Origin: Eubacteriales bacterium
GTDB lineage: Bacteria; Bacillota; Clostridia; Lachnospirales; Lachnospiraceae
Length of the DNA: 55,378 nt
Assembly: GCA_030533235.1 (NCBI GenBank)
Contig: JAUNJN010000012.1
Span: 1 to 55,378, forward strand
Direction: 5' to 3'
The first letter of the stretch is position 1; the number at the start of each line of letters is the position of its first letter. Positions 1-55,378 of the stretch are shown piece by piece. A model generated the notes under the pieces. That model had not been told where the DNA came from. It ran no database searches and was given only the letters and a program-made list of their open reading frames with translations. Both the position numbers and the translations under genes were made by a program.

Positions 1-2
1 CG

Positions 3-503
3 ATGTATCAGATGCCACAGGGACAGCCGATGTATCAGATGCCACAGATGGCAAGTGACGGAATCGGAGGATATTTCTCATCACTTACAGGAAATATTAT
101 GAATTTGGTTCGTGCGATTGGCGCATTGATCCTACTCATTTCCCCAATTTTGCCATGGGCAAAGGTTAGTTTCTTTGGTATGAAGGAATCAGCGAACATG
201 TTTAAGATTGGTGGAATTGAAGGATTCTTTGCGGTCATGATTGTGTTCTTTGCGGTTGTTGTAGTTCTTTGGGATATGGCGGATCATGTTCCGGCACTTG
301 GAAATATTAAGGCAAAGCTTGCAGGTATTCCTTTCATGGAGCTTATCCTTGCAGGTGTGCTTCTTCTCTTTGTTCTTTTTGGAACTATCAAGTCTACAGC
401 AGGTACATATGGTCTTGCTAAGAAGGCAATCGGTGTATGGATTGCATGGATCGGTGTTGTTGCGGTAGCGGTTCCTGGCGTTATGAAGCTTGTTAAAAAG
501 TAA
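3..503 (+). CDS. Small multi-pass membrane protein (5' end outside window)
   Basis: The frame is open to the first bases of the window, so the true start probably lies upstream and this is a 5'-partial gene. What is visible begins with a short repeat rich in Tyr, Gln, Met and Pro (YQMPQ units), followed by about four hydrophobic segments (roughly residues 35-55, 72-92, 110-130 and 138-160) and a short basic tail. The ALILLISPILPW segment resembles VGAILTYLSPFLSW of the next gene, which suggests tandem paralogues. By analogy with its neighbours the missing N-terminus may carry a zinc ribbon; that is inference. A hairpin terminator follows. No enzymatic motif is visible and the function is unknown. 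Confidence 0.75.
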   Translation: MYQMPQGQPMYQMPQMASDGIGGYFSSLTGNIMNLVRAIGALILLISPILPWAKVSFFGMKESANMFKIGGIEGFFAVMIVFFAVVVVLWDMADHVPALGNIKAKLAGIPFMELILAGVLLLFVLFGTIKSTAGTYGLAKKAIGVWIAWIGVVAVAVPGVMKLVKK

Positions 504-540
504 ATAATATATCTACATTTTGGGTAGAATATGATATGAT

Positions 541-574
541 AAGGGTGAAGCGACATTTGTTGCTTCACCTTTTA
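541..574 (+). terminator. Rho-independent terminator
   Basis: A stem of GGTGAAGC (544-551) pairs with GCTTCACC (562-569), is extended by flanking A/T pairs, and is followed by TTTT. It lies about 40 bases downstream of the first membrane-protein gene. Confidence 0.8.
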
Positions 575-576
575 GT

Positions 577-650
577 TTGCGCGCATGGGCGCACTCTAAC
601 GGGTGTAAGTCCTGAACACACCCAGAGAGAGGGAAGTCTACATATGAAGT
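577..650 (+). other. Possible group II intron domain I remnant or structured leader
   Basis: After a G/C-rich GCGCGCATGGGCGC stretch comes CTCTAACGGGTGTAAGTCC and then GAACACACC, in which GGTGT can pair with ACACC. The AACGGGTG-AAGTCC wording resembles the conserved 5' portion (domain I) of bacterial group II introns. No reverse transcriptase gene and no domain V are visible nearby, so at most this is a fragment. A structured 5' leader of the following zinc-ribbon gene is the alternative. Confidence 0.3.
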
Positions 651-695
651 TTGTTTTGCAATTATAAAGTTAGAATAAAAATATGGGGGATAATC

Positions 696-1343
696 ATGGT
701 TTGTAAGCAATGTGGTAAAGAGATTTTGGAGGGGAAAAGCTTTTGTGATGAATGTCTTCTTACACTTGAGCAGGAGAACGAGGTAGTCGTACTCAGCAAA
801 GAGACAATCAAAAAAAATATGAAAAAAGCATCTCGTAATAAAGCGGTGGTAGATTTGACCGGTTATGTGAAGGCACTTACAAATGAAAGGCTTCGAATCG
901 TTATGTTGGTCGGGGCGATTCTCACGTATTTGTCGCCATTTTTATCTTGGATGAAAAGTGATTTTAATTATATTAATGAAATGGGGAAAAAGCATTCAGC
1001 GTCGTTGTTTGAAATTGGAGGAGATACCGCGGTCCTGTCTCTTAGTCAGCGAGTTATTACCTGGAGTGCCATTTTGCTTATGATCGCAGGATTTATGATG
1101 TTAGTTCGTTCTGCAAAGGATCATATTCCGGTAATGCAGACATTTTTAGATATTAGATGGTCGGCATATGTGCCATGTGGTGTTGTTGCAGTTGCCCTGC
1201 TGTGGTTTTTTATTAATAAGGGCGTGCGAAATGCGTGGAAAACGGTCATAAAACCGGACATCGGAATCTTGGTATGTCTTGTCGGAATCGTGTTGTATGT
1301 TATTGCAAATGTACTTTATGATAAAAAGGAAAAGGAGAAATAA
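696..1343 (+). CDS. Zinc-ribbon membrane protein
   Basis: This 215-residue protein starts at the ATG at 696, behind a GGGGGA ribosome binding site; an upstream in-frame ATG lacks one. The N-terminus has the double CxxC zinc ribbon (CKQCGKEI, then FCDEC), a charged linker to about residue 65, and four predicted membrane segments (near residues 75-92, 125-145, 160-180 and 190-207), ending in a Lys/Glu-rich tail. It shares the small-residue SPFLSW-type first helix with the upstream gene and is separated from the next gene by one base. Zinc-ribbon membrane proteins of this build are common in Lachnospiraceae but their role is unknown. Confidence 0.8.
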   Translation: MVCKQCGKEILEGKSFCDECLLTLEQENEVVVLSKETIKKNMKKASRNKAVVDLTGYVKALTNERLRIVMLVGAILTYLSPFLSWMKSDFNYINEMGKKHSASLFEIGGDTAVLSLSQRVITWSAILLMIAGFMMLVRSAKDHIPVMQTFLDIRWSAYVPCGVVAVALLWFFINKGVRNAWKTVIKPDIGILVCLVGIVLYVIANVLYDKKEKEK

Positions 1344-1344
1344 A

Positions 1345-1827
1345 ATGGAACAGACATCAAGAAAATTTATGAGCGCCAGCATGATTGTGGGACTTGCTTC
1401 CGCAATACTCATTTTGATCGGAATCTTGATTCCGATGATTGATTTATCCGCATTTCATGAAAAAATAGAGATTCGATATAATTTGTTTAAGGTTTGTAAG
1501 AACGTTGGATTAATATCACCTACTTGGTATGGAATTCCTTATGGAATGATAATCGGTATTGTGGCAATGGTGATTCTTTCCTTTGTTGATATTCCATTGC
1601 TAAAACTTATACCGAGTTTGATTGTGTTTGCAATGCTGCTTATCATGCTCGTTGATTGTGGTAATATTGTAGAGTGGGCGAGAGACATGATTGAGCGCTA
1701 CTTTAGAGATGGAGTAATCATGGTTGACAACGCGAATATTTGGAAGAGCTTCACGATAGGCGTATACTTTATTGGGGCTGGCGCTGTTACAGGGCTTGTC
1801 AGTTGCTTTTGTCCGGGAAGGACATAG
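1345..1827 (+). CDS. Four-helix membrane protein, no zinc ribbon
   Basis: This 160-residue protein starts at an ATG one base after the stop of the preceding gene, with an AAGGAG site inside that gene's last codons. The pair is therefore very probably translated together. It has four hydrophobic segments (near residues 10-32, 60-80, 83-103 and 130-152) and no cysteine ribbon. Length, topology and position suggest a third, diverged member of the local membrane-protein family or a partner subunit. It ends nine bases before the stop of a convergent gene. No motif gives a function. Confidence 0.75.
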   Translation: MEQTSRKFMSASMIVGLASAILILIGILIPMIDLSAFHEKIEIRYNLFKVCKNVGLISPTWYGIPYGMIIGIVAMVILSFVDIPLLKLIPSLIVFAMLLIMLVDCGNIVEWARDMIERYFRDGVIMVDNANIWKSFTIGVYFIGAGAVTGLVSCFCPGRT

Positions 1828-1836
1828 CATGAGTGA

Positions 1837-2433
1837 TTAAGATAAAAGAAAATAAATAGAAATTGATATAATAATAAGAATAAAAAGCCAAAGGAAATAA
1901 TATGTCAAAAAATTACTTTTTTCACGCTTTTTTGCTGCGTTGATCGCTGCCGCTTCTTGACCATCAAAAAAATTTTTTAAGGAGATCAAATCTTCGTACG
2001 CAAAGAAAAACTCGTTTCCGCGAATAATATAATCAATTTGACCTTGAAGAGCCATTGTTTTTAGTGCAAATTCATCAATCCAATATGGATTTCTCATTGT
2101 AACACTGTTTGCATATACGTAACCATAATCAGCAACTCCTGATGTGTGTGTTTCTGTAATTGATCTTCCGTAATTTATTAGTTGAACGGATTCATACAGG
2201 TTGTAGATATATTGTTTTGTTTGAATAATCGGAGCATCATTAGATACACGAATACTATTATTTTCTGTATTAAAATCCTGTTGAATAAAATCCGGACTTG
2301 TAGCTTGAATGGCACTTGCCTGAGAAGGCATATCAGTTATTATGTCGTTGGTGCTACTCTTTTGTTGTGCTCCACAGTTTAAGCAGAACGTAGAATCATT
2401 CGGTATTTCTTTTCCGCAGTTTGTACAAATCAT
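1837..2433 (-). CDS. Zinc-ribbon protein with C-terminal membrane anchor
   Basis: This 198-residue protein begins with the zinc ribbon CTNCGKEIPNDSTFCLNCG, preceded by a good GGGAGG site on the minus strand. A Ser/Thr/Asn/Gln-rich linker (about residues 25-75) leads to a soluble region of about 90 residues (75-165) and one C-terminal transmembrane helix (about 172-196). The layout, ribbon and soluble domain on the cytosolic side with a C-terminal anchor, fits the zinc_ribbon_2/DUF families that decorate small membrane proteins in Clostridia. It converges on the membrane gene ending at 1827. Function unknown. Confidence 0.75.
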   Translation of the reverse strand: MICTNCGKEIPNDSTFCLNCGAQQKSSTNDIITDMPSQASAIQATSPDFIQQDFNTENNSIRVSNDAPIIQTKQYIYNLYESVQLINYGRSITETHTSGVADYGYVYANSVTMRNPYWIDEFALKTMALQGQIDYIIRGNEFFFAYEDLISLKNFFDGQEAAAINAAKKREKSNFLTYYFLWLFILIIISISIYFLLS

Positions 2434-2600
2434 AATAGTTCCTCCCTTTTGGTAATTCGCTCCGGCGCAAGCAGAAAAAAGACGTCAGTTGACCAATTTA
2501 TTGTAGCACGATTGTATGATATTAGCAACCGGAAGGATGGATATAGACGGACGATTGCGAATAAATTTCCGAGAAAGAAATTGATTGGGATTGAAATAGA

Positions 2601-2642
2601 AAAGAGATTATGAATGGAACCTCCATGCATAATCTCTTTTTG
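2601..2642 (-). terminator. Bidirectional hairpin terminator
   Basis: A perfect 12-bp stem pairs AAAGAGATTATG (2601-2612) with CATAATCTCTTT (2628-2639). The loop can itself form ATGG/CCAT. T-runs lie on both sides, so it can end transcription of the minus-strand gene that stops at 2672. Confidence 0.75.
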
Positions 2643-2671
2643 TCGCTTTATCAAAATAAACGCTTGTTAAA

Positions 2672-3229
2672 TTACTTCTCAAAGAAGAACGTAACTTCTA
2701 AACCCTCTTCCTCTTCAGAAATGGAAATCTTGCCGTTCTCGTATTTACCGTATACAGAACCGTCACTACCTGTAATTGTAACCTTATCACCGGATACCTT
2801 AAACTTGTATGGACCTGTAAGACCATAGCTTTCTGCATTTAAGAAACGACAACGATTGTTAAATGTAACCTTGAGTGCCATATCCTCTAAACCGAGTGCT
2901 GACAAGTCAGAGGCAGAATATGTTTCGTCAATTACCTGACCATAAGCTTCTCCTGTAATAGTAACAGAAGTGATCTTGTAGGTTCCCATGTATCTTCCGC
3001 CAAGGACAAAGAATCCGAGAAGGAAAATAGCAGCAACTGCAACAACTGCAATTACAATTGAAACAACCGGTGAAGACTTTTTGGTTTTAATTGGTGTTGG
3101 CTCAACATAAGACGGAGCCGGGGCCGGTTGATTATATCCGGCTGTTGGGTTTGAAGCAACTGGATTTCCGCATACAGGACACATAACTGAGCCTTCAGGA
3201 AATTCGCTTCCGCAATTTGGACAATTCAT
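2672..3229 (-). CDS. Zinc-ribbon, single-pass membrane protein with extracytoplasmic domain
   Basis: The 185-residue protein starts with the zinc ribbon CPNCGSEFPEGSVMCPVCG, then a Pro-rich linker (about 27-50), one transmembrane helix (about 54-78) and a C-terminal beta-rich region of about 105 residues (TYKITSVTITGEAYG through EGLEVTFFFEK). The C-terminal part looks like the small lipocalin-like or DUF4854-type domains found on Lachnospiraceae surface proteins, but I cannot assign it. Its ATG follows AAAGGGGATT. It has its own promoter (TTGCAT-N16-TATGAT) and a strong hairpin after the stop, so it is likely monocistronic. Confidence 0.8.
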   Translation of the reverse strand: MNCPNCGSEFPEGSVMCPVCGNPVASNPTAGYNQPAPAPSYVEPTPIKTKKSSPVVSIVIAVVAVAAIFLLGFFVLGGRYMGTYKITSVTITGEAYGQVIDETYSASDLSALGLEDMALKVTFNNRCRFLNAESYGLTGPYKFKVSGDKVTITGSDGSVYGKYENGKISISEEEEGLEVTFFFEK

Positions 3230-3268
3230 AAATTAATCCCCTTTCAAAATAATAAATTATACAATGCT

Positions 3269-3296
3269 ATCATATCATACCTTCGACAATATGCAA
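3269..3296 (-). promoter_or_regulatory. Sigma-A promoter for the zinc-ribbon gene
   Basis: Read on the minus strand, TTGCAT (3291-3296) is followed after 16 bases by TATGAT (3269-3274), about 40 bases upstream of the start codon at 3229. Confidence 0.6.
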
Positions 3297-3336
3297 GAGT
3301 GAAAAAGCAAAATAAACAAAATATTGTCGTCAAATT

Positions 3337-3360
3337 GTATATTTTATGCATATAATATAC
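3337..3360. repeat. 24-bp near-perfect palindrome after the thrS stop
   Basis: The bases just beyond the thrS stop codon form a palindrome centred on ATGCAT, with 11 of 12 positions matching between arms (GTATATTTTATG against GTATATTATATG). It is AT-rich and lacks a long T-run, so it is a weak terminator at best. It could be a protein binding site. Confidence 0.4.
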
Positions 3361-5322
3361 TTATCTGGTCTTATTATTGATCTCTTCAACAATCTTTTCA
3401 ATGAAGGTATCCGTTTCCATTGAACCGAGATCGCCATCTTCGCCACGCTTACGAACAGAAACCGTGTCGGATTCTGCTTCGTTCGCACCAACGATTAACA
3501 TGTATGGAATCTTCTGAAGTCTGGCTTCACGAATCTTGTACCCAATCTTTTCTGAGCGGTTGTCAACAGTTACATCAACCTTTGCCTTGCGGAGTTTTTT
3601 GTATACTTCATCTGCGTAATCTGCAAATTTGTCAGAAATCGGAAGAATACGAACCTGCTCCGGACACAACCAGGTTGGCAGTGCACCGGCATATTTTTCA
3701 ATTAACCAGGCAAGCGTTCTCTCGTAGCAACCCATAGATGTTCTATGGATGATGTATGGACGCTTCTTCTCACCGTTTGCATCAATGTAGTACATGTCAA
3801 AACGCTCTGCAAGGAACATATCGAGCTGAATGGTAATCATTGTATCTTCTTTGCCGTAAACGTTCTTTGCCTGAACATCAAGCTTAGGACCGTAGAAAGC
3901 CGCTTCGCCTTCTTCTTCTGTATATTCAAGTCCGATATCATCTAATATTACGCGCATGGCATCCTGAACGCGATTCCAATCCTCAGCCGTACCAAGGTAT
4001 TTTTCTGTATTGTTTGGATCCCATTTGCTCATACGGTAGGTTACGTCGTCCTGAAGACCTAAGGTTGTCAAAACATGCTTCATCAAGTTTACACAGTTTT
4101 TGAACTCGTCAGCAATCTGCTCCGGTGTACAAATCAAATGGCCTTCTGAGATAGTAAACTGTCTGACACGTGTAAGACCATGCATTTCTCCGGAATCCTC
4201 GTTACGGAACAATGTTGAAGTCTCACCCATTCTGTAAGGAAGGTCGCGGTAGCTGTGCTGTGTAGCTTTATATACATAATATTGGAATGGGCATGTCATA
4301 GGACGGAGTGCCATTACCTCACGACCCTTGTCGTCAACGTCTGCCTCCGGATCCTCTGTATCATTTAATACAAACATACCATCCTTGTAGTGGTACCAGT
4401 GGTCTGAAATCTTGTAAAGCTGAGCTTTTGCCATAAGTGGTGTACGTGTACGGACATAGCCCCACTCGTAATCCTCAAGATCCTCAATCCATCTTTGCAT
4501 TTTCTGGATAATCTTTGTACCCTTTGGCATGAAAAGCGGAAGTCCCTGACCGATGACATCGACGGTTGTGAAAAATTCAAGTTCACGACCTAATTTGTTG
4601 TGGTCACGGTTCTTGATGTTTTCGAGGAATTCAAGTCTTTCCTCGAGATCTGTTTTCTTTGTATATGCAGTACCGTAAATACGCGTGAGCATTTTCTTGT
4701 TTGAATCGCCTCTCCAGTATGCGCCGGAAGAGGATGTCAGCTTGAAGAATTTTACGGCCTTTGTATTCATAAGGTGAGGGCCTGCGCAAAGGTCTGTGAA
4801 GTCACCCTGTGTATAGAAGCTTATGATGGAATCTTCCGGAAGATCATTGATAAGCTCAACCTTGTATGGCTCGCCCTTTTCTTCCATAAGCTTAATTGCT
4901 TCTGCTCTCGGAAGGGTAAAGGATGTGATATCGTCTCCATTTTTTACAAGCTTTTTCATCTCTGCCTCAATCTTGTCAAGATCCTCTCTTGTAAGAGACG
5001 GCATATCAAAATCATAATAAAAACCGTTGTCAATTGCAGGACCGATTGTGCACTTTGCATCCGGATACAGATGCTTTACTGCCTGAGCAAGAACATGGCT
5101 TGCTGTGTGCCAAAAAGTCTTTTTTCCTGCCTCATCATTAAATGTCAAAATGTTTAAGTTACAATCCTTGTCAACCATTGTACGAAGGTCTACAACCTTG
5201 CCGTCTATTTCGCCGGCACATGCCATACGGGCCAAGCCTTCACTGATGTCATTTGCAATGTCAATAACACTCATTGCCTGTGCGTACTCTTTTGTAGAGC
5301 CGTCTTTTAATGTGATTACCAT
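3361..5322 (-). CDS. thrS: Threonyl-tRNA synthetase
   Basis: The 653-residue enzyme charges tRNA-Thr in the cytosol; the length matches the bacterial family (E. coli has 642). An N-terminal TGS domain (residues 1-62) is followed by the editing domain with HxxxH (His72/His76) and CAGPH, then the class II catalytic core (MTCPFQYY, RMGETSTLFRNEDSGEMHG, and the GCYERTLAWLIE motif 3 region) and a C-terminal HGTP anticodon-binding domain. I chose the ATG at 5322, which follows AGAAAGGAAAG, rather than an upstream ATG without a site. A T-box leader and a good sigma-A promoter precede it, so expression should respond to uncharged tRNA-Thr. Confidence 0.97.
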   Translation of the reverse strand: MVITLKDGSTKEYAQAMSVIDIANDISEGLARMACAGEIDGKVVDLRTMVDKDCNLNILTFNDEAGKKTFWHTASHVLAQAVKHLYPDAKCTIGPAIDNGFYYDFDMPSLTREDLDKIEAEMKKLVKNGDDITSFTLPRAEAIKLMEEKGEPYKVELINDLPEDSIISFYTQGDFTDLCAGPHLMNTKAVKFFKLTSSSGAYWRGDSNKKMLTRIYGTAYTKKTDLEERLEFLENIKNRDHNKLGRELEFFTTVDVIGQGLPLFMPKGTKIIQKMQRWIEDLEDYEWGYVRTRTPLMAKAQLYKISDHWYHYKDGMFVLNDTEDPEADVDDKGREVMALRPMTCPFQYYVYKATQHSYRDLPYRMGETSTLFRNEDSGEMHGLTRVRQFTISEGHLICTPEQIADEFKNCVNLMKHVLTTLGLQDDVTYRMSKWDPNNTEKYLGTAEDWNRVQDAMRVILDDIGLEYTEEEGEAAFYGPKLDVQAKNVYGKEDTMITIQLDMFLAERFDMYYIDANGEKKRPYIIHRTSMGCYERTLAWLIEKYAGALPTWLCPEQVRILPISDKFADYADEVYKKLRKAKVDVTVDNRSEKIGYKIREARLQKIPYMLIVGANEAESDTVSVRKRGEDGDLGSMETDTFIEKIVEEINNKTR

Positions 5323-5385
5323 ATCTTTCTTTCCTTTCTGTAATATATGTTTGGTGAACTGTACATACAATTGTTGTGGCGTAAT

Positions 5386-5640
5386 AAAAAATCCCCGGCG
5401 TAAGATACTTACGCCAGGGACGAATTATCGCGGTTCCACCCTAGTTCCACTCGTATCATGAGATACGAATGACTCTTAAAATGATGATAACGGAATCACC
5501 GGCTTGATTTCATAATATCTTTGAATTACTACTGACAAGCAGCTCCGAGGTAGTTTTCAGATAACCGTTTTATGAATTCTCTCTCAGCGGGTAGCGGAAT
5601 TCTCTCTGTATAGCGTATTTATCTTACTCGTCTCTTCAAC
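5386..5640 (-). ncRNA. T-box leader of thrS
   Basis: On the minus strand the leader opens with GAAGAGACGAGTA (near 5640-5625), the usual stem I start. It continues through a stem I with an AAACTACC stretch (near 5550) that offers ACT/ACC threonine specifier candidates, and reaches the canonical T-box AGGGTGGAACCGCG (5429-5442). The terminator stem GGCGTAAG/CTTACGCC (5397-5415) with a T-run follows. Uncharged tRNA-Thr should pair with the UGGA-type bulge and favour the antiterminator, switching thrS on. Confidence 0.95.
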
Positions 5641-5662
5641 GCCTATTATTAAACTATATTTG

Positions 5663-5691
5663 ATTTTAGTTTTTCGGATATGAAATGTCAA
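5663..5691 (-). promoter_or_regulatory. Sigma-A promoter of thrS
   Basis: On the minus strand TTGACA (5686-5691) is followed after exactly 17 bases by TAAAAT (5663-5668). The predicted start lies about 15 bases upstream of the T-box leader. Confidence 0.75.
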
Positions 5692-5814
5692 GTGCAATTA
5701 TTAACAGTTTTTGCAAATACTATTTTGTCTAGTAATATAAGTAATCCGGGTCCGGATAAATCTCCCATGCTGACTCGGAACAGTCATCTGCTATATCCCT
5801 TTTTTGGTAATAGT

Positions 5815-6651
5815 TTATAATCCATCAATTTCCTCTTTGCATTTCTTGCCTTCTTCGAGTAGGGCATGTAGTTTCTCTGCGTCGTCTGCAATAATGGCAT
5901 CTCTGTACGCAGAAATGTTATTGATGAAAATGTTAAGTTCATTTACGAGTGCCTTTTTATTTTCAAGAAACAGCTCTGTCCACATATCTGCGTTCAGGTA
6001 GGCAACACGTGTTAAATCGCGGTAGCTTCCTGCGGAAAAACCGTCGTGATCTTTCGCGGTAGGGCTTTTAACGTAAGCATTTGATACAACGTGTGCCATC
6101 TGAGAGGTGAAGGCAATCATTGCGTCGTGACGCTTTGGTGAGCAGACGGTAAAAGTACCGAATTTGATTGGTGATAGAAGCTGTTTGGCACGATTTAATG
6201 TCACTTCGTCATTTAAATCCTCAGGGACTAATACCATAGATGCGCCGTTATACATTGTCTTTGTGCTGTATGCATAGCCGGAAAAATGTCTGCCGGCCAT
6301 TGGGTGACCGCCGACAAATGTAAAGCCGTGTTTCTTTGCAATTGCGAAACAATCATCACATAGGCATTCCTTTGTACCGCAGCAGTCGATTACCATTGTA
6401 TTTTTGCTAATGTATGGTGCCATTTTGGTTAGATAGTCTACACAAAGCTTTGGGTAGAGACAAAGAAGAATGAGGTCACATTCTTTTATGTTTCGTTCAT
6501 CTAATTCGCCCTCGATTGCTTTTTCTGCGTAGGCGGCTTCGATTACCTGTTTGCTACGGTTATAGGCAAGCACTCTGTGCTCATCATTATCGCTATATGC
6601 TTTGGCGAATGATCCGCCGATTAATCCAAGTCCAACAATTCCAACTGTCAT
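5815..6651 (-). CDS. tyrA: Prephenate dehydrogenase (tyrosine biosynthesis)
   Basis: The 278-residue protein belongs to the TyrA family, which oxidatively decarboxylates prephenate to 4-hydroxyphenylpyruvate with NAD(P). The Rossmann motif GLGLIGGS is at residues 6-13 and the conserved GGHPMAGRHFSGY loop supplies the catalytic histidine region. The C-terminal half (about 160-278) is the all-alpha dimerisation domain. No ACT or chorismate mutase domain is attached, so it is the short, single-domain form. The ATG at 6651 is preceded by AAGAGGT; longer in-frame starts lack a site. It sits alone between the thrS leader and the divergent ywmB-like gene. Confidence 0.9.
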   Translation of the reverse strand: MTVGIVGLGLIGGSFAKAYSDNDEHRVLAYNRSKQVIEAAYAEKAIEGELDERNIKECDLILLCLYPKLCVDYLTKMAPYISKNTMVIDCCGTKECLCDDCFAIAKKHGFTFVGGHPMAGRHFSGYAYSTKTMYNGASMVLVPEDLNDEVTLNRAKQLLSPIKFGTFTVCSPKRHDAMIAFTSQMAHVVSNAYVKSPTAKDHDGFSAGSYRDLTRVAYLNADMWTELFLENKKALVNELNIFINNISAYRDAIIADDAEKLHALLEEGKKCKEEIDGL

Positions 6652-6876
6652 GAAAAGACCTCTTTTCTTATTTGAATTATAAGTGCATTTTGTTTGTATG
6701 ATGCGCACTTAATATGGTTTCTGTTTCCAAAAGTATAGCACGCGAAGGTGGTAAAGTAAATGCCGGAAAACAAATGGAACCGGGGAAAAATAATATTAAA
6801 AAATCGGGTGTTGGATGGAATAGTATGATTTCTTTCGGGCAAGAATGGATGTATCAAACAGGTGGAGGTTTCATTT

Positions 6877-7638
6877 ATGAATAAGAAAACAAAAATATAT
6901 GTGTTGGTACTTATTTGGTGTGCAGTACTCATTCAGCTTTTTATCCATTCGTCGGTTGACCGTGAGGAAAGGCTCGTACGACAAGTATTAAGTACAGATG
7001 TTGATGCCGTAACGGACAGTACGATCAAGGGCTTTGGTGTATATGGCACTGAGGTGCTTACGGAAAATGCAAAGGAACTGATTGTAAAGAGAGTTGCCGG
7101 AAAGCTTGGTATTACATCCGGCTATACAATTTCAAATGAGGTTGTTTCAGATAAGACCGTGACGCGGCTGGCAAAGCTTGGAGAGCAGGGAAACACGGAG
7201 GTGAAGCTTGTTTGTGCTATGGCAAAGGATGCATATGGCCAGGACGTTCTTGAAAATTATCTGATGGTTCAGATAGAGCTTACGGCACAGGCGAGCGGGG
7301 CAGCCGTTTCGGTCAAGGAGGATGTGATGGCATTGTATGAAAGTCTTGGAATTGTGCCGGATATGAATTTGCATATGAAAAGTCAGTACAAGGGAAAGTT
7401 GACAGATACCGAGATGGAAGAGGAAACAGAAGCGTTTCTTCGCGAACTGGATGCAACAAAGGTGTCAGAGGACCGGTTCGAAGGAGTAAAAACGGTATAT
7501 GGATATAGTAAAAATATTGATGATTATGTATATCAGGATACCAATATGGTAAATGCACAAATTGCATTTTCCTACGATGAGGAAAACGATGTCACTTACA
7601 TTCACAGAGCTCTGCCGTTTATTGACGGTCCGTTTTAA
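6877..7638 (+). CDS. YwmB-like secreted/membrane-anchored protein
   Basis: This 253-residue protein has an N-terminal hydrophobic segment (about residues 5-23, KIYVLVLIWCAVLIQLFI) acting as a signal anchor, then a two-domain extracytoplasmic region. The TGA-to-strand pattern with FGVYGTEVLTENAKELIVKR and a repeated alpha/beta layout match my memory of the YwmB/DUF1779 family, which in Bacillus lies near murA and spoIID. The start at 6877 follows GGAGG by eight bases; the GTG at 6862 overlaps that site and is less likely. It heads the plus-strand run leading into the murT-like gene. Function is unknown; an envelope role is inferred from context. Confidence 0.6.
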   Translation: MNKKTKIYVLVLIWCAVLIQLFIHSSVDREERLVRQVLSTDVDAVTDSTIKGFGVYGTEVLTENAKELIVKRVAGKLGITSGYTISNEVVSDKTVTRLAKLGEQGNTEVKLVCAMAKDAYGQDVLENYLMVQIELTAQASGAAVSVKEDVMALYESLGIVPDMNLHMKSQYKGKLTDTEMEEETEAFLRELDATKVSEDRFEGVKTVYGYSKNIDDYVYQDTNMVNAQIAFSYDEENDVTYIHRALPFIDGPF

Positions 7639-7706
7639 ATTGTGCTATAATTATATGGCTTATGTGGCAAAAAAGTGATTCTATACAAGGGAGAGAAGAT
7701 CGGGTT

Positions 7707-9062
7707 ATGAAGAAGCTAAAGTTTTTATTCGGACTATGGGTAGGAAAGGTCATTGTTGTTCTGACAAAGCTCTTTGCGAAGGAGAGAGGTACCAATGTTC
7801 CGGGTGTGTGGGCGATGAAGTTTTCGAAGGATTTTTTGTCCCATTTTACAAATATTAACTATGATAAGGTGATTTTTATCACAGGAACAAACGGAAAGTC
7901 TACAACCAATAACATGATTGTGCATTGCTTGCAAAGTGCGGGCAAGACGGTTGCGACGAATTTAGAGGGTGCCAATCTCATCACCGGCGTTGCAACAGCA
8001 ATGATAAAAAATGCAACCTTGTTTGGACGCATGAAGACCGAATATATGATTTTTGAGACGGATGAGCGGTTCTTACAACATATTTACAAGCAGCTTCCTG
8101 CAAAGAATATTTGTGTGACAAATATTCAGAAGGATCAGGTACAGAGAAACGGAGAACCGGATTACATTTATAAGAAGATTCAGAAGGTGATTACAAAGGA
8201 TACGAGACTGTTCTTAAATAATCAGGAGCCGCGAAGCAAGTCCCTGGAACGTTTTGCGGGACAGGTAGTTTATTATGGTATGGATCGTACAAAGTATTCT
8301 TATACAAAGGATGGCAGGTATGATGTTACGATGCCGTGTCCTTGCTGTGACGGTCGCATTGCGTTTGCGTATCACAACGTGGAAAATGTCGGACAGTTTA
8401 AATGTGAGGCATGCGGATTTGCATCGGAGGATTCCGTCACATATCTTGCAAAGGATATTGATTTTGAAAAGCAGACATTTATGTGTGAGGGTAAAATATA
8501 TCATGTACAGTATACACAGCCGTTCTTTATCTATAATTACATTTTGTGTATAGCACTTTGTAAGAAATACGGTATTACGGATGAACAGATTGACAAGGCG
8601 TTTGGCACCTTCAAAAATATTGGCGGACGTTTCGAGCTGCTTCGTTACAAGGACAAGGAAATCAAATATGTCCGTATTAAGCAGGAAAATCCGGAGACGC
8701 TTCAGACTGCGCTCAATTATATCAGTATGGATCGTACAAATAAGGTGTTTGTCATGGGTCTTGCGGAGCTTACTGATTTTGACCCGTATTATACAAATAC
8801 ATTTTATGCATTTGACTGTGATTTCAAGGATATGGAAGCGTCCAATGTGGATCACTACATTTGCTTCTCTGAAGCAGTTGCCTATGACAGCGCAAACCGT
8901 TTGATTTATGAAGGGATTCCTTCCGACAAAATCACGATTCTTCCGACACAGGATGCGGAGACGATTATGAAGGAAATCGAGAAGCATGAGACAAATAATG
9001 TGTATCTCATTACATGGTTGCACACATATTATGATATTCAGAAATTTCTTGGAAAGAACTAA
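7707..9062 (+). CDS. MurT-like Mur ligase (DUF1727) with atypical C-terminus
   Basis: The 451-residue protein is a Mur ligase relative of MurT, the ligase subunit of the lipid II isoglutaminyl synthase. The ATP-binding loop TGTNGKSTT is at residues 59-67. A Cys4 zinc ribbon of the MurT kind is inserted at Cys211/213/214 and Cys233/236, and the central KDQVQRNGEPDYIY region also fits MurT. The C-terminal DUF1727 part is divergent: where MurT has a KNPxGxNQ motif and an ADGRDVSW-type motif, this protein has QENPETLQ and ELTDFDPYYTNTF (about residues 352-368). With an apparently glutaminase-dead partner next door, the usual ammonia-coupled reaction is doubtful. The start follows a weak GGGAGAG site. 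Confidence 0.8.
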   Translation: MKKLKFLFGLWVGKVIVVLTKLFAKERGTNVPGVWAMKFSKDFLSHFTNINYDKVIFITGTNGKSTTNNMIVHCLQSAGKTVATNLEGANLITGVATAMIKNATLFGRMKTEYMIFETDERFLQHIYKQLPAKNICVTNIQKDQVQRNGEPDYIYKKIQKVITKDTRLFLNNQEPRSKSLERFAGQVVYYGMDRTKYSYTKDGRYDVTMPCPCCDGRIAFAYHNVENVGQFKCEACGFASEDSVTYLAKDIDFEKQTFMCEGKIYHVQYTQPFFIYNYILCIALCKKYGITDEQIDKAFGTFKNIGGRFELLRYKDKEIKYVRIKQENPETLQTALNYISMDRTNKVFVMGLAELTDFDPYYTNTFYAFDCDFKDMEASNVDHYICFSEAVAYDSANRLIYEGIPSDKITILPTQDAETIMKEIEKHETNNVYLITWLHTYYDIQKFLGKN

Positions 9063-9074
9063 GGAGGTGTCCGT

Positions 9075-9818
9075 ATGAAATTAAATATTGCATGGTTATA
9101 TCCGGATACTTTGAATTTACATGGAGACAGAGGCAATGTCATGGCATTGGAGCGTGTGGCAAAGATGCTTGATATGGAGGCGGAAATCACACGCGTGGAT
9201 TCCTATGAACAACTAATTGATTTTGAGAATACGGACATCATTTTGATGAACCCGGGTGAGGTACGTGCCGTAGAAAGACTTGTGGATGCACTTGGTAAAC
9301 AGAAGGATGCACTCTATAAATATATTGAAGACGACAAGGTATTGCTCACAATCGGTACAACAGGAGCGTCTTTTGGTAAGGAGCTTGTGTACGAGGATGG
9401 TCGTAAATTTGCATGTCTTGGTTTGCTGGATATGGTTGCAACTGAGCGTAAGATGGTTTACGGAAATGATATCTGGTATAAATTAGATGCAAAGCCTTCG
9501 ATGGAAATCATCGGCTCACAGATTAAGCTGCTCGATACAAAGGTAGCAAAGGAGCAGGCACTTGGGAAAATTGTATACGGATACGGAAACTGTGAGGACG
9601 GCACAGAGGGTGCGAGATATAAGAATTTGATTTATACAGATGCGTTAGGTCCGGTATTGGTTAAAAATCCTTGGTTTGCGGAATATTTAATACGGATTGC
9701 AATGGAAAATAAGGGTTGTCCGGTTGATGCAGCATCTCCGGAATATAAGCTCGAGAAGGATTCCAATGAAAGTATAAAAGCGTTTACTGCAAAGAAGCTT
9801 GCAAAAAAGGAGGCGTAG
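9075..9818 (+). CDS. GatD-like class I glutaminase-fold protein lacking catalytic Cys and His
   Basis: The 247-residue protein aligns end to end with GatD, the glutaminase subunit partnering MurT: NLHGDRGN at the N-terminus, the elbow region LLTIGTTGASFGKEL, CLGLLDM, YGYGNCEDGTEGARYKNLIYTD and LGPVLVKNPWFAEYLI. In GatD the elbow reads TICGGYQFLG with nucleophile Cys94, and the later motif reads LHGPILPKN with catalytic His189. Here Gly occupies residue 94 and the HGP histidine is Leu191; the EN-HGG segment is also gone. It should not hydrolyse glutamine. It begins 13 bases after the murT-like gene behind AAGGAGG, so the two are co-translated and probably still form a complex. Confidence 0.85.
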   Translation: MKLNIAWLYPDTLNLHGDRGNVMALERVAKMLDMEAEITRVDSYEQLIDFENTDIILMNPGEVRAVERLVDALGKQKDALYKYIEDDKVLLTIGTTGASFGKELVYEDGRKFACLGLLDMVATERKMVYGNDIWYKLDAKPSMEIIGSQIKLLDTKVAKEQALGKIVYGYGNCEDGTEGARYKNLIYTDALGPVLVKNPWFAEYLIRIAMENKGCPVDAASPEYKLEKDSNESIKAFTAKKLAKKEA

Positions 9819-9820
9819 CG

Positions 9821-10879
9821 ATGTATCCGCGTGTCGTTGTAAATGTGGAACATATGAGTCGGAATGCAAGGCGGGTGATGGAACTCGCACCTGCGGATAT
9901 GAATTTTACTGTAGTCGCAAAGGTATTACACGGACAACTTGATATATTGAAGCCTTTTTTGGAACAGACGGGCGTTACGGAGATTGCAGATGCATACATT
10001 CGAAATCTTAAAAAATACAAAGATCTGCCTGTCACAAAATGGCTGATTCGACTGCCGATGATGAGTGAGCTTGCGGACGTTATTTCCTATGTTGATATTT
10101 GTTTTAACAGTGAGATTACGGTGATTCGGGCACTCAACGAGGAAGCAAAAAAACATGGGAAATGTCAGAAGATTGTGTTGATGTATGAGCTTGGCGATAT
10201 CCGCGAGGGTTGTTCAAAGGAAGAACTGTTTCAGATAATTGCGGAATGTATCACGATGTCCAATATAAAGGTTTATGGGATTGCGTCGAATCTAAGCTGT
10301 TTTGGCGGTGTACTTCACACAGTGGAGAATATGACGGAAATTCGAGATTTGGCAAAAGAAATTGAGCGTACATTTGATATAAAGCTACAGGCTGTATCGG
10401 TGCCGAATTCAAGTGCGATTGATATGCTGGAGGCGGGAACGATTCCGGAGGGGATCAATTACCTTCGTATGGGAGAAGCCGTATGGTGTGGTTATAATCC
10501 ATCCTACGATACACCAATTCCGGGCTTTTATCAGGACACATTTACACTTGAGGCACAGATTGTGGAAATCAAGGAAAAAGCGTCTGTTCCGCGTGGAATT
10601 GTGTGTATGGATTCTTCGGGACATACACCGGAATTCACGGACCTTGGTATAAGGAAGCGTGCGCTTGTTGCAATCGGAAAGCAGGATATTGATGTGACTG
10701 CGCTTTTGCCGCATGATACGAACATGCAGGTATTAGGTGGGTGCAGTGATTATACATTGCTTGATATAACCGATTGTGAAAAGGAGTATCGGGTGGGCGA
10801 TGTCGTTTCGTTTACGATGCGATATTTTTCTGTACTTCGTTCGATGTCCTCGGATTTTGTGGAAAAAGTAATTGTATAG
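9821..10879 (+). CDS. PLP fold-type III amino-acid racemase (alanine/ornithine racemase family)
   Basis: The 352-residue protein matches the clostridial ornithine racemase (Orr) type: MYPRVVVNVEHMSRNAR, then VVAKVLHG with the PLP lysine at residue 34, LVD/MYELGDIREG, VYGIASNLSCFG, SVPNSSAIDML, LRMGEAVWCG, and the C-terminal beta domain GIRKRALVAIGKQDIDVTALLP. It likely interconverts L- and D-forms of a small or basic amino acid; the exact substrate cannot be read from sequence. It starts two bases after the GatD-like stop with a GGAGG site inside that gene's end, so it is tightly coupled to the ligase pair and may supply it with a D-amino acid (inference). Confidence 0.8.
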   Translation: MYPRVVVNVEHMSRNARRVMELAPADMNFTVVAKVLHGQLDILKPFLEQTGVTEIADAYIRNLKKYKDLPVTKWLIRLPMMSELADVISYVDICFNSEITVIRALNEEAKKHGKCQKIVLMYELGDIREGCSKEELFQIIAECITMSNIKVYGIASNLSCFGGVLHTVENMTEIRDLAKEIERTFDIKLQAVSVPNSSAIDMLEAGTIPEGINYLRMGEAVWCGYNPSYDTPIPGFYQDTFTLEAQIVEIKEKASVPRGIVCMDSSGHTPEFTDLGIRKRALVAIGKQDIDVTALLPHDTNMQVLGGCSDYTLLDITDCEKEYRVGDVVSFTMRYFSVLRSMSSDFVEKVIV

Positions 10880-10898
10880 CAATACGTAAGAAAGAAGA

Positions 10899-11777
10899 AT
10901 GGTTATGAAAAAGTTGAACAGAAATGATCCGTGCTGGTGTGGAAGCGGACGTAAATATAAGGTGTGTCATGAGACATTTGATGCCAAAATTGCAAAGTAT
11001 GCAAATCAGGGACATAAGGTTCCAAGCAGAGAAATTATCAAAACTCCGGAGCAGCTCGACGGAATCAGAGAAAGCTGTAAGATTAATATTGCGGTGCTTG
11101 ATTACATAGAGCAAACAATCCATGCGGGAATGAGCACGGCAGAGATTGATAAAATTGTTTATGATATGACGACCGAGATGGGTGGTATTCCGGCACCTCT
11201 TAATTATGACGGATATCCGTACTCGGTATGTACGTCCGTAAATGATCAGGTCTGTCATGGATTTCCTTCCAAGGATGTCATTTTAAAGGAAGGAGATATT
11301 ATCAATGTGGATTGTTCCACAATCCTAAACGGCTATTTTTCGGATTCTTCCCGTATGTTCTGTATCGGAGAAGTGAATCCGGACAAGAAGAAATTGGTCG
11401 ATGTTACAAAGGAGTGTGTGATGCTTGGTCTTGAAGAAGTAAAACCTTGGGGATTTCTCGGTGATATGGGTCAGGCCGTACACGATCACGCCTTCTTAAA
11501 CGGATACACGGTTGTTCGAGAAATCGGCGGTCACGGAGTAGGTCTTCAATTTCATGAGGATCCGTGGGTCGGATATAATACAAAGCGCGGTACGGACATG
11601 TTGATGGTGCCGGGAATGGTATTTACAATTGAGCCGATGGTCAACATGGGCAAGCCGGATATTTTTATTGATCAGGAAAATGACTGGGAGGTTTATACAG
11701 AAGATGGACTTCCTTCCGCACAGTGGGAAATCATGGTGCTTGTGACAGAGGATGGTCATGAGGTGCTTTGCTGGTAA
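10899..11777 (+). CDS. map: Methionine aminopeptidase type I with SEC-C zinc motif
   Basis: This 292-residue enzyme removes the initiator methionine from nascent proteins. The N-terminal SEC-C motif NDPCWCGSGRKYKVCH (Cys12, Cys14, Cys23, His24) is typical of the longer clostridial form. The catalytic domain shows the metal ligands in order: VDCSTILNGYFSDSS (two Asp), GGHGVG (His), TIEP (Glu) and AQWEI (Glu). VCHGFP carries the substrate-side histidine. An ATG at 10905 is an equally possible start, as the ribosome binding site (AAGAAAG) is weak. It lies 19 bases after the racemase and continues the run. A role specific to that cluster is not implied. Confidence 0.92.
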   Translation: MVMKKLNRNDPCWCGSGRKYKVCHETFDAKIAKYANQGHKVPSREIIKTPEQLDGIRESCKINIAVLDYIEQTIHAGMSTAEIDKIVYDMTTEMGGIPAPLNYDGYPYSVCTSVNDQVCHGFPSKDVILKEGDIINVDCSTILNGYFSDSSRMFCIGEVNPDKKKLVDVTKECVMLGLEEVKPWGFLGDMGQAVHDHAFLNGYTVVREIGGHGVGLQFHEDPWVGYNTKRGTDMLMVPGMVFTIEPMVNMGKPDIFIDQENDWEVYTEDGLPSAQWEIMVLVTEDGHEVLCW

Positions 11778-11814
11778 GTAACAGAATGAGAAATCAAACA
11801 CAGGAGGTGTGAAA

Positions 11815-14613
11815 ATGGCAGAACAGAAGGATATTTTGAATTGGGAGGCATATGCAAAAAAAGCGAGAGAGGTTGTGTCCGAGGGACTTGTTTTGCTGGA
11901 AAATAATAACCATGTTTTGCCGTTTAAGCAAGGCAGCTGCATTTCGGTGTTTGGCCGCATTCAGGATCATTACTATAAAAGCGGTGTCGGATCCGGCGGT
12001 ATGGTAAATGTCGATCATGTTGTGGATATTCCGGAAGGACTTACAAACAGCGGGGTTGTGACGATAAATGAAACTTTGCATGACATATACAAAGCATGGG
12101 ACAGAGAGCATCCTTATGATGAAGGCTGCGGCTGGGGAAAAGAGCCATGGTCGCAGGAAGAGATGGAGCTTACGGAAGAAATTGTTGCACAGGCAAAGGA
12201 GATGTCAGATGTTGCGCTTGTCATCATTGGTCGTACGGCCGGTGAGGATCGTGATATGGCAGATACGGAAGGCTCCTATCGTTTGACAGACATCGAGTGG
12301 GACATGTTGAAAAAGGTGCGGGTGCAGTTTGAACAGATGGTCGTATTGCTTAATGTCGGCGGAGTGATTGACATGGCGTTTGTCGATGACATACATCCGG
12401 ATGCGGTCATTTACGGATGGCAGGGCGGTATGGTCGGAGGCGACGGTGTTGCAGATGTATTAACCGGAAAGGTAAGTCCGTCCGGCAAGCTGCCTGACAC
12501 GATTGCGTACGAGCTGGCTGATTATCCGGCACATTCGTATTTTGGTGATAGAGAACGAAACTTTTATTGTGAAGATATTTATGTGGGATATCGTTATTTT
12601 GAGACGTTTGCAAAGGAGAGTGTGCGTTATCCGTTTGGATATGGTCTTTCCTATACAAGTTTTTTAATGAATGTGACGGAGGCATCCTATGACGATGTGT
12701 CTATGACGGTACATATGTCGGTAACGGTGACGAATACGGGTGCAACATCCGGAAAGGAAGTATGTCAGGTTTATGTGGAAGCACCGCAGGGTGCACTCGG
12801 AAGACCGGCAAGAGCGCTTACGGCATTTAAAAAAACAGCTTGCCTTGCACCGGGAGAAACTGAGACAATTAAGTTTGTGATTTCGGCAAAGGATTATGCG
12901 GCTTACGATGATTCGGGCGTAAGCGGACATGTTTCCTGTGAGGTTTTGGAGGCCGGGACGTATCGTTTTTATGTGGGCAGTGATGTTCGAAGCAGCAAGG
13001 AAGTGTTCTTGTACTCGATGGAAGAAACCATTGTTACGAGTAGGCTCTCAAGGTGTTATGCGCCGGTTCGTCCGTTTGAACGTATGAAGCCAAAACCATC
13101 GGGTGATGGATATGAAGTTTGTATGGAGCCGGTACCGGTTTTTGATGTGGCATCCTGCGTGGAGCCGGCATATCATGCGGATAATACGACATATGATGGC
13201 AAATCTGCGGGGGATGGTTCCATGACCTATACGCTGCAGGATGTTTTGGAGAAGAAGACTTCCATGGAGACCTTTATCAATCAGCTTACGGATTATGATT
13301 TGTCCTGTATTGTGAGTGGTGAAGGGATGGGAAGTCCTCTTGTGACTGCAGGAACGGCCGCAGCATTCGGTGGTGTTTCCGAGCGCTTGCGCAAATACAG
13401 GATTCCGGCGATTTGTTGCGCGGATGGTCCGTCCGGTATCCGGATGGATTGTGGAACAAAGGCTTTCAGCTTGCCAAACGGATGGATAATCGGGTGTACG
13501 TTTAACGAAGAATTAATCGAGGAGCTTTATACATTTACCGGTATGGAGCTTGCAGCTAATAATGTGGAATGTTTACTTGGGCCCGGTATGAATATTCATC
13601 GTTATCCGTTAAACGGTCGAAACTTTGAATATTATTCAGAGGATCCGCTTGTGACAGGTGCTCTTGCAACCGCGATGATTAAGGGGCTTAAGCAGTATGG
13701 AGTTTCCGGTGTTATGAAGCATTTTTGCGGAAATAATCAGGAGTCCGGACGACGCTTTTCGGATTCCGTTATGTCCGAGCGTGCAATGAGGGAAATCTAC
13801 CTGAAGGGATATAATATGGCGGTTATGAGCGGATATGCGGATGCAATCATGACCTCTTACGGAATTGTAAACGGTACGAGAACCGCAATAAGCTATGATC
13901 TTAACACAAAGATTTTGCGAAATGAGTGGGGCTTTGACGGGATCGTGATGACTGATTGGTGGGCATTTATCAATGATGAAAACATGGTGTCTCCGAAGGA
14001 TGGCTATTATTTTATGGTACGCGCGCAGAATGATGTTTTCATGGTAAATGCAGAGGCTTCAAAAAATGAAATTACGGATGTCAGCGTCGGGATGTTAGAA
14101 CATAATAGGAATTATCGTAAGTGGCTGCGTATATGTGCGGCAAATATTTGTAAATATGCCATGAAGTCCCGTGCGATGCAGCGATTGCTTGGAACGGAGG
14201 TACCGGTTATAATCGAAGGACGACCGGAAGAGGAAGCACCGGATGATGTGCGAAATCTTGAATATATCCATGTGGCTGATTATTTTGAGTATGATCTGAC
14301 TTATAAAGAAGCGAAAAAGGGAACCAATTACGTAATACCGATTGAACTGGAGCGAATCGGCACCTATGAAGTGACCTTAACAGGATCTGCTACAGTAGAT
14401 GAACTGGCACAGATTCCATGTAGTTTATTTATTATGGGAACACCGGTCGGCACATTTACATTCAATGGAACCGGTGGAAAGCTCGTCACGTTAAAACGTA
14501 AGTGTTTAGGATTTGGGAAAAAGAGTCTGTACCGATTGAATGTTGGAGGGAACGGACTTACACTTACAAGGTTTACACTTCGTTTTCTGTCGGAAAATAT
14601 GGATTTAGAATGA
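11815..14613 (+). CDS. Glycoside hydrolase family 3 beta-glucosidase, permuted domain order
   Basis: The 932-residue enzyme has the GH3 domains in swapped order. The C-terminal-type sandwich domain comes first (AREVVSEGLVLLENN, from residue 16), then a fibronectin III-like domain (VTVTNTGATSGKEVCQVYV, about 295-370). The TIM barrel follows from about residue 500 (CCADGPSGIRMD, KHFCGNNQESGRR), with nucleophile Asp714 in VMTDWW. A further beta domain of about 130 residues ends the protein. Permuted GH3 enzymes are known from rumen and gut Firmicutes. No signal peptide is visible, so it should hydrolyse beta-glucosides or cello-oligosaccharides inside the cell. The start follows AGGAGG at seven bases; a GTG six bases upstream overlaps that spacing. 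Confidence 0.9.
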   Translation: MAEQKDILNWEAYAKKAREVVSEGLVLLENNNHVLPFKQGSCISVFGRIQDHYYKSGVGSGGMVNVDHVVDIPEGLTNSGVVTINETLHDIYKAWDREHPYDEGCGWGKEPWSQEEMELTEEIVAQAKEMSDVALVIIGRTAGEDRDMADTEGSYRLTDIEWDMLKKVRVQFEQMVVLLNVGGVIDMAFVDDIHPDAVIYGWQGGMVGGDGVADVLTGKVSPSGKLPDTIAYELADYPAHSYFGDRERNFYCEDIYVGYRYFETFAKESVRYPFGYGLSYTSFLMNVTEASYDDVSMTVHMSVTVTNTGATSGKEVCQVYVEAPQGALGRPARALTAFKKTACLAPGETETIKFVISAKDYAAYDDSGVSGHVSCEVLEAGTYRFYVGSDVRSSKEVFLYSMEETIVTSRLSRCYAPVRPFERMKPKPSGDGYEVCMEPVPVFDVASCVEPAYHADNTTYDGKSAGDGSMTYTLQDVLEKKTSMETFINQLTDYDLSCIVSGEGMGSPLVTAGTAAAFGGVSERLRKYRIPAICCADGPSGIRMDCGTKAFSLPNGWIIGCTFNEELIEELYTFTGMELAANNVECLLGPGMNIHRYPLNGRNFEYYSEDPLVTGALATAMIKGLKQYGVSGVMKHFCGNNQESGRRFSDSVMSERAMREIYLKGYNMAVMSGYADAIMTSYGIVNGTRTAISYDLNTKILRNEWGFDGIVMTDWWAFINDENMVSPKDGYYFMVRAQNDVFMVNAEASKNEITDVSVGMLEHNRNYRKWLRICAANICKYAMKSRAMQRLLGTEVPVIIEGRPEEEAPDDVRNLEYIHVADYFEYDLTYKEAKKGTNYVIPIELERIGTYEVTLTGSATVDELAQIPCSLFIMGTPVGTFTFNGTGGKLVTLKRKCLGFGKKSLYRLNVGGNGLTLTRFTLRFLSENMDLE

Positions 14614-14675
14614 AGGGTTCATGTTTTTATGGAACCTCACATATACATTATCAAAAGATATATGTAGGTGATGGT

Positions 14676-15122
14676 ATGAAACAATGCGACAAATGGAAAC
14701 ATAAGAAAGCAGTGTTCGTTGGAATGCTGCTTTTTTATATGTGTGTATGTATGCTAGGTGCGTGTAAAAAGCAGGAGGATGTACGGTACGAGATAGACTT
14801 TACCGTGTGTGATGAAACAAAGATACCCAATGAATTAATGGAAATTATTGAAGGAAAAAAGCAGCAGCCTTTTCAGTTATCCTTTGAAAATAGCAGTTAT
14901 ATGTACATAGTGGTCGGATATGGCGGTCATGACCAAAGAAATTTGAATGTCGTGGTTGAGGATTTCTATCGAACAGAAAAGGCCATTTATCTCGATACAA
15001 ATCTATATAGTACCGACATGACTCCGACAGATGCAATGGTCGCCGGAGATGCATCTATGTATCCGTATATTGTTCTAAAATGTGAGAAGTACAATCTGCC
15101 AATCTACTATAATGCGCCGTGA
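14676..15122 (+). CDS. Putative lipoprotein, weak PrcB-like resemblance
   Basis: The 148-residue protein has a basic start (KQCDKWKHKK), a hydrophobic stretch and the lipobox LGAC, so it should be lipid-anchored at Cys29 or so. The mature part ends with MYPYIVLKCEKYNLPIYY, which resembles the end of the small PrcB C-terminal domain (yPy-vvk pattern), but the usual GGY motif is only loosely present (YGGHDQRN). It lies 62 bases after the GH3 gene and 116 before the sipL-like gene. Function unknown; the start at 14676 is chosen because it directly precedes the signal peptide. Confidence 0.65.
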   Translation: MKQCDKWKHKKAVFVGMLLFYMCVCMLGACKKQEDVRYEIDFTVCDETKIPNELMEIIEGKKQQPFQLSFENSSYMYIVVGYGGHDQRNLNVVVEDFYRTEKAIYLDTNLYSTDMTPTDAMVAGDASMYPYIVLKCEKYNLPIYYNAP

Positions 15123-15238
15123 TTAGGATTTTTTGCGGCTATTTTGAGCAATCGAAGGAATATGTAAACGCAGTTACGAATATATTAGTTACAGAAATGT
15201 AAATTGGTAGAAGATGCAACCATGCATGTGGAGGGGCT

Positions 15239-16786
15239 ATGGATTTTGCTAGAAAGGATATACATACAAGCGTATTAAAGGAATTAAAGAATTCACAGTT
15301 TTCCATTGACGATGATTTCAATATACCGGATTATAAAGAAGATATTGAAAAGGTCATTGCCAAAAGCGGAAACGTTATCGTAGATGAGGTTTTTGCGGAG
15401 GATGGAAAGGTAAAAGTGAACGGAAAGGTTTGTTTTTTTATTTTATATCAGACGAAGGGAGAACGCGCAGGACTGGAGTGCTACGAGGGTGAAATTCCAT
15501 TTGAGGATATTGTAAACGCGGATGGTGCAACCAGAAACAGTCTTGTAACGAACCGGTGTAAGATTGAGGATCTTACCGTCAACATAATCAATTCGAGAAA
15601 GGTCGAGGTACGTATGCTGCTTGGCAGTGAAGTACAGGTATATGAGGAATATCGTGCGAAAGCGGCAACGGATTTGGAAAACGGGCAGGGGGTTGAATGT
15701 AAGTTTAAGAAGCATGTGTTGACGGAGCTTGTAGTCGCAAAGCAGGATATGTTCCGGCTGAAGGAGGAACTGGACATTCCGCAAAGTAAACCAAATATTA
15801 AGGACATTTTGTGGTCTTCAGTTGCGCTTCGTAACATGGAAACAAAACCGCAGACAGGTCAAATCAGTGTGCGCGGCGAAGTGGAATGTTTTGTTTTGTA
15901 TCGGGGGCTTGAGGAACAGACTCCGATTCAGTATATTTATTCCGTGCGGACGATTAACAGAGAGTTGGAATGTCCGGAAGCGACAGAGGATATGATTTTG
16001 GAGACAGAATGTAAGCTCGGAAGCGGTGAAACAAGTATCCGACAGGATGCGGACGGTGAGGATCGCGTGATTGGTCTTGACTATTGTGTAACACTTGGAA
16101 TAAAGCTGTATGAGGATCGCGAAACAAAGCTTTTGGCTGATTTGTATTCTCCGCAGGTCGAAATATCTCCGGAGCTTGAAGTGATTCCGTATGAGAACCT
16201 GATGATGCGTAATCTTGCGAAGGCAAAGGTAAATCATCGAGCACAGATTGCCATGGAGGAGAAAATCCTGCAAATTTGTCATACCTATGGTGATGTTGAG
16301 ACAGATGATGTGACGGTATATGAGGACCATGTTACAATCACCGGCGTTGTAAAGGCAAATATCTTGTATATCGCATCAGATGAGGCACCGATGAAATGTA
16401 TGGAGGAGATAATTCCGTTTGAATATGTATTGGAAACCGGAGTGATACCAAAGGGTGCATCCGTTCGTATGACGGCAGCAGTTGATCTGCTTGGAGCAAC
16501 ACTGCTTAGCAGTGAGGAGATGGAAATTAAAGCACAGATTAATTTGGATATGTCGGTGTTTGCGTGCGAGAAGCTGGATGTAATTATAGATATGACAGTG
16601 ATGCCGATTGACTATGAGAAAAAGTCAAAGCTACCCGGAATTGTAGGATATATTGTAAAACCGGAGGATACGCTTTGGTCAATTGCGAGAACGTATTATG
16701 CGACAACCGAGTCGATAAAGCGGTTGAATCATCTGGAGGATGATACGATTCATCCGGGGGATCGGCTGATTGTTGTAAAATCATAA
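15239..16786 (+). CDS. sipL: SPOCS (DUF3794) and LysM protein, SipL-like spore coat morphogenesis factor
   Basis: The 515-residue protein contains repeated DUF3794/SPOCS domains (about residues 25-130, 170-280 and 320-430, each with the VNGKVCFFILYQT-like or VRGEVECFVLYRG-like strand) and ends in a LysM domain (YIVKPEDTLWSIARTYY to IHPGDRLIVV, residues 467-513). This architecture matches SipL, the clostridial partner of SpoIVA needed for spore coat localisation around the forespore. It is expected to act in the mother cell during sporulation. A GGAGGGG site lies very close to the ATG. A bidirectional terminator follows eight bases after the stop. Confidence 0.85.
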   Translation: MDFARKDIHTSVLKELKNSQFSIDDDFNIPDYKEDIEKVIAKSGNVIVDEVFAEDGKVKVNGKVCFFILYQTKGERAGLECYEGEIPFEDIVNADGATRNSLVTNRCKIEDLTVNIINSRKVEVRMLLGSEVQVYEEYRAKAATDLENGQGVECKFKKHVLTELVVAKQDMFRLKEELDIPQSKPNIKDILWSSVALRNMETKPQTGQISVRGEVECFVLYRGLEEQTPIQYIYSVRTINRELECPEATEDMILETECKLGSGETSIRQDADGEDRVIGLDYCVTLGIKLYEDRETKLLADLYSPQVEISPELEVIPYENLMMRNLAKAKVNHRAQIAMEEKILQICHTYGDVETDDVTVYEDHVTITGVVKANILYIASDEAPMKCMEEIIPFEYVLETGVIPKGASVRMTAAVDLLGATLLSSEEMEIKAQINLDMSVFACEKLDVIIDMTVMPIDYEKKSKLPGIVGYIVKPEDTLWSIARTYYATTESIKRLNHLEDDTIHPGDRLIVVKS

Positions 16787-16793
16787 AGAAAAT

Positions 16794-16838
16794 AACCCGT
16801 GCGACAGCGTGTATAAACACATGTCGCACGGGTTTTGA
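16794..16838. terminator. Bidirectional terminator between sipL-like and minus-strand gene
   Basis: A perfect 13-bp stem pairs AACCCGTGCGACA (16794-16806) with TGTCGCACGGGTT (16822-16834), followed by TTTT on the plus strand. A/T-rich sequence on the other side also serves the convergent gene. Confidence 0.9.
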
Positions 16839-16850
16839 TTTGTATTGCTG

Positions 16851-17438
16851 TTACTCGTTTGCCCATTCGTCAAGGAGCTCATTGATGCGGCTATAGGTTT
16901 TGGAAGAAATATCCGGAAGGTCATTTCCCCATTCCTTTGTAGCACCCTTAAAACCTTTGTCAATTGCTTTACGCATTTCTGCAATCTTTGAAGGATCGCC
17001 ACCGGACAATGCTTTTGCAAAGTCTACGATTCGGGAAGCGGTCTGTTCTACACCCCAATATCCGTCATCGGCAACATCCTTTTTTGCCTGAGCAACGATT
17101 TCAGGGTCAACTGTAACTTCGCCTTTTTGTACGCCCTTCATGAGGTCGCTTAATGTTGCGTATTTGTAGGTAGAGCCTTGCTTTGTCATAAGCTTTTCTA
17201 CCAGATCGGCAAGCTGTGCATAACGTGCTTCAGCGTCAGCCTTAAGCTTATCGATGGTTGCCTGATCTACCTTTTTAGAACCCGGAGTATAGGTACTCTT
17301 TTTGGCAGGTTCGGCTTTTTCGTAGACAACAGCATCTTCAGCCTTGGTCGTTTCATCTGTGACAGATTTTGTCTGTGCGGAAGATGAGGTATAAGCTGCT
17401 GCTGTGTACGTGCTTGAATTAATTCCGTTTAATTCCAT
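16851..17438 (-). CDS. Uncharacterised Ala/Lys/Asp-rich protein
   Basis: The 195-residue protein begins MELNGINSSTYTAAAY, behind a strong AAGGAGGG site. A longer in-frame extension lacks a site and is rejected. Residues 5-60 are low-complexity (Thr, Ser, Ala, Lys), residues 60-100 form a predicted helix (VDQATIDKLKADAEARYAQL), and the C-terminal third is conserved-looking (YWGVEQTASRIVDFAKALSGGDPSKI through LPDISSKTYSRINELLDEW). I recall similar C-terminal motifs in proteins of unknown function in Clostridia and some proteobacteria, sometimes near motility genes, but cannot name the family. No signal peptide or membrane segment. Confidence 0.7.
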   Translation of the reverse strand: MELNGINSSTYTAAAYTSSSAQTKSVTDETTKAEDAVVYEKAEPAKKSTYTPGSKKVDQATIDKLKADAEARYAQLADLVEKLMTKQGSTYKYATLSDLMKGVQKGEVTVDPEIVAQAKKDVADDGYWGVEQTASRIVDFAKALSGGDPSKIAEMRKAIDKGFKGATKEWGNDLPDISSKTYSRINELLDEWANE

Positions 17439-17586
17439 TGAACACCCTCCTTGGTTTTGCATGCGACGACACCGTCCGGCTCGCATTAGATGAAGCTCCT
17501 CCAATCGTTTGATACCACCAATCAACCGGGGGAGCTTAAGTTTCTTTTCATAAAATATATCGGCACAAAAAAACAATAATTAACCC

Positions 17587-17615
17587 TTGCACCAAATGTT
17601 TATTAAATGTATATT
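17587..17615 (+). promoter_or_regulatory. Sigma-A promoter of the ispE operon
   Basis: TTGCAC (17587-17592) is followed after 17 bases by TATATT (17610-17615). The predicted transcription start falls near 17622, inside the first operator-like palindrome and about 60 bases upstream of the ispE start codon. Confidence 0.65.
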
Positions 17616-17640
17616 GTATACAAGAGATTTTTGTATACAG
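17614..17640 (+). promoter_or_regulatory. Two GTATAC operator-like palindromes
   Basis: TTGTATACAA (17614-17623) and TTGTATACAG (17631-17640) are spaced 17 bases centre to centre and overlap the -10 and start region of the ispE promoter. The GT-n-AC palindrome is the usual recognition type of FadR/FCD-class GntR repressors. A GntR-FCD gene is the third gene of this operon, so autorepression by steric block is the simple reading (inference). Confidence 0.55.
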
Positions 17641-17683
17641 AATTTATCAAAGTAATTGAATCATACAGATAAGGAGAGCGTTT

Positions 17684-18838
17684 ATGAAGAAGGAGCTTGT
17701 GCTTCATGCCTATGCAAAGGTTAACCTTGTTTTGGATGTGTTAAGAAAGCGTCCGGACGGATATCATGATGTTCGAATGGTTATGCAGAATGTAGGCTTA
17801 TTTGATGTGTTGACATTTACGGTGGATGAATTTGCGCACGAGTCGGATTCCTTGTCAGAAAAACAACCATACCGAATTTCGATTTCTGCAAATCGTGGTG
17901 ATATTCCGACAGACGGGCGAAACTTAATTTATAAGGCAATTGCGCTGATGTTTGAAACGTATCATATTAACGCGGCGATTCATGTATCGTTGGAGAAGCA
18001 TATTCCTGTGGAAGCGGGAATGGCGGGCGGAAGTACGGATTGTGCAGCAGCGTTACATGCAGTCAATCGGTTATTCGGACTTGGTTTGTCGGAACAGACC
18101 TTGATGGAAATTGGAGTAAAACTCGGCGCGGATGTACCGTTTTGTGTGATGGGACGCACAGCTCTTTCGGAGGGGATCGGCGAGATTCTAACACCTGTTT
18201 CGCCACTGAATGATTGCTATATTTTGGTAGCGAAGCCGGCAGTTTCCGTTAGTACTGCGATGGTGTACGGTAATTTGCGGCTTGATAATATTTCGAAACA
18301 CCCGAATGTGGATGGGATGATAGATGCATTGCGAAAAGAGTCGCAGGCAGATGTAGCTTTTCACATGGAAAATATTTTGGAACGTGTGACATGCAAATTG
18401 CATCCGGAAATAGAAGCGCTTAAAACGGCTATGAAAAGGAATGGGGCAAACAATGCGATCATGAGTGGTAGCGGTCCGACAGTGTTTGGTATTTTTGAAA
18501 GCGAAGAGGTGGCACAGAAAGCAGCCGATGATATCACGGAAAAGGGACTTGCCAACGAGGTATATGTGACGGTTCCGGTGTCAAAGGGATATGCATGTCC
18601 CTGCTGTGGATATTATACATTTCCAAAGCGACCGGGGGAAAGTTATCACGTATGTCCGGTATGCTTTTGGGAGGATGATGCTATACAGCAAAAGGATGCT
18701 TCATATGCAGGCGGAGCCAATCCGGTCAGTCTTATTGAGGCGCGCGATAATTATATTAAATTCGGCGCATGTACGGAAACGATGCTTGCGCGTGTAAGAG
18801 CACCGTTTGTATGGGAGATGGAAGGAATCGATATTTAA
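17684..18838 (+). CDS. ispE: IspE kinase fused to a C-terminal CPCC cysteine-rich domain
   Basis: Residues 1 to about 300 are 4-diphosphocytidyl-2-C-methyl-D-erythritol kinase of the MEP isoprenoid pathway: AYAKVNLVLDVLRKRPDGYH at the N-terminus, the GHMP ATP loop PVEAGMAGGSTDCAAALHAV, and the C-terminal MSGSGPTVFGIFES motif. Without a stop the frame continues into a CPCC domain (residues 303-384: Cys305-Pro-Cys-Cys-Gly, then CPVCFWEDD, YAGGANPVSLIEARDNY and FGACTE). That domain is normally a free-standing protein of about 80-100 residues thought to bind a metal. The total of 384 residues exceeds the usual 280-300 of IspE. The start follows AAGGAG; the promoter is overlapped by GntR-type operators. 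Confidence 0.9.
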   Translation: MKKELVLHAYAKVNLVLDVLRKRPDGYHDVRMVMQNVGLFDVLTFTVDEFAHESDSLSEKQPYRISISANRGDIPTDGRNLIYKAIALMFETYHINAAIHVSLEKHIPVEAGMAGGSTDCAAALHAVNRLFGLGLSEQTLMEIGVKLGADVPFCVMGRTALSEGIGEILTPVSPLNDCYILVAKPAVSVSTAMVYGNLRLDNISKHPNVDGMIDALRKESQADVAFHMENILERVTCKLHPEIEALKTAMKRNGANNAIMSGSGPTVFGIFESEEVAQKAADDITEKGLANEVYVTVPVSKGYACPCCGYYTFPKRPGESYHVCPVCFWEDDAIQQKDASYAGGANPVSLIEARDNYIKFGACTETMLARVRAPFVWEMEGIDI

Positions 18839-18865
18839 TAATACGAAATGAAAAGGAGATAAAAT

Positions 18866-19240
18866 ATGGAATTGTCATTATTATTTAAAAGCATTGTTGA
18901 TCAGGACAATTGTCCGATTGTAATTTGTGATTTGAAGCATACCATTGTTTATATGAATCCGGTAGCAGATCAAAAATATGCAAAGCATGGAGGAAAGCTG
19001 TTGGAGGGACGCTCAATTTTTGATTGTCATAACGAACATTCGAATGAACTCATAAGAAAAGTTGTCGAATGGTTTGCAGCAGATAAAAGCAATAATCGCG
19101 TTCATACATATTTTAATAAAAATGATAATAAGGATGTCTATATGATTGCACTGCGTGATGAAGATGGTATCTTAATCGGATATTATGAAAAACATGAATA
19201 TAGGGATGTTGATTCGACACCTCTATACGAAATGAAATAG
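18866..19240 (+). CDS. Single PAS-domain protein
   Basis: The 124-residue protein is essentially one PAS domain: FKSIVDQDNCPIVICDLKHTIVYMNPVADQKY is the start of a PAS fold, and VYMIALRDEDGILIGYYEKH its last strands. It has no attached output domain. A small free-standing PAS in an operon with an FCD-type GntR regulator may be a ligand sensor or protein-protein adaptor. It starts behind AAAAGGAG, 27 bases after the ispE fusion, and is followed 28 bases later by the GntR gene. The ligand is unknown. Confidence 0.75.
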   Translation: MELSLLFKSIVDQDNCPIVICDLKHTIVYMNPVADQKYAKHGGKLLEGRSIFDCHNEHSNELIRKVVEWFAADKSNNRVHTYFNKNDNKDVYMIALRDEDGILIGYYEKHEYRDVDSTPLYEMK

Positions 19241-19268
19241 AAAAAAGAAAATACAAGGAGGGTTTCGC

Positions 19269-19937
19269 ATGAAGCTGGATATGAAAATAGATGAATATTT
19301 GCCGCTTCGGGAGGTTGTTTTTAATACACTTCGTCAAGCCATTATTCAGGGTGAATTTCAGCCGGGGGAGCGTCTTATGGAGGTTACGATTGCCAATAAG
19401 CTCGGGGTAAGTCGTACGCCGGTGCGTGAGGCAATTCGAATGCTGGAGCTGGAAGGTCTTGTGACAATGATTCCGAGAAAGGGCGCTGAGGTTGCGGATA
19501 TCACAGTGAAGGATTTGAAGGATGCATTAGAGGTACGTATGGCAATTGAGAGCTTGTCGGTAAAGCTTGCGTGTGAGCGAATTGACGAGGCAGGAAAGGA
19601 AGAGCTTAAACATAATTGTATTGCGTTCCGCGAAGCGATAAACTCGAAGCTTGTACCTGCAATTGTCGAGGGCGATGAGGCGTTTCACAATACGATTTAT
19701 AAAGCATCCAAAAATCAAAAGCTTATTAATATTGCGCAGAACCTTCGTGAGCAGGTATATCGCTATCGTGTAGAGTACGTAAAGGATTTTTCGTATCATG
19801 ACAATTTGATTCGTGAGCATGATCAAATCACAATGGCAATCTTAAAGGGTGATGCAGAAACTGCGCAACGAATCATGGAAGAACATATTTACAATCAGGA
19901 ACAGATTGTTATTCGCAATGTAACGAATAACGTATAG
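19269..19937 (+). CDS. GntR-family transcriptional regulator, FCD subfamily
   Basis: The 222-residue regulator has the N-terminal GntR winged helix (LREVVFNTLRQAIIQGEFQPGERLMEVTIANKLGVSRTPVREAI, residues 14-58) and a C-terminal all-helical FCD domain (about 85-210). The domain includes the metal- or ligand-binding helix residues EVRMAIESLSVKLA, DEAFHNTIYKAS and EHDQITMAILKGD. It ends the ispE operon, immediately before a strong terminator. Two GTATAC palindromes of the type bound by this subfamily lie over the operon promoter, so it probably represses its own operon until a small carboxylate-like effector binds. The effector cannot be read from the sequence. Confidence 0.9.
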   Translation: MKLDMKIDEYLPLREVVFNTLRQAIIQGEFQPGERLMEVTIANKLGVSRTPVREAIRMLELEGLVTMIPRKGAEVADITVKDLKDALEVRMAIESLSVKLACERIDEAGKEELKHNCIAFREAINSKLVPAIVEGDEAFHNTIYKASKNQKLINIAQNLREQVYRYRVEYVKDFSYHDNLIREHDQITMAILKGDAETAQRIMEEHIYNQEQIVIRNVTNNV

Positions 19938-19976
19938 AAAAAACGCAGGAGAAATCATAGTTCTCCTGCGTTTTTT
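19938..19976 (+). terminator. Terminator of the ispE-PAS-gntR operon
   Basis: The stem AAACGCAGGAGAA pairs with TTCTCCTGCGTTT (19961-19973), followed by a run of T. It begins directly at the gntR stop codon. Confidence 0.95.
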
Positions 19977-20088
19977 GTTATTTAAAAAGCTACGAAGCTT
20001 CAAAGCACACAGATTCCATGTATAAAATTTACACTTTCACACAAAATAACACGTAAACATATACAAGGACATAAAGGTGTGAAACTAT

Positions 20089-21672
20089 ATGGAACATACG
20101 CAGACAGAGCAGTATTTTGATGACAACGGAAGACTCAATATATCTATAGATGTAAATATTGAGAAAAATATTAGGGTATTAAAACAAATTTTTTCCGATT
20201 GCGGCGATATTGTACAAAAATCCTTTGTATTAGAGCGTGCAGCAAGACCGGTAAAAATTCATATAATTTATATTGATGGTCTTACGGATAATGGCATGGT
20301 GGAGGAAACGATTATCAAACCACTCACATATGAGTGGAGAGGAACCAATGCAAGAAATATTTGGGATTCCATATTTTACAGGGAGGCACAAACGGTAGAC
20401 ATTAAAAAGGAAGCTTCCTTTGACGGGGCAGTCGGATCGGTTTTAAAAGGTGATACGGCTGTTTTTATTGACGGATACAATGAGGCAATGGTGTTATCAA
20501 CGAAAAAGCTTCCGTTACGTGGGATTGATGAAAACGATACGGAAGCCGGAATGCGAGGGCCCAGAGATACATTTAACGAGGGCTTTCGGCAGAGCACGGC
20601 TTTGATTCGAAGGAGATTGCGGGATGCAAAGTTAAAGTGTGAGCAGGGGAGTATCGGGCAGCGTTCGCGGACGGATTATGCGCTCATGTATTTATCGGAT
20701 GTCGCTTCTCCTGCGCTTGTCCGGACAATCAGAGAACGTATGGATGCTTATGAAATCGATGCAATTTTTGACAGCGGTATGGCGGAGCATTTGTTGGAGG
20801 ATAACAGACACTCGCCGTTTCCGAGCTTTCAGGCAACTACGCGTCCGGACAAGGTTGCTGCGGGTATTGTGGAGGGGCGTGTAGCGATTGTGTTCGATAA
20901 TTCGCCGGAGGTTATTTTAGCTCCGTCCAATTTCAATATGCTGCTTCAGGCATCGGATGATTACTACAACCGATGGGCAGTTGGTACATTTGCGAGGGTG
21001 CTTCGCTACATTGCAGCATTTCTTGCCATTGCTCTGCCCGGCTTTTACATTGCCGTAACCGTATATCATAGTGAAATGCTTCCGACAAAGCTGCTCTATG
21101 CAATTGCTACGGCGAGATCCATGGTGACATTTCCAATCGTGGTGGAGGTGCTTCTTATGGAGTTTTTGTTCGAGCTGTTAAGGGAGGCAGGGATCAGGCT
21201 GCCCGGACCGCTGGGTAATACCATTGGTGTTGTAGGAGGTCTTATTGTGGGACAATCCGCAGTAGATGCCGGGATTGTGAGCACAATTGTTGTGATTGTT
21301 GTTGCACTTACTGCGATTGCTTCCTTTGCGATACCAAACGAGGAGTTTGCGTCTGTGTTTCGGTTGCTTAAATTTTTTATTATCGTGACATCTGCAATTT
21401 ATGGATTGTATGGATTTATTCTTGGACTGCTGATTGTGGCAATTCATCTCTCGGATCTTACAAGCTTTGGTGTTCCGTATATGATGCCGGCAGTTGGCGG
21501 GACCGTGGACGATTCAAATGGGAAAAAGGACTTTGTATGGAGGGCACCGATTAAGAGTATGTGTCTTCGTCCCGCATGGGCGCAGGGAAAAAATCGCGTC
21601 CGTCTGAGAAAAAAGTCATGTGAAAATGATTCACATAAGCAGGGCATGGAGGAAGAAAATGAATTTAAATAA
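20089..21672 (+). CDS. GerA-type spore germination receptor subunit
   Basis: The 527-residue protein belongs to the GerA/Spore_GerA family, the largest subunit of nutrient receptors in the spore inner membrane. The soluble N-terminal half (to about residue 300) contains VFIDGYNEAMVLSTKKLPLRGIDENDTE and the FNEGFRQSTALIRRRL motif. About five membrane helices follow (residues 310-470), including LPGPLGNTIGVVGGLIVGQSAV, the conserved core. A hydrophilic tail ends the protein. The ATG follows AAAGGTG, ten bases away. The downstream GerB/GerC-like gene overlaps its end by 14 bases. Forespore (sigma-G) expression is expected from the family, but I found no convincing promoter in the 110-base gap. 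Confidence 0.93.
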   Translation: MEHTQTEQYFDDNGRLNISIDVNIEKNIRVLKQIFSDCGDIVQKSFVLERAARPVKIHIIYIDGLTDNGMVEETIIKPLTYEWRGTNARNIWDSIFYREAQTVDIKKEASFDGAVGSVLKGDTAVFIDGYNEAMVLSTKKLPLRGIDENDTEAGMRGPRDTFNEGFRQSTALIRRRLRDAKLKCEQGSIGQRSRTDYALMYLSDVASPALVRTIRERMDAYEIDAIFDSGMAEHLLEDNRHSPFPSFQATTRPDKVAAGIVEGRVAIVFDNSPEVILAPSNFNMLLQASDDYYNRWAVGTFARVLRYIAAFLAIALPGFYIAVTVYHSEMLPTKLLYAIATARSMVTFPIVVEVLLMEFLFELLREAGIRLPGPLGNTIGVVGGLIVGQSAVDAGIVSTIVVIVVALTAIASFAIPNEEFASVFRLLKFFIIVTSAIYGLYGFILGLLIVAIHLSDLTSFGVPYMMPAVGGTVDDSNGKKDFVWRAPIKSMCLRPAWAQGKNRVRLRKKSCENDSHKQGMEEENEFK

Positions 21673-23248
21673 CGGTAAAATTTCAGAACGACAATGCTTC
21701 CGAATCGGACTTTGGGAAAATATTGCTATTCCTATGGTTGCACTTCCTTTTGTGACCGTACGTGTGGCGGGCAGATATCATGTACTTGCCTTTCTTGTTG
21801 GGGTTATTATGTTTGTGGGATATGCGATGCTTCTTTATTTTTTTGCGCGGAAAATACCGGAAGGAATGGTTACAGCGGTATTTCGGGAGTTTGGCTGGTG
21901 GTCAAAACTGATTGCGGGAATCTATGTAGTTCGTTATGTGCTGAGAGCGTCACTCATTCTTTTATATTTTTCCATGGCGGCACATACGTATATGTTGCGG
22001 GGGATCGCATTATATGCGCTTGCCATTCCGTTTGCCCTGATATGCGGATATGGGGCATTGCGTGATATTGAAAAACGCGGTCGTTTGCTTGAGCTTCTGT
22101 TTTGGTGGATGATTACTCCGCTTATTTTAATTGCGGTTTTTGCGGTCGGTAATGCAGAATGGACAACCCTTGACACGGAATTGTTTGGATTTTCCCGGTC
22201 TGCGATTTCTGCGGCAGATATGGAAAGCATCATTCTTGCCGCGTATTTTATGCTGATCGCTACATCCGGGATAGAGCTTATGATGCACACAATCGTGGCA
22301 CAAAAAACTCAAAGCACTGTCGGGGCATGGAAGCTTTTGGTTTGGGTTTTGATATCGTTTCTGTTGTCATACCTGTTTGTAATTGGAATTCTCGGGGCCG
22401 GGTGGGTGCGTAGAGACAGCCTGGCATCACTCAATGTAATGGAGGCGGCAGCAGTTCCGGGAGGGGTGATTGAACGGATGGATTATGCGGTACTTGCTTT
22501 TTGGGTAATCGGTGTTTTTGCGATTATGAGCGGGTATCTGCATTATGCAAAGAAATATGCATGGTCAATTGTGTCATCGTTTGTATCTCCCAAAAAAAGG
22601 GATACGGCTGAGCGTTCGTATATAGAGTGTTTTGTTATGCTTGGCTTGGTTATTCTTGTTGTGTTTATGATGTGGTTGTGGCAAAGACGTATGCCGGCTC
22701 AAGCTATGGCGTGGTATTTGATACGGTTTGATTTGCTGATTAGTTTGGCGATTCCGTTTGTTACGATTTGGATAAAGAAACGGCGAGAAACGAAAAAGCT
22801 TGTTATGCTTGTTTTATTGCTTGTCACATCGGGTATAACACTTATCGGGTGCGGAAAAAAATATGAAAGTGCATCTCTGGAAAACAGAGACTATGTACGG
22901 ACAATGATCGTAGGAGGCGCAGAGAAAGGACATTTTGAATTTTGTTTTGAGATTGCGGATTTATCGGAATATGAAGGCGACGGTGCAAAGTCACTTGGGA
23001 CAAGTGACTATAAATGTGATGCGGCAGGAATAGAGGATGCGTTACAAATTTATTATGAGGATAAAAAAAGGCAATTGGATTTGGGGCATTTAAGAAAAAT
23101 GGAATTTGAGGATACACTTGAGGAGGCGCAATTCGAGCTTTTGATTAGGGAGCTTGCTGATATGCCTTTTGTCCCCAAATCGGTTCCGGTGTCGGACTCG
23201 GTCGTATTACGCGACCTGATTAAGGAACTGTTTTCCTTGAAGGAGTAA
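21659..23248 (+). CDS. GerB-like permease fused to a truncated GerC-like domain
   Basis: Residues 1 to about 380 are a GerB-type member of the APC superfamily with about ten membrane helices (ISERQCFRIGLWENIAIPMVAL through FDLLISLAIPFVTIWIKKRR). The frame then runs on through a signal-peptide-like helix ending in the lipobox-like LIGC (Cys398) and about 130 residues resembling the start of a GerC lipoprotein (SASLENRDYVRTMIVGG, FEIADLSEY). Normal GerC proteins are 350-400 residues and separate, so this is a fusion with a shortened GerC part. Whether Cys398 is lipidated is unclear. The start at 21659 follows GGAGG; it overlaps the gerA-like gene, so the two are co-translated. Confidence 0.85.
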   Translation: MNLNNGKISERQCFRIGLWENIAIPMVALPFVTVRVAGRYHVLAFLVGVIMFVGYAMLLYFFARKIPEGMVTAVFREFGWWSKLIAGIYVVRYVLRASLILLYFSMAAHTYMLRGIALYALAIPFALICGYGALRDIEKRGRLLELLFWWMITPLILIAVFAVGNAEWTTLDTELFGFSRSAISAADMESIILAAYFMLIATSGIELMMHTIVAQKTQSTVGAWKLLVWVLISFLLSYLFVIGILGAGWVRRDSLASLNVMEAAAVPGGVIERMDYAVLAFWVIGVFAIMSGYLHYAKKYAWSIVSSFVSPKKRDTAERSYIECFVMLGLVILVVFMMWLWQRRMPAQAMAWYLIRFDLLISLAIPFVTIWIKKRRETKKLVMLVLLLVTSGITLIGCGKKYESASLENRDYVRTMIVGGAEKGHFEFCFEIADLSEYEGDGAKSLGTSDYKCDAAGIEDALQIYYEDKKRQLDLGHLRKMEFEDTLEEAQFELLIRELADMPFVPKSVPVSDSVVLRDLIKELFSLKE

Positions 23249-23302
23249 ACAGAGTGTGTTATCATACAGTTTAGAATATATGAATGAATTGAGGGATATA
23301 AT

Positions 23303-24361
23303 ATGGCAAAGAAAAACCTTGCAATCATATTTGGAGGACGCTCTTCAGAGCATGAGGTGTCTTGTATTTCTGTTGTGACAATCGCAAAGGCTGCTTCCGC
23401 AGAAAAATACAATTTGCATTTGATTGGAATTACAAAAGAAGGAAATTGGAAATACGTTGATTCCATCGAAACAATCGAGGATGGAAGCTGGGTAAACAGT
23501 GAAGCAGAGGCTGTGATTTCTCCGGATACAAAGGGAGAGCTGTTGATTATTACGAAGGAGCAGACTGTTTCCCGCGTTAGGATGGATGTAATTTTCCCTG
23601 CATTACACGGAATGTATGGAGAAGACGGAACCATTCAGGGACTGTTTGAAATGGCGAAGATTCCATATGTCGGATGTGGTATTCTTGCTTCTGCGGCATC
23701 CATGGATAAGTTTTACACAAAGCTTATAGTAGATACACTCGGAATCCGTCAGGCGCAGTACGTGCCTGTATTAAAGGATCAGCTTGCCGATATGGCACGG
23801 GTCGTTGCACGTGTGGAGCAAACACTTTCATATCCGGTATTTGTAAAGCCTTCGAAGGCTGGTTCGTCCAGAGGTGTTACGAAGGCGGAAAACCGGGCGA
23901 TGCTCGAAGCAGGTCTGCTTGAGGCTGCAAAGCATGATTACAAGATTTTGGTTGAGGAGACAATTGTCGGTCGAGAGCTTGAGTGTGCAGTACTTGGTTA
24001 TGGCGACAACACAAAGGTGTCCGGTCTTGGTGAGATTCTTGCGGCAGCGGAGTTTTATGATTATGATGCAAAATATAACAACGAAGAGTCTGAGACTGTA
24101 ATCGATCCGGTTTTGCCGGACGGAAAGACAGAGGAAATACGCGAGGATGCGTTGCGCATCTTTAAAACCTTGGACGGATTTGGTCTTTCTCGTGTGGATT
24201 TTTTCCTGGAGAAGGAGACAAACGAGGTTGTATTTAACGAGATTAATACATTGCCGGGCTTTACATCCATTAGTATGTATCCGATACTTTGGGGTGCAAA
24301 GGGTTATCCGATTGAAAAGCTTGTGGATACGCTCATTGATATGGCGGTAGAGCGACCATAA
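23303..24361 (+). CDS. ddl: D-alanine--D-alanine ligase
   Basis: The 352-residue ATP-grasp enzyme makes the D-Ala-D-Ala dipeptide for peptidoglycan. It shows IIFGGRSSEHEVSCIS at the N-terminus, ALHGMYGEDGTIQG, YVGCGILASAASMDK, the ATP-binding FVKPSKAGSSRGV, VEETIVGREL, and the metal-binding NEINTLPGFTSISMYP. The omega-loop contains FYDYDAKY, with the tyrosine found in D-Ala-D-Ala rather than D-Ala-D-Lac ligases, so no glycopeptide-resistance variant is suggested. The ATG follows GAGGGATATAAT. It is separated from the germination operon by 54 bases and is followed 32 bases later by a DUF1934 gene. Confidence 0.96.
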   Translation: MAKKNLAIIFGGRSSEHEVSCISVVTIAKAASAEKYNLHLIGITKEGNWKYVDSIETIEDGSWVNSEAEAVISPDTKGELLIITKEQTVSRVRMDVIFPALHGMYGEDGTIQGLFEMAKIPYVGCGILASAASMDKFYTKLIVDTLGIRQAQYVPVLKDQLADMARVVARVEQTLSYPVFVKPSKAGSSRGVTKAENRAMLEAGLLEAAKHDYKILVEETIVGRELECAVLGYGDNTKVSGLGEILAAAEFYDYDAKYNNEESETVIDPVLPDGKTEEIREDALRIFKTLDGFGLSRVDFFLEKETNEVVFNEINTLPGFTSISMYPILWGAKGYPIEKLVDTLIDMAVERP

Positions 24362-24393
24362 GATTGCTAAATTGATACGGATGGAGTAAATGG

Positions 24394-24816
24394 ATGAAGG
24401 TAAACTTATTCTTTGAAACAACGGATATGGATGGAATGGTTACCAACACAAAACAGGTTGCCGTTATGGAAAAAAATGAAGACGGATATCGTCTTGTATA
24501 TGTTGAAAGTATTGTAGAAAACGGAGATAAGATTAAGTCTACGATGACCGTAAACGAACAGTCATTGCGTGTATTACGAACCGGTGGTGTAACGTGCGAT
24601 TTTATGTATGGCGATGCCATGGTACATAATACGGTTTATGGAACCCCATATGGAAATATTCCGCTTATGCTCAAAACCAAGCAGTATTATTTTGATGAGA
24701 AATGGTCGACACAGGATGCATTTTCAATTTGCGTGGATGTAAGATATGATATGATATTTGGCGAACAATCGCCGATGCCGATGCGGATTCGACTTAAAAT
24801 TACGCCGATGGAATAG
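24394..24816 (+). CDS. DUF1934/YwiB-like beta-barrel protein
   Basis: The 140-residue protein matches my memory of DUF1934 (YwiB), a small calycin-like barrel: strands such as GYRLVYVESIVENGDKIKSTMTV, LRVLRTGGVTCDFMYGDAMVHNTVY, GNIPLMLKTKQYYF and a last strand MRIRLKIT. In many Firmicutes this family sits near ddl, argS or cell wall genes, as here. The biochemical role is unknown. Its last 17 bases overlap the 3' end of the convergent CPBP gene, with no terminator visible between them. Confidence 0.75.
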   Translation: MKVNLFFETTDMDGMVTNTKQVAVMEKNEDGYRLVYVESIVENGDKIKSTMTVNEQSLRVLRTGGVTCDFMYGDAMVHNTVYGTPYGNIPLMLKTKQYYFDEKWSTQDAFSICVDVRYDMIFGEQSPMPMRIRLKITPME

Positions 24817-25486
24817 AAGTCTTTCGCAGGATGTTCCATGCAAAAGCAAATATGCCGGTTGACAGGAGTACGGTCATGCAACAAGAAAGAGTCGTTTGAT
24901 AGAGTGCCTGCGGAATCAGATACATGCTCACGTTTACGACAAGGTGTAAGCATACAGAAGGAAGTATACTGTGAAAGCCTGTAACAAGAATACCAAGCAA
25001 TACACCCATGAAGGCAGCGTAGATACCTTGGACGATATTTCCGTGGTAGATTCCAAACAGGAGCGCCTGAATCATGACTGCATAGATGGGTTTTATTAGG
25101 CGTGTGAGATAGTGAAATATTACGCCGCGGAAGAGGAGCTCTTCACCAATCGGTGCGAGCAGGCAAATACATACAATAAGTATAACCGGTGTATTGTCAG
25201 AGCTTGCCTGTTCCATGAGTTTATCGTAGGAGGCAAAAGCTGACGGAATGATTGGATGAAGGAGTGTAAGCAAGCCGCTTACGAGTGTCTGGCAGCTGAT
25301 GCCTATCACAAGGAGGCAGATTGGTATACGCGGATGTGAAATGAGCATAGATAAGGACGAGGACACTGCGAAATGCAGATTGCCCTCGTCCTTATTTAAT
25401 TGCTTACAGCAGGCAAAGAAATACCATGCGCCAAACACAAGTATTAAACCAATATGTAAAATAAGTGTACTATTTGTTGAGTCCAT
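24800..25486 (-). CDS. CPBP-family intramembrane metalloprotease
   Basis: The 228-residue membrane protein has about seven hydrophobic segments and the three CPBP (Abi/CAAX-like) motifs: APIGEELLFRG with the metal-binding Glu pair and Arg, FGIYHGN, and HLVVN with the late histidine. Members act as prenyl-protein or peptide-processing proteases, or in bacteriocin self-immunity; the substrate here is unknown. The start overlaps the end of the next minus-strand gene upstream by 17 bases, so the two are translationally coupled. Confidence 0.85.
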   Translation of the reverse strand: MDSTNSTLILHIGLILVFGAWYFFACCKQLNKDEGNLHFAVSSSLSMLISHPRIPICLLVIGISCQTLVSGLLTLLHPIIPSAFASYDKLMEQASSDNTPVILIVCICLLAPIGEELLFRGVIFHYLTRLIKPIYAVMIQALLFGIYHGNIVQGIYAAFMGVLLGILVTGFHSILPSVCLHLVVNVSMYLIPQALYQTTLSCCMTVLLSTGIFAFAWNILRKTSIPSA

Positions 25487-26066
25487 CCGTAATCTTCTTT
25501 GCTTTTTCCCTTGCTTTCTTTGCTTCTTCTTTGGTCATCGTCTTGTCGAGACCTTTTTCCTTGTTTTGCTTCTTTGCGAGAATCTGATCGTTTAACTGAC
25601 GCTGATATTCGGCCTGACGGGCACGAACCTTATTGCGGAAGCCTTTCTTTTTCTTGTCGGCTTCCTCGTCGGTCGTTGATTTCTTTCCGCGAACACTCTT
25701 AACACTTAAGATGTAGATGCCGCTAATCATAGCTTTTACTTCACCCTTTGTCGGAATGCTGTCAAAGATTGCATCATCACAAATCATGTTCATAATCTGT
25801 GAGCCAATCTTTGCCTTTACGATCGGAAGTTTGGCCTTATGGTAACGCTTTGGTGCCTGGTCCATAACAACCTTCGGCAAACCTGCGTCCTTCATAGGCA
25901 AAACCTTTTTGTCAATAATCAACATTGTAGCCGGCTGCGCTGCCTCTATCATCTGTTGCTTTTGTGATAACTGTCTTTCCTGGAGCTTGTTGCCGAAACG
26001 ATAGAGTAGTACGAGAATTACAGTTACTACTGCAACGACAATAAGCACGATCATCCACCAATGCAT
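25470..26066 (-). CDS. Basic single-pass membrane protein, uncharacterised
   Basis: The 198-residue protein starts with a membrane helix (MHWWMIVLIVVAVVTVILVLLY), then a short region with LLIDKKVLPMKDAGLPKVV, a small folded-looking segment (AKIGSQIMNMICDDAIFDSIPTKGEVKAMISGIYIL) and a long, very basic helical tail (about residues 120-198; Lys/Arg/Glu-rich). Predicted orientation puts the basic tail in the cytosol, where it could bind RNA or DNA. Similar proteins occur next to plsC in Lachnospiraceae as far as I recall. It lies 15 bases after plsC in transcription order. Confidence 0.75.
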   Translation of the reverse strand: MHWWMIVLIVVAVVTVILVLLYRFGNKLQERQLSQKQQMIEAAQPATMLIIDKKVLPMKDAGLPKVVMDQAPKRYHKAKLPIVKAKIGSQIMNMICDDAIFDSIPTKGEVKAMISGIYILSVKSVRGKKSTTDEEADKKKKGFRNKVRARQAEYQRQLNDQILAKKQNKEKGLDKTMTKEEAKKAREKAKKITDGLNK

Positions 26067-26080
26067 TTGTCTACCTCCGT

Positions 26081-26812
26081 TTATTTGTTAATATGGTGTT
26101 TATCTTTGATACCCTGAATGATTGTCGGAAGCTGGGCGTAGGCTGCCTTGCGTTCCTTTGGTGTCATCTCGGACGGGTAAAATGGTTTTCCGAATTCGAT
26201 AATAACCGCATGGCTTCGAATATGACCCTTTGGTGCGGATTCAAGCAGTAAATCAGAGCCGGAGATTGCAACAGGAACAATCGGAGCGCCGGACTTTTCT
26301 GCCATACGATAACCGCCTTCTTTAAAAGGAAGCAGTTCATCCTTTTGATTACGTGTACCTTCCGGGAACAAAATCATGGAATGTCCCATCTTCATAAATA
26401 CCGTTCCCTGTTTAATGACCTCCATACCCTGGCGAATATCATTTCTGTCAAGAAACAGACAACCGATGTCGTCCATATAAAATGGGAGCAACGGAATTTT
26501 ACGCATTTCCTTTTTAGCCACAAAGCCAACCGGAGTTCCGATTGTTTCGTGGTAAATCAGAATGTCAAAATAGCTGCGGTGATTACCGACAAACAGTACA
26601 GGAACATTTTTTGGAATGTTCTCAATACCGCGCGCCTCAATCTTGCATCCGGAAATCTTAAGTTCCTTGCGGAAAAAGCCGGAAACGTATTTGCGGGCCT
26701 TTGCCCAGGATTTTACAGGATCCTTTTTAAAGAGGCGTCTTAAGTACAAGTGATAAGGCAGACTGAAAAACAGTGCTACCATTAATACGATACCTACACA
26801 TAATGATTTCAT
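26081..26812 (-). CDS. plsC: 1-acyl-sn-glycerol-3-phosphate acyltransferase
   Basis: The 243-residue PlsC-type enzyme adds the second acyl chain to lysophosphatidic acid at the membrane. An N-terminal hydrophobic anchor (about residues 4-24) precedes the catalytic HX4D motif NHRSYFD, the FLDRNDIRQG segment, the substrate motif FPEGTR, and VPVAISGS. The ATG follows GGGAGGG on the minus strand, seven bases away. It lies just downstream of malQ (26 bases) and may be part of a malQ-plsC-membrane protein-CPBP run. Confidence 0.92.
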   Translation of the reverse strand: MKSLCVGIVLMVALFFSLPYHLYLRRLFKKDPVKSWAKARKYVSGFFRKELKISGCKIEARGIENIPKNVPVLFVGNHRSYFDILIYHETIGTPVGFVAKKEMRKIPLLPFYMDDIGCLFLDRNDIRQGMEVIKQGTVFMKMGHSMILFPEGTRNQKDELLPFKEGGYRMAEKSGAPIVPVAISGSDLLLESAPKGHIRSHAVIIEFGKPFYPSEMTPKERKAAYAQLPTIIQGIKDKHHINK

Positions 26813-26838
26813 GAAAATCCCTCCCGATCATTCATATA

Positions 26839-28347
26839 TTATCGGCCAAACATCTTGCATGTCTCATACAGACGCGCGGAAAGAGCAGGAGTCAGGGCGT
26901 CTTCCTTGTAACGCCATGCCCAGTTGCCTTCGGCGACACCCGGGGTATTCATACGTGCCCAGGAATCGAGACACAAAACGTCCTGCATCGGAATAATTGC
27001 CATGTTCGCAACAGAGCCGAGACACGCGCGAATTAAGATCCAGCAAATGTCATAACCGTCGGTTGAATAGTATCTGCGAAGCTTATCCTTCGAAGCTTCG
27101 TAAGCGTTTTTGTACCAGCCAAGCGTCGTATCGTTATCATGGGTTCCGGTATAGCATACGCAGTTTCTTGTAAAATTGTGTGGAAGAAAATCATTTTCCT
27201 CCGGATTCTCAAATGCAAACTGGAGAACCTTCATGCCGGGTAAGCCGAACTTTTCACGAAGTTCAGAAACAGATTCGTTAATCTCTCCAAGATCCTCGGC
27301 AATAATCGGAAGCTGATAACCAAGTGTTGCTTCCAGATGTGTGAAGAAGCTTGCACCCGGAGCTTTCACCCATTTACCGTTAATTGCAGTAGGTTCACCA
27401 TACGGAACTGCCCAAAATTCGTCGAAGCCACGGAAGTGGTCAATGCGTAAGAAATCGGACATCGTAAGCTGATGACGAATACGGGCCTGCCACCATTCAT
27501 AGGCAGTCTCTGTATGCTTTTCCCAGTTGTATAGCGGATTGCCCCAAAGCTGTCCGGTCGCTGAGAAATAATCAGGCGGTACACCCGCGACAACGGTTGG
27601 ATAACCGTCCTTGTCTAAAAGGAATAGCTTCTGGTTGACCCAGACATCGACGCTGTCCCATGCCATAAAAATCGGAATATCGCCTACGATGGAAATTCCC
27701 TTTTCGTTGGCATATGTCTTAAGTTTATTCCATTCTTGGAAAAACAGGAACTGAATAAACTTATAATAACCTATTTCCTTATCAAGCTTCTGGATCCAAG
27801 AGGCACGCTGTTTTTTGTTAGGTTTTTTGAGAGAATCCTCCCACATATACCATGGCATGCCGTTGTGATAATCCTTACCGGCCATAAATAAGGCGTAATC
27901 CTCCAACCAGACAGATTCCTCACAAAAGCTTTGAAACTCAGACATCAGAGCATTGTCGGAGGAGAAGTCGTCTTGAATGGATGGATCACAAAAACGCTCG
28001 TATGCGGTTTTGAGTAATCCCGTTTTAAATTCAATCAGTTCACCATAGCTGATCTGTTCGGGATTCCATGCCGGCATATCATTAAAATCGGAAGCGTAAA
28101 GAAGATTTAATTCCTTTAAGTGATCAAGGCTGATTAAAAGCGGCTGTCCTGCAAAGGCCGAAAACGGTTGATAAGGGGAATCCCCAAAGCCGGTATGACC
28201 AAGTGGCAATACCTGCCACATATTAAGTCCGGATTTTACCAGAAAATCTATAAATTTGTATGCATTTTGTCCCAAATCACCGATACCGTACGGTCCCGGG
28301 AAGGATGTTGGATGTAACAAAATGCCTGCATATTTTTTCGGTTTCAA
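26839..28347 (-). CDS. malQ: 4-alpha-glucanotransferase (amylomaltase)
   Basis: The 502-residue GH77 enzyme transfers alpha-1,4-glucan segments between malto-oligosaccharides. Family landmarks are GILLHPTSFPGPYGIGDLG at the start, DIPIFMAWDSVDVW, FLRIDHFRGFDEFWAVP with the nucleophile Asp, IAEDLGEI with the acid Glu, and TGTHDNDTTLGWY. An ATG 15 bases upstream exists, but an ideal GGAGGT lies inside that extension exactly seven bases before a TTG. The TTG start (28347) also gives the usual N-terminus, so I prefer it. A near-consensus promoter precedes the gene. Confidence 0.93.
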   Translation of the reverse strand: MKPKKYAGILLHPTSFPGPYGIGDLGQNAYKFIDFLVKSGLNMWQVLPLGHTGFGDSPYQPFSAFAGQPLLISLDHLKELNLLYASDFNDMPAWNPEQISYGELIEFKTGLLKTAYERFCDPSIQDDFSSDNALMSEFQSFCEESVWLEDYALFMAGKDYHNGMPWYMWEDSLKKPNKKQRASWIQKLDKEIGYYKFIQFLFFQEWNKLKTYANEKGISIVGDIPIFMAWDSVDVWVNQKLFLLDKDGYPTVVAGVPPDYFSATGQLWGNPLYNWEKHTETAYEWWQARIRHQLTMSDFLRIDHFRGFDEFWAVPYGEPTAINGKWVKAPGASFFTHLEATLGYQLPIIAEDLGEINESVSELREKFGLPGMKVLQFAFENPEENDFLPHNFTRNCVCYTGTHDNDTTLGWYKNAYEASKDKLRRYYSTDGYDICWILIRACLGSVANMAIIPMQDVLCLDSWARMNTPGVAEGNWAWRYKEDALTPALSARLYETCKMFGR

Positions 28348-28403
28348 AAAAGTTACCTCCATAGTTGCAATGTACACAAAATCAGTGAAAAACACTGTCC
28401 TTT

Positions 28404-28432
28404 ATTATACCAAAAAACAAGGGGAAATACAA
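28404..28432 (-). promoter_or_regulatory. Sigma-A promoter of malQ
   Basis: On the minus strand TTGTAT (28427-28432) is followed after 17 bases by a perfect TATAAT (28404-28409), about 55 bases before the TTG start codon. It sits between the malQ leader and the end of the aminotransferase gene. Confidence 0.75.
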
Positions 28433-28434
28433 GG

Positions 28435-29622
28435 CTACTTGTACATCTTATAAGCCTGTTCAAAAGCCGGAATCGAACGTTCCACCATGTCTGTTGTTAC
28501 ACAGTATGAAATTCTAAAATGTCCAGAACAGTTAAAACTGTCACCCGGAACGATAATAAGGTTACATTCTTTTGCTGCGCGCCAGCAGAATTCGTTGGCA
28601 TCCGCAATCGGAGAACGCGGGAACATGTAGAAGGTTCCGCCCGGTTCTACGACATGGTAGCCAATACGTGTAAGCTCGCGATAAAGAATCTCTTTATTTT
28701 TTTCGTAAACGGATAAATCACTTGTCATGTCAAGTATTTTCTCGATACCGAGCTGAATGATGGATGCAGGGCAGTTGTGTCCGGTAAATCTCGAAATCTG
28801 TCCACACATCAATATAAGGAGTGTCGCGTCTTTACATGACGGATTGACGGCAACATAACCGATACGTTCTCCCGGAAGAGAAACGGATTTGCTGAAGGAA
28901 TAGCAGCAAATAGAATTATCGTAAAACTTTGATATAAACGGTGCATCTGTGCCCGCAAATATAATCTCACGATATGGTTCGTCGGAAATCAAGTATATAT
29001 CGTGACCGTAATCCTCCTGCTTTTTAGAAAGCAGTGCTGCAAGCTTTGTGATTGTCTCTGTAGAGTAAACAATACCGGAAGGGTTGTTTGGAGAGTTAAT
29101 TAATATTGCAGAGACATTTTCATTCATCGCCTGTTCAAGTGCATCAAAATTAATCTGGAAGGTGTTGATGTCTGCCGGAACAATTGTAAGCTTGGCTCCG
29201 GTACCCGTTACATAAGGAACATACTCCGGGAAGTAAGGAGCAAACGTCAGTACCTCATCACCGTCCTTTACTACACAGCGGATTGCATGCGCGAGTGCTC
29301 CGGCGGCTCCGGAGGTCATAAAGATATGCTCTGCGCCATAGTTCATATCAAAACGACGATTCAATGATTCGGCAACGGCGCGTCTTGTGGAATCAAGTCC
29401 GAGTGATGGACTGTAGCCGTGCAACGCAACCGGTTCCTTTGTCTGTAAAAGTTCTAACATATAGTCCGTAAATTCCTGAGGAACCGGAACAGATGGGTTT
29501 CCGATGGAATAGTTGTAAATATTTTCGGCTCCGATTTCAGCCGCTTTTTTATTTGCGTATGTAAAAAACTCTCGAATGACAGATCCTTTTCCTGTCATAT
29601 CCTTATACATTTCGTTTATCAT
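28435..29622 (-). CDS. Class I/II pyridoxal-phosphate aminotransferase
   Basis: The 395-residue PLP enzyme has the aspartate-aminotransferase fold: NYSIGNPSVPVPQ, the SGAAGALAHAIRCV cofactor loop, NSPNNPSGIVYS, SDEPYREIIF, and the Schiff-base lysine in YSFSKSVSLPGERIGYVA. It probably transaminates aspartate or an aromatic amino acid, but the substrate is not determined by these motifs. The ATG is preceded by GGAGG at seven bases. No close operon partner is evident; the malQ promoter begins just past its stop. Confidence 0.88.
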   Translation of the reverse strand: MINEMYKDMTGKGSVIREFFTYANKKAAEIGAENIYNYSIGNPSVPVPQEFTDYMLELLQTKEPVALHGYSPSLGLDSTRRAVAESLNRRFDMNYGAEHIFMTSGAAGALAHAIRCVVKDGDEVLTFAPYFPEYVPYVTGTGAKLTIVPADINTFQINFDALEQAMNENVSAILINSPNNPSGIVYSTETITKLAALLSKKQEDYGHDIYLISDEPYREIIFAGTDAPFISKFYDNSICCYSFSKSVSLPGERIGYVAVNPSCKDATLLILMCGQISRFTGHNCPASIIQLGIEKILDMTSDLSVYEKNKEILYRELTRIGYHVVEPGGTFYMFPRSPIADANEFCWRAAKECNLIIVPGDSFNCSGHFRISYCVTTDMVERSIPAFEQAYKMYK

Positions 29623-29693
29623 AAGAGATCCTCCGAATTCCTAAAATATCGTATCTTATTATAAGCAACAACTAAAAAAAAAGCAAACAAAAA

Positions 29694-29725
29694 GACAAGC
29701 GATGAAGATAACATCATCGCTTGTC
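29694..29725 (-). terminator. Terminator of the chemoreceptor-like gene
   Basis: A perfect 12-bp stem pairs GACAAGCGATGA (29694-29705) with TCATCGCTTGTC (29714-29725). On the minus strand it is followed by long T-rich sequence. It lies about 100 bases beyond the stop at 29828. Confidence 0.8.
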
Positions 29726-29827
29726 CAGAGGGGAGAGAGGATTTGAAAAACTCTTACAATGCCTACTCTACCAACCATTTGTGATTAAACTATGTTTTAA
29801 GTATGTAAAAAGTGTGAAAAAGTTGTA

Positions 29828-30421
29828 TTACATGTTTGCGATTTCCTGCATAGAGGAATCAAGCTGACGAAGTGTTTTTTGAATGGAATCATTGATCACG
29901 CCGGACTCGTGAGCCATCTTTCCAAACTCATGTGCAACAACCGTAAATCCACGTCCTGCTTCGCCGGCACGTGCAGCCTCAATGGAGGCATTTAGCGCTA
30001 AAATGTTTTGCTTGTTTTCAATTTTCTTAAGACCCTGTGATTTGGAAGTGAGCTCCTTAATCAATGTAGCGGAATCTTCGATTGCATTTGTAAAGGATGC
30101 TTGTAACTCCTCGTACATCTTCTTGCGGTAAGAAGACTCAAGTAAGCCCTGAATCGAAGCAACTAAAAGCTCAGCAGCCGCTGTTACCATATCCTCATCT
30201 GTGTCCTCATCAAGCGGACCGCCGATGACGGAAGCAACGATGACGTCGTCTACTTCGATATCCTCGCTGAAGGCCTCGATATTATTTCTTGAGAAGCCAA
30301 GCTTGTTTGAAATAAAGTTACCTTCATCATCCAAAGCGACAGCAATCATGCCGGTTGCTTTTGCCCATTTTTCCATAAGTTCGTCTAATTTATCACTATC
30401 TAAATAATCCTGAAGTGTCAT
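29828..30421 (-). CDS. Short cytosolic chemoreceptor-like protein with PocR-like sensor
   Basis: The 197-residue protein has an N-terminal sensory region (about residues 1-100) resembling a shortened PocR domain ([21 protein letters not shown]) and then a clipped methyl-accepting signalling domain. The conserved tip [31 protein letters not shown] is intact, but the long helical hairpin and methylation regions are nearly absent. It has no membrane segment, so it would be cytosolic. The start is set at the ATG behind AAAGGGGGT. It may work as an adaptor to CheA/CheW or have lost chemotactic signalling. Divergent from tatD; a terminator follows. Confidence 0.8.
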
Positions 30422-30567
30422 ATGATGTATACCCCCTTTGTAAACAAAAAGACTGTAATTTATTTTATCGGATTTTGCGAAATAATTCAACTAAAATATA
30501 GGGATTTGGCAAAAAACTTGCAGGAAAATAAAAAATATGTGACAATAATGGAAATAAGAGAGGTAGT

Positions 30568-31353
30568 ATGGATATGATACGTATTTTTGATACACATGCG
30601 CATTACGATGATAATGCGTTTGCAGACGATCGCACAAAGCTGCTTACGGGTTTTCCGGCACAAAATATCTGTGCAGTGACAAACATCGGTACAAATCTTG
30701 AAACGTCTCGTATGACAGCAAGACTTACCGAGCAATATGATTATGTTTACGGAACGGTTGGTGTATATCCGACTGAGGTGGATGTTTTTGAGACAACGGA
30801 TACGATGGAACAGTTAAAGCTGCTTGTAAAAGAACACAAACGGGTTGTTGCAATCGGTGAAATCGGACTTGATTATCATTATGATAATCCGAATAAGCCG
30901 CTACAGCAAAAATGGTTTGCCGCGCAGATGGAGCTTGCAAGAGAACTGAATGTGCCTGTCTCGGTACATAGCCGCGATGCCGCTCAGGATACCTTGCAGG
31001 TTATGAGAACCGTAAAAGCGAACGAAATAGGCGGCGTTGTGCATTGCTATTCCTACTCCAAGGAAACGGCAAGAGATTTTTTGGATATGAATTTCTATTT
31101 TGGAATCGGTGGGGTGGTCACATATAAAAATGCAAAAAAGCTTGTTGAGGCAGTTCGTTATATTCCGATGTCTAATATTGTGTTGGAGACAGACAGTCCG
31201 TATTTGTCTCCGATTCGCGGGTTACGAAACACATCTTTGAACTTACCGCTTGTGGCGGAAAAGATTGCGGAAATAAAAAGTATTTCGGTGCAGGATGTCT
31301 ATGATATTACATGGGAAAATGCACATAAGCTGTACCGGATTTCGGAAAAATAA
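30568..31353 (+). CDS. tatD: TatD-family metal-dependent hydrolase
   Basis: The 261-residue TIM-barrel hydrolase shows the metal-binding signature FDTHAHYDD, GVYPTEV, IGEIGLDYHYD, SVHSRDA, VVHCYS and LETDSPYLSP. TatD proteins are 3'-5' DNases with proposed roles in DNA repair or RNA quality control. Two in-frame ATGs at 30568 and 30574 are possible; AGAGGT lies four or ten bases upstream. It is followed 12 bases later by ksgA, the usual Firmicutes order, although the rnmV primase-like gene often found between them is missing. Confidence 0.92.
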   Translation: MDMIRIFDTHAHYDDNAFADDRTKLLTGFPAQNICAVTNIGTNLETSRMTARLTEQYDYVYGTVGVYPTEVDVFETTDTMEQLKLLVKEHKRVVAIGEIGLDYHYDNPNKPLQQKWFAAQMELARELNVPVSVHSRDAAQDTLQVMRTVKANEIGGVVHCYSYSKETARDFLDMNFYFGIGGVVTYKNAKKLVEAVRYIPMSNIVLETDSPYLSPIRGLRNTSLNLPLVAEKIAEIKSISVQDVYDITWENAHKLYRISEK

Positions 31354-31365
31354 ATTGGAGGAATT

Positions 31366-32220
31366 ATGGAGAAATTAAGCAATCCTCAGGTAACGATTGA
31401 AATCTTAAAAAAATATAATTTTGCGTTTCAAAAGCGATTCGGACAAAACTTTTTGATTGACCCGCTCGTGGTGGAAAAAATTATTCGTGCGGCAGAGGTG
31501 ACAAAGGACGATATCGTACTGGAAATCGGTCCGGGCATAGGGACGATGACTCAGTATCTTGCGGAGGCTGCCGGCAAGGTGTATGCGGTGGAAATTGACA
31601 AGAACCTGCTTCCGGTTTTGGATGAAACTTTGGCAGAGTATCATAACGTGAAGGTTATAAATAACGATATATTAAAGGTGGATATTAAGGAGCTTGTAGG
31701 AAATCGGGAGGTTAAGGTTGTTGCCAATCTTCCGTATTACATTACAACTCCGATTATTATGGGGTTATTTGAAAATCATATTCCTGCCTCATCGATTACG
31801 GTTATGGTTCAAAAGGAAGTTGCGATGCGAATGCAGGCGGGACCGGGCAGTAAGGATTATGGGGCATTGTCGCTTGCTGTACAATACTACGCAGAACCGT
31901 ATATTGTTGCGAATGTCCCACCGAACTGTTTTATGCCGAGACCGAATGTTGGTTCTGCGGTCATTCGTTTGACAAAACATGCAAGACCGCCGATTGAGGT
32001 TTGTGATGAGACGCTGATGTTTCAATTGATTCGAGCATCATTTAATCAAAGACGGAAAACCTTGCAAAACGGGATTCATAATGCGTCGGATTTGTCATTT
32101 TCAAAAGAACAGGTTGTTGAGGCTTTGAAAACACTTGGCCTTTCAGAATCTATCCGGGGAGAGGCTCTTACGCTGGCACAGTTTGGTGCACTTACAAATA
32201 TATTAAAACAAATGAAATAG
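31366..32220 (+). CDS. rsmA: 16S rRNA dimethyladenosine transferase
   Basis: The 284-residue KsgA/RsmA methyltransferase dimethylates two adjacent adenosines near the 3' end of 16S rRNA. It shows RFGQNFLIDP, the SAM motif LEIGPGIGTMTQYL, VYAVEIDKNL, and the catalytic NLPYYITTPIIM, followed by the small C-terminal helical domain. The start follows TTGGAGG at six bases. It is co-transcribed with tatD and followed by a DUF6128-like gene after about 90 bases. Confidence 0.96.
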   Translation: MEKLSNPQVTIEILKKYNFAFQKRFGQNFLIDPLVVEKIIRAAEVTKDDIVLEIGPGIGTMTQYLAEAAGKVYAVEIDKNLLPVLDETLAEYHNVKVINNDILKVDIKELVGNREVKVVANLPYYITTPIIMGLFENHIPASSITVMVQKEVAMRMQAGPGSKDYGALSLAVQYYAEPYIVANVPPNCFMPRPNVGSAVIRLTKHARPPIEVCDETLMFQLIRASFNQRRKTLQNGIHNASDLSFSKEQVVEALKTLGLSESIRGEALTLAQFGALTNILKQMK

Positions 32221-32307
32221 CATATTCGGACGAGCATTCACATATATACATAGTATGTGTATGAAGCAGGTAGAGGACTGCTTGATTATGTGAAAGTGAG
32301 GGATGGT

Positions 32308-33195
32308 ATGCAGGCATGTCGATGGGTATCATATATCTACCGGTATAGAGAAACGAAGCGTCAGGAAAATGCCGGTTTTATTAAAATACAGAAGCTGAAA
32401 TATGAATCGGGTGATATTGGTCGATTTCAGATAGGAATTCGGATTATGAAGCTTATGCCTTGCAGATGTGAAGTATACCTTATGTTAGAACCTGACAGGA
32501 TCTATCCGGTGCAAACGATGTATATTTCGGAGCGTATGCGGGATATGATAATGCTTCGGTTTGACTTACCGTGGACAATTGCGGTATCAGGGGAAAAATC
32601 AATTTCAGAATGTATCGGACTATTTTTTCGATGTGAAGATGGGGATATATTTGCCGGCATGTGGAAGGAAGGGAGACTGTGTGTCAACCCGATTGTGATA
32701 AGCGAGACAGAACAAAAAACGAAAGACAATGAGCGGGATATACATAAAGATAAAGACATAAATCAGGGAAAAGAGAAAGACGAGAAAAAGAATTTGTCAC
32801 TGCAACAACCGTGCAAGCCAAGAAAGAGAGAGCCGGAAAATACATATCGCGAGATGCTTAATACCTATCCGAAGCTGCCGCTGTTTGCAGATACGCATCT
32901 GCTTGAATGTGTAAAGATAGCACCACAGGATATCGGAAAGCTGGCAATCGGCAATTGGAAGCTGGGCACAAACAGCTTTGTTTCACATGGGTTTTATCAT
33001 TATCAGTATTTGATGTTTGGAAGAGTTTTGCTTGATGGGGAGGAACGGATTGTAGTAGGAATACCGGGAGTTTTTACAAATAAAGAGCGATATGTCGCGA
33101 ATATGTTTGGATTTATCCGATTTGTTCCGTCACAAAAAACAGATTATCTGACAGGCAAATTTGGTTATTGGGTTGTGGAGGTTGTGAGTGAGTAG
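32308..33195 (+). CDS. DUF6128-like protein
   Basis: The 295-residue protein has an N-terminal domain (about 1-130, beta-rich, CRWVSYIYRYRETKRQENAGFIKI), a low-complexity Lys/Asp/Glu linker (about 135-185) and a conserved-looking C-terminal domain (FADTHLLECVKI, SFVSHGFYHYQYLMFGRVLLDG, VGIPGVFTNKERYVANMFGF, GKFGYWVVEV). The C-terminus matches what I recall as DUF6128 of Lachnospiraceae. There is no catalytic motif or signal peptide. The start is the ATG behind GAGGG. Its last 31 bases overlap the 3' end of the convergent GNAT gene. Confidence 0.7.
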   Translation: MQACRWVSYIYRYRETKRQENAGFIKIQKLKYESGDIGRFQIGIRIMKLMPCRCEVYLMLEPDRIYPVQTMYISERMRDMIMLRFDLPWTIAVSGEKSISECIGLFFRCEDGDIFAGMWKEGRLCVNPIVISETEQKTKDNERDIHKDKDINQGKEKDEKKNLSLQQPCKPRKREPENTYREMLNTYPKLPLFADTHLLECVKIAPQDIGKLAIGNWKLGTNSFVSHGFYHYQYLMFGRVLLDGEERIVVGIPGVFTNKERYVANMFGFIRFVPSQKTDYLTGKFGYWVVEVVSE

Positions 33196-33722
33196 CGGAT
33201 AAGATCTTCGGTTTTACCGAGAATATTGGCGCTTTTTGGCTCATAACGATACATGGTAAAGCCGAGCTTTTCGGCAAGTCGTAACGATGCGTAATTATAT
33301 GGGTGAATGCGGGCATCAAAACGATAGATGCCATAATGCTTCTGCAAAACTTCCATGCCAAGTCTTACGGCTTCGTAAGCGTAACCTCTGTTTTGATGTA
33401 AGTGGTCGATTTTGTAGCCGACCTCCGCATAGCGGACAAGCCCGGAGGAGAAAAAGTTGAAATTAACGGATCCGATTATGATATCCGGAAACATGGATTC
33501 ATAAATATAGTAGCGCACAAACTGACCGAGATTGTATGCAGACAATTCACGTCGAAGTGCTTCCTCGTGATAGGAAAGTGTATAGAAATTACGTGGGCGC
33601 GTAGGTTCAAACTGTTCAAATACCGTACGATTTCTCAAGTAGAGATCAAGCACGCGCGATGCGGCAGATGTATCTTCAATTTTGAGTATTAATCGTTTGG
33701 AACGAATTGATTTTGGACCCAT
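33165..33722 (-). CDS. GNAT N-acetyltransferase (RimJ/RimL-like)
   Basis: The 185-residue protein has the acetyl-CoA fold of the RimJ/RimL group: SKRLILKIEDTSAASRVLDLY, a central VRYAEVGYKIDHLHQNRGYAYEAVRLG with the Q/R-x-x-G-x-A pyrophosphate loop, and NYASLRLAEKLGF. It likely acetylates the N-terminus of a protein or an amino acid; the substrate is unknown. The ATG at 33722 follows GGGAGG; a longer start lacks a site. It converges on and overlaps the DUF6128-like gene. Confidence 0.88.
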   Translation of the reverse strand: MGPKSIRSKRLILKIEDTSAASRVLDLYLRNRTVFEQFEPTRPRNFYTLSYHEEALRRELSAYNLGQFVRYYIYESMFPDIIIGSVNFNFFSSGLVRYAEVGYKIDHLHQNRGYAYEAVRLGMEVLQKHYGIYRFDARIHPYNYASLRLAEKLGFTMYRYEPKSANILGKTEDLIRYSLTTSTTQ

Positions 33723-33821
33723 AGTGCGCCTCCCCACCGGATGAAATAACAAGCTTTAACATTCCTTTATTATAGGCGATTTAATACGGCGTGTCAAAAA
33801 GAGTGAAATGGATGGAGAAAC

Positions 33822-34328
33822 ATGGACGAGATAACAAAAGACGACAAACGATATATGCGACAGGCAATCACGCAGGCAAAAAAAGCATGGAATAATCAGG
33901 ATGTACCGATAGGGTGCGTGATTGTATATCAGGGCAAGGTCATTGCACGCGGATATAATCGCCGTAATGCCGATAAGACGACGCTTGCGCATGCGGAAAT
34001 ACTTGCAATCAAAAAGGCTTCCAAAGTTATCGGAGACTGGAGATTGGAGGATTGTACGATGTACGTGACCTTAGAGCCTTGCCAGATGTGTGCCGGCGCG
34101 ATTGTGCAGGCCAGAATCCCACGGGTGGTCATTGGATGTATGAATCCGAAGGCCGGCTGTGCGGGCTCGATATTAAACTTACTTGATATCAAGGAATTTA
34201 ACCATCAGGTGGAGGTTACGCGCGGTGTATTAGAACAGGATTGTTCAAATATGTTAAAGGATTTTTTTGCACAGCTTCGAGAGGTAAAGAAAAGAGAAAA
34301 AAGTTGTCATGTAAGTAAAACCAAGTAG
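33822..34328 (+). CDS. tadA: tRNA-specific adenosine deaminase
   Basis: The 168-residue enzyme converts the wobble adenosine of tRNA-Arg(ACG) to inosine. The zinc and catalytic residues lie in TLAHAEILAI (HAE) and EPCQMCAGA (PCxxC), and the family motifs DVPIGCVIV, DWRLEDCTMYVTLEP and PKAGCAGS are present. The ATG follows GGAG five bases upstream. The stop codon lies inside the left arm of its terminator hairpin. Confidence 0.96.
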   Translation: MDEITKDDKRYMRQAITQAKKAWNNQDVPIGCVIVYQGKVIARGYNRRNADKTTLAHAEILAIKKASKVIGDWRLEDCTMYVTLEPCQMCAGAIVQARIPRVVIGCMNPKAGCAGSILNLLDIKEFNHQVEVTRGVLEQDCSNMLKDFFAQLREVKKREKSCHVSKTK

Positions 34329-34345
34329 AAATACTTGGTTTTATT
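34317..34345 (+). terminator. Terminator overlapping the tadA stop codon
   Basis: The stem AAAACCAAGTA (34317-34327) pairs with TACTTGGTTTT (34332-34342) around a GAAA tetraloop. The tadA stop codon (34326-34328) is part of the stem. Confidence 0.85.
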
Positions 34346-34409
34346 GCTTCCTGCATTTTTTCAAAAATCAACAAAAAACGCACATATATGTCGTTTCATT
34401 CCCAAACTA

Positions 34410-34437
34410 TTGTTTTTTCAAAGAAGCATGATATTCT
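34410..34437 (+). promoter_or_regulatory. Promoter of the secreted-peptide/ABC cassette
   Basis: TTGTTT (34410-34415), 16 bases, then TATTCT (34432-34437), in an AT-rich gap after the tadA terminator. The match is moderate. Confidence 0.45.
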
Positions 34438-34442
34438 CAAGG

Positions 34443-34456
34443 TATTAGCGCTAATA
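34443..34456 (+). promoter_or_regulatory. Perfect 14-bp palindrome, operator-like
   Basis: TATTAGCGCTAATA is a perfect palindrome that falls at the predicted transcription start, between the promoter and the ribosome binding site of the secreted-peptide gene. The position is that of a repressor operator; no regulator gene is adjacent. Confidence 0.5.
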
Positions 34457-34480
34457 ATAAAAATGAAGGAGGAAAAGGAT

Positions 34481-34891
34481 ATGTTAAAAAGACTTTCGAA
34501 AGAAAAAATGTATGCTGCGATACTGCCTATAATGATATTGGGATTCATGGCATTAAATTCAAAGGCATATGAGGCAACAAACGATGGTGTTACTATGGTA
34601 TATAATTTGACGAAAAGTGGTTCATGGAATGCGTATACGTATTGCATGGAAGATGCAAGCAGTTACATAGGAATGTTTTTGTATTCTAAAACAAATTGCG
34701 GTGGATCTGTTCTATGGTCAGATAGCAAAACTGTTCATACGAGGACACCTGTCCCGGGATTTTCAGCGACATGGACGTATGCTGCATTGTCAAAGAGCAA
34801 CAACTCTGCCAAATCGGCGAAAAGTTCACACTATTTAAAAGTTAGTGGAACTAATATTCCATGTGTGGGAACTCGTTATTTGTCGCTTTAA
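34481..34891 (+). CDS. Secreted cysteine-containing small protein, bacteriocin-like candidate
   Basis: The 136-residue protein has a Sec-type signal peptide (KRLSKEKMYAAILPIMILGFMALNSKA, cleavage probably near residue 29) and a mature part of about 105 residues rich in Ser, Thr, Tyr, Trp and Lys, with three cysteines (in YTYCMED, TNCGG and NIPCVG). There is no double-glycine leader. It starts behind AAGGAGG and is the first gene of a cassette with two permeases, an ATPase and a small anchored protein. That order resembles lactococcin 972-type loci (secreted peptide, membrane protein, ABC ATPase), but sequence identity to that peptide is not evident. A toxin or signalling peptide is inferred only. 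Confidence 0.65.
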   Translation: MLKRLSKEKMYAAILPIMILGFMALNSKAYEATNDGVTMVYNLTKSGSWNAYTYCMEDASSYIGMFLYSKTNCGGSVLWSDSKTVHTRTPVPGFSATWTYAALSKSNNSAKSAKSSHYLKVSGTNIPCVGTRYLSL

Positions 34892-34922
34892 TAATTTGAA
34901 AGAATATAGCTGGAGAGGAAAC

Positions 34923-36023
34923 ATGTTTATTTTCAATTTTATTAAACGCATATTTCGATATAGAGTATCAGGTATATGCTTTTTGTGTGGAATGATATCC
35001 TCGTTTTTATCTATGTACTTTAGTATAGCGAATCAAAGAGAGTTATATAATGCAAAGAAAGAAATCCAAGAATACGATTGTGATTATCAAGCTCTGTTTG
35101 AAATTACAATCGATGGAAAAGATGTTGTTTTTCCGAATTACAAGCAAGGAAATTGTTTGATAAACCGACTGCCTGTGATGGTTGATACGGAAGGTGAAAT
35201 CATTCTTTGCAACATATATGCATATTTCAATGAGGCGATCGAGCTTCCGATGTGTTCTGGCATGTGGCCGAGTTTCGATGTGCTGGAAAGAAACGATCGC
35301 GTGGCGGTGGTAGGAAAGAATTATAGTGGAAATGCGATATGTATTAACGGAAAAGATTACATATCAATCAATGGAGAATTGTATTTTGTTTCAGGGTATT
35401 TGGAAGGAAATATAAGCACAGAGTTTGATAATTATATTGTTTTATTTTTTGATTCATTGGGTGAAAATGTAAAATCCCAGCTGTATTCCAATGTAAATGA
35501 TATTCCCAATATATTGTCTGTCTCATTGGAAAGCAATTATTATGATGTGACGCAGCTAAATGAGTTGTTTTTGAAGGATATGAGTAAGTATGGAAGCTGT
35601 GTGCAGGTGAATAATTCGCCTGAAATTTACGAAAGACAAAGTGTATTTAAGGAACAGACCTATTTTGGGATTTTTCTATATTGTATGTGTAATTGTATAG
35701 TAATATCGTTTTTTTGGTATATTGAGAGAAAAAAGGAACTTTGTATTCGAAACGCATTTGGTTATGGAACGAAGGATATTATCGGCGTATTAATTAAGGA
35801 TTTTTGTTGTCTGTTTGTACTTGGTATGCTTATTGCAGGCATAATAGCTGTATTTATCCAGCGCAGTATAGCGTCGGGCATTGTCAATGCATCCAACTTT
35901 ATAAAAAATATGGGGGTCACTGCCATGCTTGTTGTCGTAACATCTGCACTGTCGGTATTTGTTCCGGTTTATTGTCTTCAGTCTAAATTGCCGGTTTCTG
36001 AAATCACAAAAAAGGAAGTGTAA
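34923..36023 (+). CDS. FtsX/MacB-like ABC transporter permease, first subunit
   Basis: The 366-residue protein has one N-terminal membrane helix (about residues 14-32, VSGICFLCGMISSFLSMYFS), a large extracytoplasmic region (about 35-245), and three C-terminal helices (about 248-268, 293-318 and 333-355). This is the MacB/FtsX-like permease topology. The third helix end is followed by the basic LQSKLPVSEITKKE tail. It begins behind GGAGAGG, 31 bases after the secreted-peptide gene, and ends one base before the second permease. With the LolD-like ATPase it likely forms an exporter or immunity pump for the peptide (inference). Confidence 0.8.
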   Translation: MFIFNFIKRIFRYRVSGICFLCGMISSFLSMYFSIANQRELYNAKKEIQEYDCDYQALFEITIDGKDVVFPNYKQGNCLINRLPVMVDTEGEIILCNIYAYFNEAIELPMCSGMWPSFDVLERNDRVAVVGKNYSGNAICINGKDYISINGELYFVSGYLEGNISTEFDNYIVLFFDSLGENVKSQLYSNVNDIPNILSVSLESNYYDVTQLNELFLKDMSKYGSCVQVNNSPEIYERQSVFKEQTYFGIFLYCMCNCIVISFFWYIERKKELCIRNAFGYGTKDIIGVLIKDFCCLFVLGMLIAGIIAVFIQRSIASGIVNASNFIKNMGVTAMLVVVTSALSVFVPVYCLQSKLPVSEITKKEV

Positions 36024-36024
36024 C

Positions 36025-37218
36025 ATGAAAATTCTTGATTATTATAGAATGGCAGTATCTATCTTTTTTAGGAGAAGATGGGCACATTTTATTGAATTAA
36101 TAATAGTATTTTTGTCGACGTGTGTAATTATATATTCGATGGTAATGTGGTATGTTACATATGAAAGTATATTGGCGATAGACAGCTTAGTCGAGCAGTC
36201 AATTTATGATGTGTACAGCATTCAATTTGATGATCAGTTCAACATAAGTAGTACAGGCTCAAAATTATACTGTGATTTTGTAAATGATCTGGTTGAAGAT
36301 TCAAGGTATGATGCAAGTGGACGTTACTTTTACTCAAATGAATTATTTGAAAATGAAGAAAGTGAACAAATTAGCAGTGAAGTGCTGTATATGGATAGTG
36401 AACTGCTTCCGCTTGCAGGGATAAAGTCAGTGATATCCGGCGAAACAATTAATCTCGAATCCGAGCGTTATACAGGTGTTGCGGTGGGCGATAACTATAG
36501 AAATCGAATGCCTATCGGAAGTCTATGGTATAATCCGCTTTGTGGTGTTACATATGAGGTAACCGATTATATTAAAGAAAATCAAAAATGGTTTAATGAT
36601 TACATGGTAAACGGCTCCGGGAAGAAAAATTTGAACAATGTAATAGTCGTAGATATTACGAAGGATATTAGTGAGGATACGTTCTTTCTTGTAGGCTATT
36701 CTTTTATTAATAATATTTACGTGGTAGCAAACGATATGACCGGAGATTTTATTCTTGAAGACATTCAGGAAAAGGCAGATAAATATATGTTGCCGGTATA
36801 TGTGACATCTGTTGGGAGAATGAAAGATCAATATATTAAAAGAAATGCGCCCTTTTTTAAAAAGATTAATCTGCAGGTATGTATTTTCCTTCTAATGTCT
36901 GTGGTAGGGTTATATTTGATAAATCTGATTTTATATGAAATACAAAAGAGCGAAATACATATAAGAGCTTTGTATGGTATGACATATAAGCAGGGATGTG
37001 TCTTATATTGTATTGTTCGGGCATTGCCATACTTTTTAGGTATGTTAATCGGTTTTTGGTATCAGTCGAATGCTTCACAAATCTCATCATTGTTAGATTA
37101 TGATGAATGGAATGTCGTATTTTATATATGTGTAGCTCTGATAGCGTTCTTGTATGTGTTACAGTGCATAGTGTTCTGCCGAAGATTAAAAATGCATTAT
37201 ATATGGGGGATAAAATGA
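36025..37218 (+). CDS. FtsX/MacB-like ABC transporter permease, second subunit
   Basis: The 397-residue protein repeats the topology of its neighbour: an N-terminal helix (about residues 22-45, FIELIIVFLSTCVIIYSMVMW), an extracytoplasmic domain (about 50-285) and three C-terminal helices (near 288-310, 333-355 and 365-385). Two different half-permeases suggest a heterodimeric transporter. The start follows AAGGAAG and is one base from the preceding stop; the stop overlaps the ATPase start (ATGA). The permeases are dissimilar in sequence, so they are not a recent duplication. Confidence 0.8.
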   Translation: MKILDYYRMAVSIFFRRRWAHFIELIIVFLSTCVIIYSMVMWYVTYESILAIDSLVEQSIYDVYSIQFDDQFNISSTGSKLYCDFVNDLVEDSRYDASGRYFYSNELFENEESEQISSEVLYMDSELLPLAGIKSVISGETINLESERYTGVAVGDNYRNRMPIGSLWYNPLCGVTYEVTDYIKENQKWFNDYMVNGSGKKNLNNVIVVDITKDISEDTFFLVGYSFINNIYVVANDMTGDFILEDIQEKADKYMLPVYVTSVGRMKDQYIKRNAPFFKKINLQVCIFLLMSVVGLYLINLILYEIQKSEIHIRALYGMTYKQGCVLYCIVRALPYFLGMLIGFWYQSNASQISSLLDYDEWNVVFYICVALIAFLYVLQCIVFCRRLKMHYIWGIK

Positions 37219-37892
37219 TAGAATTAAAAAACGTTACAAAAAGGTATAAAAGAGGTAATCTTGAAACAATTGCACTAAAGGATTTATCGCTTGTTATCGG
37301 TGAAGGGGACTTTGTAGTCATTGAAGGTGTTTCAGGAACAGGGAAATCAACCTTGCTAAATATAATAGGATGTGTGGATCAGGTGAGCGAAGGAGAATAT
37401 TTTTTTAAAGGTAAATTGGTTGATTATTCAAATAAAAAAATGATTCAAAAAATTCGCAAAGATAACTTTGGCTTTATTTTCCAAAATTATGCATTGATGG
37501 AAAAATATAATATATATGAAAATATAGAGATGCCTTTATTAGTTAGACATATCCCAAAAAGGGCTCGGAAAAAACGTATAAATGAAAGCATAGAATTGAC
37601 GCATTTTGATGAATCCGTACATAAGTATCCAAATGAATTGTCGGGTGGGCAGCAGCAGAGAGCGGCAATCGCAAGAGTGTGTGCAATGAATGTGCCTGTC
37701 ATTCTTGCAGACGAACCGACAGGTGCACTTGATGAGAATAATGCTCAGAAAATCACGGATTTATTTATTGATTTGTGTAATTGTGGGAAAACAATTATCC
37801 TCGTGACGCATAGTCAAACGGTAATACAAAGTATTAAAGAAGGAGTAGAGGATAAGACGCATTTTAAACATATCCTCTTGGAAAAGGTATGA
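37215..37892 (+). CDS. ABC transporter ATPase (LolD/MacB-type)
   Basis: The 225-residue ATPase has Walker A GVSGTGKST, the Q-loop FGFIFQNYALM, signature LSGGQQQR, Walker B VILADEPTGALDE and the switch histidine in LVTHSQ. It is of the LolD/MacB class that pairs with FtsX-like permeases for lipoprotein or peptide export and antimicrobial resistance. The start overlaps the preceding permease by four bases (ATGA) behind GGGGGA, and its own end overlaps the next gene by four bases. All three proteins are thus translated as a unit. Confidence 0.93.
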   Translation: MIELKNVTKRYKRGNLETIALKDLSLVIGEGDFVVIEGVSGTGKSTLLNIIGCVDQVSEGEYFFKGKLVDYSNKKMIQKIRKDNFGFIFQNYALMEKYNIYENIEMPLLVRHIPKRARKKRINESIELTHFDESVHKYPNELSGGQQQRAAIARVCAMNVPVILADEPTGALDENNAQKITDLFIDLCNCGKTIILVTHSQTVIQSIKEGVEDKTHFKHILLEKV

Positions 37893-38443
37893 AAAAAAAA
37901 AAAATAATCATCATTACAAGTGTTTTATGTTGCCTGATATGTGTAAGTATTGCATATTTGATGAAAAAAACATGTTATCAAAATCAAATGCGGTTCTCAT
38001 TTAACTATAAGGAGATAGCTGACCCGACGGCGAAAGAGATTTCAACAATGGCGGTGAGCAAATATAACGAGTTGAAAATCCGATTTAATGTATTCGTAAA
38101 TGAGGGAGCCATGCAGATTGCTCTATATTATGTACCTGAGGATCATATTTTGTATAAAAGAAGATATGCTTCCTTTCAAGAAAGCATTCGCATGATCGAG
38201 TCCGGAGAGGATAGTCCGGAAAAACGAAACGTTGACGGGCTTGAATGTGCGTATCAGTGTACTGTAAGTGAAACAGCATGCATAGAGATAGATACAAAGG
38301 ATTATAAAGATGGATTATATGCTATTGTTACATATGGAACGGCTGATTCGGATATACAAGGAACCATGAGTATTGACTATGTGTATAGAAACTGGATGAA
38401 GTTCGCAAATAAAATAAGAGGTTATGATATATACAGACCATAA
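37889..38443 (+). CDS. Small membrane-anchored protein of the ABC cassette, unknown
   Basis: The 184-residue protein starts with a basic run and a hydrophobic segment (KKKKIIIITSVLCCLICVSIAYLM) that could be a signal anchor or lipoprotein-like leader, followed by a soluble extracytoplasmic domain of about 150 residues with four cysteines (two close together in LECAYQCTVSETAC). Start and stop overlaps put it in the ABC operon. An immunity, processing or chaperone role for the secreted peptide is plausible from position but not shown by any motif. Confidence 0.7.
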   Translation: MKKKKIIIITSVLCCLICVSIAYLMKKTCYQNQMRFSFNYKEIADPTAKEISTMAVSKYNELKIRFNVFVNEGAMQIALYYVPEDHILYKRRYASFQESIRMIESGEDSPEKRNVDGLECAYQCTVSETACIEIDTKDYKDGLYAIVTYGTADSDIQGTMSIDYVYRNWMKFANKIRGYDIYRP

Positions 38444-38503
38444 TCACAGAAGAAATATGTTATTTGGCTTATCATAAGTGTATAAAAAAGTTTTTGGTGA
38501 TAC

Positions 38504-38532
38504 TTGACGGAAATGTATCTTTCTTATATACT
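38504..38532 (+). promoter_or_regulatory. Strong sigma-A promoter of the SRP RNA gene
   Basis: TTGACG (38504-38509), 17 bases, TATACT (38527-38532). The predicted start is near 38540, about 30 bases ahead of the mature RNA. Confidence 0.75.
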
Positions 38533-38571
38533 GAACGAGTGACTTTTATCACATATTAAAATGTTTAACCT

Positions 38572-38842
38572 TTCCGTGCAGCCGGGGAGTTAGCGGTGCC
38601 CTGTACCTGCAATCCGCTATAGCAGGGGTGATGGTTGGTTTCGGGATGTCTCTTTGTAGAGCTGCCCTTGGTAAGTGGCGTTGATGTTTGGGTCTTGCGC
38701 GACAGAAATCTATGAACCGTGTCAGGTCGGGAACGAAGCAGCACTAAGTAGAACCTTTTGTGCGCCGCAAGGTCGCCTGGACTGAGTTAACTGCCAAGGT
38801 AACGTCTATGCGAGCTTCACAACGCCGACCGCACGGTTTTTT
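38572..38842 (+). ncRNA. ffs: Signal recognition particle RNA, long form with Alu-like domain
   Basis: The ends pair (CCGTGC at 38574-38579 with GCACGG at 38831-38836). The domain IV signature GGTCGGGAACGAAGCAGC lies at 38725-38742 in its usual GTCA-context, and the 5' part has the GGGGAGTTAGCGGTGCCCTGTACC-type Alu domain region of Clostridia/Bacillus scRNA. At about 270 bases it is the long form. A T-run after GCACGG serves as its terminator. The RNA binds Ffh and targets membrane proteins co-translationally. Confidence 0.95.
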
Positions 38843-38860
38843 TATTTCATAAGCTTCAGG

Positions 38861-39076
38861 TGTCAAAATGTTTCTGCTTTTATTCAGTAGAATTCACCGG
38901 TATTTGGCTCTTCATTCCACTGTGCAAATCATTCTGATGAGCCACTTGAATCAAATAAGTGTGTTCAGCAGAGGCCTCCACACTTATTTGCGTCTCATCT
39001 CCATTGCACAGAAAGTCATGAAGAGTCAAATACCGGTAAATTTTACTGACAAACTATATTACAGGGGCATTTGACA
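38861..39076. repeat. 216-bp imperfect inverted repeat, MITE-like or hairpin RNA
   Basis: The outer ends are TGTCAAAATG (38861-38870) and CATTTGACA (39068-39076). Inside, arms of about 75 bases match in reverse complement: CACCGGTATTTGGCTCTTCAT (from 38895) against the complement of a segment ending near 39045, and CAAATAAGTGTG (38952-38963) against CACACTTATTTG (38979-38990), around a 15-base loop. There is no gene in it and no good ribosome binding site for its short ORF. The length, terminal inverted repeats and lack of coding suggest a non-autonomous element; no target-site duplication is obvious. Confidence 0.75.
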
Positions 39077-39216
39077 TCGGATGCTTCATAGAATTGTATA
39101 TAAAATAGGTGCTTTGTTGCTTAAAATGTGAAATATAAAAAAATAAGTAGAATTTTGTAAAAAATGATGATATTATAAGAGATAGTATATAAAATACTTG
39201 ATGTTGGAGTTGGGTT

Positions 39217-39807
39217 ATGAATTACGCAGAGGTAATAGAATACGTCAAGAAGATGACTTCCGATAACGGAAGACCGGCGAACTATCCTTTTAGAAGCAGA
39301 TGTGAGCATACGATGCGCGTGTATCGTTGGGCGATTAAGCTTCAGGCAAAATTAGGCGGTGATTTAGATGTCATTGTGCTTGCAGCACTGTTGCATGATA
39401 TCGGGTGGGATGATCAACGACCACACGGTGAGGTCGGGGCAGAGCTTGCGGTTGAATATATGGACAGCATAGGTGTTGATCCGGATATTATTCGTCGTGT
39501 CGGAGAGATTATCATGATTCATGAGGACAAGGATACGGAGGCTGAACTTTCCTTAGAGTGCAAGATTGTAATGGATGCAGACCTGTTGGATGAGGTTGGC
39601 GCAATCAGTATCTTGTGGGATGCGATGGCAACTGCTTGTGAGGATGAGGCAAGCTATAAGAAGGCATATTATCGTATTAAGAATTATTATCGTATTAATA
39701 AGCCAAAGATTCGCCGTTGTAAAACAGATGCTGCAAGAGCAGAGTGGACAAAGCGTATGCAGCTGATAGAGACGTATTTAACCCAGTTAGAGAAAGAGTT
39801 ATTTTAA
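39217..39807 (+). CDS. HD-domain phosphohydrolase
   Basis: The 196-residue protein has the HD signature ALLHDIGWDD with the first metal-binding histidine in CEHTMRVYRWA and a late aspartate in MDADLLDEVGAIS. This is the small, single-domain HD type (metal-dependent nucleotide or phosphate hydrolase). The substrate is not predictable. The ATG follows a modest GGAG. A strong hairpin terminator begins at its stop codon. Confidence 0.88.
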   Translation: MNYAEVIEYVKKMTSDNGRPANYPFRSRCEHTMRVYRWAIKLQAKLGGDLDVIVLAALLHDIGWDDQRPHGEVGAELAVEYMDSIGVDPDIIRRVGEIIMIHEDKDTEAELSLECKIVMDADLLDEVGAISILWDAMATACEDEASYKKAYYRIKNYYRINKPKIRRCKTDAARAEWTKRMQLIETYLTQLEKELF

Positions 39808-39964
39808 AACACACTGCCGGATATGTTGGTAACCAACGTACCCGGCAGTGTGTTTGTTTGAATATTCTGTTTTTAACTGTTTTTGCAGTCAAGAAGTCGG
39901 CAATTACAATTAGCATGAAGCAACTGATAATCGTAAGCATAGCTTTTGTTGATTTGTTTTGCAT
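39695..39964 (-). CDS. Possible small membrane protein gene after murG
   Basis: The ATG at 39964 has a near-perfect AAGGAGG site eight bases upstream, 25 bases after the murG stop on the same strand. The first 30 residues (KAMLTIISCFMLIVIADFL) form a membrane helix. The frame then runs without a stop through the terminator hairpin at 39807-39857 and antisense into the HD gene, giving 89 residues whose second half looks like shadow sequence. Either a true short protein with an unusual end or a decayed reading frame; low confidence. Confidence 0.3.
   Translation of the reverse strand: MQNKSTKAMLTIISCFMLIVIADFLTAKTVKNRIFKQTHCRVRWLPTYPAVCFKITLSLTGLNTSLSAAYALSTLLLQHLFYNGESLAY
39807..39857. terminator. 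Bidirectional terminator
   Basis: A 14-bp stem pairs AAACACACTGCCGG (39807-39820) with CCGGCAGTGTGTTT (39842-39855); the loop can form an inner GTTGGT/ACCAAC stem. It separates the HD gene from the murG-side genes. Confidence 0.85.
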
Positions 39965-39988
39965 TATTGATTCCTCCTTGAGAAACAA

Positions 39989-41056
39989 TTAGTTGTTACA
40001 TGCTTCATCGATTAAGTGCGTGATGATGGAAATCGAATCGGACAAATCGCTCTGTTTCATAGAAGTCTTATATTCGTCTCGGTGCTCGTATACCTCGTGT
40101 ACAGCGGCAAGCAGGGATTTGTCTGTAACATCCTCTTCTAATAGCAATTTTGCATAGCCGCTTTTTTTAAATGATTTAGCATTTAATATCTGATCTCCTC
40201 TGCTTGCCGCAAGGGAAAGGGGAATCAGGACACTTGGTTTTTGCAGAGCGAGAAGTTCGCAAATGGCATTGGCACCTGCACGTGAAACAACAACATCTGC
40301 AAGTGCAAGAAGATCCTTTAACTCTTGTTTAATATATTCAAACTGAACATAGTTCGGAACATTGTTAAGATCCGGGTTCATCTTATCCTTACCGCATAGA
40401 TGAATAATGTTGAAGTCCTTTACAAGTTCATTTAAGCAGGACCAAATAGCCTCATTCACGCGAAGCGCACCTGCACTGCCACCAACGACAAGGAGCGTTG
40501 GACGAACCTCTGTAAAGCCACAAAACTGCATAGCCTTTATGGAGTCACCGGAGAAAAGTTCTTCGCGAATCGGAGTTCCGGTAACGACAGCTTTATCTTT
40601 TGGAAGATTTTCTGCGGCTTCCGGGAAATTACAACAAACCTTTGTTGCCTTTGGAATGCATATTTTATTAGCAAGTCCCGGCGTCATGTCAGACTCGTGA
40701 ATAATGCATGGAATTTTTTTGCTGCTTGCAGCCAAAACGACCGGAACGGCAACAAAGCCGCCCTTGGAAAAGACAACATCCGGTGAAAGCTCCTTCATGA
40801 GCTTTTTGGCTTGTGATAACCCTTTGATTACACGAAACGGGTCCGTGAAGTTTTCGAGGCTAAAGTATCGACGGAGTTTACCGGTAGAAATACCGTGATA
40901 CGGAATGCCCATCTCTTCGATGAGCTTTTTTTCGATACCGTCATAGGAGCCGATGTAGTGAATCTCATATCCGCGTGCCTTTAAGGTTGGAATCAATGCC
41001 ATATTTGGTGTTACATGACCGGCCGTGCCGCCGCCGGTTAAAACAATCTTTTTCAT
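39989..41056 (-). CDS. murG: UDP-GlcNAc transferase making lipid II
   Basis: The 355-residue GT28 glycosyltransferase adds GlcNAc to lipid I at the inner membrane face. It shows GGGTAGHVTP at residues 6-15, SKGGFVAVPV, IIHESDMTPGLANKI, the C-domain LLVVGGSAGALRVNE, and SRAGANAICELLALQKPSVLIPLSLA for UDP-GlcNAc binding. The ATG at 41056 lies just behind GGAGGAG; upstream in-frame starts lack a site. It is 11 bases downstream of the TSCPD gene and so likely co-transcribed. It stands apart from any dcw cluster here. Confidence 0.95.
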   Translation of the reverse strand: MKKIVLTGGGTAGHVTPNMALIPTLKARGYEIHYIGSYDGIEKKLIEEMGIPYHGISTGKLRRYFSLENFTDPFRVIKGLSQAKKLMKELSPDVVFSKGGFVAVPVVLAASSKKIPCIIHESDMTPGLANKICIPKATKVCCNFPEAAENLPKDKAVVTGTPIREELFSGDSIKAMQFCGFTEVRPTLLVVGGSAGALRVNEAIWSCLNELVKDFNIIHLCGKDKMNPDLNNVPNYVQFEYIKQELKDLLALADVVVSRAGANAICELLALQKPSVLIPLSLAASRGDQILNAKSFKKSGYAKLLLEEDVTDKSLLAAVHEVYEHRDEYKTSMKQSDLSDSISIITHLIDEACNN

Positions 41057-41067
41057 AGCTCCTCCAA

Positions 41068-41304
41068 TTATAATGCCTGCTTTAATGCTTTTGCCAGCTG
41101 ATCCGGGCATGAAGTGTTCTTGAAGCCACAGGTTGTACCTTCTAATTTGTCAATGACCTCCTGTGGAGACATGCCCTCCACGAGCTTGGAAATACCCTTA
41201 AGATTTCCGTTACAGCCGCCGATAAAGCTGACATTTGTGACCTTTCCGTCTACAATGTCAAAGCTGATTGTCTGTGAGCAGGTACCGGTTGTTTTATATG
41301 TCAT
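41068..41304 (-). CDS. TSCPD-domain protein (TIGR03905-like)
   Basis: The 78-residue protein is a single TSCPD domain: TTGTCSQTISFDIVDGKVTNVSFIGGCNGNLKGISKLVEG and TTCGFKNTSCPDQLAKAL, ending the motif that names the family. The cysteines probably bind metal. The domain also occurs at the C-terminus of ribonucleotide reductases of class II, but as a free protein its function is unknown. The ATG at 41304 follows AAGAAGG. It is followed at once by murG. Confidence 0.9.
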   Translation of the reverse strand: MTYKTTGTCSQTISFDIVDGKVTNVSFIGGCNGNLKGISKLVEGMSPQEVIDKLEGTTCGFKNTSCPDQLAKALKQAL

Positions 41305-41498
41305 AATAAAACCTTCTTTCTTTTCGCATAATGTTAACGTTAGTATAACATAATAGTGAAAGGGGTTAAAGAATATTTTTCTGTCATATAAGCGCGGTAA
41401 ATGACATGCGTTTGGGGGTTGCATTCTGAACTTCGCCTTTTCTATAATCAGCCCATCGGTCAAACGGAAACCGAAAAAAATAGAAAGAGGGTATTGGT

Positions 41499-42248
41499 AT
41501 GTTGGAACGGTTATTGCACATGGAGACAGGTGTCTATGTTTTGTGGGGCATCGGACTGCTTGGCCTTTTGCTTAAGATGGTTGCAAATACATATCTGAAA
41601 AGATTGTTGCGCGAATCAGAGAACATGGCGACAACACGGACAAAGGGCCTGCGCAGAATGCGTCAGACCTATGAGAACGGCAGGAGTCTTGGAATACGAA
41701 ACGGAAGCAGTACAGCCTTTGCGGAAAAACAAGTTCGCAAAATGCGACTGCTTGGAAAACCCTTTGAATTTTGGCGCAGAATCGGAGAAACTCTTACGTG
41801 CGTGCTTGTAGCGATTTGTGCATGTTCATTTTTGTATTATGATGTGTCGTGGAGAGGAAGTCCCGGCATGATTTCATTTTTTGTTAATGGAGTTATAGTT
41901 GGTGCATGTTTACTTGCACTTGAGAATATATTTTTAACAAATAATAAGGTAGAACGGTTGAAAGCGAATATTTGCGACTACCTGGATAATCTGACACCGA
42001 TCCGGCAGGCGGAAAGGGGGCCAATACGGTTAAAAACAGCCTCGGATACAAAGAATAAAATGACGTCTGCGACTGAACAAAGAGAAGAAGCGGAGGTGGA
42101 AAATCGGGAAGACCTGCATGAAATTGCATGTGCAGCCGAGCGCGATGAGGAGGATGCACGCAAAAAGGTTATCCATCATGCGCGAGATGAAAACCGTATT
42201 GAATCCGGTGAGGAGCTGAATCGTTTTCTTCGTGAATTTTTTTCTTGA
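41499..42248 (+). CDS. Membrane protein with charged cytosolic tail, uncharacterised
   Basis: The 249-residue protein has three hydrophobic segments (about residues 10-28, 96-114 and 122-145), a basic loop between the first two (TYLKRLLRESENMATTRTKGLRRMRQ) and a long, charged, helical C-terminal region (about 150-249, rich in Glu, Arg and Asp). The start lies behind GAGGG. Its stop overlaps the start of the pdaA-like gene (TGATG), so both are translated together, which hints at a role in sporulation or the envelope. Confidence 0.8.
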   Translation: MLERLLHMETGVYVLWGIGLLGLLLKMVANTYLKRLLRESENMATTRTKGLRRMRQTYENGRSLGIRNGSSTAFAEKQVRKMRLLGKPFEFWRRIGETLTCVLVAICACSFLYYDVSWRGSPGMISFFVNGVIVGACLLALENIFLTNNKVERLKANICDYLDNLTPIRQAERGPIRLKTASDTKNKMTSATEQREEAEVENREDLHEIACAAERDEEDARKKVIHHARDENRIESGEELNRFLREFFS

Positions 42249-43141
42249 TGAATAAAATAAAAATTGTATATGTGCTTGTAGCAGGAAGTATTCTGATCGG
42301 CAGCTTTTTCGGATGCGCCGTAAAGGAAACGAAATATTGTGAGGGAGAGGTAATCGTCCATTCGACGACCGACTCCGGGAATGAAAAAAACAAGGTTTCC
42401 CTAGAACGGACCCTTCGCGAGAAAGAGGCTTATTATGAATATCCGAACGACAAGCTTTCGTGGTGGATTAAACGGGATAACCACCATGGACAAAGTGGGT
42501 GTGATGACACACTTGTGATTGGGGAGTACGGAGCATACTATGTTGATCCGACGGTAGCGGATAATACGACGGAGTCGGTTATATATTTAACATTTGATTG
42601 CGGGTACGAAAACGGATATACCGATGCAATTTTAGATTGTCTGAAATCACATGATGCAACTGCATGTTTTTTTGTGACAAAAACGTACATACGGGACAAT
42701 GCGGAGCTTGTAAAACGCATGAAGGAGGAAGGACATCTGGTTGGGAATCACACAATAACTCATCCGTCCATGCCGGAGAAATCATATGAGGAAATCATAC
42801 AGGAGGTTGATGGTTGTGCTAATTATATGAAAGAGGTAACCGGATATGAGATGGATCCGTACCTACGTCCGCCAAGAGGCGAATACAGCGCCCGTACCCT
42901 CATGTTGACCCATGATTTAGGATTCAAAACGGTATTTTGGAGCATGGCGTATAAGGATTATGATGTGAATGACCAACCGGGGGCTGACTATGTGATTTCG
43001 CATTTTCGCAAATACCATCATAACGGGGCGATTGTTTTGATGCATAATGTATCGGTGTCAAATAAAGAAGCACTTGATACCGTTCTTACAGATTTGGAAA
43101 ATGAGGGATATCGTTTCGCAAGCTTAAATGAATTAGAATAA
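42248..43141 (+). CDS. pdaA: PdaA-like polysaccharide deacetylase, spore cortex type
   Basis: The 297-residue protein carries a lipobox-like N-terminus (SILIGSFFGC) and the WWIKRDNHHGQSG segment typical of delta-lactam-forming de-N-acetylases. The catalytic domain shows YLTFDCGYENGYT (metal Asp), HTITHPSMP (HxxxH-type), RPPRGEYS, and LMHN near the end. Enzymes of this group deacetylate muramic acid so that muramic-delta-lactam can form in the spore cortex. It is coupled to the preceding membrane gene by the TGATG overlap and is followed by a small N/Q-rich gene with a spore-type promoter. Confidence 0.85.
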   Translation: MNKIKIVYVLVAGSILIGSFFGCAVKETKYCEGEVIVHSTTDSGNEKNKVSLERTLREKEAYYEYPNDKLSWWIKRDNHHGQSGCDDTLVIGEYGAYYVDPTVADNTTESVIYLTFDCGYENGYTDAILDCLKSHDATACFFVTKTYIRDNAELVKRMKEEGHLVGNHTITHPSMPEKSYEEIIQEVDGCANYMKEVTGYEMDPYLRPPRGEYSARTLMLTHDLGFKTVFWSMAYKDYDVNDQPGADYVISHFRKYHHNGAIVLMHNVSVSNKEALDTVLTDLENEGYRFASLNELE

Positions 43142-43174
43142 AATCAAGAAAGTAATAAAATGTAAAAAGAATTG

Positions 43175-43204
43175 TGTATAGAATATGAGAATTTGGACAT
43201 ACTT
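43175..43204 (+). promoter_or_regulatory. Possible forespore (sigma-G-like) promoter
   Basis: TGTATA (43175-43180), 17 bases, CATACTT (43198-43204), about 40 bases upstream of the N/Q-rich gene. The sigma-G pattern is roughly GNATR, 17-18 bases, CATNNTA; the match is fair, and the last -10 base differs. Confidence 0.4.
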
Positions 43205-43245
43205 CTTATGTAACGGTGAGAACCGAAGAAATGAGGAGGATGATT

Positions 43246-43332
43246 ATGACAACAAATAATAATCAGACAAACAATCAAAGTAATAACCAGAGTAATAACC
43301 AGAAGAATAACCAGAGCAACAAAAACAACTAA
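43246..43332 (+). CDS. 28-residue Asn/Gln-rich miniprotein
   Basis: The reading frame MTTNNNQTNNQSNNQSNNQ continues with further NNQ units to SNKNN and stops, giving 28 residues made almost only of Asn, Gln, Ser, Thr and Lys. A strong GAGGAGG site lies five bases before the ATG, and a terminator follows the stop, so it forms a complete transcription unit. Such tiny N/Q-rich reading frames after sporulation genes resemble small spore proteins in style, but I know of no direct family match. The gene is too short for routine ORF callers. Confidence 0.65.
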   Translation: MTTNNNQTNNQSNNQSNNQKNNQSNKNN

Positions 43333-43350
43333 GGATTGCTCATAAAAAGG

Positions 43351-43376
43351 ACCCTCGCACATGCGAGGGTTTTTTG
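43351..43376 (+). terminator. Terminator after the miniprotein gene
   Basis: ACCCTCGCA (43351-43359) pairs with TGCGAGGGT (43362-43370), followed by a run of five T. Confidence 0.9.
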
Positions 43377-43468
43377 TGTGGTGCACCTTATAAACAGCAC
43401 CATAAAAAAGGCTTCGCACATATGAGCCGCTTCTTGCATATTTTATAGTAAGAAGGGAGGCGGAGCTT

Positions 43469-43783
43469 ATGAGGTTTCAAAACATCAATATTCGAAATAT
43501 CTTAAACGACGCATTGAACTATGGAGGAATTATCGTTGACGTGCGGGATGCGGAAGCGTTTGCGAAGAATCATATTCCGATGGCCATTAATCTGCCTCTT
43601 GAGGAGATTAAACAGGGGAATATTACATTGCCGAAGGGGAAAATTGTTCTGCTTTACTGTGAAAACGGAGGGAGCAGCGCACTTGCTGCACGTATCTTAT
43701 CCGAAAGGGGATATCGGGTGATGAATGCGGTCGGCGGACTCAAGGAATACAGGGGGGCACTCACGAAAAAAAGGACGTCGTAA
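43469..43783 (+). CDS. Rhodanese-domain protein
   Basis: The 104-residue protein is one rhodanese domain: IIVDVRDAEAFAKNHIPMAINLP, then the active-site loop with cysteine LYCENGGSSALAA, and MNAVGGLKEY. The catalytic Cys is present, so sulfur transfer or persulfide handling is possible. No other domain is attached. The start follows GGGAGG. A 52-base gap with weak signals separates it from the THUMP methyltransferase. Confidence 0.9.
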   Translation: MRFQNINIRNILNDALNYGGIIVDVRDAEAFAKNHIPMAINLPLEEIKQGNITLPKGKIVLLYCENGGSSALAARILSERGYRVMNAVGGLKEYRGALTKKRTS

Positions 43784-43835
43784 AATAATGGAATCGGTTG
43801 ACATCTATCCGGCGAAAAACTAAAATATAGGATAT

Positions 43836-45017
43836 ATGTCTAAGAGTGAGGATAAGGATTTGAGCGAGAAAAATCTGTTTGAATTGATTGCGCCTTGCCA
43901 TTTTGGATTAGAGGCGGTATTGAAAAGAGAAATTGTTGATTTAGGATATGAAATTGTATCGGTGGAGGACGGCAGAGTCACTTTTCGCGGTGATGCCGGT
44001 GCGATTTGCAGAGCCAATATATTTATTAGGACGGCCGAGCGAATTCTGCTCAAGATGGGAAGCTTTACGGCTTCTTCCTTTGACGCATTATTTGAGGGGA
44101 CAAAAGCACTTCCTTGGGAGATGGTTCTCCCGAGGGATGCACGTTTTTGGGTGACCAAGGCAACAACAAACCAGAGTACATTGTTTTCGGGAAGTGCGAT
44201 TCAGTCGATTGTAAAAAAGGCGATAGTGGAGCGAATGAAGCTCACATATCATGTGAATCATTTTGATGAGGATGGTGATGACTATCCGATTCGTGTGTTT
44301 ATTCGTAAGGATCAGGTGTCCATTGGGCTTGATACATCCGGAACAAGCTTACATAAAAGAGGTTATCGAAAGCTCGTCGGCAAGGCGCCGATTTCCGAGA
44401 CGCTGGCTGCGGCACTCCTTATGCTGACGCCGTGGAACAAAGATCGTGTGCTTGTAGATCCGTTTTGCGGAAGCGGAACATTTCCGATTGAGGCGGCGAT
44501 GATCGGTGCTAATATCGCACCGGGAATTGATCGAGATTTTGCGGCTTCTGCCTGGGGAAAAATTGCAGATAAAAAGCTGTGGTATGCAGCGTATGACGAA
44601 GCACGTGACAGCATATTAAAGGATGTGGAGATGAACATTCAGGGCTATGATATGGATCCCGAGATTGTGAAATGTGCGATGGCAAACGCAAAGGATGCAG
44701 GTGTTGACCGATATGTGCATTTTCAGGCGCGAGAGGTAAAGGATTTGCGTCATCCAAAGCATTATGGATTTATCGTTACGAATCCGCCTTATGGAGAGCG
44801 TCTGGAGGAAAAGGCAGCACTTCCGGCATTATACCGGACGATAGGAGAGAGCTTCGCGAGACTTTCGGACTGGTCGATGTATCTGATTACATCATATGAG
44901 GATGCGGAAAAATATGTCGGACGCAAGGCAGATAAGAATCGAAAGATTTATAACGGAATGATTAAGTCGTATTTCTATCAGTTTATGGGTCCAAAGCCAC
45001 CAAAGAAAAATGGGTAA
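43836..45017 (+). CDS. THUMP-domain class I rRNA methyltransferase (YpsC/RlmL-N type)
   Basis: The 393-residue protein has an N-terminal THUMP RNA-binding domain (LIAPCHFGLEAVLKREIVDLGYE through RVFIRKDQVSIGLDTSG, residues 15-165) and a C-terminal SAM-dependent methyltransferase domain (LVDPFCGSGTFPIEAAMIGANIAPG, GYDMDPEIVKCAMANAK, and the N2-guanine motif NPPYGERL). The family methylates guanosine in rRNA. The start at 43836 follows AGGATAT; the charged SKSEDKDLSEK leader precedes the THUMP domain. Confidence 0.93.
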   Translation: MSKSEDKDLSEKNLFELIAPCHFGLEAVLKREIVDLGYEIVSVEDGRVTFRGDAGAICRANIFIRTAERILLKMGSFTASSFDALFEGTKALPWEMVLPRDARFWVTKATTNQSTLFSGSAIQSIVKKAIVERMKLTYHVNHFDEDGDDYPIRVFIRKDQVSIGLDTSGTSLHKRGYRKLVGKAPISETLAAALLMLTPWNKDRVLVDPFCGSGTFPIEAAMIGANIAPGIDRDFAASAWGKIADKKLWYAAYDEARDSILKDVEMNIQGYDMDPEIVKCAMANAKDAGVDRYVHFQAREVKDLRHPKHYGFIVTNPPYGERLEEKAALPALYRTIGESFARLSDWSMYLITSYEDAEKYVGRKADKNRKIYNGMIKSYFYQFMGPKPPKKNG

Positions 45018-45037
45018 ACTAAGACAGAGGAACTTTC

Positions 45038-46858
45038 ATGAAGAAACTATTTGGGGTTGCATTGCTTGCGGCAGTGCTTGTAATAATTGGATATCTTGTG
45101 AATCGAACGCCGCTTGTGACCATCAATAAAGCAGATGATTTTGAACAGTGCGCAGGCGTTTTTGAGGATAATATCGTTGCGATGCTCAATGCGGATGATA
45201 TTACAATTACGGTTGCCGGAACGGAGGTTACGGAGTTTGGATATGAGTTCTTCGTAAGTCCGGAGATGAAGCTTATGGTGGAGGGGGAGTTTCTTCGAAG
45301 CTTACTTAGTTGCTCGGTGCTTGAATATCCGGACGGCAAGGTGCTTGTCATGAAGGGAGAAAACAGGATTGATCTGACACTTGACAGTGACAGTGCATGT
45401 ATCAACGAGCGTGAGACAATATCACTTTTGTCAAAGGTGTATCGTGACAGGGAGACGGGAAAGCTGTTTCTTCCGATTGATGATATTGCCGGGTATTTAA
45501 GCTATGAAGTAAATTATGATTTGGCAGCCGGCTGGATTGATCTTAAAAGAGAGCCGGGAGAGGTATTGCTTCCGACGGCATATGATATGCGCGATTATGG
45601 GCGTGTCACGGCTGTACGAGACCAGGGCCGATATGGTACGTGCTGGGCGTTTGCATCACTCGGTGCGCTTGAAACAACCTTGCTGCCGCGAGAGTCCAAT
45701 GTATTTTCCACGGATCATATGACACTTTGCAACAGCTATAATCTGGATCTTAGCAAAGGTGGAGAGCATACAATGAGTATTGCTTACCTTGCTGCATGGC
45801 AGGGCCCTGTTTATGAGAAGGACGACCCATATGGTGACGGGCAAACCGATTCGTCCCTGACTGCTGTGAAGCATTTGGAGGAAGCACTCGTAATTAATGA
45901 TCGGGATTTTGATATATTAAAAAGTGCGATTTTTCGGTACGGAGCAATTGAGACTTCGCTTTATTCTCAAATGGAGTATGCGGATAGTGTTTCGAAATAT
46001 TATTCTGAATCCAATGCAGCATATTATTATGACGGAGATGCAGTTCCGAACCATGATGTTGTGGTTGTCGGCTGGGATGATGAGTATCCAAAGGAAAATT
46101 TTACGAAGCAGCCGGAGGACGATGGTGCATTTATTTGCAAGAACAGCTGGAGCGAGGAATTTGGTGAAGACGGATATTTTTATGTGTCCTATTATGATTC
46201 GAATATATGCAATAAGTCTGTTGTCTATACGCGGGTAGGTGAGGCAGATAATTACGATAAAATTTATCAGTCGGACTTGCTTGGATGGATTGGACTTATG
46301 GGTTTTGGAAAAGAGGAAGCTTATTTTTCAAATGTATATCAGGCGGGCAAAGGCGAGGAGCTCGCAGCAGTCTCTTTCTACGCGACCGATCGAAATACAG
46401 AGTTTGAAGTGTATGTGGTGCGCGATTTTGTAAATACAGCTTCCATGAAAAATCGTGAGTTCATTGTTTCGGGAAGCATGAAATATGCCGGATATTATAC
46501 CGTGGATTTTCCGGAACCGATTTTGCTTGGCGATAATGAGAAATATGCGGTGATTGTTAAAATCAAGACACCGGGCGCCGTCCACCCGATTGCGATTGAG
46601 TACAATGTGGATGAACGAACCGAGAACTTTGATATTGCGGACGGCGAGGGCTATATCAGCTTGTACGGAGAGCTGTGGCACAGTGCGGAGGCAACCCAAA
46701 ACTGTAATGTATGTCTCAAGGCATTTACGAGATATGATAACAAAACAGACGGTGAGGATTTGAATACATCCGGGACGACGGAGTCATCGATTGAGGTGGA
46801 AAATGCAACCGGACAGGATGCACCGGAAACGGATATAAGGACAGAAGAGAATGAGTAA
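45038..46858 (+). CDS. Secreted papain-like (C1A) cysteine protease
   Basis: The 606-residue protein has an N-terminal membrane anchor (KKLFGVALLAAVLVIIGYLV), a copper-amine-oxidase-N-like region with conserved ISLLSKV and LPIDDIAGYL (about 35-170), and a C1A peptidase domain with catalytic Cys202 (GTCWAFA), His339 (NHDVVVVGW) and Asn369 (NSWSEEFGEDGYFYVSYY). A beta-sandwich lectin-like domain (about 400-560) and an acidic Ser/Thr-rich tail follow. It should be exported and tethered or released. It is the only gene of its kind in the window; a role in peptide scavenging or envelope processing is inferred. Confidence 0.9.
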   Translation: MKKLFGVALLAAVLVIIGYLVNRTPLVTINKADDFEQCAGVFEDNIVAMLNADDITITVAGTEVTEFGYEFFVSPEMKLMVEGEFLRSLLSCSVLEYPDGKVLVMKGENRIDLTLDSDSACINERETISLLSKVYRDRETGKLFLPIDDIAGYLSYEVNYDLAAGWIDLKREPGEVLLPTAYDMRDYGRVTAVRDQGRYGTCWAFASLGALETTLLPRESNVFSTDHMTLCNSYNLDLSKGGEHTMSIAYLAAWQGPVYEKDDPYGDGQTDSSLTAVKHLEEALVINDRDFDILKSAIFRYGAIETSLYSQMEYADSVSKYYSESNAAYYYDGDAVPNHDVVVVGWDDEYPKENFTKQPEDDGAFICKNSWSEEFGEDGYFYVSYYDSNICNKSVVYTRVGEADNYDKIYQSDLLGWIGLMGFGKEEAYFSNVYQAGKGEELAAVSFYATDRNTEFEVYVVRDFVNTASMKNREFIVSGSMKYAGYYTVDFPEPILLGDNEKYAVIVKIKTPGAVHPIAIEYNVDERTENFDIADGEGYISLYGELWHSAEATQNCNVCLKAFTRYDNKTDGEDLNTSGTTESSIEVENATGQDAPETDIRTEENE

Positions 46859-46890
46859 TTTAATGGAAAAAAAACAAGGAGAAGCACTGT

Positions 46891-47481
46891 ATGAAGAAAA
46901 TTATTTTTGCAACCGGAAATGAAAATAAGATGGTGGAAATTCGTATGATTTTGAAGGACTGCGGATATGAGATTTTATCGATGAAGCAGGCCGGTATTGA
47001 TATCGACATTGTCGAGGACGGAAAGACATTTGAGGAAAATGCGGTGATTAAGGCGACTGCAATCAGCAGGTGTAAGGAAGCTGAAGGTTGCGTCGTACTT
47101 GCGGATGACAGCGGCCTTGAGGTGGATGCGATGGATAAGGCGCCGGGAATTTATTCTGCCAGATGGGAAGGCGAGGATACACCATACTCCATCAAGAATC
47201 AGAAGATTATTGATCGCCTGGAAGGGCTTACGGGTGATGCGCGAAGCGCAAGGTTCGTATGTGCCATTGCTGCAGCATTTCCGGATGGCCGTGTAGAGAC
47301 AAGACGGGGCACGATTGAGGGACAGATTGCATTTGCGCCTGCAGGGGAAAACGGATTTGGATATGATCCGATCTTTTATGTTCCGGAGTTTGGCAAGACA
47401 ACGGCAGAGCTTGCGCCGGAAGAAAAAAATAAGGTAAGTCACAGAGGGCGTGCGCTTGAGATGATAAAAGAGGTACTTTAA
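46891..47481 (+). CDS. rdgB: XTP/dITP diphosphatase (non-canonical purine NTP pyrophosphatase)
   Basis: The 196-residue RdgB/HAM1-family enzyme removes inosine, xanthosine and similar triphosphates from the nucleotide pool. The nucleotide motifs ATGNENKMVEIRMIL, DDSGLEVDAMDKAPGIYSARW and GFGYDPIFYV are intact. The ATG follows AAGGAG at nine bases. It overlaps in function and lies two bases before the yfcE-like gene, a common pairing in Firmicutes. Confidence 0.95.
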   Translation: MKKIIFATGNENKMVEIRMILKDCGYEILSMKQAGIDIDIVEDGKTFEENAVIKATAISRCKEAEGCVVLADDSGLEVDAMDKAPGIYSARWEGEDTPYSIKNQKIIDRLEGLTGDARSARFVCAIAAAFPDGRVETRRGTIEGQIAFAPAGENGFGYDPIFYVPEFGKTTAELAPEEKNKVSHRGRALEMIKEVL

Positions 47482-47483
47482 TT

Positions 47484-47978
47484 TTGAGACGAATACTTGT
47501 AGTAAGCGATTCACACGGAAGAAATGAAAATGTGCGATTGGCAATTGAGGATGCAGTTAAAAAGGGCGGTTCGATTGATGCGATGATTCATTTGGGAGAT
47601 GTAGGAACAGAGTTTCGTGAGGTGTCACAGATGGCAGGGGTGTCAACATATATCGTGCGCGGAAATTGCGACAGTGCCGGAGAATTGATGGATCGAAACA
47701 TCATAAAGTTTGGTACGCACACTGTCTATGCGACGCACGGACATAGACAGCAGGTACAGTATGGGCTTGATACCTTACGTTATGTTGCGCTTCAGAACGG
47801 GTGTGATATTGCACTGTTTGGACATACGCACGTGCCGTGTATCAATGAGGGCATTGATGTTTCCTTTTATAATCCCGGCAGTGTAACATTACCGAGGCAG
47901 GGAAATCATAAAGCAACCTATGGTATTCTTGAAATTGGAGACGATGAGTCGGTAAAGTTTGAGATTTGCTATATGTAG
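47484..47978 (+). CDS. YfcE/MJ0936-type metallophosphoesterase
   Basis: The 164-residue calcineurin-like phosphoesterase has the metal motifs SDSHGR, HLGDVG, VRGNCDS, THGH and GHTHVP in order. It uses a TTG start at 47484, two bases after the rdgB stop, with AGAGGT inside rdgB. The family hydrolyses phosphodiesters in vitro and the physiological substrate is unknown. It is co-translated with rdgB and is followed 22 bases later by rlmD. Confidence 0.92.
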   Translation: MRRILVVSDSHGRNENVRLAIEDAVKKGGSIDAMIHLGDVGTEFREVSQMAGVSTYIVRGNCDSAGELMDRNIIKFGTHTVYATHGHRQQVQYGLDTLRYVALQNGCDIALFGHTHVPCINEGIDVSFYNPGSVTLPRQGNHKATYGILEIGDDESVKFEICYM

Positions 47979-48000
47979 ACGAATTATTTAGGAGATAGGG

Positions 48001-49464
48001 ATGAAAAAAGGTGAAATTTACGAGGGTGTGATTGAACAGTTTGATTTTCCGAATAAAGGAAGCTTACGTGTAGAAGACCGCAAGGTAACAATCAAGGGAA
48101 CGCTTCCCGGTCAAAAGGTTCAGTATCAGGTTACAAAAAAGAAGAGCGGAATGGCAGACGGAAGATTGCTTGCGGTCTTAGAACCGGCGCCGATGGAGGA
48201 CATGAAACCGACATGTCCTTATTTTGGTATGTGCGGCGGTTGTTCGTACCAGACAATGTCTTACGACAACCAGCTTAAGTTTAAGGAACAGGTTGTAAAA
48301 AGGCTCTTGGATCGTGTGCTTTTACGCGAGGATTCAAATTCAAAGGATTATGCATGGGAGGGTATTTTCGGCTCACCTTTGACGGAAGGTTATCGTAATA
48401 AAATGGAGTTTACGTTCGGCGATGCGTATAAAGGAGGTCCGCTTGCCCTCGGCTTACACAAAAAGGGAAGCTTTCACGATATTTTGACAGTGAGTGGTTG
48501 TAAAATTATTGGTGCAGACTGGTCAAAAATTCTCGATTATACGGTTGCTTTTTTTTCGGACAAAAAGGTTCCGTATTTCCACCGTATGAGTCATGAGGGT
48601 ATTCTTCGTAATCTTGTCATTCGCCAGTCAAAGGCAAATGGTCAGTTTTTAATCAATTTAGTTGCCGCAACGCAGTGGGAGAAGTTTGGCTTTTTGGTTG
48701 CTGCAGATGGTGTTCCTGCGATACTTACAGAATATGCGAAAGGACTTTTGACACTTGCCAAAAAGGATGATTTCGAAGGAACGATTCAAGGAATTTTATA
48801 TACAGAGAATGACACCTTAGGCGATGTTGTACAGTGTGACAGACTTCTTTGTCTGTACGGGACAGATTCGATTGTCGAAGAGGTTATGGGGCTTTCGTTC
48901 CGTATTTCGCCATTTTCCTTTTTTCAGACAAATACAAAGGGCTGTGAGGTCCTTTATACAAAAGCGCGAGAATATATTATGTCCGGCACTGTCATGAAGG
49001 ATGCAGCAAAGGGACAGTCTACAGACAAGGTTGTGTTTGACCTTTATAGCGGAACCGGTACAATTGCACAGATGATGGCACCTGCGGCAGGCAAAGTCAT
49101 AGGTATTGAAATCGTCGAAGAAGCGGTTTTGGCAGCGAAGGAAAATGCCGGGTTAAACGGTCTTAATAACTGCGACTTCATTGCAGGGGACGTATTAAAG
49201 GCAATCGATTTGGTAACGGACAAACCGGATGTAATCATTGTAGATCCGCCACGCGATGGGATTCATCCAAAGGCACTCGAAAAAATCTTAAATTTTGGCG
49301 TAGACCAAATTGTATATATCAGCTGTAAGCCAACTTCTCTTGCACGTGATTTGGAGTTTATCACAACCCACGGCTATCGTGTTGACAAGGCTTGTTGCGT
49401 GGACCAGTTTCCTTGCACCCAGCATGTGGAGTGCGTGACATTACTCCAAAGGAAAGATATCTAA
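48001..49464 (+). CDS. rlmD: 23S rRNA (uracil-5-)-methyltransferase, RlmD/RumA type
   Basis: The 487-residue enzyme has an N-terminal TRAM domain (about 1-60), the iron-sulfur cluster segment CPYFGMCGGCSYQTM, a SAM-binding domain (FDLYSGTGTIAQMMA, VDPPRDG) and the catalytic cysteine in YISCKPTSLARDL. It ends HVECVTLLQRKDI. The 3' end of this gene is a known integration hotspot for conjugative elements in Firmicutes, and an element starts directly after it here. The last few codons could therefore derive from the element's left end (inference). Confidence 0.93.
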   Translation: MKKGEIYEGVIEQFDFPNKGSLRVEDRKVTIKGTLPGQKVQYQVTKKKSGMADGRLLAVLEPAPMEDMKPTCPYFGMCGGCSYQTMSYDNQLKFKEQVVKRLLDRVLLREDSNSKDYAWEGIFGSPLTEGYRNKMEFTFGDAYKGGPLALGLHKKGSFHDILTVSGCKIIGADWSKILDYTVAFFSDKKVPYFHRMSHEGILRNLVIRQSKANGQFLINLVAATQWEKFGFLVAADGVPAILTEYAKGLLTLAKKDDFEGTIQGILYTENDTLGDVVQCDRLLCLYGTDSIVEEVMGLSFRISPFSFFQTNTKGCEVLYTKAREYIMSGTVMKDAAKGQSTDKVVFDLYSGTGTIAQMMAPAAGKVIGIEIVEEAVLAAKENAGLNGLNNCDFIAGDVLKAIDLVTDKPDVIIVDPPRDGIHPKALEKILNFGVDQIVYISCKPTSLARDLEFITTHGYRVDKACCVDQFPCTQHVECVTLLQRKDI

Positions 49465-49481
49465 AAATCCTTGAGTTTAGG

Positions 49482-49515
49482 CACTTTGAGAGGCATATCG
49501 TGTTTTCTCAAAGTG
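49482..49515. repeat. 10-bp perfect inverted repeat after rlmD
   Basis: CACTTTGAGA (49482-49491) and TCTCAAAGTG (49506-49515) flank a 14-base spacer. It lacks a T-run, so it is not a typical terminator; a protein binding site at the element's end is possible. Confidence 0.45.
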
Positions 49516-49655
49516 AACGAAAAGAGAAGAAAAAGGCAATTTCGAACGGAGTAAACGTCCAAGTGGTTGTGAGGGTGTAGTTCGGAAACACAAAAATCTG
49601 TAGTTTATATTTTCATCAAAAAGCTAACATTTAAATAAGAGTAACAAAGTGGTCT

Positions 49656-49700
49656 GAGCCGCTTATTTTCAAGTGAATTTGGAAATAAGCGGCTCTTTTG
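49656..49700 (+). terminator. Hairpin terminator upstream of parB
   Basis: A 13-bp stem pairs GAGCCGCTTATTT (49656-49668) with AAATAAGCGGCTC (49683-49695), followed by TTTT. It isolates the parB transcript from rlmD. The rest of the 320-base gap holds two inverted repeats and no gene that I can support. Confidence 0.85.
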
Positions 49701-49706
49701 TGTTTA

Positions 49707-49757
49707 GTAACGAGAAAAACGCAACAGTGACAGAACTTGTTCTGGAGCTCTCGTTAC
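49707..49757 (+). promoter_or_regulatory. Nested inverted repeats in the parB leader
   Basis: GTAACGAGA (49707-49715) is the perfect complement of TCTCGTTAC (49749-49757). Nested inside is CAGAAC-TT-GTTCTG (49731-49744). The structure ends 27 bases before the parB start codon and could be an RNA switch, operator or parS-like site. Confidence 0.45.
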
Positions 49758-49784
49758 GAAGATTATTAGGAGGTAATTAATTTT

Positions 49785-50864
49785 ATGAAGAAAAAAGAAG
49801 AATGGTATTCTTTTTCACAACAAAACAATGGAGTTGTGGTGGAAACAGATATCAGAATGATTCCTTTATCGGAATTGCACGATTTTAATGGGCATCCCTT
49901 TAAGGTAGAAAACGATATGGCACTTTTTGAATTAATGCAGAGCATTGAGAAAGAAGGTGTGATTGTCCCGGCACTTGCAAGACCGAAAGCGGATGGTGGC
50001 TATGAACTGATTGCAGGTCATAGAAGAAAAGCTGCCTGCAAATGGGCGGGACTAGATAGTATGCCTGTGGTAATTCGGGATTTGGATGATAATCAGGCGG
50101 TGATTGCCATGGTTGATAGTAATTTACAGCGAGAACACCTAAAACCCAGCGAAAAAGCATTCGCTTATAAGATGAAGCTGGAGGCAATGAAGAGGCAGGG
50201 TGCAAGAACGGATTTAACTTCTTCCCGAGTCTGGCAAAAGTCAACTTCGTCACAAGTTGTGACAGAAACTTCGGATCAGGATGGACCGGAGTTGTACAAT
50301 CCGACTACGAAGGCTTATGCATTGCAATCGAATTATGATGTGGATGGCAATTGGTGTATTACGCAAGGTGATATGATTTCTTCCAGAGTCAGATCAGACG
50401 AATTGTTAGCAAAACAGGTGGGAGAAAATCGCATGACCATACAGCGTTATATCCGCCTCACCAATCTGATACCAAAAGTGCTCGATATGGTAGATGAAGG
50501 AAAGATTGCTTTTACCATAGCAGTAGAGCTTTCCTATCTGACAGAGGAGCAACAGTATGAGCTTTATGAAGTTATGGATATCGAACAATGTACGCCTTCA
50601 TTGTCGCAGGCGAACCGTATGAAGCGAATGAGTCAGTCGGAAAGTCTTGATATGGATGCGATGTTTTCCATACTGGAGCAGGAAAAACCAAACCAGAGAG
50701 AGCAGATTAAGCTTCGAACTAATTCTGTTGCAAAGTATTTTCCGGAGGACTATACACCGAAACAGAAGACAGATTTAATTGAACGGCTTTTGAAGGAATG
50801 GTATGAGAAGCAGGAGAATGAAAAAAAGCAGAGTTCTGACAGTAGCCGGGGCAGAGCAAGATAA
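49785..50864 (+). CDS. parB: ParB/Spo0J-like partition protein with internal insertion
   Basis: The 359-residue protein has the ParB N-domain (MIPLSELHDFNGHPFKV, GHRRKAACKWAGL with GHRR at 78-81, NLQREHLKPSEKAFAYKM) and a helix-turn-helix (GENRMTIQRYIRLTNLIP, about 213-230). Between them, about residues 146-200, lies an extra stretch with two SSRV copies (TSSRVWQKSTSSQVV and ISSRVRSDEL) that usual members of this group lack. It likely binds the element's DNA for partition or regulation. The ATG follows AGGAGG at eleven bases. Confidence 0.9.
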   Translation: MKKKEEWYSFSQQNNGVVVETDIRMIPLSELHDFNGHPFKVENDMALFELMQSIEKEGVIVPALARPKADGGYELIAGHRRKAACKWAGLDSMPVVIRDLDDNQAVIAMVDSNLQREHLKPSEKAFAYKMKLEAMKRQGARTDLTSSRVWQKSTSSQVVTETSDQDGPELYNPTTKAYALQSNYDVDGNWCITQGDMISSRVRSDELLAKQVGENRMTIQRYIRLTNLIPKVLDMVDEGKIAFTIAVELSYLTEEQQYELYEVMDIEQCTPSLSQANRMKRMSQSESLDMDAMFSILEQEKPNQREQIKLRTNSVAKYFPEDYTPKQKTDLIERLLKEWYEKQENEKKQSSDSSRGRAR

Positions 50865-50883
50865 CAGAATGGAGGTAGTGACA

Positions 50884-51285
50884 ATGAGCAGAGATTTATC
50901 TTTATATGAAGCAATGGGCGGTAATTATAGGTCAGTGGATGGTATTTTGTATCCGAATATCGATGTGGATGTTATGCATTCTGGAATGGATTCAGCTATA
51001 ACAACCTATGATATCGGAAAATATGGTCATCTGTGGATTTCTTATATGAAAGAAAATCATCCTGACAGGTATCGACATCATATTAGGTTGGGACAGCTTC
51101 AAATTAAGGCAAAGGAAGTAAATGAGGAGGCTTATGAGATGTTAGATAGGATTGTAGAGAGGTATCTGGCAAAGCATAAGCCGAAAGACAAGCATTCCAC
51201 TATGGAAATGTGGAAAATACGAGAACAGGCAAAGATGCTTGCGGAGGAGGTTATTTATGGAGAGATTGTTTACCAATATCACTAA
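50884..51285 (+). CDS. tnpV: TnpV-like transposon-encoded protein
   Basis: The 133-residue protein matches the TnpV family of Tn4451-type elements: SLYEAMGGNYRSVDGILYPNI, DIGKYGHLWISYMKENHPDRY, LGQLQIKAKEVNEEAYEMLDRI and a C-terminal helix. TnpV is a small protein of unknown function carried by clostridial mobile elements. The start at 50884 follows GGAGGT. Its last 29 bases overlap the parM-like gene in another frame. Confidence 0.8.
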   Translation: MSRDLSLYEAMGGNYRSVDGILYPNIDVDVMHSGMDSAITTYDIGKYGHLWISYMKENHPDRYRHHIRLGQLQIKAKEVNEEAYEMLDRIVERYLAKHKPKDKHSTMEMWKIREQAKMLAEEVIYGEIVYQYH

Positions 51286-52291
51286 TGAAGAATTAACACA
51301 AAACAACAACGATTTGCACACCGGTTGTTATGCCGGAGAAAGAGAGGATTTTATGATGAATGGTATTTATATGACAGAAAACGGATTGAAAGCTGAAAAT
51401 GCACCAGTGAAGATTGCATTGGATCACGGATGGAGTTCCATTAAGGGAGAGCATATCTTTATGGAAACTTCGGTTGTTCCGGTGGATTATACACCGCTTA
51501 CCAATCATGGATTGCTGGAGTATAAGGGACAGAAGTATATCGTAGGTCAGGGAAGACTTGGAAAACAGGCAACCAAGACAGAGAATGAGAATTATTTTTT
51601 ATTGACGCTCGCAGGGATTGCAAAGGAGCTGCAATATCAGGGAAAAACACAGATAGAGCATGTGGAATTATATGCAGGAGTTCCACTTACTTTGTTTGGA
51701 GCTGAGAGAAAGGAATTTCGTGATTATCTGTGGCATAAGGAAAGAATTTCTTTTACCTTTGAAGGAGTTCATTATTCCTTCTTTATTGACAAGGTAAAGA
51801 TATATGCCCAGTGTTACGCAGCGATTGCGAATCGTATGGGAGACATGGACAGATTAAGATGCGTAGATTTGGGTTCCTGGACACTGGATGTGTTAAGTGT
51901 TCGTGACAGGATTCCGATGGATAAGGATGCTTACACTTATGAATTGGGACTGATTACAGCCATTGAGCGAATTAAGAAAGATTCGTTACCGAAGATTAAA
52001 TGCGAAATTCCGGAGGATGATATTATTGATGTTATCCGCGGAAAACAGTTCAATGTGAATGCAGACTTTCTTCCATTTATCGAAAAGGGGTTACAGCAGT
52101 ATGCAGATGAAGTGGAAGCAAAGCTGCGTGAGATTAAGGTGGATTTACTGCATGAGAATATCGTATATGTGGGCGGCGGAGCATGTGTGATGAAGCGTTT
52201 TGGCAGAACATTGGGCAGAAATATCCAGTATGTAACAGATGTGAAAGCAAATGCCATCGGCTATCGTTATCTTGCGGAAAATCTGGGATAG
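51257..52291 (+). CDS. ParM/StbA-like actin-fold segregation ATPase
   Basis: The 344-residue protein has the actin-like ATPase landmarks IALDHGWSSIKG (phosphate 1), a second phosphate loop in RCVDLGSWTLDVLSV, and YVGGGACVMKRFG (adenosine region). Such plasmid actin homologues push sister copies apart. Two starts are possible: 51257 behind AGGAGG (chosen) and the ATG pair at 51353/51356 behind GAGAGG, which gives an N-terminus nearer the usual ParM form. It is followed nine bases later by a small ParR-like gene. Confidence 0.85.
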   Translation: MERLFTNITNEELTQNNNDLHTGCYAGEREDFMMNGIYMTENGLKAENAPVKIALDHGWSSIKGEHIFMETSVVPVDYTPLTNHGLLEYKGQKYIVGQGRLGKQATKTENENYFLLTLAGIAKELQYQGKTQIEHVELYAGVPLTLFGAERKEFRDYLWHKERISFTFEGVHYSFFIDKVKIYAQCYAAIANRMGDMDRLRCVDLGSWTLDVLSVRDRIPMDKDAYTYELGLITAIERIKKDSLPKIKCEIPEDDIIDVIRGKQFNVNADFLPFIEKGLQQYADEVEAKLREIKVDLLHENIVYVGGGACVMKRFGRTLGRNIQYVTDVKANAIGYRYLAENLG

Positions 52292-52300
52292 GAGGCTTTT

Positions 52301-52837
52301 ATGGGAAGTGCAATATCATTCCGGTTAAATCCAAAGAATGAAAGTGATAAGAAAATTCTTGACTGGCTGGGAGAAAAATCCAGCCAGCCCGGATTCCTTA
52401 ATCAGACGGAGGCAATTAAGAAAGCAATACTCACTGCAATCGACGACGAGCGAAAAGAGAACAGGGAAAAGTCCATAGAGGACTGGATCAGTGAAGCTAT
52501 CTTGCTTTCTAGAGAAGAGTTTATCAAGATTGTACAAGAATCATCCCAGAATGTTGCAAACAATATGTTTGCCGGAGTTCTTGGTGCAATGGCACAGCAG
52601 ATGAATATGGGAGCAGTTCCGATGTCTCAGATGACAGGAACAGTACCGAACAGTGTGCCCGGTAATATGCAAAATATGATATTCAATACAGCACAGGGTA
52701 ATGTGTCTGGTAATGGGAGTATCCATGTAACAGATGCTGAGGCTTCAGATAATGAACTTGCAGCTGATACCTCTGTGGATATGGATGATTCCACAAAAAG
52801 CATGCTGGGAAGTCTGTTTGATATGGATGATGATTGA
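52301..52837 (+). CDS. ParR-like DNA-binding adaptor
   Basis: The 178-residue protein has an N-terminal CopG-like region (ISFRLNPKNESDKKILDWLGE, NQTEAIKKAILTAI, residues 5-48), a Met/Gln/Asn-rich middle (about 85-135) and an acidic tail ending SMLGSLFDMDDD. This layout, ribbon-helix-helix DNA binding plus a C-terminal peptide that touches the filament, fits the ParR partner of a ParM-like protein, which is the upstream gene. The start follows GGAGG. A long terminator comes after its stop. Confidence 0.8.
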   Translation: MGSAISFRLNPKNESDKKILDWLGEKSSQPGFLNQTEAIKKAILTAIDDERKENREKSIEDWISEAILLSREEFIKIVQESSQNVANNMFAGVLGAMAQQMNMGAVPMSQMTGTVPNSVPGNMQNMIFNTAQGNVSGNGSIHVTDAEASDNELAADTSVDMDDSTKSMLGSLFDMDDD

Positions 52838-52865
52838 GATGCAAATTCATATAGTTGTATGACGG

Positions 52866-52927
52866 ACTGTCTTACAAAAGGGTTACTTGTATGAGGATAT
52901 AACCGAATTTGTAAGACAGTTCTTTTT
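52866..52927 (+). terminator. Long hairpin terminator after the parR-like gene
   Basis: A 13-bp perfect stem pairs ACTGTCTTACAAA (52866-52878) with TTTGTAAGACAGT (52908-52920), with an inner GGTTA/TAACC stem, followed by TTCTTTTT. Confidence 0.85.
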
Positions 52928-52929
52928 AT

Positions 52930-53480
52930 TTGGGAAAGGGTGTCATACAAAGGTCTTACGGAGTATGTCAAGGCTTTGAAGCAGAAAACAGTCCGCTTGC
53001 GGGCTGTTTTTTGTCTTTCAAAAGCCGGGAGAAGCTGGGGCTTGGGGATGCTAAATCCCCAACAAGTTCTGCCCTGTATATACAGGGCGGAACTTGCTCT
53101 ACCTTATGCGACTTTAACGGAGCACCAGCCGACTTAGGTCGGCTCGCATCAGCTATGGCTACATTTCTTTTGGAAAATGATGCACAGGTAATAGGAAGAT
53201 TTCTTAAGGGAAGGTGATGAGAAGAGTTCTGTAAGACAGGCGTATGACATAGTTATTGAAAAAATATATCCGCAAGCGAAGCGAGCGTATTGGTGAGCGA
53301 CCTTAGGGGAGCGAGGCTATGCACGGGAGGGGAGATGCAGAATCTGCATCGGGGAAAAGTATCTGCCGTATCCGGCAGTCTATTTGATTTATTGAAGTGA
53401 CAACTAATGTAAACACAATTTGTAGAAATAAAGTTAAGCAGGTTAATTTGCCTGCTTTTCTTAATATTAGAAACGGAGGA
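52930..53480 (+). other. Hairpin-rich non-coding region, candidate oriT
   Basis: This 550-base gap before mobC contains a run of hairpins: AAAACAG-tccgcttgcggg-CTGTTTT with a T-run (52985-53012); a 17-bp stem around GCCCTGTATATACAGGGC (53063-53096); GCCGACTTAGGTCGGC; GATGCAGAATCTGCATC (about 53334-53350); and CTGCCG/CGGCAG (about 53364-53379). No reading frame with a ribosome binding site is convincing. The position directly upstream of mobC and the relaxase gene is where oriT lies in mobilizable elements. Confidence 0.5.
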
Positions 53481-53484
53481 TTTT

Positions 53485-53877
53485 ATGAGAAACACAGATA
53501 AAAAGAAAGAAAACATGGTTCTAATGTCTATGCGTATTTCGGCAGAGGATAAGGAGTTGATAGAAGAAAAGGCAAGAAAAGCCGGACTTAGCACATCTGA
53601 GTTTATCAGGAGATGTGCACTGGGAAGAAAGCTTCCATGTTATGGCGATACAAGTCTTTTAAAAGAATATGCCATGCAGCTTGGAAAGATAGGTTCCAAC
53701 CTCAATCAGATAGCAAAATATCTAAACAGTGGAGGCAACTATTTTTCAATCTATTTTGACTTGAAGGAAGCAATGAAAGAGTTGTTGGATTTGAAATTTA
53801 AGATTCTGCCGGCATTGGAGGATGTTGCCTGTGGAAGGAAGCACAGGAGAAAAAGTAAGAAGGAGAGTGAGGAGTAA
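53485..53877 (+). CDS. mobC: MobC-like relaxosome protein
   Basis: The 130-residue protein has a ribbon-helix-helix N-terminus (VLMSMRISAEDKELIEEKARKAGLSTSEFIRRCALGR) and the MobC motif QLGKIGSNLNQIAKYLNSG, with a basic C-terminal tail (GRKHRRKSKK). MobC helps the relaxase open oriT. The ATG follows GGAGG at five to six bases. Its stop overlaps the relaxase ATG by one base (TAATG), so the two are co-translated. Confidence 0.92.
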   Translation: MRNTDKKKENMVLMSMRISAEDKELIEEKARKAGLSTSEFIRRCALGRKLPCYGDTSLLKEYAMQLGKIGSNLNQIAKYLNSGGNYFSIYFDLKEAMKELLDLKFKILPALEDVACGRKHRRKSKKESEE

Positions 53878-55378
53878 TGGCGATTATTAAACATATATCC
53901 GTGAAGAATAGATTTTATTCGGATGCGGTGGAATATCTGACCTGCAAGTTTGATGAGTACACAAATAAATCGATTCTGGATGAAAAGGGAAGAGTACAGG
54001 AGAGAGATTCGTACTTGATTGAAGGAGTTAATTGTAATGCTGATACTTTTGGAGCAGAGTGCATTGAAACAAATAGACTGTATGGCAAGAATAATTCGAT
54101 AAAGGATGTAAAGGCACATCACTATATCATCAGTTTTGATCCGACAGATAATATTACAATGGAGCAGGCAATGGAATTTGGAAAACAATGGCTAGAGGTA
54201 TTTGTTCCAGGGCATCAGGCAGTGCTAGCTGTGCACCCGGATGGTCATAATGGAAGTCAGAATATGCATGTTCACATTGTGATAAATTCTGTTAGAAAAT
54301 ATGAATGTAAGAAAGAAAAGTGGCATGACAAGCCCTGTGAATGGAAGCAGGGCTGTAAACACAAAAGTACCGGAAAGATGATGTATCACGCAAAGAAATG
54401 GGTAATGAGACAGTGTCTCCTTTTAGGATATGGTCAGGTGGATTTGCTTACAAAGAAGCATACGGATAATTATTGGGTAGAAAAGCGACTTATGGATAAG
54501 AATGTTACGGAAGGTGTAGGTATCACATCAAATAAGGAGCTGATTCGTAATACCATAGATAAACTGTTACTTTCTGTAGATTCTTTTGAGCAGTTGCTGG
54601 AATTTTTGCAAGGGATATATGATTGGAATATTCGTGTTACGGATAAGACAGTAACCTTTGCAACTCCCAATATGAAAAAGGGAATTCGAGGGAATAAGCT
54701 TGGTGAGGGATATGGAAAAGCTGAGCTTGTAGAACGTATAGAGCATGTCGTAGCAGAAAGAAAAGCAGAACAGGAAGCACGAAGAATTGCTGAAGAAAAA
54801 GAAAGAGCAAAGGCAGAAGTCGCTGCAAAAGAGGAAGAAGTCAGAAAGGCAAAGCAGATCGAAGAGGAACGAAAGCAAAAAGAGATTTTATCAAGGAAAA
54901 GAAAACTCGCATTTGAGCGTAATAATATTCAGCATCAGTATTATAGTGAAGAACTTAATCGCCCTGATTGGAATAGGGAATATACAGCTTATCTGAATAC
55001 ACAGTTTATCAGTGATTATGCTGCGTTTTCAGAGGAAGAACTTACTGCACCGATTATGACAAGAGAAGAGTTCGAGGCGAGACAGGCAGTTAACTTGTAT
55101 CGTGTAAAGGCTGAAAAAGCCGGATTGATATGGGAGGAGACCTTGTCTGGCATCACAAGTGTGACGCATAGATGGAAATGGGAGTATATGGACTATTTGG
55201 AGGCGATTCGATTTAAGGATGTCGGTAGTGTGACTCTTCAAGAGGCTAAGGAAGCAATTCTGACTTATGAAGAGTTTGCTGAGCTTAAGGAATTGGAAGT
55301 GAAGAAAAAAGATCCGGAGCAGGTTGTTGATGATTCTAATCAATTTGTTAATGAGAATACGGTTGACACTGAAATAAC
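53877..55378 (+). CDS. Relaxase/mobilization nuclease (3' end outside window)
   Basis: The frame opens with ATG overlapping the mobC stop and stays open for 500 codons to the window end, so the gene is 3'-partial. The MAIIKHISVKNRFYSDAVEYLT N-terminus, the metal-binding HVH of NMHVHIVINSV (His131, His133) and the preceding HPDGHNGSQN fit the relaxase family (MobA/TraI type); Tyr14 or Tyr20 is the candidate catalytic tyrosine. A Lys/Glu/Arg-rich coiled coil (about residues 285-345) follows. It nicks oriT and pilots the DNA strand for transfer. No accessory domain is visible yet. Confidence 0.9.
   Translation, partial: MAIIKHISVKNRFYSDAVEYLTCKFDEYTNKSILDEKGRVQERDSYLIEGVNCNADTFGAECIETNRLYGKNNSIKDVKAHHYIISFDPTDNITMEQAMEFGKQWLEVFVPGHQAVLAVHPDGHNGSQNMHVHIVINSVRKYECKKEKWHDKPCEWKQGCKHKSTGKMMYHAKKWVMRQCLLLGYGQVDLLTKKHTDNYWVEKRLMDKNVTEGVGITSNKELIRNTIDKLLLSVDSFEQLLEFLQGIYDWNIRVTDKTVTFATPNMKKGIRGNKLGEGYGKAELVERIEHVVAERKAEQEARRIAEEKERAKAEVAAKEEEVRKAKQIEEERKQKEILSRKRKLAFERNNIQHQYYSEELNRPDWNREYTAYLNTQFISDYAAFSEEELTAPIMTREEFEARQAVNLYRVKAEKAGLIWEETLSGITSVTHRWKWEYMDYLEAIRFKDVGSVTLQEAKEAILTYEEFAELKELEVKKKDPEQVVDDSNQFVNENTVDTEI

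What the first reader, a model, noticed from the sequence alone, without database searches (positions are those of the whole stretch)
7707..10879. MurT-like ligase paired with a glutaminase-dead GatD-like protein and an amino-acid racemase
The GatD-like protein has Gly at residue 94 where the nucleophilic Cys94 sits, Leu191 instead of the catalytic His, and no EN-HGG segment, yet the rest aligns over its full length and translational coupling to the murT-like gene is intact. A D-isoglutamine synthase needs the glutaminase. The immediately downstream PLP racemase, two bases away, suggests that the complex may attach an amino acid (perhaps a D-form) or free ammonia to a peptidoglycan-type precursor instead. 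This reaction is, to my knowledge, undescribed.
Basis: partly seen in the sequence, partly recalled or inferred. Interest (0 to 1): 0.85.

Follow-up and report, generated by a model that had tools for sequence, protein, structure and literature searches.

The report
Cell-wall ligase with a dead partner
A cell-wall enzyme pair that in other bacteria adds ammonia to the wall's building block has here lost its ammonia-making half, survives in this state in many relatives, and sits beside an enzyme that flips amino acids to their mirror form, so it may attach an amino acid instead, a wall-building step whose gene we could not find in the papers searched.

Summary
GatD (9075-9818) has Gly at Cys94, Leu at His189 and no ENHGG; its MurT partner also has Asn at Asp349, the third triad residue. 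Either single change (GatD C94G, MurT D349N) abolishes glutamine-dependent amidation in S. aureus. It is not decay: in a tree of 86 pairs, 40 dead pairs form one clade, all lacking Cys94, His189 and Asp349, while 42 of 42 intact pairs keep all three; dN/dS of dead gatD in types II and III is at most 0.13. Relatives of the window pair occur in six families of the class, including genomes identified as Eubacterium limosum ATCC 8486 and Acetobacterium woodii, each with one GatD-family match. Eubacterium is listed with group B2alpha walls, in which the D-Glu alpha-carboxyl carries a D-diamino acid (definition recalled). An ornithine-racemase-like gene is in 14 of 15 such genomes, 50 of 376 others; it is adjacent in 3 of 4 of the window clade and 7 of 7 type II. 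Best reading: MurT* joins a basic (D-)amino acid to the D-Glu alpha-carboxyl; GatD* is non-catalytic. Chemistry is untested; ammonia-dependent amidation is the main rival. The window's MurE looks meso-DAP type, so the product may be a side group.

The parts
7707..9062 (+). murT* : MurT-like Mur ligase (ATG also in frame at 7662); ATP motif and zinc ribbon kept, triad Asp lost
   Evidence: MurT_C PF08353 59 bits, Mur_ligase_M 45 bits; 6fqb MurT E 4e-40, 6gs2 E 5e-39; 39-61% identical to 17 other MurT*, 22-29% to canonical MurT
7884..7901 (+). GTNGKS nucleotide-binding motif of MurT* (residues 60-65 from the ATG at 7707)
   Evidence: G60 T61 G63 K64 invariant in 18 MurT*
8337..8414 (+). zinc ribbon of MurT* (CPCC...CEAC, C211-C236)
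   Evidence: zinc role by analogy with S. aureus MurT (PMC6113224 passage)
8796..8798 (+). codon of N364, at the place of S. aureus MurT Asp349 (third triad residue)
   Evidence: 42 of 42 intact pairs have Asp, 0 of 40 pairs of the large dead clade
9075..9818 (+). gatD* : GatD-like class I amidotransferase without glutaminase residues
   Evidence: 6gs2 E 3.4e-22; NF052463 102 bits
9354..9356 (+). codon of G94, at the place of the nucleophile Cys94
9504..9539 (+). segment replacing the ENHGG motif (residues 144-155, EIIGSQIKLLDT)
9645..9647 (+). codon of L191, at the place of catalytic His189
9821..10879 (+). ornithine-racemase-like (Orr family) PLP racemase, 2 nt after gatD*; PLP lysine K34 kept
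   Evidence: NF040742 E 7.5e-119, 397 bits, below cut-off 480; K34 in 43 of 43 aligned racemases; role of K34 recalled

Best explanation
The trio is an amino-acid-adding version of the MurT/GatD lipid II amidotransferase. MurT* uses ATP to activate the alpha-carboxyl of D-Glu in the peptidoglycan precursor, as MurT does, but the acyl phosphate is attacked by the amino group of a free basic amino acid, most likely D-ornithine or D-lysine supplied by the neighbouring Orr-type racemase. GatD*, unable to make ammonia, is kept as the subunit that MurT needs to work and may hold the incoming amino acid. In Eubacteriaceae the product would be the first step of the group B (2-4) interpeptide bridge; in the window organism, whose MurE looks meso-DAP type, it may be a side group or an extra cross-link site. 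Shown: loss of all three triad residues, clade, selection in types II and III, co-occurrence with the racemase, presence in genomes identified as E. limosum and A. woodii. Inferred: acceptor, amino acid, product.
For: (1) Triad lost in both subunits with ATP motif and zinc ribbon kept. Published S. aureus C94G and D349N each abolish amidation in the standard assay (PMC6113224 passages; C94G with glutamine also PMC3266927 passages). (2) In a tree of 86 pairs, 40 dead pairs (Clostridia and Bacillota MAGs) form one clade (FastTree support 0.999); Cys94, His189 and Asp349 are each in 42 of 42 intact pairs and 0 of 40 of these. (3) dN/dS of gatD* 0.064-0.129 in type II (7 of 10 comparisons; 3 saturated) and 0.047-0.090 in type III (15 comparisons), many with dS above 1. 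(4) E. limosum ATCC 8486 (G495, contig length equal to the published 4,422,837 bp) and A. woodii (G204, 4,044,777 against published 4,044,785 bp, RnfC 432 of 432 identical to PDB 9eri_C) each have one GatD-family match, a dead one. Genus Eubacterium is listed with A types and B2alpha (PMC11382707 Table 1) and the E. limosum type strain wall has both Lys and Orn (PMC4791908 passage). (5) Orr-family racemase in 14 of 15 GatD* genomes, 50 of 376 others, Fisher p 3.6e-11 without correction for kinship; adjacent same-strand in 3 of 4 pairs of the window clade and convergent in 7 of 7 type II pairs; in tblastn of 140 loci, Orr was hit only at these places (many loci reach only 1.5 kb past the match). 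(6) Five other dead pairs (L026, L027/L237, L029, L234, L236) are directly followed by a diaminobutyrate transaminase; two of these proteins tested, 573 and 562 bits, cut-off 552. (7) G442 carries both a dead and an intact GatD in one genome, so the dead kind is not merely a replacement.
Against: No biochemistry. S. aureus MurT/GatD_C94G still amidates lipid II with free ammonia at pH 8.5, so a dead GatD does not by itself exclude amidation. The racemase is far from murT*-gatD* in E. limosum, A. woodii and the other GatD* genomes read outside the window clade and type II, and G442 has GatD* but no Orr match. 50 genomes have Orr without type I GatD*, so Orr often serves something else. Window MurE has DNPR, meso-DAP type by recall, so a group B wall is not needed there. 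The wall chemistry of the window organism is unknown. The two group B carriers are one family. In an actinobacterial order 97 of 149 genomes have no MurT match, so group B walls expected there (Microbacteriaceae, recalled) probably often use another enzyme. Docking of GatD* on MurT* was not tested (structure prediction switched off).
Confidence: 0.57

Rival explanations
1. Ammonia-dependent amidotransferase: MurT*/GatD* still makes D-isoglutamine but takes free ammonia, as some carbamoyl phosphate synthetases do (recalled); GatD* is only a scaffold.
For: S. aureus MurT/GatD_C94G keeps NH3-dependent activity at pH 8.5, and neither MurT nor GatD alone is active (PMC3266927 passages). Anaerobes in ammonia-rich habitats could afford it (inference).
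Against: MurT Asp349 and the DNxxDG stretch are lost as well; in the window type a conserved stretch around PxYxNTFYAFDC stands there, more change than loss of glutaminase requires; adjacency to racemases or a diaminobutyrate transaminase; group B walls of E. limosum and A. woodii use the D-Glu alpha-carboxyl for a diamino acid (genus entry; rest recalled).
Confidence: 0.2
2. The pair adds a different small amine or L-amino acid (Gly, L-Lys, L-DAB) to D-Glu, and the racemase next door serves another pathway.
For: Orr is widespread without type I GatD* (50 genomes); five other dead pairs adjoin a diaminobutyrate transaminase; Gly and D-Ser on the D-Glu alpha-carboxyl are known (PMC11555704 passage).
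Against: Racemase adjacency in the window clade and, in another arrangement, in type II.
Confidence: 0.17
3. The complex acts on a non-peptidoglycan acceptor (capsule, poly-glutamate, cofactor).
For: Acceptor not shown; Mur ligase relatives act on other polymers (PMC11915815 passage); no peptidoglycan gene among the immediate neighbours of the window trio that were annotated.
Against: The best characterised relatives act on lipid II; a glmM-like gene follows gatD* directly or after mnmA in 6 of 7 f77 loci and murE lies 1.8 kb from gatD* in G356.
Confidence: 0.06

Closest known systems
MurT/GatD lipid II isoglutaminyl synthase (S. aureus 6gs2/7q8e, S. pneumoniae 6fqb)
   Same: Two adjacent genes, Mur ligase with zinc ribbon plus class I amidotransferase, aligned over most of their length
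   Different: All three residues of the split glutaminase triad are gone, ENHGG and DNAAD motifs replaced, adjacent amino-acid racemase
Ornithine racemase Orr (NCBIfam NF040742)
   Same: Full-length match, PLP lysine kept
   Different: 397 bits, below the curated cut-off 480; context is a cell-wall ligase; substrate untested
MurE and other amino-acid-adding Mur ligases
   Same: Expected chemistry: acyl phosphate attacked by an amino acid (recalled)
   Different: MurT has no UDP-binding N-terminal domain (PMC6113224 passage), carries a zinc ribbon and a GatD-like partner
Group B (2-4) peptidoglycan bridge of E. limosum and A. woodii
   Same: Two identified carriers of the family; bridge needs an amino acid on the D-Glu alpha-carboxyl (recalled)
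   Different: Enzyme not named in what the paper searches showed; window organism wall type unknown

Membership tests
MurT/GatD isoglutaminyl synthase | MurT ligase with GTxGK motif and Cys zinc ribbon, gene next to gatD | tested here: met
MurT/GatD isoglutaminyl synthase | GatD Cys94 and His189 | tested here: not met
   G94 and L191
MurT/GatD isoglutaminyl synthase | MurT Asp349 | tested here: not met
   N364
MurT/GatD isoglutaminyl synthase | NCBIfam equivalog cut-offs | tested here: not met
   MurT 166 of 800 and 162 of 800 bits, GatD 102 of 450 and 91 of 400
MurT/GatD isoglutaminyl synthase | Glutamine-dependent lipid II amidation | not testable with these tools
   needs assay
Ornithine racemase Orr | NF040742 curated cut-off (480 bits) | tested here: not met
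   397 bits, E 7.5e-119, model positions 1-350 of 351
Ornithine racemase Orr | PLP-binding lysine | tested here: met
   K34, 43 of 43 racemases; lysine role recalled
Ornithine racemase Orr | Racemisation of ornithine | not testable with these tools
   needs assay
Group B peptidoglycan bridge enzyme | Present in organisms with known group B walls | tested here: inconclusive
   Genomes identified as E. limosum and A. woodii carry it, but both are one family, the A. woodii wall type is recalled, and actinobacterial group B was not resolved
Group B peptidoglycan bridge enzyme | MurE not of meso-DAP type in carriers | tested here: inconclusive
   Best MurE: DNPA in G495, G204, G297, G406, G317; other non-DNPR in G442, G356, G465, G478, G391, G374; DNPR in window, G169, G424, G460, G502-G505 and type II G009, G030, G027; six of these genomes (G000, G297, G391, G424, G460, G478) also have a second MurE-like copy without DNPR
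Group B peptidoglycan bridge enzyme | Ligates a diamino acid to the D-Glu alpha-carboxyl | not testable with these tools
   needs assay

The most novel reading that the evidence does not exclude
MurT with a glutaminase-dead GatD is a family of cell-wall amino-acid ligases that arose at least twice (Clostridia, Actinomycetales) by switching the nucleophile from ammonia to a free amino acid; it includes the missing enzyme that puts the bridging D-diamino acid on D-Glu in the group B peptidoglycan of Eubacterium and Acetobacterium, and its subtypes differ in amino acid (D-Orn or D-Lys with Orr, DAB with an EctB-like transaminase), in several of them supplied by a neighbouring gene.
Probability: 0.4. 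Interest if true: 0.9.

Novelty: new variant of a known kind. Interest (0 to 1): 0.77.

Why it matters
Group B peptidoglycan was described around 1970 (recalled), but what the paper searches showed names no gene for the step that loads the bridge onto D-Glu (most subscription papers are not held). One candidate gene pair in E. limosum and A. woodii makes that directly testable. It would also show how a glutamine amidotransferase becomes an amino-acid ligase by losing its glutaminase, and would mean that genes annotated as MurT/GatD do not always predict D-isoglutamine, which matters for cell-wall recognition by hosts.

Tried and rejected
Pseudogene or assembly artefact: rejected, both genes open in the 44 dead pairs of the tree and low dN/dS in types II and III. 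Cys-His pair elsewhere in register: not seen in the alignments. Second intact pair in the window genome: none found, but the assembly is 87% complete. Racemase as a strict neighbour: rejected, 10 of the 26 pairs in the clade joining window type and type II have it adjacent (L092 and L093 end just after gatD*). Racemase tree of 43 chosen sequences: 16 of 18 tips of one group (UFBoot 83) come from GatD* genomes, but type II and G465 fall outside, so no clean co-inheritance. Racemase neighbours in A. woodii (leuS, an RNase H-like gene) and E. limosum (leuS by clustering) gave no cell-wall hint. Actinomycetales as a test of group B: 51 of 149 genomes have MurT_C; of 36 of these 51 loci read, 32 have Cys and 4 Gly at position 94; a fifth MurT of the outlier kind (G559) was found and its GatD could not be picked out. 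Which genomes are Microbacteriaceae could not be told. Of the 376 class genomes without type I GatD*, GatD residues were read at the 15 next-best loci (L046-L060, all Cys-His) and at two loci seen in other calls (L013/G063, intact); dead types III/IV may hide among the rest. G391, G442 and G478 show two GatD matches each; only the second of G442 was read (intact). The tree of 86 used the window and 85 loci; left out were L016, L017 and L030 (cut or ambiguous), L103, L117, L119, 26 of the 36 actinobacterial loci, and loci where one search found no GatD (L098, L100, L106, L109, L114, L116, L130, L133). L233, L235 and L237 are longer pieces of the L021, L017 and L027 loci and are not counted twice.

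Papers: passages only for PMC6113224, PMC3266927, PMC6085368, PMC5651825, PMC3315566, PMC10795377, PMC4791908, PMC11915815, PMC10757982, PMC9637936, PMC11555704 and PMC6113628; passages and section 4 for PMC11382707; all others in search listings only.
Full report
What is there. Three + strand genes lie in a row: murT* 7662/7707-9062, gatD* 9075-9818, racemase 9821-10879. Gaps are 12 and 2 nt, and AAGGAGG stands before both gatD* and the racemase. Upstream is a DUF1779 protein (6862-7638), downstream a Peptidase_M24 protein with a SEC-C motif (10899-11777). MurT* matches solved MurT (6fqb E 4e-40) and GatD* solved GatD (6gs2 E 3.4e-22). The racemase matches NCBIfam Orr at 397 bits, below the cut-off of 480, and no PDB chain at E<=0.001.

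The catalytic residues. S. aureus uses a triad split between the proteins: GatD Cys94 and His189 and MurT Asp349 (PMC6113224 passages). In the window these are Gly94, Leu191 and Asn364. C94G and D349N were made in S. aureus and each abolished amidation (PMC6113224 passages; C94G with glutamine also PMC3266927 passages). C94G kept ammonia-dependent activity at pH 8.5, and neither MurT nor GatD alone was active. So the ligase half can work with a dead GatD, and GatD may be kept because MurT needs it. The ATP motif and zinc ribbon of MurT* are intact.

Not an isolated oddity. Of 117 genomes searched (window's own and relatives) 38 have a GatD match. At the same-genus loci that I read (L002-L009, L017-L024, L026-L031: 22 loci) position 94 is never Cys: type I (window), type II (7 loci: 38-47% identical to the window, 36-46% in the alignment) and the more distant types III and IV; intact CGGYQ/ENHGG/LHGP proteins appear in other genera. 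In 391 genomes of the class, 14 besides the window carry a type I-like GatD*, in families f26, f43, f77, f95 and f99, which with the window's f1 makes six; the 15 next-best loci read (L046-L060) are all intact. MurT* of the window is 39-61% identical to 17 other MurT* and 22-29% to canonical MurT. In a tree of 86 pairs (441 + 236 columns, FastTree) 40 dead pairs, from Clostridia and from MAGs titled Firmicutes, Bacillota, Clostridia or Mageeibacillus, form one clade (0.999), and 4 dead actinobacterial pairs another (1.0). Residue counts: intact pairs 42 of 42 Cys, His and Asp; the 40 have 39 Gly and 1 Ser at 94 and no His or Asp; the 4 actinobacterial ones have Gly, keep Asp, and 2 keep His. 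dN/dS for gatD* is 0.064-0.129 in type II (7 of 10 comparisons, 3 saturated) and 0.047-0.090 in type III (15), many with dS above 1; type I was not measured. So the dead state is old and, where measured, under purifying selection. G442 holds a dead and an intact GatD in one genome.

Identified carriers. G495 has one contig of 4,422,837 bases, the published size of E. limosum ATCC 8486 (PMC5651825 Table 1; PMC10795377 Table 1). G204 has one contig of 4,044,777 bases; A. woodii is published at 4,044,785 (PMC3315566), and the RnfC of G204 is identical over 432 residues to PDB 9eri_C, which I recall as the A. woodii Rnf complex. Each genome has one GatD-family match at E<=1e-5, and it is dead. I had written this identity down as a prediction before checking it. 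A review table lists A types and B2alpha among the walls of Eubacterium (PMC11382707), and a genome paper reports Ala, Glu, Lys, Orn and Ser in the E. limosum type strain peptidoglycan (PMC4791908 passage). That group B means a cross-link from the D-Glu alpha-carboxyl, that B2 means a D-diamino acid bridge, and that A. woodii is group B, I recall; I found no held paper that states it for these species. PMC10757982 (passages) gives type B2 with D-ornithine for an actinobacterial genus.

Partner genes. Orr-family racemase (E<=1e-30) is in 14 of 15 GatD* genomes and 50 of 376 others of the class sample (Fisher p 3.6e-11, no correction for kinship); the exception is G442. It is adjacent and same-strand in the window, L032/G169 and L091 (3 of 4 members of the window clade; not L034/G465), and adjacent and convergent in 7 of 7 type II loci. 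In E. limosum, A. woodii and the other f26, f77, f95 and f99 genomes with a match it lies elsewhere, in A. woodii next to leuS. tblastn of Orr against 140 loci hit only the window, type II, L032/L170 and L091 loci. Five dead pairs of the same genus (L026, L027/L237, L029, L234, L236) are directly followed by a diaminobutyrate transaminase (two proteins tested, 573 and 562 bits, cut-off 552; residues read). L237 then has an alanine racemase family gene; the related L031 has such a gene after gatD and only a piece of the transaminase, on the other strand, at the end of the locus. Type III pairs adjoin an ATP-grasp protein in 7 of 7 loci (L017-L023); their relative L025 does not show it. Dead actinobacterial pairs L248 and L249 are followed by alanine-racemase-like genes. 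In f77 a glmM-like gene follows gatD* in 6 of 7 loci, in 4 of them after mnmA (glmM tested in one, mnmA in two, the rest by clustering), and in G356 murE lies 1.8 kb away. Thus several kinds of dead GatD go with enzymes that make or flip amino acids, which ammonia use would not need.

Position 3. The window's best MurE has DNPR, by recall the meso-DAP type; G495, G204, G297, G406 and G317 have DNPA, fitting the lysine-type consensus D(D,N)P(N,A) quoted in PMC6113224; G442, G356, G465, G478, G391 and G374 have other motifs, and G169, G424, G460, G502-G505 and the three type II genomes read (G009, G030, G027) have DNPR. Hence a group B wall is plausible in f77 but not required in the window organism, where the added amino acid could be a side group or second cross-link site.

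Judgement. That the window pair is not a glutamine-dependent amidotransferase: about 0.95. That it joins an amino acid to the D-Glu alpha-carboxyl, with D-Orn or D-Lys the first guess: 0.57. Ammonia-dependent amidation is the main rival. The complex could not be modelled. On print: searches for MurT/GatD with ornithine or type B, E. limosum/Acetobacterium wall terms, Butyribacterium rettgeri, Schleifer-Kandler terms, ornithine racemase with peptidoglycan and type B with Mur ligase listed no paper that by title or abstract start deals with a glutaminase-dead GatD or the bridge-loading enzyme; most subscription journals are not held. PMC11915815 (passages) treats MurT/GatD evolution in bacteria and archaea; the passages seen do not mention dead GatD.

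Noticed in passing
L234:7244-10774, L236:6896-10369, L237:8566-13349 (= L027 locus), L026, L029: Glutaminase-dead MurT/GatD pairs directly followed by a diaminobutyrate transaminase (EctB-like), in L237 also by an alanine-racemase family gene
   Followed up: partly
L233:6891-10050 (= L021 locus), L235:7672-10814 (= L017 locus) and L018-L020, L022, L023: Type III dead pairs directly upstream of an ATP-grasp protein (PF14397), 7 of 7 loci L017-L023; G028 and G036 have both this kind and the transaminase kind
   Followed up: partly
L248, L249, L250, L251: Actinomycetales genomes whose GatD has Gly for Cys94. L248 murT follows a sigma-70 gene; after gatD come two alanine-racemase-like genes, the first matching only the C-terminal racemase domain; L249 looks alike
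   Followed up: partly
L229:951-2519 (G000 contig C33): Second MurE-like ligase in the window genome (272 bits, above cut-off), without the DNPR motif; G002 has one too
   Followed up: no
MurE loci L264, L266, L269, L270, L271: MurE with unusual amino-acid-pocket motifs (CHPR, EDCR, DNSR, DNCR, EDPS) in GatD* genomes, hinting at uncommon residues at position 3
   Followed up: no
L343 (G442 C14) and L040 (G442 C48): One genome with both an intact and a glutaminase-dead GatD, and no Orr match
   Followed up: partly
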